DNA of 64,000 nt. Source: Bombella intestini (GTDB taxonomy: Bacteria > Pseudomonadota > Alphaproteobacteria > Acetobacterales > Acetobacteraceae). Below, one piece after another: positions 1-64,000 of the stretch (positions are counted from its first letter, which is position 1; every line of letters starts with the position of its first letter). The position numbers and the translations under genes were made by a program. Under the pieces are notes generated by a model. The model was given only the letters and a program-made list of their open reading frames with translations, was not told where the DNA came from and did no database searches. The DNA lies in NCBI RefSeq assembly GCF_002003665.1, contig NZ_JATM01000002.1, forward strand, positions 186,001-250,000, written 5' to 3'.

Positions 1-399
1 CCAGTTTTCAAAGCCTTCCATACCATTCTGATGCTGCCAAAACTGATGGAATATATAGTGGTTGTTCATGAGGGTGCGGATAGGGCCGGAGAAGCGATGC
101 CATAGGGCGGTGTAGATGGTTTTTTCTTTCATGTCATGCTGGGCCAACTTATTGAAGAAATTGATGAAGGTAGCCCGTTCGCTGATGGTAGTTCCCTGAA
201 AATCGGTTTCATCAGCGTAAGCGGCATTGAAAGAAATCCAGAGGAAAATGAAGCGGGCATCTTCATCATTTCCGCACTGTTCGGCCCGGCCAATCCAGCT
301 GATAGCACGGTGGACTCGCAACCCCATGGTTTCGGGGAAATCATGCCGAAGGTTACGTTGTCTTTCTTTCAGGGCTTCATAGTGTAATGCGGTGGTCAT
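1..399 (-). CDS. HEPN-like hypothetical protein, C-terminus cut by window edge
   Basis: The frame opens at an ATG at 399 and stays open for 133 codons to the window edge, so the C-terminus is missing. The product has no signal peptide or membrane segment and looks all-helical and charged. The N-terminal part, with LRVHRAISWIGRAEQ and then FIFLWISFNAAYAD, resembles hypothetical proteins of the HEPN superfamily, which often act on RNA or in stress and defence. That assignment rests on recalled resemblance and no catalytic R-x4-6-H motif is evident. It is divergent from the small secreted gene at 446. Confidence 0.6.
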   Translation of the reverse strand, partial: MTTALHYEALKERQRNLRHDFPETMGLRVHRAISWIGRAEQCGNDEDARFIFLWISFNAAYADETDFQGTTISERATFINFFNKLAQHDMKEKTIYTALWHRFSGPIRTLMNNHYIFHQFWQHQNGMEGFENW

Positions 400-445
400 A
401 AAGCCTCTCTCTGAGTGTATTTTCTATATAGCCTAGGGTGATATT

Positions 446-763
446 ATGCTGAAAAACAATGCTTCACATAGGGTATTTGTCATCTCATTGATTTTTTTAA
501 TGCTTGCGGGAGGGATATTTCCGGAGCCTGCAATGGCGGGGCGTCTATCTTTTCCAGTCAGGGGCGTTTTTAGGTTGTTCGGCAAGGTGCATCCGCCGAG
601 ATTTCACCTGAAGGGACGGGAGACCGTGCCTGCCCGTCCTTCCTCTGAAAAGCAGGCATCTACGATGCAGTTTTTCCGCTTTGTGGGAGCGGGTAGTGCT
701 ATTGCCCGCATGACGGACTGTCAGAAGGATGCCAAACAAGGGCAGGCCTGCAAGGCGAGGTGA
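446..763 (+). CDS. Small secreted protein, unknown function
   Basis: A 105-residue protein with a clear N-terminal signal peptide: a basic start, then a hydrophobic core, ending near the PAMAG cleavage region around residue 31. The mature part is basic and low in complexity and holds two cysteines near the C-terminus (TDCQ and QACKAR), which could form a disulfide after export. The start is the ATG at 446, preceded by an AGGGTG-like ribosome-binding site. I do not recognise the family. No operon partner lies downstream, where an AT-rich gap follows. Confidence 0.55.
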   Translation: MLKNNASHRVFVISLIFLMLAGGIFPEPAMAGRLSFPVRGVFRLFGKVHPPRFHLKGRETVPARPSSEKQASTMQFFRFVGAGSAIARMTDCQKDAKQGQACKAR

Positions 764-1111
764 GCGTTGGACCGTATAGAGGTTGAAGACTCGTAGGAGG
801 GAAGGAACCCCGCCATAGAATGCCGTCCAAGTTTATATGAAGGACTGCATAGCTATTAACAAATAGCCAACTGTAAATAAGGCATAACCTAAATATTAAC
901 GTAAACCTTAATTTAAGGAATATTGTTCATCTATTTTGAAAAATGTCTTTTCTTTCGTTAAAAATTTCATCATGTTTTTGGCATAAGCAAGTCTAATCCA
1001 TGCATTTTGTATGGTTTTTTTGAGAAATTATGTCTTGAGACTCTGTCATCAGCCAAGCCTTTGGTCATGCTGGCGGAAGGAATGAAATTTCTGGAGGGAT
1101 GGGACATTTTC
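764..1111. other. Intergenic region and leader of the chemotaxis operon
   Basis: About 350 bases without a supported gene. The second half (about 850-960) is markedly AT-rich, as expected for a promoter region of the downstream chemotaxis operon. I cannot pick a single -35/-10 pair with confidence. The frame of the chemoreceptor is open back to an ATG at 1007, so part of this stretch could be translated if that start is used. Confidence 0.4.
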
Positions 1112-2638
1112 ATGTTCAACTGGTTGTATAAGTCAGCTCCGTTCCGTGTGCAGGTACGGGTAGCAATGCTGGCCATCGAGCTTTATCTCGCTGTACAGCT
1201 CTTTGTAGAGACTGTCGGCTATATCCAGAGTGGTATATTCAGCCGTGTTTCCATCATTAATATGGCAACGCTCCTTTTTGGTATGGCCCTTACGTGGGCT
1301 ATCTGGCTGTTCCTGACCAAAGCTCTGACTGAACCGATTGAGAAACTGACAGATATGGGCATGGCTCTGGGGCGTGGGGAAACGCCCGACCTCGGCCCGT
1401 ATGAGAATAGGACAAACTGTGTCGGGCGGGTTGGCAAGATGCTGGCCTCGTTTGCCTTGAGCCTTCAGGAGCAGAAGGCAGCAGAAAAAGCGCATAGTGA
1501 GGCAGTCAATAAAGCTCTGGACACTACGGAGAAACTCAAAGAGCGTGAGGCTCGTACTCATGCCGTTGTGGAAGAGCTTAACCGTGTGATGCAGATGCTG
1601 GCGCAGGGTAATTTGTCCATTCGCATTACGAGTGCCCTGTTTGACGGTGAGTTTGGCCCTGTGCGGGAGGCCTTTAATGAGTCTCTGACCGGGCTGGGTG
1701 GTGCCCTGTCTGTTGTGGCAGAAAGCTCCAACATGATCGCCAATGGGGCCAGCGAGATTTCTACAGCATCGGACGATCTGGCAAAACGCACGGAGCGTCA
1801 GGCGGCAAGTCTCGGGCAGGTGACAGCGTCTGTTAAATCCATTGCTTCTGGCTTCAAAGTTACGGCCAGCAACTGTTCGCACGCCAGTAGCGAGACCAAG
1901 GCAACGCTGGAGAAGGTCAAAACGGCCTCCAACGGGATGGAACAGACCAGCGTAGCGATGAACTCCATCAAGACCTCCTCTGACGATATCGTACAGATCA
2001 CACGGTCTGTGAGCGATATTGCCTTCAAGACCAATGTTCTAGCTCTTAACGCCAGTGTGGAAGCCGCTCGTGCTGGTGAGGCCGGACGTGGCTTTGCTGT
2101 GGTCGCTAAGGAGGTTCAGTCCCTTGCGGAACAGTCTGCCAAGGCGGCCGATATGATCCGTGATGTGCTGGAGACAGCCACGGCCCATGTGCAGGAAGGT
2201 GTCCGCCTCGTAGCCCGGACTAGCGGCCTACTTAAGGACGTAGAAGAAGGGACAGAAGCACTGGCGGACAGGGTAGAGGTTGTCTCTAAAGCGACCGAAG
2301 AGCAGGCCCGTAGTCTGGCAGAAGTATCGGATGCTGTGAGCAACATGGATGGCATGACCCAGCAGAATGCCGCTATGGTCGAAGAATCTACAGCCGCCAG
2401 CCACAATTTGACAACACAGACCGTCAAGCTGCGTCAGACATTGGCGACCTTTACCATTGGCTCCAACCAGAATCTGCAACTCTCTCATGAGAGACCGGCC
2501 CTTGCCAATGAGGCTCCTGCCCAGATGCCTCCAAAGAGCAGAACACCGATGCTGAGCAGTCAGCGCGGCGAGATTCAGCAAGATGGCAAGGTTCTGCCAA
2601 CCCATTCGGATGATGAAACAGGGTGGGATCATTTCTAA
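1112..2638 (+). CDS. Methyl-accepting chemotaxis protein
   Basis: Inner-membrane chemoreceptor that controls CheA activity. From the start at 1112 it has 508 residues: a first membrane helix (about 12-35), a very short periplasmic loop, a second helix (about 50-72), a HAMP-like linker and a long cytoplasmic coiled coil. The signalling tip is clear (NVLALNASVEAARAGEAGRG). The C-terminus ends in GWDHF, which fits the xWxxF pentapeptide that tethers CheR and CheB to receptors. The near absence of a periplasmic domain suggests it senses membrane or cytoplasmic cues. The start was chosen for GGAGGG 12 bases upstream; an upstream ATG at 1007 is possible. The stop overlaps the next start (TAATG). 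Confidence 0.93.
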   Translation: MFNWLYKSAPFRVQVRVAMLAIELYLAVQLFVETVGYIQSGIFSRVSIINMATLLFGMALTWAIWLFLTKALTEPIEKLTDMGMALGRGETPDLGPYENRTNCVGRVGKMLASFALSLQEQKAAEKAHSEAVNKALDTTEKLKEREARTHAVVEELNRVMQMLAQGNLSIRITSALFDGEFGPVREAFNESLTGLGGALSVVAESSNMIANGASEISTASDDLAKRTERQAASLGQVTASVKSIASGFKVTASNCSHASSETKATLEKVKTASNGMEQTSVAMNSIKTSSDDIVQITRSVSDIAFKTNVLALNASVEAARAGEAGRGFAVVAKEVQSLAEQSAKAADMIRDVLETATAHVQEGVRLVARTSGLLKDVEEGTEALADRVEVVSKATEEQARSLAEVSDAVSNMDGMTQQNAAMVEESTAASHNLTTQTVKLRQTLATFTIGSNQNLQLSHERPALANEAPAQMPPKSRTPMLSSQRGEIQQDGKVLPTHSDDETGWDHF

Positions 2639-2940
2639 TGGCGGAGGCAGTACAGGGAGGGAGTCCTCTCATTTCTCTGCCGCAGCGTCTGGATACGAGT
2701 GCGGCGGCAGAGCTGAAGGCTCTCCTGCTGGAAGAGACCGGGGCGGCAGAAGGCGCAGTGCCGTTGTTGGATGCATCCGAGGTCGATTACGTTGGAGGAC
2801 TCTGCCTTCAGCTTCTTCTGGCTAGCGGGCTGAAAGTCGGTCCGTGTTCTGAAAAAGCAGCGGAAGCCTTTGCGCTGTTTGGTGTTCAGCAGCAGCTTCT
2901 GGAAGCGATGGATGAGAAGGAGAGCCGCCATGACGGCTGA
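2638..2940 (+). CDS. STAS-domain protein of the chemotaxis operon
   Basis: A 100-residue single STAS domain, the fold of anti-sigma-factor antagonists. The strand-loop-helix signature is visible as LLDASEVDYVGGLCLQLLLA; the position that carries the phosphorylated serine in SpoIIAA-type proteins is glycine here, so regulation by phosphorylation is unlikely. It sits between the receptor and the first cheY, the place occupied by the gene called cheX in the Caulobacter chemotaxis operon. Its start overlaps the receptor stop and its end overlaps cheY by 11 bases, so the genes are translationally coupled. Its exact role in chemotaxis is not known to me. Confidence 0.75.
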   Translation: MAEAVQGGSPLISLPQRLDTSAAAELKALLLEETGAAEGAVPLLDASEVDYVGGLCLQLLLASGLKVGPCSEKAAEAFALFGVQQQLLEAMDEKESRHDG

Positions 2941-3313
2941 ACAGAAGGTAAGAGTCCTGACGGTAGATGATTCCCGCACTATGCAGGGTGTTCTACGCAA
3001 GGCACTTAGCGAAGCTGGCTATGATGTTATTCAGGGGGGGGATGGTGTCGAGGGGCTGGAGGTCCTGCAGCAGGCTTCTCCAGCACCGCAGGCCATCATC
3101 ACAGATATCAACATGCCTCGTATGGATGGTTTCCAGTTCATCGAGGCGGTGAGGAAGCTGGACGCTTTTTCCCGTATTCCCATCATTTGCCTGACCACCG
3201 AAACGGATGAGGAGAAAAAGAACCGTGCCCGGTCCCTCGGGGCTACGGGCTGGATAGCCAAACCCTTCAATGCCGAGAAGCTCGTATGGGCTATTCGGCG
3301 GGTTACAGCGTAA
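2930..3313 (+). CDS. cheY: Chemotaxis response regulator CheY (first copy)
   Basis: A 127-residue stand-alone receiver domain. The acidic pocket (VDDS near residues 12-15), phosphoacceptor Asp59 in ITDINMP, the conserved Thr in CLTTETD and the Lys in AKPF are all present. It is phosphorylated by CheA and should act on the flagellar switch or serve as a phosphate sink. The start at 2930 (MTAEQ) was chosen because it gives the usual receiver N-terminus; the frame is open further upstream inside the STAS gene. A second cheY lies after cheB, as in Caulobacter. Confidence 0.93.
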   Translation: MTAEQKVRVLTVDDSRTMQGVLRKALSEAGYDVIQGGDGVEGLEVLQQASPAPQAIITDINMPRMDGFQFIEAVRKLDAFSRIPIICLTTETDEEKKNRARSLGATGWIAKPFNAEKLVWAIRRVTA

Positions 3314-3324
3314 GGGAGCGTGAT

Positions 3325-5568
3325 ATGGGCGATGTCATGGACGATATTCTCAAGATATTCTTTGAGGAATGTGATGAGCTCCTCCCCGAGCTGGAAAGGG
3401 GGCTGGGCGAAATCTCCGAGGAAGAGTCCAGCCAAGAGACCATCAATGCCATCTTTCGGGCGGTACATTCCATCAAGGGTGGAGCGGCTTCCTTCGGTTT
3501 GGACCGTCTTGTTCGCTTCGCCCATGTGTATGAAAGTGCGCTGGATGGCTTGCGGTCTGGCAAGGTAGAACCGGACCAAGCCATCATCAAGACGTTCTTC
3601 CTTGCGATGGATGTTCTGAGTGATCTTGTCGCTGAGGCAAAACATACGGGTGATGAGGTCGATGAAGGGCGGATAGATGAGAATGTCCGTAAGCTGGAGG
3701 CGATCATTGGTCAGGGCGGGGATGCGCCAGCGTCTTCTGAGGTTGGTGAAACACCAGTGCCAGAAGATTTCACTCCCGTAACAGTTGACCTGGGCGGATT
3801 TGATTTTGATGATCCCGCTGAAGGTTTTGGCGAGACACCGCCGCAAATGCTGACAGTGACCTTCCGGCCGCATAGCGAACTATATAGCCGTGGTGACGAT
3901 GCTCGGAATCTTCTGTTGGGGCTGCAAGAGCTTCTGCCGGTAGAAGAGGCCGGTGCTATGGATGTTGTCTGTAGCACGCAGGAGCTGCCCGCTCTGGTAG
4001 ACCTCCCCGCTGAGGATGCCCGTTTGGGTTGGACAGTCCGTTTGCCAGAACCGCCGGGTAGTGCGCTGGAAGAGGACATTCAGGCGGTATTTGATTGGGT
4101 TGGTGATGTCTGTGATTTTCAGATTGCCCGAGACGGTCAGGCCGGAGAAGCCGTCGAGCCGGAGCCCGCAGAAGATGCCGCCGTGCAGGAAGATGTACCG
4201 GTTGTTCCGGTTCCAGCTGAGATGGTGGAGAGTGTACCACAGGCTGACCCCGCTCCTTCAGCTCCGGCGTCTGCTCCTGCCTCGGCTCCAGCGAAAGTGG
4301 GGCGTAAGCGGGAACAGAATGCTTCCATTCGTGTGGATATCGGGCGGATTGGTATGTTGATGGACATGGTCGGTGAGATGGTCATCGGTCAGGCCTCTCT
4401 TGAATCCGCTTTGACACGGGATGGGGCCTTGTATGACCCGGAATTGCTCAAGCGTTTGGCTGTTATCAAAACACTGACACGGGATATTCAGGAGGCTGTC
4501 ATGGCGATCCGTGCGCAGCCCGTCCGTAATGTGTTTCAGCGGATGCAACGTGTGGTGCGAGAGGCCAGCAGTCTGGCGAATAAAGATGTCGCCCTCGTGC
4601 TGGAAGGGGAGGAAACAGAGGTTGACCGTACCCTGATCGAAAATCTGACAGACCCGCTAACCCACATGCTGCGCAATGCAGTGGACCATGGAATTGAAAG
4701 CCCGCAGGCTCGTCAGGCCGCAGGGAAACCGGCGCAGGGCACAATTTGGCTCTCTGCCCGACATCGTTCCGGGCGCATCCTGATCGAGATTCGTGATGAT
4801 GGTGGTGGGATCAATACCCAGCGTGTTCTCCAGACAGCTATCAAGCGGGGCATTGTTGCCTCGGGTGCATCGCTTGGGGAGAATGAGATTAATGAGCTGA
4901 TTTTCGCCCCCGGCTTCTCCACGGCAGAAACCGTATCGGACCTTTCCGGTCGTGGTGTAGGGATGGATGTGGTCAAACAGGCCATTCAGAATCTCGGTGG
5001 GCGTGTGAACATCCAAAGCACGCCGGGCAAGGGGACACTTTTCACCCTTAGCCTGCCGCTGACATTGGCCGTGCTGGATGGAATGCTCATTGAGTGCCGT
5101 GGCTCTACCATGGTTGTGCCGGTTTCATCTGTTGTGGAACTGGTTACGGTGCAGATGAAGGAAGATGTGTACACCATCCCCGATGGTAGCCATGTCGTTT
5201 CCGTACGAGGCCGGTGTATTCCGTTGATCTATCTGGGAGACGAGCTAACCCTCCCTGAGGAGAACGGTACGCAGGAAGAGCCTCACCATATGGGCCGTGC
5301 CGGAGAAGAAGGGCAGATGATCGTTCTCGTTGTGGAGAATGAGGCAGGTGCCCGGGCGGCATTGGTTGTGGATGGTGTCCGGGATCAGGCTCAAGTCGTC
5401 ATCAAGAGCATCGAGAAGAATTACCGTCAGATCAAGGGCGTTTCGGCTGCCACCATTCTTGGGGATGGTAGCGTGTCGCTCATTCTTGATGTGTCAACGC
5501 TGATTGTGTCCGCAACGAAACGTGTAGACACCCGCGCGCTGGAAGCCATCGCAGAGCGGGCAGCGTAA
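3325..5568 (+). CDS. cheA: Chemotaxis histidine kinase CheA
   Basis: The central kinase of the system, 747 residues. Domains in order: Hpt with phosphorylated His48 (AVHSIKGGAASFG); a divergent CheY-binding P2-like region around 170-270; a Pro/Ala-rich linker near 280-325; the dimerisation helices; the ATPase with N box (MLRNAVDHGIE, near 445), DDGGG (near 490) and GRGVGMD (near 542); and a CheW-like P5 domain from about 575. It autophosphorylates at the Hpt and passes phosphate to CheY and CheB. The start at 3325 has GGGAG seven bases upstream. It lies 11 bases after cheY and 23 bases before cheW. Confidence 0.96.
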   Translation: MGDVMDDILKIFFEECDELLPELERGLGEISEEESSQETINAIFRAVHSIKGGAASFGLDRLVRFAHVYESALDGLRSGKVEPDQAIIKTFFLAMDVLSDLVAEAKHTGDEVDEGRIDENVRKLEAIIGQGGDAPASSEVGETPVPEDFTPVTVDLGGFDFDDPAEGFGETPPQMLTVTFRPHSELYSRGDDARNLLLGLQELLPVEEAGAMDVVCSTQELPALVDLPAEDARLGWTVRLPEPPGSALEEDIQAVFDWVGDVCDFQIARDGQAGEAVEPEPAEDAAVQEDVPVVPVPAEMVESVPQADPAPSAPASAPASAPAKVGRKREQNASIRVDIGRIGMLMDMVGEMVIGQASLESALTRDGALYDPELLKRLAVIKTLTRDIQEAVMAIRAQPVRNVFQRMQRVVREASSLANKDVALVLEGEETEVDRTLIENLTDPLTHMLRNAVDHGIESPQARQAAGKPAQGTIWLSARHRSGRILIEIRDDGGGINTQRVLQTAIKRGIVASGASLGENEINELIFAPGFSTAETVSDLSGRGVGMDVVKQAIQNLGGRVNIQSTPGKGTLFTLSLPLTLAVLDGMLIECRGSTMVVPVSSVVELVTVQMKEDVYTIPDGSHVVSVRGRCIPLIYLGDELTLPEENGTQEEPHHMGRAGEEGQMIVLVVENEAGARAALVVDGVRDQAQVVIKSIEKNYRQIKGVSAATILGDGSVSLILDVSTLIVSATKRVDTRALEAIAERAA

Positions 5569-5591
5569 CAGGCGGGTTAGAAAAGAAAGTC

Positions 5592-6119
5592 ATGGATCTT
5601 ATGTCTCTGGAAGAAAAGAAACAGACGGACGGACAGGTAAACGGAGTTTCCCCCGTATCCTCAGGAGGGCGGGAGCAGATGATCATTTTCACGGTAGGGG
5701 AGCAGCGATATTGCATTCCTATCCTGAGCATCAAGGAGATCAGGGAGTTTGAGGACCCGACCTACCTGCCGCATTGCCCTGCCTATGTGGAGGGAGCCAT
5801 CAATATCCGTGGTAATATTGTTACGGTCGTTAATCTTGCCAATTATCTTGGTACAGCCCCGCAGGCTGATAATGAGCGGCGTGTCGTTATCATCATAGAG
5901 GATGGTGCGAGCCGTGCCACATGCGGGCTGCTGGTGGATAGTGTCATTGGCATTACGGAGATCGCTCTGGATGAAATTCAGCCCATTTCTGTTGATGGTG
6001 GTGCGGCGGAGCTAAGCGGTCTTGTCAGCATAGGGGAGCGTGTTATCCGCATTTTGCGGTTGGATACTGTCCTGAGCCGTCTGCTGGGGGATCAGGCTGT
6101 CAGCACGGCAGCAGGGTGA
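5592..6119 (+). CDS. cheW: Chemotaxis coupling protein CheW
   Basis: A 175-residue CheW-domain protein that couples the receptor to CheA. The body from about residue 33 (FTVGEQRYCIPI) carries the typical CheW strands, including YVEGAINIRGNIVTVVNL and the late segment LVDSVIGITEI. An N-terminal extension of about 30 charged residues precedes the domain; an internal ATG three codons on would change little. It follows cheA by 23 bases and precedes cheR by 10, in one operon. Confidence 0.94.
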   Translation: MDLMSLEEKKQTDGQVNGVSPVSSGGREQMIIFTVGEQRYCIPILSIKEIREFEDPTYLPHCPAYVEGAINIRGNIVTVVNLANYLGTAPQADNERRVVIIIEDGASRATCGLLVDSVIGITEIALDEIQPISVDGGAAELSGLVSIGERVIRILRLDTVLSRLLGDQAVSTAAG

Positions 6120-6129
6120 GGGCAGGCCG

Positions 6130-6972
6130 ATGACGACTATGGAGCCACAGGGCGGCTTTTCCTATTCGGAGGCTGATTTCCGGCGGGTGCAGGACATTGC
6201 CCGGAGGGAAGCGGGAATTAATCTGCCCATCTCCAAGCGCAGTCTTGTTTTCTCCCGTGTGTCCCGGCGCATCCGTGCGACTGGGCGGGCTTCCTTTCGT
6301 GATTATCTGGATTATGTCAGCGGGCGGGAGGGACAAGACGAGCTAAAGGAGCTCATTTGCGTTCTGACAACCAATGTGACGCAATTCTTCCGGGAGAAAA
6401 GCCATTTTGAGCATCTGGAAGCGCATGTCCTGCCGCAGCTGGGAGAAAAACTGCGTGCCGGGGGGCGGGGGCGGCTTTGGTCGGCGGCCTGCTCGACCGG
6501 GCAGGAACCGTGGAGCATGGCAATGTCCGTTATGGCGGAGCTGCCAGATGCCTTGCGGATGGACCTGAAGATTCTAGCTACGGACATCAATCACGCTGTG
6601 GTGGAGACGGGGCGCATCGGCCAGTACCCCGCAGAGGAGGTCCGAAGTGTGCCCCAACGCTGGCAGGATGCCTATATGGAACCTATGGAGATGGAGCAGG
6701 TTAGCATGGCGCGGGAGATACGGCGCCTTGTTACGTTCCGGCCGCTCAATCTTAATCGGGAATGGCCTTTCAAGGGCCAGTTTGACGTCATCTTTTGTCG
6801 GAATGTCGTGATCTATTTTGATGACGAAACCCGTAATGCTCTGTGGAAGAGGCTTGCGGATCGGCTGGTGCCGGGTGGATTCCTCTACGTTGGTCATTCC
6901 GAGCGGGTGGACTGCATTAGGGAATGTCACCTTGAGGCTGTGGCACCGACAATCTACATGAAAAAGGGTTGA
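6130..6972 (+). CDS. cheR: Chemotaxis methyltransferase CheR
   Basis: S-adenosylmethionine-dependent methyltransferase that methylates receptor glutamates. It is 280 residues, the normal length. The N-terminal helical domain (about 10-85) is followed by the methyltransferase fold, with LWSAACSTGQEPWS as the SAM-binding motif and FDVIFCRNVVIYFDDETR as the later signature. The tether-like pentapeptide at the end of the receptor in this operon is the expected docking site for its beta subdomain. It is separated from cheB by only four bases. Confidence 0.95.
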   Translation: MTTMEPQGGFSYSEADFRRVQDIARREAGINLPISKRSLVFSRVSRRIRATGRASFRDYLDYVSGREGQDELKELICVLTTNVTQFFREKSHFEHLEAHVLPQLGEKLRAGGRGRLWSAACSTGQEPWSMAMSVMAELPDALRMDLKILATDINHAVVETGRIGQYPAEEVRSVPQRWQDAYMEPMEMEQVSMAREIRRLVTFRPLNLNREWPFKGQFDVIFCRNVVIYFDDETRNALWKRLADRLVPGGFLYVGHSERVDCIRECHLEAVAPTIYMKKG

Positions 6973-6976
6973 GGCC

Positions 6977-8023
6977 ATGAAAGAACGGGTCAAGGTTCTT
7001 GTAGTGGATGATTCAAGAACCGCCAGAGAGCTGATCAAACGCTCTTTTCTCAAATATCCCGAGATTGATGTTATTGGCATGGCCTCGAACCCGATCGAGG
7101 CACGGGATCTCATCATTGCTGACCAGCCGGATGTCATTACGCTGGATATTGAAATGCCGGGCATGAATGGACTTCAGTTTCTGGAGAAGATCATGCGGTT
7201 ACGACCAATCCCGGTGGTGATGGTGTCCAGCATGACCACACGGGGGGCCAATACGGCCATTACGGCTCTTCAGATGGGGGCTTTTGAATGTTTCCCAAAA
7301 CAGGGCGGGACAGGGGAGGCTTTTGCCGGTTTGGGGCAGATCGTGTTGGAGGCTGCCCGGTACCAGCCCGGCCTGCGGCAGGTTGTTCCAGCGGGGGGAC
7401 GGCCGGTGCGGATGGCACCCCTCACGGGAAGTGCTGCCGCTACATGGCGTACATCGTTCGATGTAGTGGGCATTGGCTCCTCCACTGGCGGGGTGGAAGC
7501 GGTGGAAGAGGTGATCAAGGATTTCCCGGCTAACAGCCCACCCATCGTTATTTGCCAGCATATGCCATCACTTTATACATCCAGCTTTGCCGCACGGTTG
7601 GATAGCCTCATCCCTCAGCTTTCTGTTGCCGAGGCGCAGGATGGGGAAATGCTGGCCCCCGGTATGGTCCGCATCGCTCCCGGTGGAGAGACGCATCTTG
7701 TTTTGGAGGGCCACGCGCCGCGGCTCTTTACAAAATTGCGAGCGGGAGAGCCTGTTGGTGGGCATCGGCCCTCGGTGGATAGGCTCTTCCATTCCATCGC
7801 CCAGACGGCAGGCAGTACCTCGCTGGGCATTATCCTGACGGGAATGGGGCGGGATGGAGCCGAAGGGCTGCTGGCCATGCGGCAGGCTGGGGCCCGGACC
7901 ATCGGGCAGGACAGGGCTTCCTCCGTTGTGTATGGCATGCCCCGTGTCGCTGCTGAGCTGGGCGCCGTAGAGAAGGTGGGATCCCTGATGGAGATCCCCG
8001 GTCTTGCTATGGGCATGCATTAG
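6977..8023 (+). CDS. cheB: Protein-glutamate methylesterase CheB
   Basis: Receptor demethylase and deamidase under CheA control, 348 residues. The N-terminal receiver domain has phosphoacceptor Asp57 (LDIEMPGMNG). A linker (about 130-160) leads to the esterase domain with the catalytic Ser in GSSTGG (about 169), His in CQHMP (about 195) and Asp in GMGRDGAEG. Together with CheR it sets adaptation. It ends 80 bases before the second cheY, the largest gap in the operon, though no terminator is visible there. Confidence 0.96.
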   Translation: MKERVKVLVVDDSRTARELIKRSFLKYPEIDVIGMASNPIEARDLIIADQPDVITLDIEMPGMNGLQFLEKIMRLRPIPVVMVSSMTTRGANTAITALQMGAFECFPKQGGTGEAFAGLGQIVLEAARYQPGLRQVVPAGGRPVRMAPLTGSAAATWRTSFDVVGIGSSTGGVEAVEEVIKDFPANSPPIVICQHMPSLYTSSFAARLDSLIPQLSVAEAQDGEMLAPGMVRIAPGGETHLVLEGHAPRLFTKLRAGEPVGGHRPSVDRLFHSIAQTAGSTSLGIILTGMGRDGAEGLLAMRQAGARTIGQDRASSVVYGMPRVAAELGAVEKVGSLMEIPGLAMGMH

Positions 8024-8103
8024 AAGACAGGAGTGCCCGATATGGCACTCTTTATGTCAGGCGATCCTGACGAGTGATTATCAGAAGGCAGAAAGGTTCA
8101 TAA

Positions 8104-8493
8104 ATGCCGTCCGCATCTCAGATTCGAGCTTTAATTGTAGATGATCAGGCTTCCATTCGGCAGGTTCTTGCTAGCCATATGGCGGCTCTTGGCTTTAAGG
8201 GAGTCGTGCAACGCAAGGATGGGAAAGAGGCTCTGGATTATCTGGAAGCTAATCCTATTCATCTGGTGATTTCCGATTTCAATATGCCGGGAATGGATGG
8301 CCTAGCCTTGCTGGAGGCTGTGCGCTCTAACCCGAAGACGGCTAAACTGGCGTTTATCATCCTTACGGGTGAGGCTAATGCCGGGCTTGTGCAGAAGGCC
8401 GTGGCAGCCGGAGTTAATAACTTTCTGGCCAAGCCGTATACGGTCGCCAAGTTGAAGGAAACCCTAGAGAAAGTTTTCGGGCCCATCAGGTGA
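8104..8493 (+). CDS. cheY: Chemotaxis response regulator CheY (second copy)
   Basis: A 129-residue receiver domain with the acidic pair in IVDDQ, phosphoacceptor Asp58 (ISDFNMPGMDG), Thr in ILTGE and Lys in AKPY. It is closer to the classic CheY pattern than the first copy. In Caulobacter the equivalent cheYII is the regulator that acts on the motor; that role here is inference. Its last four bases overlap the GTG start of cheD, so the two are probably translated together. Confidence 0.94.
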   Translation: MPSASQIRALIVDDQASIRQVLASHMAALGFKGVVQRKDGKEALDYLEANPIHLVISDFNMPGMDGLALLEAVRSNPKTAKLAFIILTGEANAGLVQKAVAAGVNNFLAKPYTVAKLKETLEKVFGPIR

Positions 8494-8951
8494 CGGAAAC
8501 GCTGAAGATCACGACTGTTATTCAGGGGGAGATCGCCATTTCGGACGATCCCAGCGTGGTGTTCGGCACGTTGCTGGGGTCGTGCATTTCGGTCTGCATG
8601 TATGATCCTCAGGCAGGTGTTGGGGGAATGAACCATTTTCTCCTGCCGGGGGAGGACTGCCTAGGAAGCATGGATGCAGCAGCTTATCTGTATGGGATCA
8701 ACGCCATGAAAGCGTTGGAGGCCGGGATCATAAAAGCAGGGGGTGGGCGGGAGCGTCTGCAATGCAAGGCTTTTGGCGGGGCCGCTGTGCTGTCCATCGC
8801 AAGCGATGTTGGGCAGGAGAATGTCGGTTTCCTTCTGGATTATTTCCGGAGGGAGGATATTCGCTGCGTGTCTTACAGCTTTGGTGGTAGCCAGGTACGG
8901 CGTATTCGTTTCTGGCCGACAACAGGAAAAGTCTTGCAAAACCTGTGCTGA
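8490..8951 (+). CDS. cheD: Receptor glutamine deamidase CheD
   Basis: Deamidates receptor glutamines to glutamate so that they become methylation sites; 153 residues. The catalytic cysteine is Cys32 in LLGSCISVCMYD and the histidine is His49 in GGMNHFLLPG, with the C-terminal GGSQVRRIRFW element also present. The GTG start at 8490 overlaps the cheY stop (GTGA), which fixes the start and implies translational coupling. Confidence 0.93.
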   Translation: MTETLKITTVIQGEIAISDDPSVVFGTLLGSCISVCMYDPQAGVGGMNHFLLPGEDCLGSMDAAAYLYGINAMKALEAGIIKAGGGRERLQCKAFGGAAVLSIASDVGQENVGFLLDYFRREDIRCVSYSFGGSQVRRIRFWPTTGKVLQNLC

Positions 8952-8998
8952 GGTCTGGTTTTACAAGCCGGAGGCACTGGTATGGAGAAAGAAAGATA

Positions 8999-9385
8999 AT
9001 GTCCAAGGAAACAGGAGCCCAGCCTGTCGGAGGGGCAGATACCATAAGGACTTCCGTGCTGATGGAGAGGCTGGGAGCCATTCTGGATGATGTCTGTGGT
9101 CGCCTTGCCGATGTTCAGGCCGTTGTCTCGGATTATGTCGGAACTGGGCAGCTTGACCACGGCCAGATGGAGCGGCTCCAGAGTCTTGACGCCCTAACGC
9201 AGGAGGTGGAGGCTGTCCGCACCGTGCTGGAGCAGGTAGAGCAGGCCGCTCCGGGGACTGGAAATCCATGTTACGGCATGGGAGTTGTTCTTGATGGTGT
9301 AAGGCTCTCCCAGATAAGGGACATGCTACGGCATGGTCAGATAGTGGCCAAGCAGGAAGATAGGGGTAATTTTACATTGTTTTGA
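8999..9385 (+). CDS. Uncharacterised last gene of the chemotaxis operon
   Basis: A 128-residue soluble, mostly helical protein with a central acidic heptad-like stretch (about 30-85) that could form a coiled coil. I do not recognise a named family. It starts 47 bases after cheD with GGAG 11-15 bases upstream, and its codon use matches the operon. In Caulobacter the same position holds small genes named cheU and cheE of unclear function; this may be a counterpart, but that is inferred from position only. Confidence 0.65.
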   Translation: MSKETGAQPVGGADTIRTSVLMERLGAILDDVCGRLADVQAVVSDYVGTGQLDHGQMERLQSLDALTQEVEAVRTVLEQVEQAAPGTGNPCYGMGVVLDGVRLSQIRDMLRHGQIVAKQEDRGNFTLF

Positions 9386-9481
9386 CCCTAACCTATGCTC
9401 TATGTGACGGGTAGAGCAAGGTTATACGTGGTGGCACTGCATGGTTGTGGCTGATCGCCCTGGAGTATCTGGAGGCAGGTG

Positions 9482-10321
9482 ATGGCAGGCAGAGAACAGA
9501 GAACGGATCTGATTGGTGTCATCACTGAAACTGCGTATGGTGCTGTTTTTCAGCCGCAGGGCCGTATTGAGAAGCCAGCGGACCGTTTTTTGGCAGGATA
9601 CCATGAGTCAGCCGGACTTGTGGGCATGGGTGTGCAGATGCTTCCTGTCCTTTTGCAAGGGCCATGGCCCTTCCCCGGTACGGGTAGGCCGGGGCATGAG
9701 AAACGCTGCCTTATCGGGCTGAATGATGGTAGCGGCAACAATAGTATTTATGACTCAATTTTGCGTCATCATCCACCATTGATACGGGAAGTGGATGAAA
9801 TTGTTATTTCTTTTATCCCAGTTGATATGTTTCAGCACTGCTCTGTCAATGAAGCTTTGAATATTGGCCGACTCTCAGCTTGTTTTGACCTTGCTGCATG
9901 GTTTGTTGATACAATGCCTGGTCATGCAAGTAGTGGTTTTTATGAGCTGACAAAGCAGGATGTCAAAGTGCTGTCATTAGGTATTCTAACAAATATTCTG
10001 GTGACATGGCTTTATGGTATGGACGTTCTCTCTCGTAGAGCCTTGCAGAAGATGCGTCTGGCGATCTCCGGGATTGTGATGGAGAATCTGGCAGTGCTGA
10101 AGCTGGGGTCTAGGGCTTATAACGGCACTGCTGTTGCATCTGGAACATGTTTGGTGGAAGCGTTCATGAGGTTATATCCCGGTATGATGGACCGGGTGGC
10201 CAGAATGCTCGCTTGTTGCTCGGAGGAAGATATCCTCCAAACGGCTGTCAGCCCGGAAAGGCTGTGCCATGATGTGCTTAATAAGTCACTTAATTTTTTT
10301 CAAAGCGAACGACCCGTGTAA
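9482..10321 (+). CDS. Unrecognised protein downstream of the chemotaxis operon
   Basis: A 279-residue protein that I cannot place in a family. It has a good ribosome-binding site (GGAGG, six bases before the ATG at 9482), which supports a real gene. The first 80 residues are Gly/Pro-rich; the rest alternates hydrophobic helices with polar stretches, and one segment near residues 165-185 is hydrophobic enough for a membrane or buried helix. Codon use in the middle is poorer in GC than its neighbours, which may mean later acquisition or weak expression. It lies 97 bases after the chemotaxis operon and is followed by a T-rich stretch (10325-10334). Confidence 0.55.
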   Translation: MAGREQRTDLIGVITETAYGAVFQPQGRIEKPADRFLAGYHESAGLVGMGVQMLPVLLQGPWPFPGTGRPGHEKRCLIGLNDGSGNNSIYDSILRHHPPLIREVDEIVISFIPVDMFQHCSVNEALNIGRLSACFDLAAWFVDTMPGHASSGFYELTKQDVKVLSLGILTNILVTWLYGMDVLSRRALQKMRLAISGIVMENLAVLKLGSRAYNGTAVASGTCLVEAFMRLYPGMMDRVARMLACCSEEDILQTAVSPERLCHDVLNKSLNFFQSERPV

Positions 10322-10424
10322 ATCACTTTTTTTTGTCAGATTTTCCTTATAGATAGGCGCTGAACACCGCTTTGTAATGCGTTTTTGTGGTAGTCTGGGT
10401 TGGTCATTGGGGAGAATTAGGAAT

Positions 10425-12269
10425 ATGGCAGCGTCTTCTATGCTGGCTATTCTGCGTCTTTTTGAGAAAAAAGTATTTATGAGAGCAGGTTCTTCCTGTT
10501 TTTCAGCAGCGGCCGTTGTATGTTTGGGGGTTTCTTCTGCATGGGCGGCAGAAAGTGGCAGGGATGGTCAGCCTCTGCTCTATTCGGCACAGGGTGCATT
10601 GTCCCATGCTATGCAGACGCCTTCTGTTGTGAAGCGGACAGAGACAGCACCGGGAAAGCAGGCCGCCTTCACACGGGACGGCAGGACGGTATCTCAGCCT
10701 TCCGTGGTGAAAAAGCCAGAGATGGTGAATGCGGAGAAAGCCGCTGCGGCTTATATTCACCACATGGGGTTGCGGCGGCGTCCTTACTCTAATTACCCGG
10801 ATCAAGAATTCGGCGTGTTTGGTGAGAACGGACGAGAACTGCTAGAGCGTGTGAACATTCCTCTGCATGAGGGAGATCCGCTTAACAATGATGGTCCGCC
10901 GCTTCCTCGGCCGGAGGCCATCTTGCAAAAAATGCATTGGAATGAATGGCTGCGTGAGCGTGGTGTGGCCTTCATGTTGGATAATACCAACGAATTTGCC
11001 GGTGCTATTACCTCCCCTACAAAAGGGCTGGGGCTGAAGCAGGGTTCTTCCAATGCTGGGCAGTACAGTCTTGAGAATGATATCGACTGGAACAAACTAG
11101 CGGGAATCCGTGGGTTTCAGACCCATATCATTGGTGTTGGCCGTTACGGTATTCCGGCCAGCAGGATGTTTGGCGATAATGTGAACCCCAGCCAGGAAAT
11201 CTATGGCGGTGGCGGCAATGTGGTGTTCCACCTTATTCATTTCTATGGTGAGGAAACCCTTTGGGGAGGGCGGCTGAATATTGCTGCAGGCCGTATGTCC
11301 ACCAATACGGACTTCGCCAACAGCCCGATCTACTGTAACTTCATGAACAACGCCTTCTGCGGAAATCCCAAGGCGGTTACAGATACATACACACGGTCAT
11401 CTTACCCGGGGACGAGCTGGGGTGCCCGTGTTCGTGGGCGGCCCACGGACAGCACTTATATTCAGGTTGGTATCTATTTTCCTGAACGAGGCATCTATGG
11501 GGTGCAGGAAAACCGTACGGGTTTCAAGTTTAACGGTGCCAATATCAGTGGTGTGCTGACCCCGATCGAAATTGGGTGGGAGCCTGAATTCGGCAAGGCG
11601 AAGTTGCCGGGGCATTATAAATTTGGTTTTGCCCCAGATACATCAGATCATTACTTGGGTGTGTATAACCCGCCGAACCGCCGTAATGCGTGGCGAACTC
11701 GGATGACCGTTCCTAATTGTCCGACCTGTCAGGGGGTTGGTGATGAGGTACCGGGTACGGGTATTCGCCGTAACTTCAATTGGGGTCTTTGGTTCCTAGC
11801 GGATCAGATGATCATGAAGAATAAGACGGCTGATACGCTTGAAGGTGGTCTTGTTGCCTTCTTTGATGCCTACTGGAATAAGGCTGACACGGCCATGCGT
11901 GGTAAGCTCTACGCTTTCGGGCTGGTCGATACGGGTTTCTGGGCGGCTCGCCCGCTGGATACAGTGGGTATTTCCTTCTCCTACACCGGCTCCAGCCGTT
12001 ACACTCGTGATGCTCAGCGGTTCCAGATCGCACATGGTATGGTCCCGGCCGCAGGCAGTGCTTATTACCAGAGTGGCGGTGCACCGCTCATGTGGGGGTC
12101 TTATGGTGAGCAGCGTTGGGGCGGTACATTTGAAGCAACTTATCGCATCCATGTCATGCGTGGTGTGACCTTCGCACCGGACTTCCAGTACTTCTTCAAC
12201 CCGGGTATGCAGCGGGTTTTGAAGGATGCGGCCATGCTAGGTTTCAAGTCGCACATTCAGTTGTTCTGA
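10425..12269 (+). CDS. OprB-family carbohydrate-selective porin
   Basis: Outer-membrane beta-barrel porin that lets sugars into the periplasm; 614 residues from the start at 10425. A signal peptide ends near SSAWA|AES (about residue 43). The mature part shows the aromatic-rich strands of OprB porins, with LAGIRGFQTHIIGVGRYG, repeated blocks ending in YIQVGIYF or FGLVDTGFW, and the final strand FKSHIQLF, whose terminal Phe suits Bam recognition. The start was chosen for the GGGGAGAATTAGGA leader; an ATG at 10479 would give a more compact signal peptide. Such porins are common in sugar-oxidising acetic acid bacteria. Confidence 0.88.
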   Translation: MAASSMLAILRLFEKKVFMRAGSSCFSAAAVVCLGVSSAWAAESGRDGQPLLYSAQGALSHAMQTPSVVKRTETAPGKQAAFTRDGRTVSQPSVVKKPEMVNAEKAAAAYIHHMGLRRRPYSNYPDQEFGVFGENGRELLERVNIPLHEGDPLNNDGPPLPRPEAILQKMHWNEWLRERGVAFMLDNTNEFAGAITSPTKGLGLKQGSSNAGQYSLENDIDWNKLAGIRGFQTHIIGVGRYGIPASRMFGDNVNPSQEIYGGGGNVVFHLIHFYGEETLWGGRLNIAAGRMSTNTDFANSPIYCNFMNNAFCGNPKAVTDTYTRSSYPGTSWGARVRGRPTDSTYIQVGIYFPERGIYGVQENRTGFKFNGANISGVLTPIEIGWEPEFGKAKLPGHYKFGFAPDTSDHYLGVYNPPNRRNAWRTRMTVPNCPTCQGVGDEVPGTGIRRNFNWGLWFLADQMIMKNKTADTLEGGLVAFFDAYWNKADTAMRGKLYAFGLVDTGFWAARPLDTVGISFSYTGSSRYTRDAQRFQIAHGMVPAAGSAYYQSGGAPLMWGSYGEQRWGGTFEATYRIHVMRGVTFAPDFQYFFNPGMQRVLKDAAMLGFKSHIQLF

Positions 12270-12315
12270 TGATGAATACAGCCTGCCGCTCCTGATGAAG
12301 GAGCCGGGCTTTTTG

Positions 12316-12353
12316 CCCCCTTTCCGGCGCTACGGCTGGAGAGGGGGTTTTTT
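12316..12353 (+). terminator. Rho-independent terminator of the oprB-like gene
   Basis: CCCCCT pairs with AGGGGG around a GC-rich inner region and is followed by six T. It lies 47 bases after the porin stop. Confidence 0.8.
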
Positions 12354-12362
12354 ATAAGGTGG

Positions 12363-12854
12363 TTACTGATTGGGTGATGATGTTTGCTGGGGAACAGCAG
12401 AAGGGTCCGTACGGGCCATGGCTTTGCCACGGACGAGCCAGTAAGCAGCGGAGAGGGATAGAACAGCGGCTGAAAGAGCCAGAAGCTCACTGACATTCAC
12501 GCCATTCAGGTCTAGCACGATGAATTTGCGCACAGCGGCCATCATGCCGATGAGAAGAACAGAGCGCATACGGATCATCCCCTGCGATTCAGAACCGGGG
12601 AGAACGAGAATGGAATGGCGGAACTCCAGCGCAATGAGAACAGTGAAGAAGAGGCCGAAGATTTCCTGAAGGACAGCTGGCTCTGTCGGATTGAGGCCAG
12701 CATGGATGGTCAGTCTTGCCACTGCCACCACGACATGCAGCAGCCCAAGGCACGCCACCAGCGTAATACAGACAGACAGGATCAGCATGGCCGCTCCCTC
12801 GAACATGTCGAACAGACGGGACAGCCTGAGGAAGCCGGGCAGTGTGTTTTTCAT
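12363..12854 (-). CDS. PsiE-like inner-membrane protein
   Basis: A 163-residue protein with four predicted membrane helices (about 18-42, 65-82, 98-112, 122-140). Length, topology and the segment QEIFGLFFTVLIALEFRHSI match the phosphate-starvation-inducible PsiE family, whose biochemical role is unknown. The C-terminal 25 residues are polar and cytoplasmic. It is transcribed towards oprB, so the two genes converge on the terminator between them. No Pho box was recognised upstream. Confidence 0.8.
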   Translation of the reverse strand: MKNTLPGFLRLSRLFDMFEGAAMLILSVCITLVACLGLLHVVVAVARLTIHAGLNPTEPAVLQEIFGLFFTVLIALEFRHSILVLPGSESQGMIRMRSVLLIGMMAAVRKFIVLDLNGVNVSELLALSAAVLSLSAAYWLVRGKAMARTDPSAVPQQTSSPNQ

Positions 12855-13353
12855 AAGGTAGGGGGTGCCTCTGTTATGGGAGGGTAATGAAATTATGCCG
12901 CTTCTAACTTATTCTACCGAGGGAAGGAAAGCAGGGGGGAAGTGAAGGCACGGGAAAGGCGCTTTGGCGGCTATGTGGATATAGAGAGCCATTATTTTAC
13001 GGCGATTCATGAGATGCTGCCGTACGGAGGGAGGCTAAATAAGATGGCGAGAGCGACCGTATTTTTACGGTTTTAGACGCAGCATTGCTTGTGAGCGATG
13101 GGGTCGTAATAGCTGTATGTCGTAGCTGATTAAGGCATGACGTGCAGAAGCACCGATATACGATGTGACCCGAGGCCAGGTCATAGCCTAATGAAAATGA
13201 TCGAGATGTATGGAGGGCTAACCAAACGAATCTAGTAAGGGACGATTCGTCTATATCCGGGTTTTTATCCGATCCTGTACACGCCATATGCGCTGCGTGC
13301 GCTACATGTGCGCATCCTGAGATGCCTAAAAACGGCAGAATGACGGGAAACTG
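12855..13353. other. Intergenic stretch without a supported gene
   Basis: About 500 bases between the psiE-like gene and tRNA-Thr. A 96-codon minus-strand frame (12997-13287) lacks coding character. One short inverted repeat is visible (ACGAATC at 13226-13232 with GATTCGT at 13244-13250). The base composition is more mixed than in the flanking genes. It may hold decayed sequence or an RNA I do not recognise. Confidence 0.4.
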
Positions 13354-13428
13354 TGGTGCCGGATGAGAGATTCGAACTCCCGGCCTTCGGTTTACAAAAC
13401 CGCTGCACTACCACTGTGCTAATCCGGC
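13354..13428 (-). tRNA. tRNA-Thr (anticodon TGT)
   Basis: The cloverleaf is complete on the minus strand: acceptor GCCGGAT pairs with ATCCGGC, the D arm has GCAC...GTGC, the anticodon loop is TTTGTAA (anticodon TGT), the T loop is TTCGAAT, and CCA is encoded at 13354-13356. The outermost anticodon-stem pair (27-43) appears mismatched (G and A). Confidence 0.95.
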
Positions 13429-13488
13429 GACGGAGGCGTACATCTCATCTTTTCTCTTAGAAATCAAGTGAAAAATCATGAAGTGGAG

Positions 13489-13521
13489 AAAAAAATCCCG
13501 GCCATTAGCCCAAGCCGGGAT
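13489..13521 (-). terminator. Rho-independent terminator of the small lipoprotein gene
   Basis: ATCCCGGC pairs with GCCGGGAT (8 bp, 11-base loop), followed on the minus strand by a run of T. It lies about 30 bases after the lipoprotein stop. Confidence 0.85.
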
Positions 13522-13550
13522 AAAAATGAGTGAAAACTCACCCGGTAATA

Positions 13551-13763
13551 TCAATGGGTTGTAGGGACGGTAGGTGTCTGACGCTGCATGAGATGCTCCG
13601 GAGGTGCCAGAACAGGGCCATCTTGTACGAAGCCATACCCATCAGACGAAAGGCCACGATGGCTGACAGTCTGGTCGGCTCTGGTGCAGGCACTTACGCT
13701 GAGCAGAGACAGGACGGCGAGCCCGGTCGGGAGAAGAGCGTGTGAAAGAGAGAAACGGAACAT
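13551..13763 (-). CDS. Small lipoprotein, unknown function
   Basis: A 70-residue protein with a basic N-terminus, a hydrophobic core and a lipobox ending VSAC, so it should be lipid-anchored at about residue 26. The mature part is about 45 residues and ends in a Pro-rich segment (GPVLAPPEHL) that loosely recalls the motif of DUF3035 lipoproteins, but it is far shorter than those. The ATG at 13763 was preferred; a TTG at 13781 would add six residues. It lies 47 bases downstream of mrp on the same strand and may be co-transcribed with it. Confidence 0.65.
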   Translation of the reverse strand: MFRFSLSHALLPTGLAVLSLLSVSACTRADQTVSHRGLSSDGYGFVQDGPVLAPPEHLMQRQTPTVPTTH

Positions 13764-13810
13764 GGTTTTTTCAGTGCTCAATCAGAAGAGGATAGGACGT
13801 CTCTGGAGGG

Positions 13811-14929
13811 TTAGCCTTGGGAGGGGAATAGTCTGTCCTTCAGGGCAAGGGCTATAGCCCTATAGGCCTGAGATGCCTGATGCTCTGGCTCCCGCAGGAC
13901 AAGAGGTGTGCCCTCATCTGCACTGCATCTTATGTCCCGTAGGAGGGGGATCTCACCTAGGAAAGGAATATTGAGTTTTTCTGCTTCTTTTCGTGCCCCA
14001 CCATGCCCGAATAGATCGGTTCTTTCTTGGCAGTGTGGGCAGCAGAAGTAGGACATGTTTTCAATTAGCCCTAGAATAGGCGTGTCTGTTTTTTCAAATA
14101 GCGTTACACCCCTGCGGGCATCCAGAAGGGCAATATCCTGCGGGGTGGAGACAATGACAGCACCACCAGCCTGCAATTTGTCTGAAAGTTTACGGGTCAG
14201 GGTCAGTTGGGCATCGCCGGTGCCGGGTGGCAGATCGACCACCAGCACATCTAATGCTCCCCATGAGACATCACTCATGAGCTGGGTTAAGGCACCCATG
14301 ACCATTGGGCCACGCCAGATCATCGCCTGTTCTTTGTCCACCAGATAGCCTATGGACATGCTTTCCATGCCCCAACGCTCTAGCGGGCGTAATTTGCCAT
14401 CCTCGACAGTAGGCTTTTGGTCTTCTCCGAGCATGTGGGGCAGGGAAGGACCGTAGATGTCTGCATCTAGTAGGCCAGTTTTTAGGCCCAACCGGGCTAA
14501 ACTACATGCCAGATTAACGGCTGTAGTGGATTTTCCTACCCCACCCTTGCCAGAGGCCACGGCAATGACGGACCGGACGTTTGGCAGGCACGCCTCCGGT
14601 GGGGCCGAGCGGCCTGTTGGTCGCTTCCCTAAGGCCAGAGGACGATGCCCGCTCTCTGCGCTGGCCTTGCGGGGAGTGGCTGCAGTAGGGCGATGAGCAG
14701 TCAAGGATAGGGTCAGATTGTTGACAGAAGGATGCTGCTTGAGCCTCTCCTCCAATGTGGTTTGAGCTTTATGAAGAAAAGCTGCACCGTCTGCGGTAGT
14801 CCGCAGAATGAGGTGGAGATGGCCATTCTTTAATGTCAGGGCCTCTATACTGGTTGGGGTTGAGGGGCCTTCTGCTGTGAGAAATTCAGAGATGAGGTCT
14901 TTCAGGGAAGACATGTCGGTAGCTGTCAT
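13811..14929 (-). CDS. mrp: Mrp/ApbC-type iron-sulfur cluster carrier ATPase
   Basis: A P-loop ATPase that carries and delivers Fe-S clusters in the cytoplasm; 372 residues. An N-terminal domain (about 8-80, DUF59/MIP18-like) precedes a linker and the NTPase domain with the deviant Walker A motif GKGGVGKST (127-135). The later DLPPGTGD motif is present, as is the cluster-binding CPHC pair in the segment FCCPHCQERTD. Length and order match Mrp/ApbC proteins. It is divergent from htrA with about 100 bases between the starts. Confidence 0.93.
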   Translation of the reverse strand: MTATDMSSLKDLISEFLTAEGPSTPTSIEALTLKNGHLHLILRTTADGAAFLHKAQTTLEERLKQHPSVNNLTLSLTAHRPTAATPRKASAESGHRPLALGKRPTGRSAPPEACLPNVRSVIAVASGKGGVGKSTTAVNLACSLARLGLKTGLLDADIYGPSLPHMLGEDQKPTVEDGKLRPLERWGMESMSIGYLVDKEQAMIWRGPMVMGALTQLMSDVSWGALDVLVVDLPPGTGDAQLTLTRKLSDKLQAGGAVIVSTPQDIALLDARRGVTLFEKTDTPILGLIENMSYFCCPHCQERTDLFGHGGARKEAEKLNIPFLGEIPLLRDIRCSADEGTPLVLREPEHQASQAYRAIALALKDRLFPSQG

Positions 14930-15030
14930 GGGGCAAGACCTCTCATGCGATGCCCTTTGTGAGGCAAAAAAACATAAACTTATCGGCTGGAAGGATGACG
15001 TCCGCCCTGCCGTGGAGTAGATTTTACAGC

Positions 15031-16659
15031 ATGATCCGATTCATGTCTTCCTGTCTTCCGTCTTCCTCCCGCAAGAGGGTAGCCCGCTGGCTCTCCTGCG
15101 CTGTCGTATCTGGTGTTCTGGGGAATACTGCTGGGGCTTGGGCGCAAGCCTCCGAGCCTGAGCCGACCTTGCCGGTTGAAGAGACGCAGCAAGGGAGCAG
15201 CGCAACCACTCGTGCAGCGCATGAGGCGGCCATGATGCCCGGTTTTGCGGCGTTGGTGGATAGGCTCTTGCCAGCGGTGGTTAATATTTCCGTCTCTAGT
15301 GTGATCCATCCTGATGATCACCAATCGGAAGGCCCGGATGGCAGTACGCCGTCTGGTCCACAATCATCGCCTTTCCCACCGGGGTCGCCACTGGAGAAGT
15401 TCTTTCATGATTATCTCCATCGCCGGCATGGGGATGGCAAACCAGCCCGACAGGTGCAGGCATTGGGGTCTGGCTTCATCATCGACCCATCCGGTGTGGT
15501 GGTAACGAATAATCACGTCATTGATAATGCTCAGCAGGTGAGCGTGACTCTGTCGGATGGAACAGAATATCCAGCCCGGATTGTGGGCCGGGACAGCAAG
15601 GAGGACCTGGCCGTCCTGCAGGTGAAGGCTGATCGGCCTCTGCCTTCTGTTCCTCTGGGGCATAGCGATGAGGCCCGCATTGGTGATTGGGTGCTGGCCA
15701 TTGGTAATCCGTTCGGGCTGAGCGGCACAGTGACGGCAGGCATCATCTCATCCCGCAAGCGTAATGTGGATCATGGTTTGTATGATGACTTCATCCAAAC
15801 GGATGCGGCTATCAATCATGGGAACTCAGGTGGGCCGCTTTTTAATCTCAAAGGTGAGGTTATTGGGATTAATACGCTGATCTATGGTGGCTCTGGCGGG
15901 GATTCTATTGGCATTGGTTTTGCCATCCCTTCTGATGATGCACGGGGCATTATTAACCAGTTACGGCAGACCGGTTATGTCCGGCGGGGTTGGCTGGGGG
16001 TGCGTTATCAGGATGTCACTCGGAGTATGGCAGAAGACCTTGATTTTCATAAGATTGATGCTGGTAAAGAGCGAGGTACGGGGGCCATTGTCGCAGAAAT
16101 TGACAAGGGGGGACCTGCCCAGAAGGCGGGGGTGCAGATTGGCGATATCCTAACCTCTCTGAATGGCCAGCCTGTGACAGGTCAGACCTTACCGCGGCTT
16201 GTGGCGGGGTATCAGCCGGGAGAGACGGTACATTTTATTCTTTGGCGGCGGGGGGTGTATCAGAATCTGGACCTAACGCTAGGTCGAAATCCTGAGGAGA
16301 AAGACCCTCTTCCTTCCGATACGCATCCGCCCGAGCATCCGGTAAAAACTCTGCGGGAACTTGGTGTGAAACTGGGGGTAGTCGACCAGACAGCACGCAC
16401 ACAGTACGGTCTGACGGATAGCCAACGTGGCGTGCTGGTGATGCGGGTTTATGATGGTAGCCCCGCTGCTAGCCGTGGGCTGGCGGAAGGGAATCTTATT
16501 CTTCAGGTCGGGCAGCAGGAGGTCAATACGCCAGAGTCTTTACAGACTGCGCTGGATCGTGCTCGTGAGCTGAAGAAGGCGGATATTCTGCTGCTAGTGC
16601 AGGATGGTGAGGGTTTGCGCTGGGTGGCCGTACCGTTGGGGGGACAGCCCCAGCCCTAA
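15031..16659 (+). CDS. HtrA/DegP-family periplasmic serine protease
   Basis: Protein quality-control protease of the periplasm, 542 residues from the start at 15031. A signal peptide ends near AGAWAQA. The trypsin-like domain has the catalytic His in VVTNNHVIDNA, Asp in EDLAVLQVKA and Ser in NHGNSGGPLF. Two PDZ domains follow, one from about residue 300 with GWLGVRYQDV and one near the C-terminus with GVLVMRVYDGSPAASRGL. The frame is open back to 14950, but the later start gives a normal signal peptide. It is divergent from mrp and convergent with djlA. Confidence 0.93.
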   Translation: MIRFMSSCLPSSSRKRVARWLSCAVVSGVLGNTAGAWAQASEPEPTLPVEETQQGSSATTRAAHEAAMMPGFAALVDRLLPAVVNISVSSVIHPDDHQSEGPDGSTPSGPQSSPFPPGSPLEKFFHDYLHRRHGDGKPARQVQALGSGFIIDPSGVVVTNNHVIDNAQQVSVTLSDGTEYPARIVGRDSKEDLAVLQVKADRPLPSVPLGHSDEARIGDWVLAIGNPFGLSGTVTAGIISSRKRNVDHGLYDDFIQTDAAINHGNSGGPLFNLKGEVIGINTLIYGGSGGDSIGIGFAIPSDDARGIINQLRQTGYVRRGWLGVRYQDVTRSMAEDLDFHKIDAGKERGTGAIVAEIDKGGPAQKAGVQIGDILTSLNGQPVTGQTLPRLVAGYQPGETVHFILWRRGVYQNLDLTLGRNPEEKDPLPSDTHPPEHPVKTLRELGVKLGVVDQTARTQYGLTDSQRGVLVMRVYDGSPAASRGLAEGNLILQVGQQEVNTPESLQTALDRARELKKADILLLVQDGEGLRWVAVPLGGQPQP

Positions 16660-16674
16660 GGGGAAAGGCCTGTT

Positions 16675-17508
16675 TTACAGGCCACGGTCCCGTTTGATCT
16701 GGTCCCATGCGGCATTGATGCGGGCTACACGTTCTTGCGCTGCTTGACGTTGGGCATCGCTCATAGGCCGCTGGGCGAGACGGTCCGGGTGATATTCACG
16801 GATCAATATGCGCCAGCGGGCTCTGACCTCGCCGTCACTGGCTGTCGCACTGATCCCCAGAATGCGATAACATTCTGCTGCGGAAGAGGTAGAGGCAGCT
16901 CGGGACTGCCCTTCCTCAGCTCGTTCCCATGCTCGTTTTGAGAGGCGGAAAGCCTTGTGCGTGCGGAGGAGGTAATCCATTTCCGCAGGATGTAGCGGCG
17001 CACCGGCGGGTAGGTCTGCCTTAGCGATACGGAAAAGAACGCTAAGTAGTGTTTCCAGTGGTTCCGGCTTGTCGGCAAAAGCCCGGCCTAGCTCCCGTGC
17101 GTAAAGCTCGAAATCATCTGTCCTATTTCGGGCTTTGTCAAAAAGCAGACCAACTTCTTTCTGGTTTTCTTCAGGAAAGCGGAAAGCCCCTTTGAAGGCA
17201 TTAATCTCTGCCCGGTTTACGGGGCCATCAATGCGAGCCAATTTTGCCGAGAGCGTAACAACCCCCAACCCGTAAAGCTGATCTGTCTTGCCCATGAGGG
17301 CAGAGAGCTTGGCTGCGGTGAAGAAGGCGGCATTATGTGGGTCAGGCTGCCCCCGTGCGGGGAAACGGTCCCCCCATGTGCCAGAAAGTGGGGTGAGGAG
17401 TCTGTCCGTGTCGCTCATATGCCCTAAGACAGCCCCTAGAACGCCGCCAATGGGCCCTCCTGCGGCAAATCCGGCAATGCCACCAAACATCTTACCCCAG
17501 AAAGCCAT
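16675..17508 (-). CDS. djlA: DjlA-like J-domain protein
   Basis: Membrane-anchored co-chaperone for DnaK, 277 residues. A Gly-rich hydrophobic N-terminus (about 5-30) resembles the single GxxxG-rich membrane helix of DjlA. A TerB-like helical domain occupies about 45-170. The C-terminal J domain starts near residue 212 (CYRILGISATASDGEVRARW) and contains the essential HPD motif (REYHPDR). The end of the gene overlaps a GGCCTG/CAGGCC hairpin at 16667-16682 that may act as a shared end signal with htrA. Confidence 0.9.
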   Translation of the reverse strand: MAFWGKMFGGIAGFAAGGPIGGVLGAVLGHMSDTDRLLTPLSGTWGDRFPARGQPDPHNAAFFTAAKLSALMGKTDQLYGLGVVTLSAKLARIDGPVNRAEINAFKGAFRFPEENQKEVGLLFDKARNRTDDFELYARELGRAFADKPEPLETLLSVLFRIAKADLPAGAPLHPAEMDYLLRTHKAFRLSKRAWERAEEGQSRAASTSSAAECYRILGISATASDGEVRARWRILIREYHPDRLAQRPMSDAQRQAAQERVARINAAWDQIKRDRGL

Positions 17509-17544
17509 TATTGCCTCTCCCTGTTTATATGGTCCGAAACTCTA

Positions 17545-17832
17545 TCATGGGGATGGAAGAGGCGGAACAGGAATATCGTGTCCCTTTGCGCTGGTAGGAG
17601 GCTGACGTAGGGCAAAGCGCAGCGCGGTAAGGCGGAGCAGTGAAGCTAGAGTTTGTTCTGGGGGGCGGTGCCGGTCCAGCCGGGCTATAAAGGCCGCAAG
17701 GGCGAGATTCTGGGAACGGGCTATGCTTTCCACTACCTGCCAGAATTCGGGTTCCAGAGCGATGGACGTCCTGTGCCCGTATAGGCTGAGGCTACGTTTC
17801 TGAAGCTGGGGAGGGGGCGAGTTTTCGTTCAT
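17545..17832 (-). CDS. Ribbon-helix-helix domain protein
   Basis: A 95-residue protein with an N-terminal strand (KRSLSLYGHRTSIALEP) followed by two helices (EFWQVVESIARSQNL and LAAFIARLDRH). This is the pattern of the RHH domain found in small alphaproteobacterial putative regulators annotated as arylsulfate sulfotransferase-like RHH. DNA binding is inferred. It lies 36 bases upstream of djlA on the same strand and could share its transcript. No clear ribosome-binding site is visible. Confidence 0.75.
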   Translation of the reverse strand: MNENSPPPQLQKRSLSLYGHRTSIALEPEFWQVVESIARSQNLALAAFIARLDRHRPPEQTLASLLRLTALRFALRQPPTSAKGHDIPVPPLPSP

Positions 17833-18166
17833 CTAGGAAGTGTGGCAGCTAGTATTATAGATGGAAAGGGATTTTATTTTTAGTTCCAGCGTATTCCGTC
17901 TTTATAGGCCCCGAATTTCTTGTGCTTATTTGCTGTTATTATTAATTTTTTCTTTGTGAGGGCGGTAGATTAGACGCTGGAGTTGTAGGTTTGATATGCC
18001 CCCGATGGGTGCCCCGGTCCTCATGCTGGTCCATGCCGACATGGGGAACAGCTACCGGGCCTTTATGCCTCTACCAGCGCAGCCTATCAGGTGGCCAGTC
18101 CAATCATGCTGGATCTGGCCACTTATCGGGGGAATATGAAGGGGGCAAGCCCCCCGAAAGAATGGT
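17833..18166. other. Intergenic region with strong predicted RNA structure
   Basis: A 334-base gap. The left half is AT-rich (17860-17960) and could hold the promoter of the RHH gene. The right half is GC-rich and folds: GTGGCCAGTCCA at 18091-18102 pairs almost perfectly with TGGATCTGGCCAC at 18110-18122, and GGGGG/CCCCC at 18141-18155 lies next to the tgt stop. No tRNA, SRP RNA or riboswitch consensus was recognised. It could be the 3' end of the tgt transcript or an independent small RNA. Confidence 0.4.
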
Positions 18167-19360
18167 TTAGCCCTGTTGATAGCGGGGCATGGGCCATTCA
18201 TCTTCACTCCAGTCACCTTTAGCCCAGTTTTGGCGGAGTTCGGCGGCAGTCTGTTCCAGCGTTCCAGCCACGATGGCGGCTCGTATCTGGCGCATGAGCC
18301 GCTGGTAATAGGCAAGATTATGGAGTGTCAGGAGCATCGGCCCTAGCATCTCATTAGCCCGGAAGAGATGGTGCAGATAGGCGCGGCTGTATCGGCCTGC
18401 CATGGGGCTGTCATCCTCAGGGGAGATGGGGCGGGTATCCTCGGCAAAGCGTGCATTGCGGAGATTGAGCGTGCCGCGCTCTGTATAGGCTCGAGCAGTA
18501 CGGCCCGCACGGGAGGGCATGACACAGTCGAACATGTCACAGCCTCGCATGACGGCACCTAACAGGTCATCCGGCGTGCCGACACCCATTAGATAACGGG
18601 GCTGGTCCTCGGGCAGCATGGGAGTGGTGTAATCCAGCGTGGAGAACATCAGCTCCTGCCCTTCGCCTACAGCCAGCCCGCCGATGGCATAGCCTTCAAA
18701 GCCGATCTTTCGCAGGGCAAGGGCGGAGCGTTCCCGCAGGTCTTGCTCCGTGCCACCCTGCACGATGCCGAATTGCCCATAGCCGGGGCGGGCGATGAAG
18801 GCCTCACGGGAGCGGGCAGCCCACCGCATGGAGCGTTCCATGGAGGCTTCCAGAACATCCTTTGTGGCAGGGAGGGCGGGACATTCATCAAAAGCCATAG
18901 TGATGGTGGCATCTAGCTTGTACTGGATGTCCGTTGAGCTTTCGGGCGTGAGCCGATGGGAGCTGCCATCAATGTGGGAACGGAAGGTGACACCGTCCTC
19001 ATCCATCTTCCTCAGCGGCCCTAGAGACATGACCTGAAATCCGCCAGAATCTGTCAGGATGGGGCCGGGCCAGTCCATCATGCGGTGCAGTCCGCCGAGA
19101 CGTTGGACACGTTCAGCCGTAGGGCGCAGCATGAGATGATAGGTATTGCCCAGCACGATGCCAGCCCCGGTAGCCCGGACATTATCCATCGTAATTCCTT
19201 TGACGGTCCCGACAGTACCAACCGGCATGAAGGTCGGTGTCGGCACACTGCCGTGGCGGGTATGCAACCAGCCAGCACGTGCTTGCCCGCATTGGGCGTC
19301 TTTCTGCCAGTGCATATGGTCAGACGGGGTCAGGGTGGGGCGGATGGATTCAGTCGTCAT
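18167..19360 (-). CDS. tgt: tRNA-guanine transglycosylase, zinc cysteines substituted
   Basis: Exchanges guanine-34 for the queuosine precursor preQ1 in tRNAs with GUN anticodons; 397 residues. Core motifs are present: [39 protein letters not shown] and the nucleophile segment [12 protein letters not shown]. The C-terminal zinc site is changed: where the family has CxCxxC, this protein reads [18 protein letters not shown], with D, S and A at the three cysteine positions, while the histidine in TLHNL remains. The ATGA overlap with queA shows a two-gene queuosine operon. Confidence 0.93.
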
Positions 19361-20421
19361 GGGGCACGTTCCAGAAGGCAGGCATCACCGTAGGAATAAA
19401 AGCGCAGCCCCTCGGCGATGGCATGATGATAGGCATGGCGCATGGTCTGTGTACCGGCAAAAGCGCAAACCAGCATAAAAAGCGTAGAACGGGGCAGATG
19501 GAAGTTGGTCAGCAACGCATCTACGGCCCGGAAGCGATAGCCGGGTTTGATGAAAATGGAGGTTTCGCCCGTCCATGGATGGACGATCCCTTTTTCATCA
19601 GCGGCACTTTCCAGAAGGCGCAAGCTGGTTGTTCCTACGGCAACGACACGCCCCCCATTGGCACGGGTCTCGTTGATGAGGCGGGCCGTTTCTTCGTCAA
19701 TATGTCCCCATTCCGCATGCATTTTATGTTCGGCAATGGTGCTGCGTACGGGCAGAAACGTGCCAGCCCCGACATGCAGGGTCAGGGTCTGTTTTCTGAT
19801 TCCTTTAGAGGCCAGAGCCTTCAGTAGGTCTTCTGTAAAGTGCAGTCCCGCTGTTGGGGCAGCTACTGCCCCACGGAAGCGGGAAAAAATGGTGCGATAA
19901 TCGCTATTGTCCGCCTCGGTTGGGCCGTGAGGGCGGGCAATATAGGGCGGTAGGGCCAGGGCAGCCCGACGTTCCAGAAACGCATCAAACTCATCACCTT
20001 CAACCGAGAAACGGATGGTGACGGCACCGTCGCCTTCGTTGGTCAGCACTTCGGCGGTGACAGGGTCGTCCTCAAAGCGAAGTTGATCGCCGGGGCGGAG
20101 CTTGCGGGCATTGCGGGCTAGGGCGTGCCATTGGCCTTCTGGCAGGATGCGATCTAGCGTGATACCGATTTTTGCCTCGCCCCGCCGGGCTTCCATCTTG
20201 GCCCGTATAACCTCTGTGTCATTGGCTATGAGCAGATCGCCGTCTTTTAGCAGGTCAGGCAGGTTGCGGATGCGATGGAGGGAGAGGGATGCCTCATCGG
20301 TCCCGGCAAGGGCAGGTGGGACAACATGCAGGAGCTGCGCCATATCACGGGGGCGGGCAGGCTCTGTGGCGATATGATCCCGAGGGAGGGTGAAGTCAAA
20401 AAGTGCGAGATCGTCAGTCAT
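19357..20421 (-). CDS. queA: S-adenosylmethionine:tRNA ribosyltransferase-isomerase QueA
   Basis: Adds the epoxycyclopentanediol ring to preQ1 in tRNA using S-adenosylmethionine; 354 residues, the normal length. Diagnostic segments include [19 protein letters not shown] at the N-terminus, [30 protein letters not shown] and the C-terminal [19 protein letters not shown]. It overlaps tgt by four bases and is upstream, so the two are one transcription unit. Confidence 0.96.
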
Positions 20422-20485
20422 TCAGGGCGATGGTAGTGGGGAGTGCGGGGTAGCTGAAAGGTAGAGTCTTCATTCAGCTAATTAG

Positions 20486-20509
20486 AGAAAAGGGGGCCGG
20501 AGCCCCCTT
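20486..20509 (-). terminator. Rho-independent terminator after mlaC
   Basis: AAGGGGGC pairs with GCCCCCTT (8 bp, 4-base loop); on the minus strand the stem is followed by TTTTCTC. It lies 30 bases after the mlaC stop. Confidence 0.8.
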
Positions 20510-20538
20510 CCATTGGTTGATTCGTCGCAGGGATGTGC

Positions 20539-21144
20539 TCAGTCACGACCCAGCTGGTGCTTGAGAGCCATGATGAGTGTCTGCACCTGTCCACCATGAC
20601 GGGTGAGATAGGTCGTATAATCACTGCGCTGTGTCAGGCGCATGCTGGCACCCTCGCCGTATAGGTCTACGACTTTGGGCGGCTCGCCATCAATGACTGC
20701 CGTCATCATGATGGACGGCTGATGGGGGCGGGAAATTTCAAGGGTCACTTTCTGGCCAGCGGGTGAGGGCACAGTGTCTACCAGACGGATGGAAATGTTC
20801 TGGTATTCTCCCACACGGGCCATGATTGCGTTCAGCAGGACATCTTGAAACAGTTCAAGATAGAGTTTCTGCTGCTCTGGTGTAGCAACCCGCCAGAAAC
20901 GGCCGAGGCAGTAGCGACCGATTCCTTGTACATCCACATTGGCAAGCAGAAGTGGCAGAAGGACCTCACGCTTCTTCTCTAGGGAGCCGTCACTATTGAG
21001 AACATTGACCAGTTTCCCGCCAAAGTCATTGACGAATGCTTTGGCCTCATCGCCGGAGGGTGCGGCAAAGGCTAGTGTGGGGACGAGAGCGAACAGGCTG
21101 GCAGCTCCCAGAATGGTGCGGCGTGTAAGCTGACGGAGCATCAT
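20539..21144 (-). CDS. mlaC: MlaC-like phospholipid-binding periplasmic protein
   Basis: Shuttle of the Mla pathway that carries phospholipid between MlaA at the outer membrane and MlaFEDB at the inner membrane; 201 residues. The signal peptide carries twin arginines near its start, is hydrophobic and ends near AFAAPSG. The MlaC fold signature is visible as VQGIGRYCLGRFWRVATPEQ, and the C-terminal part YGEGASMRLTQRSDYTTYL is typical. The start at 21144 has GGAAGG about nine bases upstream. It lies 48 bases downstream of mlaA. Confidence 0.9.
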   Translation of the reverse strand: MMLRQLTRRTILGAASLFALVPTLAFAAPSGDEAKAFVNDFGGKLVNVLNSDGSLEKKREVLLPLLLANVDVQGIGRYCLGRFWRVATPEQQKLYLELFQDVLLNAIMARVGEYQNISIRLVDTVPSPAGQKVTLEISRPHQPSIMMTAVIDGEPPKVVDLYGEGASMRLTQRSDYTTYLTRHGGQVQTLIMALKHQLGRD

Positions 21145-21192
21145 ATGTAGGGATCCTTCCAATAAAGGCTATCCTCGGGGAGGATGGAATGG

Positions 21193-21990
21193 TCAGTACC
21201 AGTCAGGGGTAGTAGCGCGGTGGTCAGCCTTAAGGGCGTCGATCTGGCTCTGACGTTGCTGCTGCCATGCACTCCTCATGAAGGCGTAAGGGTCGAGGCT
21301 TTGGTGTTCCAGCTGGTCTAGCTGGTCTGTACTATCTGCAAAGGTATTGAAGGTACCAAGAATATTATAGCCCCAGTTGAAGCTAATGAGACCATATCCT
21401 CTTGGCACATAATTGATGGGTGTCAGGCCCTGCCCGATGGCATAGCCTGTGGCGTCACGGAAATTGGTAGGCCCTAGGCCGGGCAGGAAGATGTAAGGCC
21501 CGGACTTGATGCCCCAGAGGGCCATTACCATGCCGGGGTCTGTCTCATGCTGTTTGTAGCCGAGATGCTGGGCTACGTCATAGAAACCAGCCGTTGTCAT
21601 GTTCAGCAGGAAACGCATGAAGGAATCACCGGCCCGCCGTGGGCGTCCAGCTCCCACATCGGAGAAGAACACAGCTGGCTGGCGCCATGTTTCATTCAGC
21701 GTAGCCACAGATGTGCGGATGGGCTGAGGGATATTGTTCTTCCAGAAGTGGCCTACTGGCCGCAGGGCCTTGTGATAGACCCACATGTTCAGGTTGAACA
21801 TTTTGCGGTTGAACGGCTCGTAAGGATCGTTGACAGCCTTATAGTCCGCCAGATCATCCGGGTCGGTTGGCGGTTTAGCATGGAGGGAGCCGCACCCGCT
21901 AAGGGACAGCAGAGCCAGGCAGCCGACCAATGCGGAAAGTACAGGGAGTCTGCCCCGATGATGCCGTTCTGTGCTGCCTGTGCACGCCAT
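21193..21990 (-). CDS. mlaA: MlaA (VacJ) outer-membrane lipoprotein
   Basis: Removes misplaced phospholipid from the outer leaflet of the outer membrane; 265 residues. A lipobox ends LSGC near residue 33. The family core begins VNDPYEPFNRKMFNLNMWVY and continues with FLLNMTTAGFYDVA and GPYIFLPGLGPTNFRDATGY. An AGGAG sequence lies about ten bases before the ATG. Together with mlaC it forms a two-gene operon; the mlaFED transporter genes are not in this window. Confidence 0.93.
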   Translation of the reverse strand: MACTGSTERHHRGRLPVLSALVGCLALLSLSGCGSLHAKPPTDPDDLADYKAVNDPYEPFNRKMFNLNMWVYHKALRPVGHFWKNNIPQPIRTSVATLNETWRQPAVFFSDVGAGRPRRAGDSFMRFLLNMTTAGFYDVAQHLGYKQHETDPGMVMALWGIKSGPYIFLPGLGPTNFRDATGYAIGQGLTPINYVPRGYGLISFNWGYNILGTFNTFADSTDQLDQLEHQSLDPYAFMRSAWQQQRQSQIDALKADHRATTPDWY

Positions 21991-22330
21991 GCTGCTGCCG
22001 CTCCTGTTTCTTCTTTCTCAAGGCCCGGCTATGGGAGGTGTTGCCATGGCCATCCATGAAGGGGGGCAATGGTGAACCTAAACGGGAACGGGCCGTAACA
22101 CACAATTTTGATTCTGCATGTGTCAAATCGAGAGACCGACACTCCGCAAGCATATGGCACTTACCTCATGCTGCCTACCCCTTTCAGATATTCAGGAATA
22201 TTAAGAAAAAGAGGTATTGCATTTTTGCATCGTTAGGGTCTCTGATGAAAGTCAACCCCGGCGGGAAACGGGTTTTCTGTCCATCTCACGCTGACGGGTT
22301 ATGTATTTTCATAAGGTTATGAGAGATTTT
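21991..22330. other. Intergenic region between divergent mlaA and galM
   Basis: A 340-base divergent promoter region. No gene is supported; a 130-codon plus-strand frame across it is mostly antisense to mlaA. The section 22195-22235 is AT-rich and is the likeliest place for the galM promoter. I see no operator or riboswitch. Confidence 0.4.
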
Positions 22331-23500
22331 ATGTCCCGTTTTCTAAAGAGTCGTAGTTGGCTTCTCTCTGCCAGTGCCTTGGTTGCTAGTGTGGCCCTGT
22401 CTGGCATGGCTTCTGCAGCACCAACGGTCCAGACGAAGAGTTGGGGCCGTCTTTCTACTGGCCAGAAGGTGCAGGCTGTTACCCTGACCAACGATCATGG
22501 CGTGAAGGTTGTTGTGCTGACTTATGGGGCGATCATTCACGAAGTGGATGTGCCGGACCGTAATGGTCACTTGGACAATGTCGCTCTGGGTTTCCCGAAC
22601 CTTGCCGGGTATGAAAATCATAACTCCGACCCGCATTTTGGTGCCGTTCTGGGACGTGTTGCTAACCGCATTGCCGGTGGTACTTTCACTCTGGAAGGTG
22701 AGAAGTACCATACGAATGTCAATGAAGGGCCGAATACCCTGCATGGTGGCATTGATAGTTTCGACCGCAAACTCTGGAAGATCGTACGCAAGGGCGTAGA
22801 TTCTCAGGGTGCCTATGTTGTGCTGAAGCTGGTTAGCCCCGATGGTGATCAGGGCTTCCCCGGTGAGCTGAAGACGCAGGTTACTTACCGCCTAAGCGGC
22901 AATGATACGCTGAGCTTGAAGTTTAATGCGGAGGTTGCGAAGGCTCCGACCGTTGTTAACCTGTCCACGCATAACTACTGGAACCTCAACGGTGAGGGGT
23001 CAGGGACTATCGCTCCGGAAGTGGTGCAGATTTATGCTGACCGTTTCTTGCGGACAGACGATCATTCTATCCCGACAGGTGAGCTGGCTTCTGTTGATGG
23101 AACGCCGTTTGATTTCCGTCAGCCCCGTGCCGTGGGTGAAGGCCTGCTGAGCCGTGACCCGCAGATGGTGCCTCAGGGCGGCTATGATAAGTGCATGGTG
23201 CTGATCGGTCCGTCCCAGCCGGGTAATACGGAGCGTGTCGTTGCCCGTGTGACGGATCCCCGTTCTGGCCGTGTGATGGAAGTCGCCACCAACATGCCGG
23301 GTATGCAGTTCTATTCTGCTAACCATCTGTACGGTAACTATCAGGGGCCTTCAGGTCGTGCGTACAACAAATGGGATGCTCTGGCTTTCGAGCCGGAATT
23401 CTACCCGAATAGCCCGAATATGCCGAGTTTCCCGAGCATCGAGCTGAAGCCGGGTCAGACATATGATTATGGGATGAGCTTCCATTTCTCCCATCAGTAA
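22331..23500 (+). CDS. galM: Exported aldose 1-epimerase (mutarotase)
   Basis: Interconverts alpha and beta anomers of aldoses; 389 residues. A signal peptide ends near GMASAAPTV, so the enzyme is periplasmic, unlike the cytoplasmic enzyme of enteric bacteria. Family motifs: GVKVVVLTYGAIIHEVDVPD, GRVANRIAGGTF, the catalytic His in NLSTHNYWNL and the C-terminal AFEPEFYPNSPN with the catalytic Glu. GAGAG precedes the ATG at 22331; two earlier in-frame ATGs at 22301 and 22319 give less suitable signal peptides. In acetic acid bacteria periplasmic mutarotation could feed membrane-bound sugar dehydrogenases; that is inference. Confidence 0.92.
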   Translation: MSRFLKSRSWLLSASALVASVALSGMASAAPTVQTKSWGRLSTGQKVQAVTLTNDHGVKVVVLTYGAIIHEVDVPDRNGHLDNVALGFPNLAGYENHNSDPHFGAVLGRVANRIAGGTFTLEGEKYHTNVNEGPNTLHGGIDSFDRKLWKIVRKGVDSQGAYVVLKLVSPDGDQGFPGELKTQVTYRLSGNDTLSLKFNAEVAKAPTVVNLSTHNYWNLNGEGSGTIAPEVVQIYADRFLRTDDHSIPTGELASVDGTPFDFRQPRAVGEGLLSRDPQMVPQGGYDKCMVLIGPSQPGNTERVVARVTDPRSGRVMEVATNMPGMQFYSANHLYGNYQGPSGRAYNKWDALAFEPEFYPNSPNMPSFPSIELKPGQTYDYGMSFHFSHQ

Positions 23501-23531
23501 GGGCCAAGGCGTGTAACGCCTTTGGTTGAGA

Positions 23532-23569
23532 AAGGGCCGGACTGGTGCATGAGCACGGGTCCGGCCCTT
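23532..23569. terminator. Perfect 11-bp hairpin between galM and cysE
   Basis: AAGGGCCGGAC pairs exactly with GTCCGGCCCTT around a 16-base loop, 31 bases after galM. No T run follows on either strand, so Rho-independent activity is uncertain. Confidence 0.55.
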
Positions 23570-23754
23570 ATCTATAGGGGCTGTAGGGGCTGTGAAACGG
23601 ATGGGAAGGGCTGCTCCAGATGAGAATAAGTCATCAACAGCTGGATTCAGCGGACTCCCAAGAGATGGTGGATTTTATCCACATTTCTCCCGTTATGGCA
23701 CACAGGATGATGCCCCAACCTGTCCCCTGAACTGGGGATAAGTAGGGTGGCTGG

Positions 23755-24561
23755 TTATATTTGGTAGTTCGTGAAGTCTTGGTCCATATCGCCAAAACGG
23801 ACGATGCGGGCAGGGTTGCCGACAGCGGTAGAATGAGGCGGTACGTTGCCCAATACGACCGAAGCGGCCCCGACACGGGCATGGGCACCGATTTCCAGAT
23901 GGCCCAGTATTTTGGCACCGGCACCAATCATGCAGCCCCGACGGATGATGGGATGGCGCTGCCCGCTGTTTTTACCGGTTCCGCCGAGCGTCACACCCTG
24001 AAAGAGTGACACGTCATCCTCGATGATCGTAGTCTCCCCGATGACGATGCCTGTCCCGTGGTCAATGGTGATGCGTTGGCCGATCCGGGCTGCCGGGTGT
24101 ATGTCGATCCCGAATTTCTCATTCACACGGCTTTGGAAGTGATAAGCCAATGGCTTACGTCCTGCCTGCCAAAGGTGATGAGCGATGCGGTAGGATTGCA
24201 GGGCATGAAAGCCCTTAAAAAACAGAAAGGGAGTGGCAAGGTCCGGGCAAGCCGGGTCCCTTTGGAGGGTTGCCACGATGTCCGAAGCAGCGGAACGAAT
24301 GATGTCGGGGCTGGCCTCCAATATGGAAGCGATCAGGTGTATCAGGGCTGGTTCCGTCATGGCCCGATCGGCGAGCTTTGCACTGATTAGGGAGGCCAGT
24401 GCTGAGGCAAAATCGGCATGATTGCAGATATTGACGGCAAAAAGACCTTGAATCAGCGCATCGGAACAGCAGCAAGCCTGTGCCCGCATATTGACCCAGA
24501 ACTCTTCCAGAAATCCGGGCTCTGATGAGGATTGTGGAAACCTGTCGAGAAAATTGGCCAT
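23755..24561 (-). CDS. cysE: Serine O-acetyltransferase
   Basis: First step of cysteine synthesis: transfers acetyl from acetyl-CoA to serine. It has 268 residues from the ATG at 24561. An N-terminal helical domain (about 20-150) contains RDPACPDLATPFLFFKGFHA, followed by the left-handed beta-helix with hexapeptide repeats, including GIDIHPAARIGQRITIDHGT with the active-site His and the GVTLGGTGK loop. The frame is open to an ATG at 24603, but that would overlap the upstream hydroxylase; 24561 leaves a 10-base gap. It is likely co-transcribed with the hydroxylase. Confidence 0.93.
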   Translation of the reverse strand: MANFLDRFPQSSSEPGFLEEFWVNMRAQACCCSDALIQGLFAVNICNHADFASALASLISAKLADRAMTEPALIHLIASILEASPDIIRSAASDIVATLQRDPACPDLATPFLFFKGFHALQSYRIAHHLWQAGRKPLAYHFQSRVNEKFGIDIHPAARIGQRITIDHGTGIVIGETTIIEDDVSLFQGVTLGGTGKNSGQRHPIIRRGCMIGAGAKILGHLEIGAHARVGAASVVLGNVPPHSTAVGNPARIVRFGDMDQDFTNYQI

Positions 24562-24571
24562 AGCTGTTGTC

Positions 24572-25792
24572 TTATAATCCCATGGCTCGCTGAACAAAAC
24601 CATGCCGCAGAGAGGGCAGGCGTTTCAGCATCATTAGCCCAGCATGACGGGCATGGCGGATGAGGGGCATGTCTGTGCTGAAGAGCCGCTCCATCATGTC
24701 GCAGCCCGCCAACATGGCGAGATTGCCCGGGCGGCTGAGGCGTTGATAACGCTGGAGCAGTGCTGGGCCCCCAAGGTCTTCTCCGCAGGCGTAAGCTTCG
24801 CCTAGAAGGTCATTGAGAGTACGGACATCACGGAAGCCAAGATTCATACCCTGTCCGGCGACAGGGTGCAGCCCGTGGGCGGCATCGCCTGCCAGAAGAA
24901 GGCGTGTGGCGTAATAGCGGTGGGCATATTGGGAGGCTAGCGGGTATGTCCAATGTTCGCCAGCTAGCTCGATAGCACCGAGGTCTTCCCCACAGAGGCG
25001 GTCTTTTACCAGTCGGGTGAAGCTGGCGGCATCAAGGCGTGTAAAATGTTCGATGCGTTCCGGTCGGTCCGTCCAGACAATGGCAGAACGGTGGGGGTGG
25101 GCTTCCGTACCGGGCAGAGGCAGGCGTGCAAAAGGTCCTTGAGGCAGGAAATTCTCAAGCGCACTGCCATGATGGGGGTTTTCATGGGCTAGCACGCTCA
25201 CGAGGGCGAGCTTGTTGTAGGGAATGCGGGTCAGGCCGATACCTGCCTGCTGGCGGAGCAGAGACCGCCGCCCATCCGCTGCAATAACGAGAGAGGCCGT
25301 AACGGTCTCTCCTGTATCAAGGGTGATCTGGGCTTGTTCCGGCGAGAAGGTGAAGCGGCCTGTTGCCGGTGCCCGGACATCAAGACCCGGTTGGTTCATC
25401 AGGGTGCGAGCAATGGCTGCCAGCAGGTTATGGGCCTCCACCATCCAGCCGAAGGGGCGGTCTTCCGGAGCATCCTCGCCTGTAAAACTCAGCCCGTCTG
25501 CAATGGTGGTGCGGGAGGTCGAAGGAATACGGCCCTGACCATCCGTGACATGAATGGTGGTGATGGGTTGTGGGGCAAGTGGTAGAGCCTGCCAGATTCC
25601 GGCGTCCTCCAGCAGGGGGCGGATACCTTCGGCGAGGGCATAGGCCCGACCATCGGGGTTTTGGGCCGGAGCGGTCGAGAGGGGGGAGCGTTCCAGCAGG
25701 AGGATGCGTAGTCCCTTTTGCGCCAGCAGGCAGGCCAGTGTTGCCCCGATGGGACCACCACCATTGATGCAGAGGTCGTAATCTGTGCCCAT
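24572..25792 (-). CDS. UbiH/VisC-family FAD-dependent hydroxylase
   Basis: Aromatic-ring hydroxylase of the ubiquinone pathway type; 406 residues. The N-terminal dinucleotide-binding motif is [19 protein letters not shown]. The middle has the DG motif ([18 protein letters not shown]), and the C-terminal FAD motif is [20 protein letters not shown]. Which ring position it oxidises (UbiH, UbiF or UbiI-like) cannot be told from sequence alone. The start at 25792 has AAAGGAG seven bases upstream; the frame continues to 25837. Divergent from glnK. Confidence 0.88.
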
Positions 25793-25982
25793 AACAGATG
25801 CTCCTTTCCGGCCCGACAGATGGCTGGACGCTCCCACTATAGCGGCACTTTTTGCTGGGGGAGCAGGTTTATCGTGTCTAACGCTATCCTTGCCGAAAAG
25901 AAAGTCTTGCAGAAATCGTTATGAAGGTGGCACGATTTCACTTTCAAGCAGCAAAAGAGCCATGGGAGAGGGGCCGCAGGGG

Positions 25983-26321
25983 ATGAAACTTGTAACGGCG
26001 ATCATAAAGCCATTCAAACTGGATGACGTGCGGGAGGCTCTGGCTGAGCTTGGCGTGCATGGCCTGACGGTAACGGAGGTGCGTGGCTTCGGGCGCCAGA
26101 AAGGCCAGACGGAGATCTACCGTGGGGCGGAATATACGATCAATTTCATCGCCAAGATTAAGGTAGAAACGGTCGTACCGGACGAGCGTGTGCCCGACAT
26201 TATTCACGCTATTACCGAGGCAGCACGGACAGGGCGCATCGGTGACGGGAAGATCATGGTTGCCAATGTGGAACAGATGGTCCGCATCCGGACGGGTGAA
26301 ACCGGTGAGGGGGCTCTCTGA
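25983..26321 (+). CDS. glnK: PII nitrogen regulatory protein (GlnK/GlnB)
   Basis: Trimeric sensor of nitrogen and carbon state that binds ATP/ADP and 2-oxoglutarate; 112 residues. It begins [20 protein letters not shown]; the T loop carries the uridylylation tyrosine in [10 protein letters not shown]; and [11 protein letters not shown] is the nucleotide-binding B loop. Although the frame is open upstream to 25785, the start at 25983 gives the canonical N-terminus. Its stop overlaps the amtB start by one base, so it is called GlnK from this linkage. Confidence 0.94.
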
Positions 26322-27592
26322 TGCACGCGATTGATACAGGTGATACCTCGTGGATGTTGGTCAGCACGGCTCTGGTGCTGTTGATGACCATTCCCGGTCT
26401 CGCGTTGTTCTATGCGGGTATGGTGCGGCGGAAGAACGTGTTGTCCACCATGATCCAGTCTTTCGGCATATGCTGTATTGTTAGCATTGTCTGGATAGTG
26501 CTGGGCTATAGTCTGGCGTTTACGACAGGCACGGCATGGATCGGAGATATGTCTCGCTTCTTCCTGCGTGGGATTGCCGACCATATCCATCAGGGAGCGG
26601 ACGGAGCGTTCACGCTGGGGGCTGGTACCTCGGCTGAGACTCCCATGACCATCCCTGAGAGTGTCTATCTGATGTATCAGATGACCTTTGCCATTATCAC
26701 ACCTGCCCTGCTGACAGGTGCTTTTGCGGGGCGTATCCGCTTCTCGGCACTTTGCGTCTTCACAATCCTTTGGTCCCTGCTGGTTTATTCTCCCATTGCC
26801 CATTGGGTATGGAGTCCTCTGGGCTGGGTTGCTGGTCTTGGAGCTGTGGATTTTGCTGGTGGAACAGTCGTGCATATCAATTCCGGTGTGGCCGGTCTGG
26901 TGTGCGCTATCATGATCGGCCGTCGTTATGGCCTAAAGCGTGATGATATGTCCCCGCATAATCTGGCCTATGCCATTATCGGGGCGGCTCTGCTCTGGGT
27001 GGGTTGGTTTGGCTTCAATGCCGGGTCGGCACTGGGTGCGAATGGCCGTGCAGGTATGGCCATGTTGACAACACAGGTCGCTGCGGCTGGCGGCGGTGTT
27101 GGCTGGATGCTTGTGGAATGGTGGCGGCATGGCAAGCCAACGGCACTGGGTATTGTCTCCGGTGCGGTGGCGGGTCTTGTGGCCGTAACCCCGGCGGCTG
27201 GTTTCGTGCTGCCGGGTGGGGCCTTGGTTATCGGGCTGGCAGCTGGGGGTATTTGCTTCTACAGCGCAGCGGTGTTGAAGAATAAGCTTGGTTACGATGA
27301 TAGCCTTGATGCGTTTGGTGTGCATGGTGTGGGAGGGATTGTTGGTGCCCTCCTTACAGGTGTGTTCGCCTACGGGCCGCTTTCAGCTACGGCCTCCAAC
27401 CCGGCCGGTGTGAGCGGCGGATGGAGCCAGCTGCTCCGACAGGTTGAGGCTGTTGGTGTGACGATCATTTGGTCTGTTTTGTTGACAGCACTTATCTTCT
27501 GGGTTGTGGACCGGCTGATCGGGATGCGTGTCTCTTCTGAAGAAGAGCAGATGGGTCTTGATCTGACTCAGCATGGTGAGCGGTTGAACTAA
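26321..27592 (+). CDS. amtB: Ammonium transporter AmtB
   Basis: Inner-membrane ammonia channel blocked by GlnK when nitrogen is ample; 423 residues with about eleven membrane helices. The family signatures are present: GLALFYAGMVRRKNVLSTM, the first pore histidine in VHINSGVAGLV and the twin histidine in FGVHGVGGIVGALLTGVFA. No cleavable signal peptide is obvious before the first helix. It is translationally coupled to glnK. Confidence 0.95.
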   Translation: MHAIDTGDTSWMLVSTALVLLMTIPGLALFYAGMVRRKNVLSTMIQSFGICCIVSIVWIVLGYSLAFTTGTAWIGDMSRFFLRGIADHIHQGADGAFTLGAGTSAETPMTIPESVYLMYQMTFAIITPALLTGAFAGRIRFSALCVFTILWSLLVYSPIAHWVWSPLGWVAGLGAVDFAGGTVVHINSGVAGLVCAIMIGRRYGLKRDDMSPHNLAYAIIGAALLWVGWFGFNAGSALGANGRAGMAMLTTQVAAAGGGVGWMLVEWWRHGKPTALGIVSGAVAGLVAVTPAAGFVLPGGALVIGLAAGGICFYSAAVLKNKLGYDDSLDAFGVHGVGGIVGALLTGVFAYGPLSATASNPAGVSGGWSQLLRQVEAVGVTIIWSVLLTALIFWVVDRLIGMRVSSEEEQMGLDLTQHGERLN

Positions 27593-27713
27593 GGTGAGCT
27601 TGAGGGGATGTTTTGCCTCTTGTCGGAGGCAGAGCAGCCCTATAAGGCTGGAATCGTCTATTTTTGGTGTCCGGCATTCAGCCTGATCACGAACAATGAG
27701 AAGGGGTACGTCT

Positions 27714-28208
27714 ATGAAGTTTCTACGTCTGTGCCTGCCTGTGGTGGTATGTTCTGTATTGGGTGCGCAGGGTGCCTTTGCGGTTCCGGCCTCGGCCCCG
27801 GCGGGGAAAATGTCCGCAGCAGCCTGCCATCAGGCTTTTGACGAGGCCAAAAAGGCTAATGCGTTGGGTGGACAGAAATATGCCGACTTCAAGCTGGGGT
27901 ACTGCGCTAAGAATGGTGGCATAGCCCCGTCCCAGTCTTCAGCTCCGGCCCAGCCTGTAGCTGCTGGAGCCAGTAAACCAGCTGCTGCACCTGCTGTTGC
28001 TCCAGTCGTTGGTGGTGCCGCTCTTTTCCCGGCTCGGGTTGCGCCAGAGTTCGCCTCCCTGACACCGGGTAAGGCCCGCATGAAGACATGTCTGGCACAG
28101 TATAATGCCAACAAGAGTAGCGGGCGGAATGGTAATCTGAAATGGATTCAGAAGGGCGGTGGTTATTATTCTGAATGTAATGCCCGCCTGAAGGGAACGG
28201 CGCAGTAA
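27714..28208 (+). CDS. Secreted cysteine-containing protein, unknown function
   Basis: A 164-residue protein with a signal peptide ending near GAFAVPA. The mature part has an N-terminal module with two cysteines (AACHQAF and LGYCAKNGG), an Ala/Pro-rich linker (about 70-105) and a C-terminal module with two more cysteines (KTCLAQYNANK and YYSECNARL). The modules look like two halves of a small disulfide-bonded repeat: each has A-C, a Lys-rich helix and a KxxYxxC-like end. I do not recognise a named family. It is monocistronic, with a strong terminator downstream. Confidence 0.7.
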   Translation: MKFLRLCLPVVVCSVLGAQGAFAVPASAPAGKMSAAACHQAFDEAKKANALGGQKYADFKLGYCAKNGGIAPSQSSAPAQPVAAGASKPAAAPAVAPVVGGAALFPARVAPEFASLTPGKARMKTCLAQYNANKSSGRNGNLKWIQKGGGYYSECNARLKGTAQ

Positions 28209-28241
28209 GTTGCCCTTAGGTTCCTTAGTGTTCCTATAGAG

Positions 28242-28270
28242 AAGGCCCGCTTCTGTAGCGGGCCTTTTTT
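28242..28270 (+). terminator. Rho-independent terminator
   Basis: AAGGCCCGC pairs with GCGGGCCTT (9 bp, 7-base loop), running into a T tract; it lies 33 bases after the secreted protein gene. Confidence 0.9.
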
Positions 28271-28295
28271 ATTGTGGCGGTCAGTGCGGGTGAGG

Positions 28296-29192
28296 TCAGG
28301 GTAGGACAGGGCCAGCCCAGTGCCACCATGTCCGGGCGGCGTTTTGTTCTGTAAGGTGCTTCGCAGCCTGCAGGGCACAGTCTGCACTATCGAATAGAGC
28401 AAAACAGGTGGCACCAGAACCGCTCATACGGCTGAACCGCACACCCGGTAGGGCTGCCAGATGCTCCAGAACTGTGGCTATAACAGGCTCCTGAGCAATG
28501 GCGTGGGGCTGGAGGTCATTGTCGGTTTGTTTCAGAAAGGTGATGAGAGCATCCAGCGTAGGCCAGCCTTCTTTGGGGAGGCTAAGCGGTCCACGGGTTT
28601 TGATGCCTCCTGTTGCTGCCAGCCGTTTGAAAATACTGGGTGTTGAGACGCTAACACCCGGGTTGACTAGTATCATGCCCATTGTGGGTAGAGGTGGGGC
28701 TGCTGTCAGGATTTCGCCAATACCCTCCATGCGTGTGGCCTTTTGTACCAGACAGACCGGAACATCCGCTCCAAGAGTAGGAGCAACACGGAGGGCCGTT
28801 TCTGACGGCAGCTGCCAGAAACGGGTTAGGAGCCGTAGAGCACAGGCGGCATCAGCCGAACCACCACCAATGCCAGAAGCAATGGGTAGGTGTTTTTCGA
28901 GCAGCAGGGAGGCGGCCGGGAATGTGTCACCGGTATCTCTCTGAGCCTGACGCAGGCCTCGGGCGGCTTTTAAGACGAGATTGTCACCATTGGCCTCCAA
29001 CCCCTCCGAGAAAGGACCTTGCACCGTAAGATGTTCCTCGTGGCCCTGTGTGGCGGGGGAAAGGTAAAGGCGATCGCCCGCTCCGGCGAAGACGGCCAGA
29101 CTGTCCAGTAGGTGGTATCCATCTTCACGACGGCCAGTGACGTGAAGGTACAGATTGATCTTGGCGTGAGCCATATCCTGATGCAGCACCAT
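28296..29192 (-). CDS. ispE: 4-diphosphocytidyl-2-C-methyl-D-erythritol kinase
   Basis: GHMP kinase of the MEP isoprenoid pathway; 298 residues. The N-terminal segment AHAKINLYLHVTGRREDGYH is diagnostic, the phosphate loop is LPIASGIGGGSADAA, and the third GHMP motif is SRMSGSGATCFALF. The ATG at 29192 was chosen because AAGGA lies eight bases upstream; 29201 is an alternative. Its product feeds ubiquinone and hopanoid precursors. Confidence 0.94.
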   Translation of the reverse strand: MVLHQDMAHAKINLYLHVTGRREDGYHLLDSLAVFAGAGDRLYLSPATQGHEEHLTVQGPFSEGLEANGDNLVLKAARGLRQAQRDTGDTFPAASLLLEKHLPIASGIGGGSADAACALRLLTRFWQLPSETALRVAPTLGADVPVCLVQKATRMEGIGEILTAAPPLPTMGMILVNPGVSVSTPSIFKRLAATGGIKTRGPLSLPKEGWPTLDALITFLKQTDNDLQPHAIAQEPVIATVLEHLAALPGVRFSRMSGSGATCFALFDSADCALQAAKHLTEQNAARTWWHWAGPVLP

Positions 29193-29375
29193 GCAGGGCA
29201 TCCTTGCAGAAAGAGGCGGACGGGGTGGGCGGACCGGTCTGTCCTGCCTTCGTGTCCGGGGGAGGGGTGTTCATTTCTGATAAGGCTATGTAACAAATTG
29301 GGAGGTCAAAGACCATGAGGGGGCGGTAGCCGTCTCTTTTCCCTTGGAACCGTTAGAGACGAGTCCCTGTTCACT

Positions 29376-30182
29376 ATGGCATCTTTCCCAGTCTGTTCCA
29401 CTCAGGACGCCCTCGCTGCCCTTCGCCTGCATCAGGAATGGGGGATTGATGGTCTTATGGAAGATATGCCGTGGGATGTTTGGGAAGAAAGCCCTGTCCA
29501 GTTTAGGCGGGGCCTTGCTCGTTCGCCTGTAGCCCCCGTACAGCGACCTGTCACGCCCCGGCGTATCGTAAAAGGGCTGAAAGAAGTGCTGGCGGAGATT
29601 GCGGCTGCTCAGGATGCGTCTGCCCTGATGCAGGCCAGTCGGCAGCTTCCCGGGGTCAGTCTGATGCGGACAGCCAAGCACCATCTAGCACCGGTCATTG
29701 TGCAGGGTGCGCCGCTCTTGCTGGTTGGGGATGTCCCAAATGAAGATGAGGACCGGCACGGGACTTTGTTTGCCGGTCCTGTAGGGGCTTTGCTGGACAA
29801 AATTTTGTCGTCCGTGGGGTTAGATAGGGCGCAGCTTTCCATGGCCCCAGCTATTCCGTGGCGGCCACCGGGGGGGCAGCGTGTTTCACAGCGTGATGTG
29901 GAATCCTGCTTGCCTATCTTGCACAGGGCGGTGGCTTTGGCTCGGCCTAGGCGGATTGTCACAATGGGCAGTACATCTGCTTTTATGTTGTTGCAGAAAA
30001 CATCTCGCCTTAGTCAGCTGCGGGGTCGTTGGCATGAGGCGCATATTCCGGGGCTGGAAGGGCCTGTTCCTCTCCTGCCTCTTTGGCACCCGGCTCAGTT
30101 GGGTGAGAATGTTGGCCGCCGGAAGGCACTGTGGGGGGATATGCTCCTTCTGGGAGAGACTCTGTCTACAGAGAAGGAGTAA
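29376..30182 (+). CDS. Uracil-DNA glycosylase family 4-like protein
   Basis: Probable base-excision repair enzyme or relative; 268 residues. The C-terminal two thirds match family 4 UDGs: VGDVPNEDEDRHGTLFAGPV in place of the usual GEAPG-type motif 1, WRPPGGQ followed by the helix with ESCLPIL, and LPLWHPAQL for motif 3. Of the four cysteines that bind the Fe-S cluster in classic members, only the last is evident: the KCRPP cysteine is Trp and the N-terminal CxxC is absent. As I recall, a WRPP form is common in alphaproteobacteria, so the protein may be a clade-typical variant. No strong ribosome-binding site is visible. Confidence 0.75.
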   Translation: MASFPVCSTQDALAALRLHQEWGIDGLMEDMPWDVWEESPVQFRRGLARSPVAPVQRPVTPRRIVKGLKEVLAEIAAAQDASALMQASRQLPGVSLMRTAKHHLAPVIVQGAPLLLVGDVPNEDEDRHGTLFAGPVGALLDKILSSVGLDRAQLSMAPAIPWRPPGGQRVSQRDVESCLPILHRAVALARPRRIVTMGSTSAFMLLQKTSRLSQLRGRWHEAHIPGLEGPVPLLPLWHPAQLGENVGRRKALWGDMLLLGETLSTEKE

Positions 30183-30428
30183 ATTACCGAGTCGTGCCTA
30201 GTAAGAGACTCTGGAAAGAGGGTACGAGAGATACGGCGGAGATAAAATTGACGGTTTTTTAATCCCGTTGGTGGTTGAGTGTAAAAAAAAGGCTAACAGC
30301 GTGTAAAATCAAAAGAATATTCTGGATTCTTCACTAGGGAGCGGTTACTGTAAAAGGCACGCTGGAATTATTTGCCTGAACGTCAAGGGTTGTCAGAAAC
30401 GTAAAACCGGGTTACTCCCCCCAGCATT

Positions 30429-32372
30429 ATGCGATGGATATTGCCATGTGGGTCTCCCGCAGTGTGGCGTGGTGCCGTTCTCGGTGCTGCCATTCTGGCG
30501 GGAAACACTGTTTTTCCGGCGCAGGGGCAGGCTCTTCCTTTTCCGTCCCATGTGCCGGAGCATCCAGACGGTGAGGGCCACGATGCACCACCTTCTTCCA
30601 TAGCGGGGGGTTCCCTGCCACATCCGTTGTCGGCTCCTGTAGCCAGACACTATAAGGCACTCTTTGCGGCAGTTCGTGCCGGGGATATTGCTCGGATTGG
30701 AGAGCTTGCCCACGGTTCGGAAACGAAGAGTGCGGCAGGGCAGCTCCTTTTGCCAGACTATCTGGCAGAATGTTATCTGAGCATATATTTTCACCCGTCC
30801 GAGGCTCAGCTTACAGATTGGCTTCGCCGTTATTCCGCTCTTCCCGATGCGCCTTTGCTGAGGCAGAAGCTGGAAGAGCTGCGCAAAGGGGCATCGGCCC
30901 CAAATATGACCGTCTCCCCCGGGTACTGGGATGTTGCTGATATCCAGCACTCCGACCGGGCTGTGCCCTTTTCTCAGACGCTGACACGCAACGGATTGTT
31001 GGAGCGTGACCTGCTGGACAAGGCGTCCTCAGGTGAGAAGGGTGTTCATAAGGCACTTGTTCAGCTGCGTACTGTGCCGGGTATGTCCTCCACTTATGCG
31101 GCGCAGCTGCATGGTGAGATTGCTATGCAGGCTCTCAGTCAGGGGGATACACGGACGGCACTGCGTGTCGGGTCTGCTGGACTGGAGAAAGGGGAGCATC
31201 GGGTCGGTCTTCCTGCCTATGCGGCTGGTCTGGCTGCATGGCGGGAGGGGCAGCTTGATGCCGCCTATAGCCTGTTTGAGACTGCTGCTAATGCCGAGCA
31301 AACGGATGGTGACATACAGGCAGCAGCGTCCTTCTGGGCTGGTCGCGTCGCAGAGCGGCACGGTAATGCGGCTTTATACCATACGTGGTTGCGCCGGGCC
31401 TCCGTGCAGAGTGAAAGTTTTTATGGCCTGCTAGCTGGGCGTTTGCTTCATTCGGATAAGTCGCAGGCTGCGGTTGCTGCTTCTGGTGTCCTCTCTACAA
31501 TCGGGCGGGCAGGGGTCAAGCAAGCGACCCTGAGTGAAGTTGATATTAACGTTGTTGCCGCCATGGGCGAGGGGGCGCACCTTTTCGCACTGATTCAGAT
31601 CGGGGAGCAGGGACGGGCCGAAATGCTGGCCCGGCAGATGTGGCAGGATGCGTTGATGGACCCTGTCCGGGCACATTCTCTTCAGCTTGTTGTCAGAAAG
31701 GCGGGGATGCGTGCCTTGGCCGACCAGATGCAGCAGGCATTGGCTAGGCTGGATCATAAAGGCTTCAAGGATGTTCTGGGGCCTCTGCCAGACCTCCATC
31801 CACATCATGGCTTCCGCCTCTCTTCGGCTCTGGTGTATGCGGTGGCTCGGATGGAATCTAACTTTGATGCCGCTGCATCATCTGCCGCTGGGGCTTATGG
31901 AATGATGCAGGTACGACCGACAACGGCCAGCTTCGTGAGTGAGCAGTACCATCTACCGCAGACAGTGGCAGCGGCCTCTAGCGATGACTTCAATCAGGCC
32001 ATGCAGCAGCGTTTAAGAGAGCCGGGTTACAATTTGGAGGTTGGCCAGCTTTACATGCTTTATCTGGCTCGCAGTCTTGCCCAGAGTGAGCAGCGTGATG
32101 GGGCCTCGTTGTTGAAGGTTCTGGCGTCCTACAATGCGGGACCGCAGGCGATCATCCGGTGGGAAAGCGGGCAGAAGGACCTTCAGGACCCTCTGATGTT
32201 CATTGAGTGTTTGCCGAGTGCGGAAACACGACAATATGTCCGCAATGTTCTGACGAATGATTGGGTGTATGGCCGCCGCCTCCATGTGGCTACACCTTCT
32301 CTTGTCTCTCTGGCGGATGGGCAGTGGCCGAGCTTCCAGGAGGAGGAGCAAGGGCGTGACTCGCCCAGCTGA
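30429..32372 (+). CDS. Soluble lytic transglycosylase, Slt70-like
   Basis: Cleaves peptidoglycan glycan strands to 1,6-anhydromuropeptides in the periplasm; 647 residues. A signal peptide spans about 1-34. A long helical superhelix (about 70-450) precedes the SLT catalytic domain, with the catalytic Glu in YAVARMESNFD, then GAYGMMQVRPTTA and LASYNAGPQAI. The C-terminal ETRQYVRNVLTNDWVYGRRL is typical of Slt. The promoter region upstream (30190-30420) is AT-rich. Confidence 0.92.
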   Translation: MRWILPCGSPAVWRGAVLGAAILAGNTVFPAQGQALPFPSHVPEHPDGEGHDAPPSSIAGGSLPHPLSAPVARHYKALFAAVRAGDIARIGELAHGSETKSAAGQLLLPDYLAECYLSIYFHPSEAQLTDWLRRYSALPDAPLLRQKLEELRKGASAPNMTVSPGYWDVADIQHSDRAVPFSQTLTRNGLLERDLLDKASSGEKGVHKALVQLRTVPGMSSTYAAQLHGEIAMQALSQGDTRTALRVGSAGLEKGEHRVGLPAYAAGLAAWREGQLDAAYSLFETAANAEQTDGDIQAAASFWAGRVAERHGNAALYHTWLRRASVQSESFYGLLAGRLLHSDKSQAAVAASGVLSTIGRAGVKQATLSEVDINVVAAMGEGAHLFALIQIGEQGRAEMLARQMWQDALMDPVRAHSLQLVVRKAGMRALADQMQQALARLDHKGFKDVLGPLPDLHPHHGFRLSSALVYAVARMESNFDAAASSAAGAYGMMQVRPTTASFVSEQYHLPQTVAAASSDDFNQAMQQRLREPGYNLEVGQLYMLYLARSLAQSEQRDGASLLKVLASYNAGPQAIIRWESGQKDLQDPLMFIECLPSAETRQYVRNVLTNDWVYGRRLHVATPSLVSLADGQWPSFQEEEQGRDSPS

Positions 32373-32410
32373 GTTCCGCTCTGCCATGTTGAGGGGTTCG
32401 TTTCACAAAG

Positions 32411-32461
32411 CCCAGACTGGAGTTTCATGCATGGCAGCATGAGGCTTCAGCTGGGTTTTTT
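32411..32461 (+). terminator. Rho-independent terminator of the slt gene
   Basis: A long hairpin: CCCAG and TGGAG on the left pair with CTTCA and CTGGG on the right, with an inner CATGC/GCATG helix, followed by six T. Confidence 0.85.
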
Positions 32462-32701
32462 CTTGGGAAACTCTCAAAAATTAAGGTGTTTTATAGCAGG
32501 GCCCTGCCGTGGGTGAGATGGTGATGGCTAAGATGTGCATAGGTGGCCCGCTTGCCCGTGGAGGCGTCTTTCCTTACAAAAGGCAGTGCATGCTTTCCCT
32601 GTTAGAAATGGAAAGCGAGCGGATGATAATATGATGCCGTGTCTCTCAGGGGGAATTATCCGTCTGTCTGTGGGGTGTCCAGCCGAACAGCGAGTGCTTC
32701 A
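32462..32701. other. Leader of edd-eda
   Basis: A 240-base upstream region without a gene. The frame of edd is open from a GTG at 32639, but the usual Edd N-terminus starts at 32702. No operator was identified. Confidence 0.35.
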
Positions 32702-34570
32702 ATGTCTCTGAATTCCGTTGTTGAGAGTGTAACGTCCAGAATTATTGAGCGGTCCAAGACGTCCCGCCGTCGTTACCTCACTCTTATGGAGCGTAATCGT
32801 GAAAAAGGTGCAGATAGGTCCCGGCTGACCTGTGGCAATCTGGCTCACGCCGTTGCTGCTTCCAGCGCTGCCGATAAGCAGGAGCTGGTGTTTGAGCAGC
32901 GCCCCAATCTGGGGATTATTACGACCTATAACGATATGCTCTCTGCACACGAGCCTTATGGCCGTTATCCAGAGCAAATGAAGGTCTTTGCACGCGAGGT
33001 TGGTGCCACAGCTCAGGTCGCTGGTGGGGCTCCGGCCATGTGTGATGGTGTCACGCAGGGGCAGGAAGGGATGGATCTCTCCCTGTTCTCTCGTGATGTG
33101 ATTGCCCAGTCCACGGCTGTTGGCCTTAGCCATGCCATGTATGACGGTGTCGCCCTGCTTGGTATCTGCGATAAGATCGTGCCGGGCCTGCTGATGGGTG
33201 CGCTGCGCTTCGGTCACCTGCCGGGTATGTTGATCCCGTCTGGCCCGATGACATCCGGCCTGCCGAATAAGGAGAAGGTCCGTGTCCGTCAGCTCTATGT
33301 GCAGGGCAAGATTGGCAAAGATGAGCTGATGAAGGCCGAAATGGCCTCTTATCACAGCGAAGGGACCTGTACCTTCTACGGTACGGCTAACACTAACCAG
33401 ATGATGGCAGAGTTCCTTGGGCTGATGATGCCGGACTCCTCCTTCATCCCGGTTGATACCCCGCTGCGTCAGGCTATGACACGCGCTAGCGTGCATCGTC
33501 TGGTCGAGATCAGCAACAAGGGTAAAAACCCTCGCCCGATGGCTGAGGTTGTCAACGAGAAGGCCATCGTCAATGCGATTGTTGGTCTGATGGCAACAGG
33601 TGGGTCCACAAACCACACCATTCACATTCCGGCCGTGGCTCGCGCCGCTGGTATCATCGTGAACTGGGAAGACTTCTCTGAGCTGTCCGCCGTTGTGCCG
33701 ACACTCTGCAAGGTCTATCCGAGCGGTCCGTCTGATGTGAACAAGTTCAATGAAGTTGGTGGCCTGCCAACAGTCATCTCCGAGCTGGCTGGTGCTGGTC
33801 TGCTGCATCGTGATGCACCGACCATTTCTGAGAACGGTCTGGATGACTACGCTAAGCGTGCCCTGATGGGTAACGACAAGAACGTCGTTTATACCCCTGC
33901 CAAGCCGTCCAGTGATCTGGAAATCCTGCGTGGTGCAAAAGAGCCGTTCCATCCGGTTGGTGGTATCCAGCTGCTTCAGGGCAATCTGGGCCGTGGCGTG
34001 TACAAGTCCAGTGCCGTGGCAGATAATCTGCTGACCATCGAAGCACCGGCTCGTGTCTTCCAGTCCCAAACCGCTGTGAAGGAAGCTCAGAAGGCTGGCG
34101 AGCTGCATCGTGATGTTGTGGTTATCGTTATCGGCCAGGGCCCTCGTGGCAATGGGATGCCAGAGCTGCACAATCTGATCCCGTCCCTCGGTGTTGAGCT
34201 GGATCAGGGCTTCAAGATCGCACTGGTGACAGATGGCCGTCTCTCCGGTGCCAGCGGTAAGGTCCCGGCGGTGGTGCATGTGGGGCCGGAAGCACAGGTG
34301 GGCGGTCCGCTTGCCAAGGTGCGTGATGGCGATGTCATCCGTGTCTGTGCCCGCACCGGTAAGCTGGAAGCTCTGGTGGATGAAAAAGAATGGGCAGCCC
34401 GCACGCCGACCAAGCCGCACCGTGCAACAGCCGGTACGGGGCGTGAACTTTTCGCCCTCATGCGTGAGGCGGCTCCGTCCGCTGAGGAGGGTGCTTCACC
34501 GATGTTGTTCATGATGGATCGTGAACTTGAAGAAATCGGTGATGATGTTGAGAAAGGAACCGAGGTATGA
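32702..34570 (+). CDS. edd: 6-phosphogluconate dehydratase
   Basis: First enzyme of the Entner-Doudoroff branch: dehydrates 6-phosphogluconate to KDPG with a [4Fe-4S] cluster; 622 residues. IlvD/Edd-family cysteines appear in GGAPAMCDGVTQG, LGICDKIVPG and SEGTCTFYGTANTNQMM. The start MSLNSVVESV was chosen over the open frame at 32639. Codon use is strongly biased (CTG, GTG, GGT), as in highly expressed genes. It overlaps eda by four bases (ATGA). Confidence 0.96.
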   Translation: MSLNSVVESVTSRIIERSKTSRRRYLTLMERNREKGADRSRLTCGNLAHAVAASSAADKQELVFEQRPNLGIITTYNDMLSAHEPYGRYPEQMKVFAREVGATAQVAGGAPAMCDGVTQGQEGMDLSLFSRDVIAQSTAVGLSHAMYDGVALLGICDKIVPGLLMGALRFGHLPGMLIPSGPMTSGLPNKEKVRVRQLYVQGKIGKDELMKAEMASYHSEGTCTFYGTANTNQMMAEFLGLMMPDSSFIPVDTPLRQAMTRASVHRLVEISNKGKNPRPMAEVVNEKAIVNAIVGLMATGGSTNHTIHIPAVARAAGIIVNWEDFSELSAVVPTLCKVYPSGPSDVNKFNEVGGLPTVISELAGAGLLHRDAPTISENGLDDYAKRALMGNDKNVVYTPAKPSSDLEILRGAKEPFHPVGGIQLLQGNLGRGVYKSSAVADNLLTIEAPARVFQSQTAVKEAQKAGELHRDVVVIVIGQGPRGNGMPELHNLIPSLGVELDQGFKIALVTDGRLSGASGKVPAVVHVGPEAQVGGPLAKVRDGDVIRVCARTGKLEALVDEKEWAARTPTKPHRATAGTGRELFALMREAAPSAEEGASPMLFMMDRELEEIGDDVEKGTEV

Positions 34571-35187
34571 GCTACATCGAGAGACTGGATGCGGTGATGG
34601 ACCGCAGCCCGATTATGCCTGTTCTGGTTGTTGAGGATGTGGCTAAGGCCCGTCCGATCGCCGAGGCTCTGGTCGCTGGTGGTATCTCCACTCTGGAAGT
34701 GACACTGCGTACACCGGCTGCTCTGGATGTCATCTCTGAGATGTCCAAAGTGGAGGGTGCGCTGGTCGGTGCCGGTACGGTGCTGAACACCGAACAGATG
34801 GACAAGGCCATGAAGGCCGGCGCAAAGTTCATCGTCAGCCCTGGCATTACGCCGGCTCTGGCTAAGGGTGCGCTGGAGCGTGACGTTCCTTTCCTGCCCG
34901 GTACAGCCAATGCTAGCGATATCATGATGGGTCTGGACCTGGGGCTTCGTCGCTTCAAGTTCTTCCCGGCCATGACGAATGGCGGCATCCCGGCTCTTAA
35001 GGGGCTGTCTGCCGTGTTCGGTAACCTTGGCGTGCGCTTCTGTCCGACAGGTGGCATCACCGAAGCTACCTATAAGGACTGGCTGGCTCTGCCGACTGTT
35101 GGCTGTGTCGGTGGTTCTTGGCTGACCGCCGGCGATGCTTCCCCTGAGGAAGTTGCCAAGCGTACGAAGGCTCTGGGCTTGCGCTAA
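34567..35187 (+). CDS. eda: KDPG aldolase
   Basis: Splits 2-keto-3-deoxy-6-phosphogluconate to pyruvate and glyceraldehyde-3-phosphate; 206 residues. The active-site Glu is in STLEVTLRTP, the Schiff-base Lys in LRRFKFFPA, and GAGTVLN and CPTGGI bind phosphate. It shares the strong codon bias of edd and is translationally coupled to it. Confidence 0.96.
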   Translation: MSYIERLDAVMDRSPIMPVLVVEDVAKARPIAEALVAGGISTLEVTLRTPAALDVISEMSKVEGALVGAGTVLNTEQMDKAMKAGAKFIVSPGITPALAKGALERDVPFLPGTANASDIMMGLDLGLRRFKFFPAMTNGGIPALKGLSAVFGNLGVRFCPTGGITEATYKDWLALPTVGCVGGSWLTAGDASPEEVAKRTKALGLR

Positions 35188-35239
35188 GAGCGAGCGTTTG
35201 ATGTGATGGGAAGGTTTTTGCCTTCTCATCTCGAAGATG

Positions 35240-35279
35240 GCGGGACATGCAGCGTGGCTGTGTGTCCCGCTATTTTTTT
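35240..35279 (+). terminator. Rho-independent terminator of edd-eda
   Basis: GCGGGACA pairs with TGTCCCGC around a 15-base loop and is followed by TA and seven T. Confidence 0.88.
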
Positions 35280-35430
35280 AAGCGTTTATCCGGGGCAGTA
35301 TGGGTGAAAGAATGGGCTGTTGTATCCATGTAACAGACTGGTCGAATAATCATAAGAATGTGATCTTTTAGTTAAACCTGTTTCAGTTCCCTGATACAGT
35401 CTTGCTTGACCATTCAGTCAGGAGAAACTG

Positions 35431-37050
35431 TTGCAAACTGTTCGTGCTCATATGACGTCAATTATCGGCCTGTCGGGCGTGTTGCTGACGGCCATCATGA
35501 CGACACTGAACGAACAGGTATCGGCGCAGGGGCTTAATGACATCATGGGCGGTATGGGGCTTAGCCACGATCCGTCTCGCTGGTTTGTCAGTCTTTACAC
35601 ATCGGCACAGGTGATCGGGGCCGGGCTTTCCCCGTGGATGGCCATAACCTTCAGCTTGCGACGCTGGGCCTTTTTTGTGCTGACATTGGCTGTATGCAGT
35701 ATTGTGCCTATGGCGTTTTGTCAGACGCCGCTTTTGCTTTACATTCTGCGGAGCATGCAGGGGCTGGCCGGTGGCTTTGCCATTCCGCTGTTGATGTTCT
35801 CTATCCTTAAGATATTACCTTTTAATCTGCGGGCTTATGGGCTGGTGGCCTATACGTTGGTTTCCACATGTTTCCCCTATCTTGGTACAATGCTTGCTGG
35901 ATTGTGGACGGACCTGCTTAGCTGGCAGTTTATTTTCCTCCAAGCCATTCCGCTGGGAGCACTGGCAGGGCTGCTCATTTGGTATGGCATGCCCATTATG
36001 GAGCCACAGCATCACCGGCTTCAGATTTTCAACGGGTATGGTCTGCTGTTTTTCGCCGTGGCAGCTTGGTGTTTGACGACCGTTCTTTCTCTTGGGGACT
36101 GGCTGGATTGGTTTAATTCACCGTTGGTCTGCGTGTTGGGGGCTATCGGGCTGGCGGCTGTCCCATTGTTGGTCTGGAATGAATGGACGCATCCTTTGCC
36201 TTTCTTCCGGTTTCAGCTTCTTAGCCGGAATAATTATATCTACGGAGTTGGGGGGATCAGCCTGTTCGTGGTGGTGTCTCTCTCGGCATCCGCTGTGCCG
36301 TTGCAGTTTCTCACCAAGGTTGTGGGATACCGGCCCGAGCAGAGCTATCTCGTAACGCTGGAAGTCGCCGCTGTGGAGATCGCTATAGCCCCACTGGTAG
36401 GTTATCTGCTCAACCGGCGGGACGTGGATTGCCGGATTGTCGGATTTTTCGGCATGCTCTGCATGTTTATTGCCTGTTGTGGGGATTCACTGGTTACCTC
36501 CGTATGGCAGCGGCCGGAATTTTACATCTGGCAGTTTCTTCAGGGTATTGGCGGGGTGATGGTACTGTCCTCCTTGTTGCTGATGTCCACTAATGCCGTG
36601 GTAGCAGAAGAATCTCCCTTTGCTGTGGCTCTGGTGAATATGCCTCGGGCCTTCATGATGGTTGGTGGCACATGGCTGATGGAGCTGGTAGGCCGGTGGC
36701 GGGGTGGCCTCCATTCAGATAGGTTGGCGGACCATCTAGGGCAGTATCGTTATTCCCTAGTGCAAGGCAGTAGTCCGCTTATTCAGAGTCCGACCCCGCT
36801 TTTGCCGGATGGACGCCCTCGCTTTCGGGGTAGCATGAGTTACCTCAAAGAGCAGTTTCATCATCAGGCAGCCGTGCTGACTCTGTCGGACCTGTTTTGC
36901 GTTTTGGCGGCTCTGTTGGCGGTGTTGATGGTCTTCATTCTGCTCGTCCCGGTGCGGACCTACCCGCCGTGGGTTGTTTTTGCGCCTCGTGGAGCAACGA
37001 AATCTCCTGATCATCCGGTGGCTCATTACAAGGAAACCATCAGGACATGA
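35431..37050 (+). CDS. EmrB/QacA-type MFS efflux transporter
   Basis: Inner-membrane drug:proton antiporter of the DHA2 type with about fourteen membrane helices; 539 residues. It begins with a helix (SIIGLSGVLLTAIMTTLNEQ) and shows helix-loop pairs typical of the family, e.g. LRSMQGLAGGFAIPLLM. It is probably started by TTG at 35431, with AGGAG six bases upstream; an ATG at 35452 is the alternative. The ATGA overlap with the HlyD gene shows a tripartite pump operon. The substrate is unknown and no local regulator is present. Confidence 0.88.
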   Translation: MQTVRAHMTSIIGLSGVLLTAIMTTLNEQVSAQGLNDIMGGMGLSHDPSRWFVSLYTSAQVIGAGLSPWMAITFSLRRWAFFVLTLAVCSIVPMAFCQTPLLLYILRSMQGLAGGFAIPLLMFSILKILPFNLRAYGLVAYTLVSTCFPYLGTMLAGLWTDLLSWQFIFLQAIPLGALAGLLIWYGMPIMEPQHHRLQIFNGYGLLFFAVAAWCLTTVLSLGDWLDWFNSPLVCVLGAIGLAAVPLLVWNEWTHPLPFFRFQLLSRNNYIYGVGGISLFVVVSLSASAVPLQFLTKVVGYRPEQSYLVTLEVAAVEIAIAPLVGYLLNRRDVDCRIVGFFGMLCMFIACCGDSLVTSVWQRPEFYIWQFLQGIGGVMVLSSLLLMSTNAVVAEESPFAVALVNMPRAFMMVGGTWLMELVGRWRGGLHSDRLADHLGQYRYSLVQGSSPLIQSPTPLLPDGRPRFRGSMSYLKEQFHHQAAVLTLSDLFCVLAALLAVLMVFILLVPVRTYPPWVVFAPRGATKSPDHPVAHYKETIRT

Positions 37051-38267
37051 GGGAAAAGCAGGCGCAGGATGCAGGCCATAACAAAGCGGGAGAAACAGGG
37101 ATGACACAGAAAGCAGACAAAAGGGCCGGGGATGCTCGTCCGCAGGCTAGTGTCACAAAGGATGTTCCGGCTGATGGAGATGCACTGGCCAGAGAGAGGC
37201 GGCGACGCTGGCCTTTCCTGCTGGCTGGAGGAATTATTGGTGTTTTCATTGTCAGTGTGTTGGCCATCGTTTTTATTCCCGCTGCACAGGTCTGGACGAA
37301 CGATGCCTATGTGACAGCGCATTACAGTGTCATTGCGCCGCGTGTGCCCGGTCAGGTCATTTCCGTTGCAGTGGATGATAACCAAACCGTCCATGCTGGG
37401 GATGTTCTGGTGCAGCTTGACCCTCGGGATTATCAGACGACTTTGGATCAAGCCCGTGCGGTAGAAGCGCATGATCGTGCTCTCGTGATGGATGCTGCCG
37501 CTAGTGTGGCCCGTCAGCCCGCTATTATTGCTGAAGCAAAGGCTCGGGTGGCTCAGCTTTCCGCTCAGCTTCTTTTTGCCAAACAGAATGCTAATCGTTA
37601 TGCCCATTTGGCTCTCAATGGTGCAGGAAGCCGGGAGGAGGGCGAGCGGACCCGTGCCAATCTGGATGATCTGACAGCCTCTCTTCAGGCGGCGGAAGCC
37701 CAAAGAGATGCCGCCGAGGCGCAGCTGCGTGTGCTGGAAGCTCGGCAGGATTCAAGCCGCCGTCAGGTGGATGTTGATCGGGCACGGGTGCATCAGGCTG
37801 AGCTGAACTTGTCTTATACAGCTATCCGTGCCCCTTTTGATGGTATGGTGGGGGAACGTACCGTCCAGAGTGGTAATTATGTACCCGATGGGGCGGCTTT
37901 AATGGTTCTCGTGCCGATGGATCAGCTCTGGATTGAGGCGAATTACCGGGAGCTTGCCCTCCAGAACATGCGCCCCGGTCAGAAGGCCCGCATCCATGTG
38001 GATGCCTATGATATCGACCTTGATGGCGTTGTGGATAGTGTGCCACCGGCCTCTGGTGCAGCTTTTGCGCCTTTGGCACCGGAGAATGCTACAGGTAACT
38101 TTACTAAGATTGTCCAACGGTTACCCGTCAAGATTACGCTGGTTCCGGGGCAGCCTCTGGCCCGTTTGCTGCGGATGGGCTTCTCTGTTGAGACGACTGT
38201 GGAAACGGGGTTGAGTTCTGTGGTTAGGGCGCAGACACGGACAGACCGGGCGGTGACGGATAAATGA
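37047..38267 (+). CDS. EmrA/HlyD-type membrane fusion protein
   Basis: Periplasmic adaptor linking the MFS pump to the outer-membrane channel; 406 residues. A cytoplasmic charged N-terminus of about 50 residues is followed by one membrane helix (about 53-78), then the lipoyl/barrel halves (SVIAPRVPGQVISVAVDDNQ near the start, LSYTAIRAPFDGMVGERTV later) flanking a coiled-coil hairpin (about 130-250). Overlaps of four bases on both sides show operon coupling. Confidence 0.92.
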   Translation: MREKQAQDAGHNKAGETGMTQKADKRAGDARPQASVTKDVPADGDALARERRRRWPFLLAGGIIGVFIVSVLAIVFIPAAQVWTNDAYVTAHYSVIAPRVPGQVISVAVDDNQTVHAGDVLVQLDPRDYQTTLDQARAVEAHDRALVMDAAASVARQPAIIAEAKARVAQLSAQLLFAKQNANRYAHLALNGAGSREEGERTRANLDDLTASLQAAEAQRDAAEAQLRVLEARQDSSRRQVDVDRARVHQAELNLSYTAIRAPFDGMVGERTVQSGNYVPDGAALMVLVPMDQLWIEANYRELALQNMRPGQKARIHVDAYDIDLDGVVDSVPPASGAAFAPLAPENATGNFTKIVQRLPVKITLVPGQPLARLLRMGFSVETTVETGLSSVVRAQTRTDRAVTDK

Positions 38268-39796
38268 GTATGCAGGGTCTGTCGGTCCGGTATTGGAAGG
38301 CAACAGTGGGGCTGGCTCTGTTAGCTCTCGGTGGCTGTGTGCGGATGGGGCCGGATTATCACACGCCGAAGGAAGCTGATCAGCCTGCGGCGTGGCAGAA
38401 GGCGGCAGATGCACGGGAAAAGCGGAGCCGTGGTTTTACAAGCCCTGCCACGGTGGATGTTAGCTGGTGGCAGCAATGGCATGACCCGGTTCTGAACCGG
38501 CTGATTGAGCGGCTCTCACGGGAGAATCTGGATATCCGGCAGGCGGCCACCCGTGTTCTTCAGGCTCGTGGGCAGTTGAAGGTTGTGGCCGCAGAGGGTG
38601 TGCCAAGCCTGAATTGGGCCGGGTCATACACATGGACACAACAGAGCCGGAAAGGTTTTCTGACACTGGCCCAGCCAGCACCGGGTTCTAATCTGCAATA
38701 TGAGCAATATGCCAATATTGGCTCTGTCTCGTGGGATTTAGACGTTTTTGGCCGTATTCGTCGCCTTGTAGAAGCCGGCAAGGCCCATGTGGAAGAGCAG
38801 CAGGCTTATGCTCAGGGTATTGCGCTGGCCCGTCTTGCCGATTTTGTGGAAGCCTATCTACGCCTGCGGGCAGTCCAAGCACAGATAGGCCTGACAGAGC
38901 GGCATCAGGCCCTTGTACGGCATGATCTGGCCCTCGTTCTGGCCCGCCAGAAAGAAGGTGCGGCGAATGATCTGGAAGTGGCACAGGCCCGTGGGCAGGT
39001 GGAACAGACAGACAGTGCCCTGCCAGCGCTGCGGGACATGCAGGCCGCCTTGATTAATACGATGGGTGTTATGCTGGACCTTCCACCTCGTGCGCTGGAG
39101 GAAGAGCTGATGCCAGTTCGGCCCCAGCTGGACGTACCTGTTTCGGTGGGGGTGGATGTGCCTTCTAGTCTGGCACAGCGGAGGCCGGATATTATGGTGG
39201 CGGATGCCCGCCTCCATGCGGCTACGGCCGAAGTTGGGGCTGCAAAGGCGGCGTTTTATCCAGATATTAACCTAGCGGGTAATTTAGGGACGCAGAGCCT
39301 CTCGGCAGGAGACTTCTTCATGCCTGCGGCCAAATATTTCACCCTCGGCCCGACTGTGAATGTACCGATCTTTGAAGGTGGACGCCTGCGGGGCACATTA
39401 GCTTTGAAGAAAGCCGAGCAGCAGGAAGCGGCTTTGGCTTATCGTCAGACGGTCCTGAATGCATGGCGGGATGTAGATGATGCCATCACGCGGTTAGCTC
39501 AGATTCAACTCCGTTATCAGCATGTTACGGAGTTAGTGCAGCAGAATCGTAAGGCCTATAACGCCGCCCGTCTGCAATATGCGGATGGGGCTGTCCCCTT
39601 TTTGGAGGTGGATAGGGCGGAATCCATGCTGCTTTCTAGTCAGGTAACGTTGGCGGATCTGCGGATGGAAACAACGCTGGCCGCCGTTAGCCTGTATCGT
39701 GCTTTGGGCGGGGGGTGGCAGCCCGTGCTTGCCGCTACCGAACAGCGCATGGCCGCTGATGCTAAGGATGAAAAGGAAGAGAACGCAGCCCGATAA
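38264..39796 (+). CDS. NodT/TolC-family outer-membrane efflux lipoprotein
   Basis: Outer-membrane channel of the tripartite pump; 510 residues. A lipobox (LALGGC, about residue 26) gives a lipid anchor, and VRMGPDYHTP is the usual NodT N-terminus. Two tandem TolC-type repeats follow, with SLAQRRPDIMVADARLHAAT and FYPDINLAGNLG as signature segments. The last 25 residues are charged. It is the third gene of the operon. Confidence 0.92.
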   Translation: MSMQGLSVRYWKATVGLALLALGGCVRMGPDYHTPKEADQPAAWQKAADAREKRSRGFTSPATVDVSWWQQWHDPVLNRLIERLSRENLDIRQAATRVLQARGQLKVVAAEGVPSLNWAGSYTWTQQSRKGFLTLAQPAPGSNLQYEQYANIGSVSWDLDVFGRIRRLVEAGKAHVEEQQAYAQGIALARLADFVEAYLRLRAVQAQIGLTERHQALVRHDLALVLARQKEGAANDLEVAQARGQVEQTDSALPALRDMQAALINTMGVMLDLPPRALEEELMPVRPQLDVPVSVGVDVPSSLAQRRPDIMVADARLHAATAEVGAAKAAFYPDINLAGNLGTQSLSAGDFFMPAAKYFTLGPTVNVPIFEGGRLRGTLALKKAEQQEAALAYRQTVLNAWRDVDDAITRLAQIQLRYQHVTELVQQNRKAYNAARLQYADGAVPFLEVDRAESMLLSSQVTLADLRMETTLAAVSLYRALGGGWQPVLAATEQRMAADAKDEKEENAAR

Positions 39797-39883
39797 GGCA
39801 CAGATGGTGAGAAAGTGGCTTTTTGCGGTCTGTTTACATGAATCTGTCTTGCACAGCGGGAAGGCCGGGGATATGCCACAAAC

Positions 39884-41473
39884 ATGACTGATACACGCTT
39901 TTCTCCCCGTCGTGCCCTTCTGTCCGTTTCCGACAAGACAGGGCTGGTTGATCTGGCTCGTGCCCTTGTGGCCCAGAATGTTGAGATCCTTTCCACTGGT
40001 GGTTCCGCCCGCACATTGCGTGAGGCTGGCCTGCCGGTAAAGGAGGTCTCCGAGCATACAGGCTTCCCTGAGATTCTGGATGGTCGGGTTAAAACATTGG
40101 TGCCATGGATTCATGGTGGCATCCTTGGCCGGCGGGACAAGGCAGAGCATAAGGCGCAGATGCAGGAGCATGGCATTGCTCCGATTGATCTGGTTTGTGT
40201 CAATCTCTACCCCTTTGCTGCCACTGTGGCTTCTGGTGCGGATGCAGAGCAGTGCGTAGAGAATATTGATATTGGTGGCCCGGCTATGGTGCGGGCTGCA
40301 GCCAAGAATTTTGCGTCTGTTGCTATTCTGACAAGCCCTGCTCAGTATGCAGGTTTTCTTGCCGCTCTGGAGCAGGGTGGAACGACACTGGCAGAACGCC
40401 GGGAGTGGGCAGCTGCGGCCTACACCCATACGGCAGCCTATGACGGGATGATCTCCGCTTGGTTTACTCGTCAAGGTAGTGAAGAAGGCAAGGTTGCTCT
40501 GCCGCCCGTCCTTACACTGTCCGGCCAGCGTGATGAGCTGCTGCGCTATGGTGAGAACCCCCATCAGGCAGCAGCTTTCTATCGGGATGGCAGCACACGG
40601 CCCGGTTTGGCGACTGCAAAGCAGATTCAGGGTAAGGCCCTGAGCTACAACAACCTGAATGATACAGATGCCGCCTTTGAAGCCGTGGCCGAATTTGACG
40701 AGCCAACGGTGGTGATCGTCAAGCACGCCAACCCGTGCGGTGTAGCCTCCGCCGCTACGCTGGTTGAGGCATGGAAGGCCGCTCTGCGCTGTGACCCGGT
40801 CTCCGCCTTTGGTGGCATTGTGGCCCTGAACCGTAAGCTGGATGAAGCCACGGCTGAGCAGATCAGTGCGATCTTCACCGAGGTGATTGTGGCTCCTGAT
40901 GCTGATGAAGGGGCGAAGGCTATTCTGGCCAAAAAGAAGAATCTGCGCCTGCTGCTGACAGGCGGCGTGCCAGATGCACAGGCACCGGGTCTGTCCTTCC
41001 GTTCTGTTTCTGGCGGATTCCTTGCCCAGAGCCGGGATAACGGGCATGTCACGGAAGATATGCTGAAGGTTGTGACGAAGCGTAAGCCGACAGCGCAGGA
41101 AATGGCAGACCTTCTGTTCTCCTTCCGTGTTGCCAAACATGTGAAATCGAACGCCGTGATCTATGTGAAGAATCAGGCTACGGTGGGCATTGGTGCCGGG
41201 CAGATGTCTCGTGTGGACAGTGCACGGATTGCCGCCCGCAAGAGCGAAGATGCCGCTCATGCAGCTGGGGAGTCCGAGGCTTTGACCAAGGGATCCGTTG
41301 CTGCCTCTGATGCTTTCTTCCCCTTTGCCGATGGGTTGGAGAGCGTGGTTGCAGCAGGGGCTACAGCCGTCATTCAGCCCGGTGGGTCCATCCGGGATCA
41401 GGAAGTGATTGACGCTGCAGATGCTGCGGGTATTGCTATGGTCTTTACGGGGATGCGCCACTTCAGACATTGA
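39884..41473 (+). CDS. purH: Bifunctional AICAR formyltransferase/IMP cyclohydrolase
   Basis: Last two steps of IMP synthesis; 529 residues. The N-terminal cyclohydrolase domain starts [19 protein letters not shown] and has the phosphate-site [13 protein letters not shown]. The formyltransferase domain carries the catalytic Lys-His in [12 protein letters not shown] and ends [21 protein letters not shown], then MRHFRH. Its stop overlaps the leader of the next gene. It starts 87 bases after the efflux operon. Confidence 0.97.
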
Positions 41474-41481
41474 GGTTTATG

Positions 41482-41868
41482 ATGATCACCCGATTTTCTG
41501 CTCTTTCCGTACTGATAGCTGGGCTGGCTGGTCTGTTCCCCGTGGCCTCCCATGCGGCGGACTGCCAGTATGACGTAAAGCCAGTGCCGGTTTTTACCGG
41601 CACGGTCAGTCGGATCACGGGTGATGGCGTCCTACTTTCTGATGGGCGGGATGTCGTCATGCCGGAGTCCCTGTTGCCTTTTGTTCGTCTGTCCAATGAT
41701 GTGAAAGTGCATGGGCTGCTCAGTCTGGATGGGCGGAAAATCTGGGTTCTAGCCCTCTATGATAAAGATAAGTTGGTTTGTCCTTCGGTTCTGGATGTCC
41801 GTAAGGGAGCTTATCCCGGTTCAGCGGCTTATGATGTGATCCAGCACCAGGGAAGCGAGGCTCCCTGA
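41482..41868 (+). CDS. Secreted small protein between purH and nadK
   Basis: A 128-residue protein with a signal peptide ending SHAADCQ. The mature domain is about 100 residues of beta-strand character with two cysteines (ADCQ and LVCPSV) that could pair. It resembles no family I can name. GAGG lies six bases before the ATG at 41482; ATG at 41479 and TTG at 41470 are alternatives. It sits 8 bases after purH and 8 bases before nadK, so the three genes are probably co-transcribed. Confidence 0.7.
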   Translation: MITRFSALSVLIAGLAGLFPVASHAADCQYDVKPVPVFTGTVSRITGDGVLLSDGRDVVMPESLLPFVRLSNDVKVHGLLSLDGRKIWVLALYDKDKLVCPSVLDVRKGAYPGSAAYDVIQHQGSEAP

Positions 41869-41876
41869 GGCGGCGT

Positions 41877-42635
41877 ATGAATATAGCTTTCGTTGCTGCT
41901 CCTACCGAGGCTGCACAGGAGGCGTTGAAGCGTTTTACCGGGCGATACGGTAATGTTCCGCTGGAGCAGGCCGAGGTGCTGGTGTGCCTAGGTGGGGATG
42001 GCTTTATGCTGGAGACGTTGCTGCATATCTGCGGTAGTGATGTCCCTGTTTTCGGTATGAATTACGGGACGATCGGGTTCCTGATGAACTGCCCGGAAGA
42101 AGACCATCTTCCACAACGTCTGGCTCATGCTCAGCATACGGAAATCGCTCCCTTGCATATGTGGGCACGGACCAATTCTGGGGAGATTCATGAGGGTATA
42201 GGCTTTAATGACGTGTTCCTGTATCGGGAAACCCGTCAGACGGTCCATATTGGCATTGAGATTGATGGTCGGATGCGGATGCCCCGCCTGACATGTGATG
42301 GCATCATTTTGTCGACCCCCGCAGGCTCGACCGCATATAACCGTTCCGCCCATGGGCCAATTATTCCCTTGGGGGCAGAGCTTTTGTCTCTGACACCCAT
42401 TTCCCCCTTTCATCCCCGGCATTGGCGGGGGGCCCTCTTACCTGCAGGGGTGACGGTCCGTTTCACCCTATCTGACACAGAGAAGCGTCCCGCTTCGGCT
42501 GTTGCAGGGCCGGAGGAGATTCGTGATGTGGATGAAGTGATTGTCCGGTTGGATAATGAAAAGAAAGTAACGCTTCTATTCGACCCAGATCATAGCCTGT
42601 CAGAACGGATTATTGCGGAACAATTTGCCGAATAG
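41877..42635 (+). CDS. nadK: NAD kinase
   Basis: Phosphorylates NAD to NADP; 252 residues, the compact alphaproteobacterial length. The GGDG motif is in VCLGGDGFMLE, followed by GMNYGTIGFLMN. The second motif is CDGIILSTPAGSTAYNRSA. It is the last gene of the purH group; a 126-base gap follows. Confidence 0.94.
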   Translation: MNIAFVAAPTEAAQEALKRFTGRYGNVPLEQAEVLVCLGGDGFMLETLLHICGSDVPVFGMNYGTIGFLMNCPEEDHLPQRLAHAQHTEIAPLHMWARTNSGEIHEGIGFNDVFLYRETRQTVHIGIEIDGRMRMPRLTCDGIILSTPAGSTAYNRSAHGPIIPLGAELLSLTPISPFHPRHWRGALLPAGVTVRFTLSDTEKRPASAVAGPEEIRDVDEVIVRLDNEKKVTLLFDPDHSLSERIIAEQFAE

Positions 42636-42761
42636 AGCGTACCGCTTGTAGGGTGGCACACTTGTTTTATGTCCGTCCGAGGGTGTTCGGCGGAAATGTT
42701 GCTTTATGTCTGGTCAGTTCTCTTTTACTCTTGGTTCTCTTAGTCGAGATGGAGAGATGAG

Positions 42762-43238
42762 ATGCGTGGGACCATTCTAAATTACGATGTGAAGCAAGGT
42801 GAGGGCATTATCAGCGGGGATGACGGCAAACGTTATTCTTTTAAGGGAAGCAGCTTCGGGTCTGAAGGTGCCCTACTGCGTAACGGCACGGCAGTTGATT
42901 TTGAAGTGCAAGATGATAAGGCTCAGTCCATCTTCGCAGTTCCGCCAGTTCGGCAAGAGGGATTGGGGAATGTCTTTGATGGGATTGGTGGTAAATCCAA
43001 AATGATCGCTGGGCTGTTGGCCCTTTTTTGTGGCGGGGTAGGCGTCCACAAGTTTTATCTGGGTTACAACCGGACTGGTGTCATCATGCTGTTGGTGACG
43101 ATATTTGGGATTATCCTATTGGGCTTCCCGAGCCTCATCATCGCTATTATCGCCTTTATTGAAGGCATTATCTACATGACAAAATCCGATGAGGATTTTT
43201 ATTTGACGTACGTTAAGAACAAAAAGGAATGGTTCTAA
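42762..43238 (+). CDS. TM2-domain protein with an N-terminal OB/cold-shock-like domain
   Basis: A 158-residue protein. Residues 1-60 form a small beta domain (RGTILNYDVKQGEGIISGDD, then RYSFKGSSF) like a cold-shock or OB fold. Residues 75-140 are a TM2 domain: two membrane helices with KSKMIAGLLALFCGGVGVHK and FYLGYNRTG between them. The C-terminus is charged. Proteins of this layout exist in other proteobacteria, but I know of no established function. It is flanked by a terminator-like hairpin. Confidence 0.8.
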   Translation: MRGTILNYDVKQGEGIISGDDGKRYSFKGSSFGSEGALLRNGTAVDFEVQDDKAQSIFAVPPVRQEGLGNVFDGIGGKSKMIAGLLALFCGGVGVHKFYLGYNRTGVIMLLVTIFGIILLGFPSLIIAIIAFIEGIIYMTKSDEDFYLTYVKNKKEWF

Positions 43239-43268
43239 TCATCTCTGCTTCGACAGGTGAGATGACAG

Positions 43269-43307
43269 GCAGCCCGGAATATCTTTTGATGGGATATTCC
43301 GGGCTGC
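43269..43307. terminator. Perfect 15-bp hairpin between convergent genes
   Basis: GCAGCCCGGAATATC pairs exactly with GATATTCCGGGCTGC over a nine-base loop. It lies between the TM2 gene and the converging hydroxyacid dehydrogenase. No T tract follows, so it may block read-through by stem strength alone. Confidence 0.6.
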
Positions 43308-43325
43308 ATGCGTTTGGAAGGCCAA

Positions 43326-44273
43326 TTAGCAGGCTGGTGTGAGCAAAGGCTTGCCGCTGAAATGGGCTAGAAGATTGTCGATGATATTCTGCCCCATGGC
43401 CAGCCGTGTCTCGATTGTGGCGGAAGCCTGATGTGGCTGTAGCACGACATTATCTAGCGTTAGGAAGGCCGGATTGATTGTCGGTTCGTTTTGGAAGACA
43501 TCAAGTCCAGCCCCGGCGATGCTTTTGCTCTTCAGGGCTGCCAGCAGGGCTTCTTCATCAATAACACTGCCTCGGGCTGTGTTGATCAGCACACCATCCT
43601 TGCCGAGTGCTGCCAATATGTCAGCATTGATGATATTTTTTGTCGCCGCAGTAGCAGGAAGTGTGATGACGAGGACATCTGCCCACGCCGCTAGTGCTTT
43701 GAGGCTGGGCTCGAACGGTAGGGAGCTACCTTCACGAGGATGGGGGTTAAAGTAAGCAACTTCCATATTGCTGGCTTGTGCCCGTCGTGCCACGGCCTGA
43801 CCGATGCGGCCAAAACCAGCAATACCCAGCTTCCGGCCATTGAGAGAATGGGCCAGAGGAGGCAGTTTCCCGGCTGCCCAGTTGCCATCAAGCAGGAACT
43901 GTTCATTAGCCTTGAGATTACGCTTCAAGGCCAGCAGGAGGAGCATGGCCATGTCGGCGACATCATTAGTGGAAATGTCCGTGGTGACGGTCACCCGGAT
44001 ATGCCTCTTTCGGGCTTCTGTAAGGTCGATCCTGTCCAGTCCAACCCCGTTAACGGCAATAATCTCCAGATGTGGCAGAGCGGCCATGACCTCAGGTGCT
44101 ACGCCGTAGGAGCCTCCTGTAGCAATGGCTCGGATATCCGGCGCAATCTTGGTCAGATCATCCATATTGGTGAAAGGATGGATGATGAAATGTTCCGCCA
44201 GTACCGCCAAGGTGGGTTCTGGAAGAGGCTCCAACAGAAGCAGATGCTGTTTTGTCCAAGATGATGCAGTCAT
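43326..44273 (-). CDS. D-isomer 2-hydroxyacid dehydrogenase (GhrB-like)
   Basis: NAD(P)-dependent reductase of 2-keto acids such as glyoxylate or hydroxypyruvate; 315 residues. The nucleotide-binding motif is LGIAGFGRIGQAVARRAQ. The catalytic Arg is in NTARGSVIDE, the Glu in DVFQNEP and the His in VVLQPHQASAT. The exact substrate cannot be read from sequence. Confidence 0.9.
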   Translation of the reverse strand: MTASSWTKQHLLLLEPLPEPTLAVLAEHFIIHPFTNMDDLTKIAPDIRAIATGGSYGVAPEVMAALPHLEIIAVNGVGLDRIDLTEARKRHIRVTVTTDISTNDVADMAMLLLLALKRNLKANEQFLLDGNWAAGKLPPLAHSLNGRKLGIAGFGRIGQAVARRAQASNMEVAYFNPHPREGSSLPFEPSLKALAAWADVLVITLPATAATKNIINADILAALGKDGVLINTARGSVIDEEALLAALKSKSIAGAGLDVFQNEPTINPAFLTLDNVVLQPHQASATIETRLAMGQNIIDNLLAHFSGKPLLTPAC

Positions 44274-44325
44274 GATGCATACTTTCAGAAAGAAGGAGAT
44301 GGCTGGTTTGGGGGCCGGCTATCGT

Positions 44326-44817
44326 TTAGCGGGAGGATGGGGTGTCCAGATAACGGGCGGCTAAGGCTTTACACCCTGCCTCGACATCACGCCATGTGGT
44401 TTCAAAACCATCTTCAGAGCCATAATAGGGGTCTATAACATCCCGCCCTTGCTGGCCGGGGACATGGTCTAAGAGAAGGCTGACACGGGCTTTGCTGCCA
44501 GAGGGTTGAAGCTTTTTCAGGGCAGTAAGGTGAGATTTGTCTAGGGCGATGATATGGTCGAACCTATCAAAATCCATAGTCCTAACTTGGCGCGCCCGTA
44601 AGGGGTTGCCATCTAGGCCATGACGCTTTGCCGTGGCGCGGGCGCGCGGGTCTGGTCGGTCACCTTCGTGCCAGTTTCCTGTCCCGGCGGAATCAATATC
44701 AACCGTCAGACCACGTTGTTCGGCCTCTCGCCGCATGGCGAGTTCGGCCAAGGGCGAACGGCAGATATTGCCAGTGCAGACAAAAAGAAAAGAAGGAAAG
44801 GGAGAAGAGTGTGTCAT
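44326..44817 (-). CDS. Low-molecular-weight protein tyrosine phosphatase
   Basis: Cytoplasmic phosphatase of 163 residues. The catalytic loop C-x5-R is near residues 14-20 (FVCTGNICRSPLAE), and the general acid Asp is in DVIDPYYGSEDGFE. Length is normal. It shares a four-base overlap with the upstream AEC transporter gene, so the two are coupled. No tyrosine kinase or exopolysaccharide gene is nearby. Confidence 0.92.
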   Translation of the reverse strand: MTHSSPFPSFLFVCTGNICRSPLAELAMRREAEQRGLTVDIDSAGTGNWHEGDRPDPRARATAKRHGLDGNPLRARQVRTMDFDRFDHIIALDKSHLTALKKLQPSGSKARVSLLLDHVPGQQGRDVIDPYYGSEDGFETTWRDVEAGCKALAARYLDTPSSR

Positions 44818-45794
44818 GCGTTTGTCAGCCAGATGAAGAATGCCAGAGTCAATATGGAGCTAATTGTACCGAAAAAAAGGACTGAGGCGATCTCACGCTC
44901 CATCATGTGATAGCGCATGGCGAGAATGACATTCATGGCAGCACTGGGCATAGCCATGGCGAGGACCCCTTGTTGCATGGTTAAGGAGGGGAGATGCCAC
45001 AGGAAAGCGAGCGCACAGACGCCAAGCGGGATGAGAATGTTCCTACCCAGCACCATGAGGCCCACAGGTAGGCTGAACCGAACCTGTCGGGCACAGAGGA
45101 CTACGCCAGAGGCGAACAGTGCTGTCCCCCCTGTGGCATGCCCCAGAAGCTGGAGAGAGCTTTTGAGCGGCAAAGGGAGGCGGATATTAGCGAGCACCAT
45201 TAGAAAGGCCAGCATAGGCACCCAGACAACAGGCTCTTTGCAGGAATGGAGAAGATGGCCACCTAGCTCCCGCAATGTGGTTTGCCATGTGGATTGTGCC
45301 TCATCATCCTGACGCTGCCGACGTTGTTGGTCATGGTTCATCAGGATGAGTGTCAGAGGGATCTGACACAGATTCATAACGAGAGATGCAACAGAGATAG
45401 GTACGGCACTGGTCGGGCCAAAGAGCTGCCCAAGAACGGGAATCCCAATAAAAGGAACAGACGGGCCCGTCACGGTCATGGTGATCAGGGCGGCTTCACC
45501 TTGTTTGCGTCCTAGCCCCCAACGCAGAATAGCGAAGAGAACACTATAGACGCCGAGCATGGCTATGAGGATGAGGCCTGCTAACGGCCCTGCCGAGAGA
45601 ACCCGTTCCCGTGGTGTGCTGAGGATAGAGGCTAGAAGAGCCAGTGGTAAAGCGTAGAGCATGACAAGCCGGATGAGAACACCAGCCTGATGGGAGTCGA
45701 AGTCCCTGCGCCATGCAGCCAGATAGCCTAACCCAAGTGTAACCAATATGGGCAGGATGGCTTCTATAATTGTCAGGAAAAGGGCTGTCGTCAT
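44814..45794 (-). CDS. AEC-family transporter
   Basis: Inner-membrane permease of the auxin efflux carrier family with about ten membrane helices; 326 residues. The N-terminal half begins LTIIEAILPILVTLGLGYLA, and the last helices contain VLAMAMPSAAMNVILAMRY, the usual conserved site of the family. Bacterial members are often malate or other organic-acid carriers; the substrate here is unknown. It forms a two-gene unit with the phosphatase. Confidence 0.85.
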   Translation of the reverse strand: MTTALFLTIIEAILPILVTLGLGYLAAWRRDFDSHQAGVLIRLVMLYALPLALLASILSTPRERVLSAGPLAGLILIAMLGVYSVLFAILRWGLGRKQGEAALITMTVTGPSVPFIGIPVLGQLFGPTSAVPISVASLVMNLCQIPLTLILMNHDQQRRQRQDDEAQSTWQTTLRELGGHLLHSCKEPVVWVPMLAFLMVLANIRLPLPLKSSLQLLGHATGGTALFASGVVLCARQVRFSLPVGLMVLGRNILIPLGVCALAFLWHLPSLTMQQGVLAMAMPSAAMNVILAMRYHMMEREIASVLFFGTISSILTLAFFIWLTNA

Positions 45795-45848
45795 GGGCTG
45801 CCATCAGTCCTGCTTAGGGAAGTGATGAAACAGCCTATGACGTTTCAG

Positions 45849-45880
45849 CCCCCAAGGGAACAGTTCTATTCCCTTGGGGA
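45849..45880 (-). terminator. Hairpin terminator after the Hint protein gene
   Basis: CCCCAAGGGAA pairs with TTCCCTTGGGG (11 bp, 8-base loop), starting about eight bases after the stop on the minus strand. The T tract is weak. Confidence 0.65.
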
Positions 45881-45887
45881 GCAGGTT

Positions 45888-48800
45888 TTAGGCCTGCCGG
45901 TAAGGACCGCCGGCCTGCACTTCGATGCTGAGCATGTTCTGGCCAACGTTAGCGGACGGAACATCATGCAGAAGAAGTTCTGCTTCCCCCTGCGTCCAGC
46001 GATGCGGTCCAGCTTCGATGACATCCCAGCCCTTCAGGTGCCGTTCTGTCAGATGGCGGGTGATGACATGTTCATGGCCACCAGCCCAGACAGATACCTG
46101 GCCAACCAGCATACCGAGCTCACGGCGGTCATCCATATGCGGCCCGATATTTTCGGAAGGACGGAACGTCCGAGAGCCAAGTATGACACGACGGGCATGG
46201 GCAGGCAGTGAGAAGAGATAACGGCCTGCTTCATGCCGCTGCGGGCGAATAGTCCGCCCATCTTCCAGTCGGATATAGGGGGCGGGGTCTGCCGTCATAC
46301 CATCATGGGAGGTATCAGCAGCCGTTTCGACCTTTGTAATACCCAGTTCAGCCGCCCGTGCAGCGAAGGTCTCGTGAAGTGGTTTCACGAAGGCCTGCGA
46401 AACATCCAGCGGTGCTGCAGCATGTTCGTCCCAGTTAAGCCGCTGACGCTCTGCCAGGCTCAGGATGTCTTCCGAGGAACCATCTGGCTTGTAGAGTTCT
46501 TCCTCGTCTGTATCCAGCCAGCTTTCTGTCAGAACATCATTGGCCCAGATGACGGAATGAGGTGCCGTCTGCACATGGTAGTAGTCATACTCTACCTGGC
46601 TGTGGTCGTAGCGGATTGATGTGCCGTTGACGAGCATACGGGCAGGAACGAAGCGTCCTTCGAAGTAGAAGCAATGTTCCGGCGTGACAGAAAGGTCCTT
46701 ATTGGGCAGACCCTCGCCAAAGGCATTCTTCGACACGATGACGGACCAACCGGCCATATCCTCAGGCTGGGACGTGTTAACACGGGCACGACGCTGGATG
46801 ACGGCTGTAATCTCGCGAACGTCTTCTTTCCCGTCTTTAAAGACGCAGATCTGCTCGCCCTTACGCAGCCGCTCCACAGCTTTCTCCCCCTTGGGGGTGC
46901 GGATCATGCTGCCAGCAAGGAAGCACTTCTGATAGACAATAACGGTATTGCCGTTTCCGTCATCATTGATGATGAACCCGTTGTCAGCGTAGCTACCTGT
47001 CAGGTTTATCTGCCAAGTCTGACCGTTCTCGGAAACCGTTAGAAGACCCTGTTTGAGGCTAACACTGCCGGAATTGCTGTATTTCAGTCCAGCAACACGG
47101 ATACGAGCGTTGTAGCCCATGGAGGTGTTGACGAGTACGGCACCAGAATCAATGTTCAGCAGGCCGCCCAGGTTGTTTGTTCCAGCACTATCTGTGGCAC
47201 CGACAATCGTAGCGCCGGACATGGTACCGCCGGACTGAACCATGGTGTTGGGGCTGCTGGAAACATGCTGGCCAGAACCCGCATCGTACGTGACGAGGGT
47301 CTGAACAGCCGTACCGCCAGAGGACACAGTCAGCTCGCCACCATTGGCAATGCGTGCCCCGCTGACCCATCCGCCATTAGCAACGTCGATGTGCTGGACA
47401 GACGCCCCGGAGTTCAGAATACCGGAAGCCCCGCTCATGATGGTCAGGCGGCTAATGAACGCACCAGAGGCGACAGTAGCCTGACCGGATGAGAGGTACA
47501 CGCTGTTGAGCTGAGCACCGGAGTTGATGATGCTCGTTGCTCCATTGAAAGCAGAAAGGACCTTAACGCCTGCACCACCCTGAGGGATGTCCGTATTGAC
47601 ACCATTCAGCGTGACATTCGGTACTATAGCACCGCTGGCGATGGCGAGAGAGGCGCCCTGGCTGGCACTGAGCATGGTGGTAATGCGGGCACCAGAACTG
47701 ACGCTGTTTACACCACCGATTGCGTTGAAGGTGTAGAGGAACGCCCTAGCGGAAATAAGGTTCGTTGCATTCGTAGCGTTGAGGTTGAGGATAGCCCCGC
47801 TGGTAAGGCTGTTCGTTCCGCCCGTTGCATTGAGGTCACCGATGACACCCCCACCGGAGATGGTGTTTGTCGCACCCGAGGCTGTCAAAGTCCCAACGGT
47901 GCCTGCGGCGTGAATAGTATTCGTTCCGCCGGTCGCATTGAGGTTAACGACGTAGGCTCCACTGGAGACGTCGTTCGTTCCGCCCGTTCCGTTGAGGGTA
48001 CCTACGATAGCCTTACTGGAGATGTTATTCGTCCCGTTCGAGGCGTAAAGGTACTGGATTGTTCCTGTGCCGAGAATATTATTAACAGCATTGGGGGCAC
48101 CATTAATGGTGAAGACATCGGCGCCATTAATGGTGGCTGTCCCATTGCTGCCAACATCAATTTCCTTGAAGCTGTAGCCGGAATCAACAAACAGGGACCC
48201 ACCAACAGCCGATGTGGTTGTTGGGGCGCCATACCACGACCCTTGTGCAACCGTCGCAGTGCCAGCAGAGACCTGTAGCGGTATACTGTTGTTGATCAAG
48301 CCACCGGACATGAGGCTACCCGTACCACCAACGATGGAGAGCCCGTTAGCGATCGCCCCTCCAGAGCTGAGGACAACGGCACCATTTATCTGGGCTGTTG
48401 CGGAGGAGACAACACCCCCGTTGCCGATAACAACAGCACCGCCGGTGGCGGACGTGTTATTGGGGTCCGACCCAGAGCCGGCCATAGCAGTACCAACGGC
48501 AGCACCCGAGCCGGAAACAAGAGCCGTACCACTACCAACAGCATAGATAGCGTTGCCACCAATTGTAGCACCGGACGTGATAACCGATGTACCACCACTG
48601 GCCACGATATAATCCACCGATGCCCCGCCCGGGAAGACGGTGCGGTCAGTCGCATTGGTGATGATGGTAGCACCGTTTCTGATGGTCCCGCCGGAGAGGA
48701 GTGTCAGGGTACCGCCGTTACTTACAACGAGATGACTGGCGCTACCGCCGTTATCGACCTGGATGGTACCGCCATTATTGGCGACAAATTCAGACCCAAC

Positions 48801-49913
48801 ACCACCGGATTGAATTTCAGCATAGCCCTGGCTGGCACTCAGGCCAGAAATATAGCCACCCGAGGCAACAAGGGCAGAACCACCATTTTTGACAGCCCCA
48901 TTGAGGAGCGTCCCGCCGGAACTAACAGTCTCTGTACCACCGGTGATAGTGGGGCCCACGCTTGTCCCGCCATAAAGAACCGTGCCCTTTGCCCCACTTG
49001 AGAGGACAGAGCGCGTTACGGTCCCATCACTACCGACGATCTCAGTCGCACCGGATGTAATGACATCGTCATAAGAGGAGCCGAGACCATAGCTACCGTA
49101 TTGCAGGGCGTAGCCAGCGTTAAGCCAACTGAAATACGTCCCACCGGTGACCTGCATTGTCCCACGATTGCTGATGGTGGCACCGGAGGTGGTTCCGCCA
49201 GAGTTGAGAAGCGTACCACCCAATATGGTAGCGTTGGAGGACAAACCGTTACTGAGGACCAGCTGGATACCTTGGCTATGTGCAAAGAGCTGATCTTTGG
49301 AGAGACCACCGGAGAACACGGCCTGACTACCGAAGAGGGTTCCGCCGCTCCCTGTTCCCCCGTTACCAACCCCGTAAAGGCTGCCCGGGTTAAATGTTCC
49401 GCCGCTGATCAGACCACCGGACCCGTTCACCGCATAGCCTTTAACGACGAAGTCAGCCGCACCACCACCAGCAAGTGCATACCCACCGGAGCCGACAATG
49501 GGGTCTAGCGCGGTACCACCCGCACTGACGTACTTTGCGTTAGCACCGGCACCGGTCACACCACCGGCAAAGATGGCCCCTGATGAGCCGACAATCCCAC
49601 GGGAGATGACGCCACCACCCAGAGCCTCAATAGAGGCATTGTAAAGTGCCGTGGCACCCGTCATGAGGCCGCTCGACCCAATAATGGCTATGGAGCCACC
49701 ATTAACGGCAATCCCGCCATCTGAAAGGCCATTATATGAATATAGAAGACTGTTCTTGCCAGACCTAGTGACACCACTGACGTAGTTGTTGGACGTATCG
49801 TCGTCGTGCTTTGTGCTGCCGTTAAGAACCGTATGCCATTTTGAAGGAAGGCTATTCGTACCAATGGCGAAAAGGCGATCGTACTGGGTGTCGTAAGTGT
49901 AGGAAGTGGCCAT
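45888..49913 (-). CDS. Large AIDA-like repeat protein with C-terminal Hint domain
   Basis: A 1341-residue probable surface protein. Residues about 60-960 consist of Gly/Ser/Thr-rich beta-helix repeats of the AIDA type (for example SGGTLLNGAVKNGGSALVA). A Hint (hedgehog/intein) domain begins at Cys997 (CFLAGSMIRTPKGEKAVE) and includes VTPEHCFYFEGRFVPARM. A C-terminal domain of about 120 residues ends the protein. There is no signal peptide at the start (MATSYTYDTQYDR) and no beta-barrel, so the export route is unclear. AAGGA lies 11 bases before the ATG. The partner gene at 49976-50539 is upstream in the same unit. Confidence 0.88.
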   Translation of the reverse strand: MATSYTYDTQYDRLFAIGTNSLPSKWHTVLNGSTKHDDDTSNNYVSGVTRSGKNSLLYSYNGLSDGGIAVNGGSIAIIGSSGLMTGATALYNASIEALGGGVISRGIVGSSGAIFAGGVTGAGANAKYVSAGGTALDPIVGSGGYALAGGGAADFVVKGYAVNGSGGLISGGTFNPGSLYGVGNGGTGSGGTLFGSQAVFSGGLSKDQLFAHSQGIQLVLSNGLSSNATILGGTLLNSGGTTSGATISNRGTMQVTGGTYFSWLNAGYALQYGSYGLGSSYDDVITSGATEIVGSDGTVTRSVLSSGAKGTVLYGGTSVGPTITGGTETVSSGGTLLNGAVKNGGSALVASGGYISGLSASQGYAEIQSGGVGSEFVANNGGTIQVDNGGSASHLVVSNGGTLTLLSGGTIRNGATIITNATDRTVFPGGASVDYIVASGGTSVITSGATIGGNAIYAVGSGTALVSGSGAAVGTAMAGSGSDPNNTSATGGAVVIGNGGVVSSATAQINGAVVLSSGGAIANGLSIVGGTGSLMSGGLINNSIPLQVSAGTATVAQGSWYGAPTTTSAVGGSLFVDSGYSFKEIDVGSNGTATINGADVFTINGAPNAVNNILGTGTIQYLYASNGTNNISSKAIVGTLNGTGGTNDVSSGAYVVNLNATGGTNTIHAAGTVGTLTASGATNTISGGGVIGDLNATGGTNSLTSGAILNLNATNATNLISARAFLYTFNAIGGVNSVSSGARITTMLSASQGASLAIASGAIVPNVTLNGVNTDIPQGGAGVKVLSAFNGATSIINSGAQLNSVYLSSGQATVASGAFISRLTIMSGASGILNSGASVQHIDVANGGWVSGARIANGGELTVSSGGTAVQTLVTYDAGSGQHVSSSPNTMVQSGGTMSGATIVGATDSAGTNNLGGLLNIDSGAVLVNTSMGYNARIRVAGLKYSNSGSVSLKQGLLTVSENGQTWQINLTGSYADNGFIINDDGNGNTVIVYQKCFLAGSMIRTPKGEKAVERLRKGEQICVFKDGKEDVREITAVIQRRARVNTSQPEDMAGWSVIVSKNAFGEGLPNKDLSVTPEHCFYFEGRFVPARMLVNGTSIRYDHSQVEYDYYHVQTAPHSVIWANDVLTESWLDTDEEELYKPDGSSEDILSLAERQRLNWDEHAAAPLDVSQAFVKPLHETFAARAAELGITKVETAADTSHDGMTADPAPYIRLEDGRTIRPQRHEAGRYLFSLPAHARRVILGSRTFRPSENIGPHMDDRRELGMLVGQVSVWAGGHEHVITRHLTERHLKGWDVIEAGPHRWTQGEAELLLHDVPSANVGQNMLSIEVQAGGPYRQA
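47030..49735 (-). repeat. Degenerate coding repeats of the beta-helix region
   Basis: Within the Hint protein, short units of about 18-22 residues with the pattern SGGxxxxxxxxxGGxxxVxxG recur dozens of times. A distinct sub-block near 47690-48060 repeats units ending in GGTN or GATN followed by I/V-S-x-G (GGTNDVSSGA, GGTNTIHAAG, GATNTISGGG). The units are too divergent at DNA level to be a tandem satellite. Confidence 0.75.
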
Positions 49914-49975
49914 AACGCAGGGAATCCTTCGGCTATGCTGTGGCAGGCAAGATTAAGCAAATATAAATGAACGTT

Positions 49976-50539
49976 TTAAGAATCTCCAGAGGAATCGCTA
50001 CATTCCTCAGATAACATTTGGAGATAGTTCACACTGCTAAGATCGGTGTCGTCTTCATAAAAACTACAGACCAAAACGACACCATCCCCTTTAGGGGAAA
50101 AGAAGACAACACGAGCGGCACTGCCGTTTGTAAGGTCTATGGTGCGTAGCTCCTCTGCCATCTTAAGTGATGGGTGTGCCTGTTCTAGTCGTGGTTTGTG
50201 GGGGTCAACTCCTCGGTGTTCCAAGAACCGATCTGGCACAAGATCACGTCCATGTGATTCAATAAAATTAGGTACTGTGGATGTATCACAGTCAAACGAA
50301 CCACCAAGGAAAGCCATTATGGCTGACTTTTCATCAGGAAAGGCGAATGTATACTTCCGACCCTGCGGAATGTAGCAGAGTTCCGCCTGATATCCGTTAC
50401 GCCGATAGAGGGTGATGGTAATCATACCGTCTTTGTGGGCGGTCGGCTGATGGAGGGGAATGTGTGTCAGGCCGGGGCCGGATATGGAAAGAAACCATTT
50501 CTGAAAAGCCCGCAGGGCCTCAGTATTTCGTTGGGTCAT
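49976..50539 (-). CDS. Unrecognised protein upstream of the Hint protein
   Basis: A 187-residue soluble protein that I do not recognise. It has no signal peptide. It contains an aromatic-rich first half (LRAFQKWFLSISGPG, ITLYRRNGYQAELCYIPQG) and an acidic C-terminus (ECSDSSGDS). It ends 62 bases before the start of the repeat/Hint gene, with no terminator between them, so the two probably form an operon. A role as chaperone, regulator or partner of the Hint protein is plausible but is only inferred from position. Confidence 0.65.
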   Translation of the reverse strand: MTQRNTEALRAFQKWFLSISGPGLTHIPLHQPTAHKDGMITITLYRRNGYQAELCYIPQGRKYTFAFPDEKSAIMAFLGGSFDCDTSTVPNFIESHGRDLVPDRFLEHRGVDPHKPRLEQAHPSLKMAEELRTIDLTNGSAARVVFFSPKGDGVVLVCSFYEDDTDLSSVNYLQMLSEECSDSSGDS

Positions 50540-50610
50540 GCAGGTTTCCTTGCGGGCAGGGGAGAATCTGCTCCGGCTGTCATCCTAGTCTATCCTATTG
50601 GTGTTTTGTG

Positions 50611-50931
50611 TGGTGTCCACGGGGGGATTCGAACCCTCGACCCCAGGATTCATACCACTTCGGTTTTCACCGCCGGTCCCCCCTTGGAGGAAGGGCCGTT
50701 CGTGGTCTGGACTGTCTCTTCACCACAGGCGTTTTGCCTGCCATGGTGTCGCCCGTACAGTCTCTACACCTTCCTGCCCACTAAGTAGGGGGTAGGCTTG
50801 GCTCGGGATTGGCTTGGCCTAAAACGGCGTTAGCGTTCCCCGACTTTGAGCGAATTCACCGGGTGGTTTGCCATCCCGGTGCCCAATTACGATTAGGAAT
50901 CCTGTGCTCTATCCTGCTGAGCTACGTGGAC
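50611..50931 (-). tRNA. tRNA-Arg (anticodon CCT) interrupted by a group I intron
   Basis: Exon 1 is 50895-50931 and exon 2 is 50611-50650, with CCA encoded at 50611-50613. Acceptor strands GTCCACG and CGTGGAC pair fully; the D arm is GCTC/GAGC; the anticodon stem CAGGA/TCCTG re-forms only when the 244-base insert is removed, giving loop TTCCTAA with anticodon CCT. The T loop is TTCGAAT; the T stem GAGGG/CCCCC has one A-C mismatch. The insertion site is directly after U36, the third anticodon base. Confidence 0.93.
50651..50894 (-). ncRNA. Group I self-splicing intron in tRNA-Arg(CCT)
   Basis: The 244-base insert lies after the U of the anticodon (5' splice site CCT|AATCG) and ends in G (TATG|AATCC), as group I chemistry requires. 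A GGG in the first 15 intron bases can pair with the exon CCU to make P1. Core segments similar to those of the Azoarcus tRNA-Ile intron (subgroup IC3) are visible on the minus strand: GAGCCAAGC (50797-50805), GAAGGTGTAGAGACT (50759-50773) and AGTCCAGACCACG (50701-50713). No homing endonuclease gene is present. Confidence 0.9.
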
Positions 50932-51111
50932 ACGCAACGTCTAGCTAGCGTTTTTTTTACACTTTCGCAAGTCTGTCACCGTACCATGTCCCTTGGCCTG
51001 TGAGGGGGAACACGATAAGAAGGAATTGTTCTGACAGTCGATGCTTCCACCCCTGCCATGCTGGAAGCCTTGTTTAAGACCGGCCCTGGCACGGCCTTTG
51101 CAGGTTTGCCC

Positions 51112-51651
51112 ATGTTCCTTTCATCATCACGCCCAGTATTCCGTTCTTCTGTCCTCTGGCACGGTCTACGCCGTCCTATGGTACTGTCGCTCTTGGCGGT
51201 GATGACTGTTGGCGGGCTGGCTGGCTGCGGTGGAAAGCCGCGTGATCCGTCTTCGCTGACATTGCCTCGCAACCATCTTCTGGGCGTGGACCGTGGCGCA
51301 CAGGGTGGTGACGATCAGCTCCGTGGTGGGGTAAACGCTTATCTCTGGCGTGGGGCGATTGATACGCTTTCCTTCATGCCGATGGCCTCTGCCGATGCAC
51401 AGGGGGGTGTTATCCTGACAGATTGGTACCAGCCCCCGGGCGCACAGGATGAACGCTTCAAGATTGCTGCCTATGTATTGGACCGCCGCTTGCGTTCGGA
51501 TGCCATCCGGTTGAGCGTCTTCCGTCAGACACGCATTAATGGGGGAGAGTGGGAAGATACACCCGCAGCTCCCAATACAGCGGCGGACATCACAGCCCGT
51601 ATTCTGGAGCGGGCACGTCAGCTGCGGGCCGAGAATGGCGGTGGGAAATAA
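51112..51651 (+). CDS. DUF3576-like lipoprotein
   Basis: A 179-residue lipoprotein from the start at 51112; the lipobox ends GGLAGC, about 40 residues in. The mature domain contains VNAYLWRGAIDTLSFMPMAS, then GVILTDWYQPPGAQDERFKI and a final DITARILERARQLR, which match DUF3576 proteins that sit just upstream of leuS in many alphaproteobacteria. The function is unknown. Starts at 51058 and 51178 are also possible; 51112 has an AGG about eight bases upstream. It is nine bases from leuS. Confidence 0.8.
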   Translation: MFLSSSRPVFRSSVLWHGLRRPMVLSLLAVMTVGGLAGCGGKPRDPSSLTLPRNHLLGVDRGAQGGDDQLRGGVNAYLWRGAIDTLSFMPMASADAQGGVILTDWYQPPGAQDERFKIAAYVLDRRLRSDAIRLSVFRQTRINGGEWEDTPAAPNTAADITARILERARQLRAENGGGK

Positions 51652-51660
51652 GATAATCCA

Positions 51661-54276
51661 ATGAGTGACATGACAGCCAATAACATTTCTGAGTCTTCCA
51701 ATTTCGACTTCCATGCCCGTGAGCCTCACTGGCAAGCTCGGTGGGCGGAAGCCGACATTTTCCACGTACCGGATGTTCCCCCGGCCGATAAGCCGAAATA
51801 TTATGTTCTGGAAATGTTCCCCTATCCTTCGGGGCAGTTGCATGTAGGGCATGTGCGCAACTATACGCTGGGTGACGTTGTCGCCCGGTATAGGCGTGCT
51901 CGTGGTTATGCCGTGATGCACCCGATGGGTTGGGATGCCTTCGGTCTGCCTGCAGAAAATGCTGCACGGGAGCGGGGTGTGCACCCGGGTAAGTGGACTC
52001 TCCAGAACATTGATACCATGCGTGGTACGCTCCAGCGGCTTGGTTTCTCTCTGGACTGGAAGCGTGAGATCGCAACCTGCCTGCCGGATTATTACGGCCA
52101 GCAGCAGAAGCTGTTTCTCGATATGTTGGCTGCTGGACTGGTGGAACGGCGTGATTCATCCGTTAACTGGGACCCTGTGGACCAGACTGTTCTTGCTAAT
52201 GAGCAGGTCGTGGATGGACGAGGCTGGCGGTCTGGTGCGCTGGTGGAGAAGAAGACACTCTCCCAGTGGTTCTTGAAGATCACCGACTTTGCCGAGCCTC
52301 TTCTGGAGGGGTTGAAGGAACTGGATAAATGGCCAGAGCGTGTCCGCACGATGCAGGAACGCTGGATTGGCCGGTCCGAGGGGGCAAAGGTTCGTTTCAG
52401 CCTGCATAACCCGCCGCAGGGTTATGATGTGGACGGAGATTCTATTGAGGTCTTCACGACACGGCCTGACACGCTGTTCGGTCTGAGCTTCATCGGTATT
52501 GCGGCGGATCATCCGCTGGCTCGCAAGATTGCAGCGAGCAACCCGGAAGCACAGAGCTTCGTTGAAGAATGTCAGCGTGTCGGTACGTCCGAAGAAGCGT
52601 TGAGCACGATGGAGAAGCGCGGCTTCGACACAGGCTTGCGTGTGGTGAATCCGTTGAACCCGGAGCAGACGGCTCCTGTCTGGATCGCTAATTTCGTTCT
52701 GACAGAATATGGCACGGGTGCCGTGTTCGGTTGCCCTTGTGGGGATCAGCGTGATCTGGACTTCGCCCGTAAATATGGTTTGGATGTTCCTTCCGTCCTG
52801 CTGCCTGCAGGGGAGGAAGAAGCCAGCTTTACAGTGGGTAAGAAGGCCGTCACGGGTGAGGCAACGCTCTATAATTCTGGTTTTCTGAGCGGGAAGAACA
52901 CGAAGGAAGCCATCCGAGCTGCTATTGAGCGGGTGGAGGAGCTTGGTGTTGGCCAAGGCGTGACCAACTGGCGTCTGCGTGACTGGGGTATCTCCCGTCA
53001 GCGTTATTGGGGGTGCCCGATCCCCATCATCTATTGCGACTCCTGCGGAGCTGTTCCCGTGCCGGAAGATCAGCTGCCGGTGACGCTGCCGGAGGATGTC
53101 AGCTTTGACACGCCGGGCAATCCGCTGGACCATCATCCGACATGGAAGCATGTTTCCTGCCCGAAATGTGGTGAAGCAGCACGGCGCGAGACGGATACCT
53201 GCGATACGTTCGTGGATAGTTCATGGTACTTTGCTCGTTTCACAGCTCCGAAGGCCGCAACCCCGACTGATCGCAAGGCCGCTGATGGCTGGCTGGCTGT
53301 GGATCAGTATATCGGTGGTATTGAACATGCCATCCTGCACTTGCTCTATGCTCGGTTCTTTACTCGTGCGATGAAAAAGACGGGCCATCTGGATGTGAGC
53401 GAGCCATTTGCTGGCCTCTTCACGCAAGGTATGGTCACGCATGAGAGCTACCGTGACGGAAGCCAGTGGCTCTATCCGGAAGAGGTTGAGCATCGTGGTG
53501 ATGTGGTTGTTCGTAAGGATAATGGAAATCCCGTTACGGTTGGACGCTCGGAGAAGATGTCCAAATCCAAGCGGAACACGGTGTCCCCGGTAGAGATCAT
53601 TGAGCGTTATGGAGCTGACACGGCCCGCTGGTTCGTGCTGTCTGATAGCCCGCCAGAGCGTGACATGGAATGGACGGCGGCAGGCGTGGCGGCTTCTGGG
53701 CGTTTCATGCAGCGTTTGTATCGGCAGGTTCAGGCTGTGGCGGCAAAGGATAAGGCCGATGCGGCTCACGGTGCCGCCGGGGAAGATCTGCGCCAGGTAA
53801 CGCATCGGACGATTGCTGCCGTGACAGAGGCTCTGGAAGGTTTCACGCCGAATGTGGCTGTAGCCCGCCTGCATGAGCTATCTTCTGCACTGGGTGACGC
53901 TGAGGGCAAAGACGGAGAAGGTCTGTCTGCTGCCCGCCGTGAGGCTGCTTATGTGCTTGCCATGCTGATTTCTCCCATGATGCCGCATCTGGCAGAAGAG
54001 CTGATGCTGCTGCTGGAGCCGGAAGGCCCGATGGTGGTGGAACGGAGCTGGCCGGAAGCAGATGAAAGTCTGTTGGCTGTCAAGAAAGTGACCATCGCTG
54101 TGCAGGTTCTTGGTAAGCTGCGTGGCACCATCACATGCGCACCGGATGAAGCGAAGGATGCCGTATTGGCACAGGCCAAAGCAGAGCCGAATGTGGCGAA
54201 GGCGCTGGAAGGCAAGCGGATCGTCAAGGAGATTCACGTGCCGAACCGGATCGTCAACTTCGTGGTGGCAGGCTGA
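51661..54276 (+). CDS. leuS: Leucyl-tRNA synthetase
   Basis: Charges tRNA-Leu; 871 residues, the normal bacterial length. The HIGH motif is in [19 protein letters not shown] and the KMSKS motif in [14 protein letters not shown]. The CP1 editing domain (about 230-420) contains [14 protein letters not shown]. The catalytic-domain segment [20 protein letters not shown] and a C-terminal [11 protein letters not shown] complete the pattern. First gene after the DUF3576 lipoprotein; lptE and holA follow closely. Confidence 0.98.
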
Positions 54277-54290
54277 GTGTGAGAGGCTGG

Positions 54291-55037
54291 ATGAGCAATA
54301 TCTCCCCGATGAGGAAGATGGTCCGCTGGGGCCTCGGCGTCTTGATGGCAGGGGCCGGGCTTGCCAGTCTGGGAGCGTGTGGCTTCCAGCCTCTTTATGG
54401 TAAGCAGGCGGGACAAAAGACTGACGCCATTAGCAATCAGCTAAAGGATGTTTATGTAGCGAACATTCCGACCCGCTTCGGTCAGGAACTACGCCTTGGC
54501 TTGCAGAAAGAAATGGCAGGCGATGGGCCGGAACGCCCAGAGGGTTATATCTTGCAAGTGAGTGCTACGGCCTCGCTTGAATCGGTTGATATTCATCAAG
54601 ACAACACATCCGGTCACACCCGGGGTGTTGGTTGGGCGGATTGGCGTCTCTATCGTGTTGGGGATGCGAATACTGTGCTGGCTCAGGGTTATGCTCGGAC
54701 GCTGGACGGCTACAATATGAATATCGAGCAGTATTTCGCCGAGACGCTCAATAACGAGACGCTTTATAAGCGGATTGGCGAAAATCTGGCGCATGACATC
54801 ACTATGCAGGTTGCTGTGTGGTTCCGGTCGCACCAGTCGCTAGGAGCAGAGAAATCCATCCGTCCGGGGCGGGACCCGTATCTGGACCGTCTGCCCGGTA
54901 CCCAGCGGACAGACCTGCGCTATCTTGGTGTTGATGGCTTCCCGGCTAATGCAACAGGTCGTAGCAGTAACAACGCCTCCACACGGACCGGCGAAGATAG
55001 CCGGAATCTGGAGGAGGAAGAGGATAACGGTCTGTGA
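54291..55037 (+). CDS. lptE: LPS assembly lipoprotein LptE
   Basis: Plug of the LptD/LptE translocon that inserts lipopolysaccharide in the outer membrane; 248 residues. A lipobox ends LGAC just before GFQPLYGKQ, the family hallmark. The C-terminal 80 residues form a polar extension ending in an acidic run (NLEEEEDNGL) that typical LptE proteins lack. The start at 54291 follows GAGAGG; a GTG at 54279 is also possible. It lies between leuS and holA, the usual order in alphaproteobacteria. Confidence 0.9.
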   Translation: MSNISPMRKMVRWGLGVLMAGAGLASLGACGFQPLYGKQAGQKTDAISNQLKDVYVANIPTRFGQELRLGLQKEMAGDGPERPEGYILQVSATASLESVDIHQDNTSGHTRGVGWADWRLYRVGDANTVLAQGYARTLDGYNMNIEQYFAETLNNETLYKRIGENLAHDITMQVAVWFRSHQSLGAEKSIRPGRDPYLDRLPGTQRTDLRYLGVDGFPANATGRSSNNASTRTGEDSRNLEEEEDNGL

Positions 55038-56044
55038 AGATCACGGCGCAGGCTGTCAGACAGACGCTGAAGAAAGCTGGCAGCTGGCGTGTAATTCTTC
55101 TTCATGGGGATGATGGCGGGTTGATCCGTGAGCGGGCGAAAGAGGCTGTTCAGACCGTTTTAGATGATCTGGATGACCCATTCCGGTTGGCCCGCCTCGA
55201 AGAGGAAGAGCAGGACAGATTGGGGGAGGAGGCTCTGGCTCTTTCTTTGACAGGTGGGCGACGTGTTGTCTGGTTGCGAGGAGCACAGGATGGCATTGTA
55301 GGTACGCTAAAGTCCGTTCTGGAGCATGAGAGTGATACGCTGATTGTTCTGGAAGGGCAGGGACTTGGTGCTCGGTCCAAATTGCGGCAGTTTGCAGAAA
55401 AAGCAAAAAATGTGGCCTCCATCGGTTGTTATCCGGAAGAGGGGCACTCTCTTTCCCGTACGGTGGTGGATCTTCTGGCAGAAGATAAAATCCGTATGGA
55501 TCGAGACGGTATGGCCTGGTTGCTGGGGCATCTAGGTAATGACCGAGCATTGGTCCGCAGTGAAGTCGAGAAATTGCGCCTGTATGGCGAGCCTGGTGGC
55601 ACCTTGAGTGTAGAGGATGTGCAGGCCTGTGTAGGGGATTCCGGGCAAGCCTCGTTGGATGATGCTGTTTATGCTGCCTTGGCAGGAAATCGGCTGGAGG
55701 CGGATCGGGCCTTTGAGCGAGCCATGGGGGATGGTGCTACCTCTGTGGCCTTTACTCGTGTAACGTTGTCCGTGTTGGAGCGGTTCCAGCAAGCCTTTTT
55801 ACTGGTGCAGAATGGGCAGTCCCGTCAGGAGGCGATGGGTATGTTAAAACCGCCCGTTTTCTTCCGCCGTAAAGATGCGTTTCTGGCAGGGATGAGGCGG
55901 TGGTCGTTGGTGACGACGTCTCAGGCAGCACAGGCAACGCAAGAGTTGGAACTGGCCTGTAAGCAAAGCGGTACGCCTGATGATTTGCTCTGCCGCCGCC
56001 ATCTGGTCAGGCTATGCCACCCTCGTGCGTTCGAGCAGGACTAG
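55034..56044 (+). CDS. holA: DNA polymerase III delta subunit
   Basis: Clamp-loader subunit that opens the beta clamp; 336 residues. The N-terminal domain contains WRVILLHGDDGGLIRERAKE, the middle has VWLRGAQDGIVGTLKSVLE and LGHLGNDRALVRSEVEKLRL, and the C-terminal helical domain ends with QSGTPDDLLCRRHLVRL. The start is GTG at 55034 (GTGA overlapping the lptE stop), which shows coupling. Confidence 0.93.
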   Translation: MKITAQAVRQTLKKAGSWRVILLHGDDGGLIRERAKEAVQTVLDDLDDPFRLARLEEEEQDRLGEEALALSLTGGRRVVWLRGAQDGIVGTLKSVLEHESDTLIVLEGQGLGARSKLRQFAEKAKNVASIGCYPEEGHSLSRTVVDLLAEDKIRMDRDGMAWLLGHLGNDRALVRSEVEKLRLYGEPGGTLSVEDVQACVGDSGQASLDDAVYAALAGNRLEADRAFERAMGDGATSVAFTRVTLSVLERFQQAFLLVQNGQSRQEAMGMLKPPVFFRRKDAFLAGMRRWSLVTTSQAAQATQELELACKQSGTPDDLLCRRHLVRLCHPRAFEQD

Positions 56045-56048
56045 AGCA

Positions 56049-56072
56049 ATGGTTCTTTATAAGAGGAACCAT
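56049..56072 (+). terminator. Probable terminator after holA
   Basis: ATGGTTC pairs with GAACCAT (7 bp, 10-base loop), followed by an AT-rich but not T-only tail. Only five bases separate it from the stop. Confidence 0.5.
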
Positions 56073-56209
56073 ATTATTACATCGAATTAATTGATTTATC
56101 CGCTTATTGCTTGTTCTCGATACGGCAGAAAACGGGGGATTGTAGCTGCTTTCAGTGAGAGGGGCGGTGCGGTTCCGTGGTCTTTAAATTAAACTTTAGT
56201 ATATAATGA

Positions 56210-56224
56210 AAATGATTATCATTT
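56210..56224 (+). promoter_or_regulatory. Fur box upstream of the first siderophore receptor
   Basis: AAATGATTATCATTT is an almost perfect palindrome and agrees with the centre of the classical Fur consensus (AATGATAATCATT) at all but the middle base. It lies 36 bases before the receptor ATG. Repression by iron-loaded Fur is expected. Confidence 0.85.
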
Positions 56225-56260
56225 AGATGAACCCCAACAATATCTTTCTTGGGTGGGGTT

Positions 56261-58621
56261 ATGAGTCGTTTTATTCGTAGTGGTCTTAAGCCGTTATCAG
56301 CTGCTCTGACATTAGGTGGTGTCGTGGGAGGGGCTCATGCAGAGCCGGGAGCTGCGGTAAACGTCACTCAGGATACAACGGCACCTGCCGAGGATACGGA
56401 TGAAGGAAAGGGTCTTCAGGCCAAGGGTGTTGAACAGATCCATGTTATTGGTCATCCGTTCAATACAATGCATGCCAGTAACGATATGGGCCGTATGCCA
56501 CAGGATGTCATGCATACGGCACAGACGATTGATGTCGTGCCGCGGGAGTTGATCAGACAGCAGAATGCGAAGTCTCTTGATGAAGCCCTGAAGAATGTTC
56601 CCGGTATTACCTCCTCGGTTGGGGAAGGGGCTGGCGGTATGAGTGGCGATCAGTTCCTCATCCGTGGTTTCCCTGCACAGAACGATATTTATGAAGATGG
56701 TTTGCGGGATTTTGGTGTTTATACTCGCGACAGCTTCTTTCAGGATTCCGTCAATGTCATTAAGGGGCCCTCATCGGAGGTCTTCGGGAATGGCACAACG
56801 GGCGGTGCCATCAATATCATCACCAAAACTCCGACATTGCGTGACCATTATGGAGCTGACTTTAGCGGTGGGTCAGGCAATTTCTATCGTGGTGTCGTGG
56901 ATGTAAATAAACGCATCGGGGATACATCAGCCTTCCGTCTGGAGGGGATGGCGAACTCCAATGAGGTTGTGGGGCGTGACTATGTCCATTCCCATCGTTG
57001 GGGTATTGCGCCGTCTATCTCTTTTGGTATCGGCACCAAAACAACCGTTGTTCTTCAGGTCATGCATCAGACATCCCGCAATGTGCCAGATTATGGTGTG
57101 CCGGTTGTCAAAGGCCATCCGATCACGGAGAAATCGTCTTTCGGCGTGTCCCGGAACAATGTTTATGGCAAATCGCAAGATCACGATAACAGTGATGACA
57201 CGATGGAGACATTACGGCTGAAGCATGTCTTCAACCGGCATTTTACATTCCATAATGATCTTCGCTTCGGAGAGTACAGCCGTGACTTTGCGGCTTCTAC
57301 ACCGCAGTGTGTCAATGCCACATGCTCGGAAATGCAGATTTATAACCCGGGCTACAAGAAGGTCAATCCGGCGGCTGGTATCGGCCTTAATGGTGGGCCG
57401 ATGCCGTACAAACAGTCGAGCTGGTCTTTCCAAGATGTTGCCTCCTTGCAGGCGGATTTTAATACGGGGTTCCTGCGGCATCAGCTCGTGACAGGGTTCG
57501 ACATAGAGTATGTGCAGGATTCCCGGCGGCAATATGCCTATGATGCTGTTGGAGCACACCGGGCCATCCCGTGGCAGGACACCTATAATCCGAAGCGTGA
57601 TAATTACGCTTATTCAACATGTCGTGCTGATTCTGGAAATTGCTGGAAGAATACTAACTATAGTCTTGGGCGGCCTGATTCTCATGGTTATGGCTTCGAT
57701 ACGGGGCTGTTCCTGTATGATCAGGTATGGTTCACGAAGTGGTTGTCTGCCAAAGGTGGGCTGCGTTGGGATCGTTGGCAGACCAGGTATGAGACATGGG
57801 GCGCAGACGGGCAGGAAAGTGCAGCTCAACGTGGCCCGCTGGGGAAGGCCCCTTCTGCGGCCTTGGATTATCGTGATACGACAGGTGTTATCAATCCAAC
57901 GGCTAGCCTGCTGATCACCCCTAATAGCTGGCAAACATTCTACTTTACCTATGCTAGCTCCACCACCCCGATGGGCATGTATGTGACGAACGGCGCCCTG
58001 CCAATCCGTCCTGTGAATGGGCAGGTCGCTAGTCAGCCTGAACGCTCCCAGCTTTATGAAGTTGGTTCCAAGATGAGTCTGCTGCATGACCGCCTTGGTG
58101 CTACGATTTCGCTCTTCCGGCTGGATAAGAATAATGCTCTGACGGCCGATCCAGTTGCTGGGCAGATACTTGCCACAGGTGTGAAGGAGCGTAATCAGGG
58201 GCTGGAGCTGTCCCTTGGTGGTGTGATCCTGCCGGGTTGGAACGTGACAGCTACTTACGCTTTGTATGATCCCCGGGTCATGTCTGGTGCTAATCGTGGG
58301 CGGAACATCCAGTACGTGCCGCATAATCAGGCGACTATCTGGTCTGCTTATGAGGCCTTCCCCGGCAAGCTGTGGAACTTCACCATTGGTGGCGGCCTGA
58401 CATGGCGTCAGGGTGTGTATTTGGACCTCGCCAATACGGCTAAGGTACCAGCGAATGTGGAGTTTGACTCCTATATTTCGCACCGTATCAACCGGCATTG
58501 GGTTGTCTCGCTGAATGCGTACAATCTTTCCAATCGCCTCAATTATAACTCGCTCTTTACAAACCGGGTAACCCCGGCACCGGGGCGTGCCTTCCTCGGG
58601 CGGTTGAGCATGGATTACTGA
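56261..58621 (+). CDS. TonB-dependent siderophore receptor (first of three)
   Basis: Outer-membrane receptor for ferric siderophore; 786 residues. A signal peptide ends near GAHAEPG. A TonB-box-like segment (EQIHVIGHPF) precedes the plug, with ELIRQQNAKSLDEALKNVPG and FLIRGFPAQNDIYEDGLRDF. The barrel follows, ending with the strand FLGRLSMDY. The plug signature and length fit catecholate-type (Fiu/FepA-like) receptors, but ligand assignment is uncertain. The start at 56261 (MSRFIRS) matches the N-termini of the two paralogues. A Fur box lies upstream and a terminator downstream. Confidence 0.93.
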   Translation: MSRFIRSGLKPLSAALTLGGVVGGAHAEPGAAVNVTQDTTAPAEDTDEGKGLQAKGVEQIHVIGHPFNTMHASNDMGRMPQDVMHTAQTIDVVPRELIRQQNAKSLDEALKNVPGITSSVGEGAGGMSGDQFLIRGFPAQNDIYEDGLRDFGVYTRDSFFQDSVNVIKGPSSEVFGNGTTGGAINIITKTPTLRDHYGADFSGGSGNFYRGVVDVNKRIGDTSAFRLEGMANSNEVVGRDYVHSHRWGIAPSISFGIGTKTTVVLQVMHQTSRNVPDYGVPVVKGHPITEKSSFGVSRNNVYGKSQDHDNSDDTMETLRLKHVFNRHFTFHNDLRFGEYSRDFAASTPQCVNATCSEMQIYNPGYKKVNPAAGIGLNGGPMPYKQSSWSFQDVASLQADFNTGFLRHQLVTGFDIEYVQDSRRQYAYDAVGAHRAIPWQDTYNPKRDNYAYSTCRADSGNCWKNTNYSLGRPDSHGYGFDTGLFLYDQVWFTKWLSAKGGLRWDRWQTRYETWGADGQESAAQRGPLGKAPSAALDYRDTTGVINPTASLLITPNSWQTFYFTYASSTTPMGMYVTNGALPIRPVNGQVASQPERSQLYEVGSKMSLLHDRLGATISLFRLDKNNALTADPVAGQILATGVKERNQGLELSLGGVILPGWNVTATYALYDPRVMSGANRGRNIQYVPHNQATIWSAYEAFPGKLWNFTIGGGLTWRQGVYLDLANTAKVPANVEFDSYISHRINRHWVVSLNAYNLSNRLNYNSLFTNRVTPAPGRAFLGRLSMDY

Positions 58622-58650
58622 ACTTACCATCACGACATACGATGTGCTGG

Positions 58651-58688
58651 CTGCGCCCTTCTTTGATCAGAGGGGCGCAGTTTTTTTT
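58651..58688 (+). terminator. Rho-independent terminator of the first receptor
   Basis: CTGCGCCC pairs with GGGCGCAG, followed by eight T. It isolates this receptor from the next one. Confidence 0.93.
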
Positions 58689-58793
58689 ATGGGGATGTCG
58701 TGAGAGGAGGGGATTGTCACCCTAAAGGTCTAACTGGCTATACCGATTACGAACTGCCATTCTATAGATAGTAAATAACTTTTTAAAATAAAC

Positions 58794-58809
58794 GTGTTAT
58801 TTTTAACAC
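58794..58809. promoter_or_regulatory. Inverted repeat upstream of the second receptor
   Basis: GTGTTATTTTTAACAC: six-base arms around a TTTT spacer, in an AT-rich stretch about 120 bases before the start. It does not fit a Fur box and may be an operator for another regulator. Confidence 0.4.
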
Positions 58810-58931
58810 AGTTACTGTCCTTCTGTGCCGATGAAAGAATTCCTTAAAGTTAAAATTAAGACTTATTCGCATTTATGGAGCAGCTGTCCTTTCAGGACGT
58901 GCGTGACCCCCTTTCAGACAGAGATTGTTCC

Positions 58932-61316
58932 ATGAGTCGATTTATTCATCAGTGTCTCCGACCAGTTTCAGCGGTGCTCACCTTGGGGAGTGTGGCGGGC
59001 GGGGCCTGTGCAGCGTCTGCTTCCCCGCAGGAAGAGACCATGCCCGTTACAGGGCAGAGAACAAACCACTCGGCGCAGCCCAACAGTGATGCACAGACAC
59101 AGGGCGTTCAGGCCACGCATGTGGAGCATATCCATGTTATCGGCCATCCGTTCAATACGATGCATGCCAGCAACGATATGGGGCGTTTACCACAGGATGT
59201 CATGCATACGCCGCAGACGATTGATGTGGTGCCCCGTGAACTCATCAAGCAGCAGAACGTCAAGTCGCTAGATGAAGCCCTGCGTAACGTCCCCGGCATT
59301 ACGGCGTCCGTTGGGGAGGGGGCTGGCGGCCTGAATGGGGATCAGTTCCTCATCCGTGGTTTCCCGGCACAGAATGACATTTATGAAGATGGCTTGCGGG
59401 ACTTTGGTGTCTATGCTCGTGATAGCTTCAATTATGATTCGGTCAACGTCATCAAGGGGCCATCTTCACAGGTTTTTGGTAACGGTACGACAGGTGGTGC
59501 CATCAATGTCGTGACGAAGACGCCGACACTCACTGATCATTACAATGTGGATTTCAGCGGTGGGTCTGCGGATTATTTCCGTGGCACGGTGGATGTAAAT
59601 AAGCGCATCAACGACAAGACCGCTTTCCGTTTGGAAGGATTGGGAGCCTCCAACAATGTGGTTGGGCGGGACCATGTCTGGGATCATCGTTGGGGTATTG
59701 CCCCCTCCATCGCCTTTGGGTTGGGGACGAAGACGACCGTTGTACTTCAGGTCACGCATCAGACCGACAACAGCGTGCCTGATTTCGGTATGCCTGTCAT
59801 CAAGACAAAATGGTCGGCCTATGGGCGTCCATTGTCTGAATATGGCGTGCCTCGTCACAACTTCTTTGGCAAGCAGCAGGACCATAACCATACTGATGAT
59901 ACGATGGAGACGCTGCGGTTAAAGCACATCTTCAATGATCATCTGACATTCCATAACGATTTACGCTTTGGTGAGTATAGCCGCAATTTTGAGGCTTCCA
60001 AGGTTGTGTGTAGGGCAGGGTGTATTGATGCCATCAATGGCGGTGATTTTGCCAAGGGGCTGGTAAATCGCACGACGCCGGGCAATAGCGTGCCTTTGCC
60101 GTACAAGCAGAATAGCTGGTCTTTCCAAGATGTTGCCTCCTTGCAGGCTGACTTTAAGACCGGTTTCTTGCGGCATCAGGTCGTGACTGGGTTTGATATG
60201 GAATATGTCCATGATTCCCGTCATCAGGATGTTTATGCCGAGGCTATCCCGGCGGCTAATCTACTCCACCCCAACCCATATGAGGTTACGGATGCGCAGG
60301 CTAGGCGTGTTCCGGGGGGAGAGAATATCAAGAACATGCCGTATATTGCCGGGTTGGGTAGAAAGCCGGATAACCACGGCTATGGTTTTGATACAGGTAT
60401 CTTCCTGTATGATCAGATTTGGTTGACGAAATGGGCGTCTATCAAGGGTGGGTTCCGTTGGGACCGCTGGCAGAGCGGTTACACCATAACCGGCGGGCCA
60501 GCTATGACGCTGAATGACAAGAACCGCCCTGTATCTAATGAGGATCGCCGTTTCCCGCAGACGAAAAATACTTTCAACCCCACGGCGAGCCTCGTGCTGA
60601 CGCCAACGACATGGCAGACCATCTATTTCACCTATGCCAGCTCTACGACACCAACCGGCATGTATGTCACCAGTGGGGCTGTGCCGGTGCGGCCGGGTAA
60701 GAATGGCGGATCGGTGGATAACCGGCCACAGCATGCTCGCCTCTATGAAGTGGGAAGCAAGTTTAGCTTCTTGCATGACCGTCTGGGGGCGACCATCTCG
60801 CTCTTCCGTCTGGATAAAGACAATGCTCTGACAACCGATCCGGTTTCTAATGCTACCATCAATACGGGTGCCCAGCAGCGTAACCAGGGGATGGAGCTTT
60901 CTCTGGGAGGGCTAATCCTGCCGGGTTGGAATATCACGGCGACCTATGCCCTGTATGACCCCAAAACATCCAGTAATAATGGTGGAGCGAAGTATAATCA
61001 GATTCAGTATGTGCCGCATAATCAGGCAACGCTTTGGTCTGCTTATGAGGCCTTCCCCGGCAAGCCGTGGAACTTCACTATCGGCGGTGGTCTGACGTGG
61101 CGTCAGGGTGTGTATCTGAATAACGACAACACGGCCAAGGTGCCCGCTAATGTGGATTTCGACACTGTCATTTCCCATCATTTTGGGCGGCACTGGCTGG
61201 TATCTCTCAATGGGTACAATTTGGCGAACCGTCTGAATTACAATACGCTGTTTAGTGGTTATTCCACCCCAGCACCGGGGCGGACGTTCCTTGGCCGCCT
61301 GACGATGGATTACTGA
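58932..61316 (+). CDS. TonB-dependent siderophore receptor (second of three)
   Basis: Paralogue of the first receptor with 794 residues. The order is the same: signal peptide (to about GACAASA), Gln/Thr-rich spacer, TonB-box-like segment EHIHVIGHPF, plug with NVKSLDEALRNVPGITASVG, and a 22-strand-type barrel ending FLGRLTMDY. It is visibly closer to the third copy than to the first. The start at 58932 (MSRFIHQ) was chosen by alignment with its paralogues; the frame is open to 58875. No convincing Fur box is seen upstream. Confidence 0.93.
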   Translation: MSRFIHQCLRPVSAVLTLGSVAGGACAASASPQEETMPVTGQRTNHSAQPNSDAQTQGVQATHVEHIHVIGHPFNTMHASNDMGRLPQDVMHTPQTIDVVPRELIKQQNVKSLDEALRNVPGITASVGEGAGGLNGDQFLIRGFPAQNDIYEDGLRDFGVYARDSFNYDSVNVIKGPSSQVFGNGTTGGAINVVTKTPTLTDHYNVDFSGGSADYFRGTVDVNKRINDKTAFRLEGLGASNNVVGRDHVWDHRWGIAPSIAFGLGTKTTVVLQVTHQTDNSVPDFGMPVIKTKWSAYGRPLSEYGVPRHNFFGKQQDHNHTDDTMETLRLKHIFNDHLTFHNDLRFGEYSRNFEASKVVCRAGCIDAINGGDFAKGLVNRTTPGNSVPLPYKQNSWSFQDVASLQADFKTGFLRHQVVTGFDMEYVHDSRHQDVYAEAIPAANLLHPNPYEVTDAQARRVPGGENIKNMPYIAGLGRKPDNHGYGFDTGIFLYDQIWLTKWASIKGGFRWDRWQSGYTITGGPAMTLNDKNRPVSNEDRRFPQTKNTFNPTASLVLTPTTWQTIYFTYASSTTPTGMYVTSGAVPVRPGKNGGSVDNRPQHARLYEVGSKFSFLHDRLGATISLFRLDKDNALTTDPVSNATINTGAQQRNQGMELSLGGLILPGWNITATYALYDPKTSSNNGGAKYNQIQYVPHNQATLWSAYEAFPGKPWNFTIGGGLTWRQGVYLNNDNTAKVPANVDFDTVISHHFGRHWLVSLNGYNLANRLNYNTLFSGYSTPAPGRTFLGRLTMDY

Positions 61317-61326
61317 GTATGTTTTT

Positions 61327-61357
61327 TCAGGCCGGATGCTTGTGCATCTGGCCTGAA
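61327..61357. terminator. Hairpin after the second receptor
   Basis: TTCAGGCCGGATGC pairs with GCATCTGGCCTGAA with one G-T pair and a short loop, about ten bases after the stop. T residues precede rather than follow the stem, so it may be a weak plus-strand terminator. Confidence 0.6.
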
Positions 61358-61578
61358 AGGCATCTGCCGACAGAGAGATGAGGCTAGAATAACCTTATCT
61401 CATTGTTCGGTATTGCTTATTATTTCCATGAAATAGATAGATTGTCGCCTTTTGTTTGGGCGAGCTTTTGCAGAAAAATAGGAGAAAAAAGCCATTTTCA
61501 TGGGGGAAGAGGAGATTGTGGCAATTAAGACACAATCTCATTACTAAACGTTTAGAAAGAGCGTTTAAGGTTTGAAAC

Positions 61579-61593
61579 TGAGAATAATTATCA
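61579..61593 (+). promoter_or_regulatory. Fur box upstream of the third receptor
   Basis: TGAGAATAATTATCA matches the 7-1-7 Fur core TGATAATnATTATCA at 13 of 14 defined positions. It is about 60 bases before the ATG at 61652. Confidence 0.85.
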
Positions 61594-61651
61594 TCTATCA
61601 GGGGCTTCCTCCTTTTGGAGATCGTATTACTCTGCCGTGGAGCACCTTGAT

Positions 61652-64000
61652 ATGAGCCGTTTTATCCATCAATGCCTCAAGCCGGCTTCGGCTGTTCTGA
61701 CACTGGGGGGTGTCGCTGGGGGCGCATATGCCGCTGATACAACAGCCCCACATCAGGTCGGTTCGGCTACAGCAGAGGAGACGCATAAGGCTGGAACATC
61801 GGCGTCTCAGACAGCAGCTCAGGCACCAGCACAGACTGGTGTTCAGGCTACGCATGTGGAGCGTATCCATGTCATCGGTCATCCGTTCAATACGATGCAT
61901 GCTGGCAACGACATGGGGCGTATGCCACAGGATGTCATGCATACGCCGCAGACGATTGATGTGGTGCCCCGTGAACTCATCAAGCAGCAGAATGTTAAGT
62001 CGCTGGATGAAGCCTTGCGCAACGTTCCCGGTATTACGGCGTCTGTTGGGGAAGGGGCTGGCGGCCTGAATGGGGATCAGTTCCTCATCCGTGGTTTCCC
62101 GGCACAGAATGACATTTATGAAGATGGCTTGCGGGACTTTGGTGTCTATTCCCGTGACAGCTTCAATTATGATTCGGTCAACGTCATCAAGGGGCCGTCC
62201 TCACAGGTTTTTGGTAATGGTACGACAGGCGGTGCCATCAATGTCGTCACGAAGACGCCAACTGTTAATGACCACTATAATGTGGATTTCAGCGGTGGGT
62301 CTGCGAATTATTTCCGTGGCACGGTGGATGTGAATAAGCGCATCAACGATACAACGGCTTTCCGTTTGGAGGGGCTGGGTGCGTCTAATGATGTAGTCGG
62401 GCGAGACCATGTCTGGGATCATCGCTGGGGTATTGCCCCCTCCATCGCTTTTGGGCTGGGGACGAAGACGACCGTTGTGCTTCAGGTCATGCATGAGACG
62501 GATGACAGCGTGCCGGATTACGGTATGCCGGTTATCAAGGCTCGTGGTTCCGCTTATGGGCGGCCGATCTCGGAATATGGTGTGCCCCGCCAAAACTGGT
62601 ACGGCAAGCAGCAGGACCATAACCATACCGATGACACGATGGAGACGTTGCGGTTAAAGCATATCTTCAATGATCATCTGACATTCCATAACGACTTGCG
62701 CTTTGGTGAGTATAGCCGTGACTTTGAGGCCTCCAAGGTTCAGTGCGGTACGAAATGCGTCAATGCACTGAATAGTGGCAATTACGGTGCCGGTGTGATT
62801 ACTCGCAACACTAATGGTAGTGTGCCGCTGCCTTATAAGCAGAATAGTTGGTCCTTCCAGGATGTCGCTTCCTTACAGGCTGACTTCAATACGGGCTTCC
62901 TGCGGCATCAGGTCGTGACCGGGTTTGATATGGAATATGTCCATGATTCCCGTCAGCAGGATACGTATCAGGGTGTGTCTCTTACTAAGGCCGTCCCAAC
63001 GGCGAACATGCTGAACCCGGACCCATATAATGTGCCGGATGCGATGGTTCGCCGTGTTTCAGCTAAAGCGGATTCTATGCCGAATATTGCGGGTATCGGT
63101 AAAAAGCCGAATAGCCGGGGCTATGGGTTTGATACAGGTATCTTCCTGTATGACCAGATATGGCTGACGAAATGGGCGTCTATCAAAGGTGGGTTCCGTT
63201 GGGATCGCTGGCAGAGCAATTACCGGGCATACGGCCTGTCTGAGCTGCCGAATAATCCGGATAAGAGTTTCCCACAGACGACCAATACCTTTAATCCCAC
63301 GGCCAGCCTCGTGCTGACCCCGACCAAATGGCAGACGGTTTATTTCACCTATGCTAGCTCCACCACACCGACAGGTATGTATGTGACCAGCGGTGCCGTG
63401 CCGGTCCGTCCGGGATCACAAGGAACTGTGGATACACGCCCGCAGCGTGCTCGCCTTTATGAGGTCGGTAGTAAGTTTAGCCTGTTCCATGATCGTCTGG
63501 GGGCGACCATCTCGCTCTTCCGCTTGGATAAGAGCAATGCTCTGACGACTGACCCTGTGTCTAACTCCACCATCAACACGGGTGCCCAGCAGCGTAACCA
63601 AGGTATGGAGCTTTCCCTTGGTGGGATGATCCTGCCGGGCTGGAACATCACGGCCACCTATGCGCTGTATGATCCGAAAACGTCTTCCAATGGTGGCGGG
63701 CGGATGCGTAACCAGATTCAGTATGTACCGCACAATCAGGCGACGCTCTGGTCTGCTTATGAGGCCTTTCCCGGTACGCCGTGGAACTTCACTATCGGCG
63801 GTGGTCTGACGTGGCGTCAGGGTGTGTATCTGAATAACGACAACACGGCCAAGGTGCCCGCTAATGTGGATTTTGACTCCGTTATCTCCCATCATTTTGG
63901 GCGGCACTGGCAGGTCTCCCTCAACGGGTACAATCTGGCGAACCGTTTGAATTACAATAGTCTTTTCACGGGCTATGCCACACCGGCACCGGGGCGGACG
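61652..64000 (+). CDS. TonB-dependent siderophore receptor (third of three), 3' end outside the window
   Basis: The frame runs 783 codons to the window edge and lacks only about nine residues of the C-terminal strand present in its paralogues (FLGRLTMDY). It has a signal peptide, a longer Gln/Ala/Thr-rich spacer (about 30-65), the TonB-box-like ERIHVIGHPF, the plug and the barrel. Long stretches are nearly identical to the second receptor, while extracellular loops differ (for example around 62560-62610 and 62970-63090), which suggests different ligands. GGAG precedes the ATG. Confidence 0.93.
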   Translation, partial: MSRFIHQCLKPASAVLTLGGVAGGAYAADTTAPHQVGSATAEETHKAGTSASQTAAQAPAQTGVQATHVERIHVIGHPFNTMHAGNDMGRMPQDVMHTPQTIDVVPRELIKQQNVKSLDEALRNVPGITASVGEGAGGLNGDQFLIRGFPAQNDIYEDGLRDFGVYSRDSFNYDSVNVIKGPSSQVFGNGTTGGAINVVTKTPTVNDHYNVDFSGGSANYFRGTVDVNKRINDTTAFRLEGLGASNDVVGRDHVWDHRWGIAPSIAFGLGTKTTVVLQVMHETDDSVPDYGMPVIKARGSAYGRPISEYGVPRQNWYGKQQDHNHTDDTMETLRLKHIFNDHLTFHNDLRFGEYSRDFEASKVQCGTKCVNALNSGNYGAGVITRNTNGSVPLPYKQNSWSFQDVASLQADFNTGFLRHQVVTGFDMEYVHDSRQQDTYQGVSLTKAVPTANMLNPDPYNVPDAMVRRVSAKADSMPNIAGIGKKPNSRGYGFDTGIFLYDQIWLTKWASIKGGFRWDRWQSNYRAYGLSELPNNPDKSFPQTTNTFNPTASLVLTPTKWQTVYFTYASSTTPTGMYVTSGAVPVRPGSQGTVDTRPQRARLYEVGSKFSLFHDRLGATISLFRLDKSNALTTDPVSNSTINTGAQQRNQGMELSLGGMILPGWNITATYALYDPKTSSNGGGRMRNQIQYVPHNQATLWSAYEAFPGTPWNFTIGGGLTWRQGVYLNNDNTAKVPANVDFDSVISHHFGRHWQVSLNGYNLANRLNYNSLFTGYATPAPGRT

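Follow-up and report, generated by a model that had tools for sequence, protein, structure and literature searches.

The window analysed here, a 64,000-nucleotide stretch of a Bombella intestini contig, carries at positions 50611-50931 a tRNA-Arg(CCU) gene interrupted by a group I intron, which we predict, with a probability of about 0.96, to self-splice and leave a normal tRNA. The tRNA is split, the insert has a covarying core and the end bases of a group I intron, guides match their exons across several host tRNAs, and the gene was detected as a single copy and is present in 11/11 genomes of the genus. The intron is a new member of a known intron family that is already common in related bacteria.

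Results

A split tRNA-Arg(CCU) gene

Inspection of the sequence and ARAGORN agreed that taking 244 nt out of the minus strand from 50931 to 50611 leaves a tRNA-Arg(CCU) whose CCA is encoded. When introns were allowed, ARAGORN called a 77-nt tRNA-Arg(cct) with encoded CCA and a 244-nt intron at this locus, whereas no tRNA was returned at 50611-50931 without introns, in agreement with the original prediction that the tRNA folds only when these bases are taken out. On the minus strand, the 5' exon (50895-50931) ends in the anticodon C34 C35 U36, the intron (50651-50894; placed by ARAGORN, the RF00028 match and the alignment of relatives) ends in the omega-G, and the 3' exon (50611-50650) runs from A37 to the encoded CCA. 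Insertion between U36 and A37, with a U before the 5' splice site and a terminal G, had been proposed from the sequence and was confirmed. The U preceding the 5' splice site lies in a U.G pair with the internal guide and the last intron base is G, both hallmarks of group I introns, and insertion after U36 of tRNA-Arg(CCU) is that of the alpha-proteobacterial tRNA-Arg(CCU) intron family.

In a permissive run over a 1001-base stretch, the Rfam covariance model RF00028 (Intron_gpI) gave a whole-model match of 37.4 bits (E 9.6e-8), under the curated cut-off of 50 bits, which is a detection threshold and not a biological feature. A whole-genome search returned the same locus (E 4.5e-8) as the sole RF00028 match at E <= 0.01. 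At the curated Rfam threshold, cmscan reported only a tRNA-Thr in the window and nothing at 50611-50931. The single-strand fold, computed with the stretch offset by one base, was modestly better than shuffled sequences (z -2.14, with 4/200 as good). The assignment to group I is thus backed by ARAGORN, by the sub-cut-off RF00028 match and by the comparison with relatives described below.

The draft genome (2.02 Mb, 12 contigs, rated 100% complete) contains 48 matches to RF00005, with arginine anticodons ACG (two genes), CCG and UCU. A second intact tRNA-Arg(CCU) gene, which had been raised as a possible objection to the intron, was looked for and not detected among the 48 RF00005 matches in the 12-contig draft; since none of these matches has a CCU anticodon, the split gene is the only tRNA-Arg(CCU) detected there.

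Two genes lie close by: a repetitive 1341-aa protein carrying a Hint_2 domain in its C-terminal part (45888-49913, plus-strand coordinates of a minus-strand gene) and a DUF3576 protein adjoining the tRNA (51058-51651, plus strand). A DUF3576 relative occurs in 28/119 intron loci among the matches listed, and the genomic place is therefore partly shared.

A covarying group I core

Pairing was examined in an alignment of 66 distinct introns, picked from 94 by leaving out near-copies and long or doubtful introns; in assembling the 94, 19 loci without a clean split or of at least 300 nt had been skipped, and identical introns and one containing N had been dropped. The helices of a structure drawn from the window's own intron row, a choice that favours it against the slid control, were paired in 87.7% of cells, compared with 77.6% after shuffling and 33-43% after sliding. 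Cells changed on both sides numbered 410, against 129.8 in shuffled alignments, and 0/500 shuffles reached as high a count.

P4, P6 and the P3/P7 pseudoknot of the group I core are present in both the RF00028 match and the 66-intron alignment. P3 pairs UCGCUC (50848-50853; all coordinates of intron elements refer to the minus strand) with GGGCGA (50749-50754); this helix (helix 3) is paired in 99.0% of cells, and 5/6 of its pairs changed on both sides. P4 (helix 4, 99.7% paired) is formed by UCGGGG (50838-50843) and UCCCGA (50803-50808). For P7 (helix 9), GACUGU (50757-50762) pairs with ACAGUC (50710-50715), pairs 1-5 forming in 66/66 introns and pair 6 in 16/66; two of the first five pairs change on both sides (U-A/C-G and G-C/A-U/U-A). 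P3 and P7, whose absence would have spoken against a group I intron, are thus both present and covary in relatives. The P9.2 hairpin (50661-50672; helix 13, 99.2% paired) is capped by a GAAA tetraloop (L9). The structure has weak spots in P8b, paired in 36.8% of cells with variable and poorly aligned P8 tips, in P1, whose counts are blurred by misaligned exons, and in the P2 hairpin (50857-50881), where one pair fails in 39/66 introns.

The guide matches the exon it faces

The internal guide GGG (50882-50884) pairs with C34 C35 U36 in P1 through a U36.G wobble, and the adjoining AUU (50885-50887) is by inspection complementary to A37 A38 U39 of the 3' exon, making it a candidate strand of P10. 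Matching of guide and exon was scored independently of the alignment columns, with a one-base shift permitted. In 66/66 introns the guide pairs with at least three bases of its own 5' exon starting from a U.G, over exons ending in CCU, GGU, GUU, CUU, UUU and ACU. All 24 distinct exon/guide classes fitted, against a mean of 12.6 and a maximum of 18 in 2000 shuffles; the non-CCU classes fit their own exons in 17/17 cases, and only 3/17 would fit CCU.

These features suggest the following course. The gene would be transcribed and the precursor would fold into the ribozyme core, with the guide GGG holding the anticodon CCU in P1 through the U36.G wobble. The first attack, after U36, would come from a guanosine bound in P7; the freed U36 would then attack after the terminal G, while the AUU beside the guide could hold A37 A38 U39 as P10. 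Joining of the exons would yield a normal tRNA reading AGG.

Distribution of related introns

A custom model built from 31 intron cores (R1), applied with stricter search filters to the large genome sets, found the intron in 11/11 Bombella genomes; one of these (G032) lacks an RF00028 match, and the absence this implied was rejected when R1 found an intron. Within the family, R1 matched 71/150 genomes at 81 places, all host tRNAs counted (E limit 0.001), whereas RF00028 matched 42/150 at E <= 0.01 and only 7/150 above its curated cut-off. R1 also matched 41/289 genomes of the class (E limit 0.001) and 27/299 of the phylum (E limit 0.0001).

Manual reading of the split genes assigned 58 of the 81 family places, no two of them in the same genome, to tRNA-Arg(CCU) and the remaining 23 to other tRNAs; the Arg(CCU) intron of G149, for instance, lies at U36. 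An intron-free junction pattern matched 51/150 family genomes, which we read as 45 true intron-free Arg(CCU) junctions, five starts of known introns and one doubtful case (G129). None of the 45 is among the 58 intron carriers, and the remaining 47/150 genomes showed neither an Arg(CCU) intron nor an intron-free junction.

A pattern scan recovered at least 119 stretches, including some from Acetobacter, Gluconobacter, Komagataeibacter, Asaia, Commensalibacter, Bombella, Bartonella, Azospirillum and Rhodobacter, and together with the tree it shows the window intron to be akin in sequence to Arg(CCU) introns from genera such as Bartonella and Gluconobacter. In the roughly 1.9-2.2 kb surrounding the tRNA, sequence identity of the window is 85-86% to B. 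apis, B. dulcis and B. pluederhausensis and 80% to B. saccharophila, so that it belongs to a Bombella species distinct from these four. A quick tree of 123 introns, in which 53/120 inner branches are weak, largely tracks taxonomy: label changes total 22 across all groups, compared with 59.8 after shuffling. Bartonellaceae form one group (99), as do the 10 Bombella rows (99). Departures from taxonomy occur in Paracoccaceae (6 changes) and in Acetobacteraceae (9 changes, at least three by well supported branches), the latter figure arising in part because five Bombella rows carried a separate label.

Introns in the 115 relatives that could be measured among the matches listed are 213-297 nt long (median 230); 4/119 could not be cut by script. 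The 244-nt Bombella intron, originally proposed to be a very small natural ribozyme, is therefore of ordinary size. A 197-nt intron occurs in the same family in a tRNA-Thr(GGU) (L057, genome G088). The Azoarcus intron is about 205 nt long, and the L057 intron is shorter. A literature search on the smallest group I intron found nothing.

For 13 relative loci the exons were re-split with hand-set motifs, and the ARAGORN labels His(atg), Phe(gaa), SeC(tca), Ile(gat) and Arg(gcg) given to some relatives were taken as mis-splits. By this re-splitting, related introns in the family also interrupt further tRNAs, and do so at different points of the anticodon loop (L032, L037, L038, L048, L057 and L086): after U34 in Leu(UAA) and Arg(UCU), after U33 in Leu(CAA), after U35 in Lys(UUU), and after U36 in Thr(GGU) and Asn(GUU). 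Introns of the same kind are also present in L085 (G024) and L149 (G112), where the host tRNA has a variable arm and an unusual anticodon loop; in L085 this loop reads CCCUAGUG after splicing by hand. In other classes of the phylum, R1 introns lie in two tRNAs called Met(cat) by ARAGORN (L349, L350), host calls that agree with a relationship to tRNA-Ile(CAU) introns. A literature search on several tRNA hosts of group I introns returned mostly mitochondrial work.

An altered L2 loop and P8 motif in Bombella

The L2 loop of the window intron is CAAA (50867-50870). It is CAAA in 10/10 distinct Bombella introns from 11 genomes and GAAA in 58/58 other distinct Arg(CCU) introns (55 read by a first script, 3 by a wider one). 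P8 (50721-50748) starts with CCR followed by a fixed YGG in 10/10 distinct Bombella introns, whereas it starts with YCU in 51 of the 53 that could be cut out from the 58 non-Bombella introns. A YCU start of P8 is that of the 11-nt receptor. Saccharibacter, a near relative of Bombella, has GAAA and CCU (L218). The two exceptions, L043 and L050, have a non-YCU P8 and keep GAAA, so the link between L2 and P8 is not strict. Among the 115 introns in the matches listed, CAAA occurs in five (four from named Bombella and one from a further genome of the genus) and plain GGAAAC in 84; 22 have another form, mostly GAAA within another closing pair with that of Bartonella tamiae ambiguous, and 4 were unread by the script.

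The joint change of L2 and the P8 receptor in all Bombella copies is one possible novelty. Tentatively, and at somewhat less than even odds, Bombella may have replaced one of two long-range anchors of the ribozyme, either by a new loop-receptor contact or by a ribozyme that does without that contact.

Discussion

Points against the splicing model include the sub-cut-off Rfam score, the altered L2 and P8, the single-strand z of -2.14 and the self-derived test structure. An intron that has degenerated and no longer splices, leaving a dead tRNA gene while tRNA-Arg(UCU) reads AGG by wobble, would suit the altered L2 and P8 receptor motif, the tRNA-Arg(UCU) in the genome and the rarity of AGG (4/2853 codons in five window genes). 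We consider it highly improbable: the exons fold cleanly in ARAGORN, and although a dead gene should presumably decay, 11/11 genomes of the genus retain the core, the end bases and the guide and differ in their loop sequences. That the insert is something other than a group I intron, such as a tRNA intron removed by protein or a chance fold, could draw on the Rfam score under the cut-off and the modest folding z-score, but is very hard to reconcile with the P3/P7 covariation, the guide-exon matching in 66/66 introns and the end bases U and G. A self-splicing group I intron in tRNA-Arg(CCU) is thus our preferred reading.

Its occurrence in an acetic acid bacterium, originally viewed as extending the range of such introns, has precedent. 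In the part of a 2015 Asaia paper (PMC4596401) available to us, a footnote to Table 1 describes an Arg tRNA 'split by a sequence homologous to a group I intron', marking the rows of Asaia, Acetobacter, Gluconobacter, Gluconacetobacter and Komagataeibacter (the last identified by its reference number), with Granulibacter unmarked; our scans find introns family-wide. These acetic acid species share bacterial family and amino acid with the Bombella case; the available rows differ in that Bombella is absent and no anticodon or structure is given. Literature searches combining group I introns with Bombella found no paper, and with Acetobacter and tRNA found nothing beyond PMC4596401. The sequence tests support the original prediction that a group I intron follows U36 in tRNA-Arg(CCU), but neither of the grounds on which it was held to be surprising, range and size.

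The closest experimental parallel in the literature considered is BbgpI of Bartonella bacilliformis, which has the same host tRNA-Arg(CCU). According to the accessible text of PMC7717549, BbgpI self-splices and also splices in vivo, tRNAscan-SE finds its host gene only with the intron removed, and a CCT repeat flanks it. Self-splicing is demonstrated for the Bartonella relative and predicted for the Bombella intron. Other Bartonella introns have a core as in Bombella but the CCU P8 motif, and their readable L2 loops are GAAA. The same text (PMC7717549, citing Paquin 1999) reports tRNA-Arg(CCU) group I introns in Agrobacterium and other alpha-proteobacteria; by that description, the Agrobacterium introns share tRNA and intron class with that of Bombella.

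Of the loop and receptor elements linked to subgroup IC3, the Bombella intron has the GAAA loop in P9.2, while L2 is CAAA and the P8 motif is changed. The Azoarcus tRNA-Ile intron, a member of IC3, sits in the anticodon loop of its tRNA, and its two GAAA/11-nt contacts are L2-P8 and L9-P5. Compared by description, the two introns have in common an anticodon-loop host and a GAAA loop in P9, whereas the P2 loop (CAAA) and the P8 motif differ in Bombella. The IC3 label fits the general features of the subgroup, to which the Bombella intron may belong. The portion of PMC3494683 at hand places the GAAA loops of the two Azoarcus contacts at nt 24-27 and 189-192.

Neither the tRNA nor its intron is picked up when tRNAs are scanned for without allowing introns and Rfam is run at its default settings, so that genomes of Acetobacteraceae can seem to lack tRNA-Arg(CCU). 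In Bombella, the altered L2 and P8 amount to a natural experiment on the importance of such contacts, and the related introns of different host tRNAs, whose guides match their own exons, provide good material for studying the movement of small ribozymes between tRNAs.
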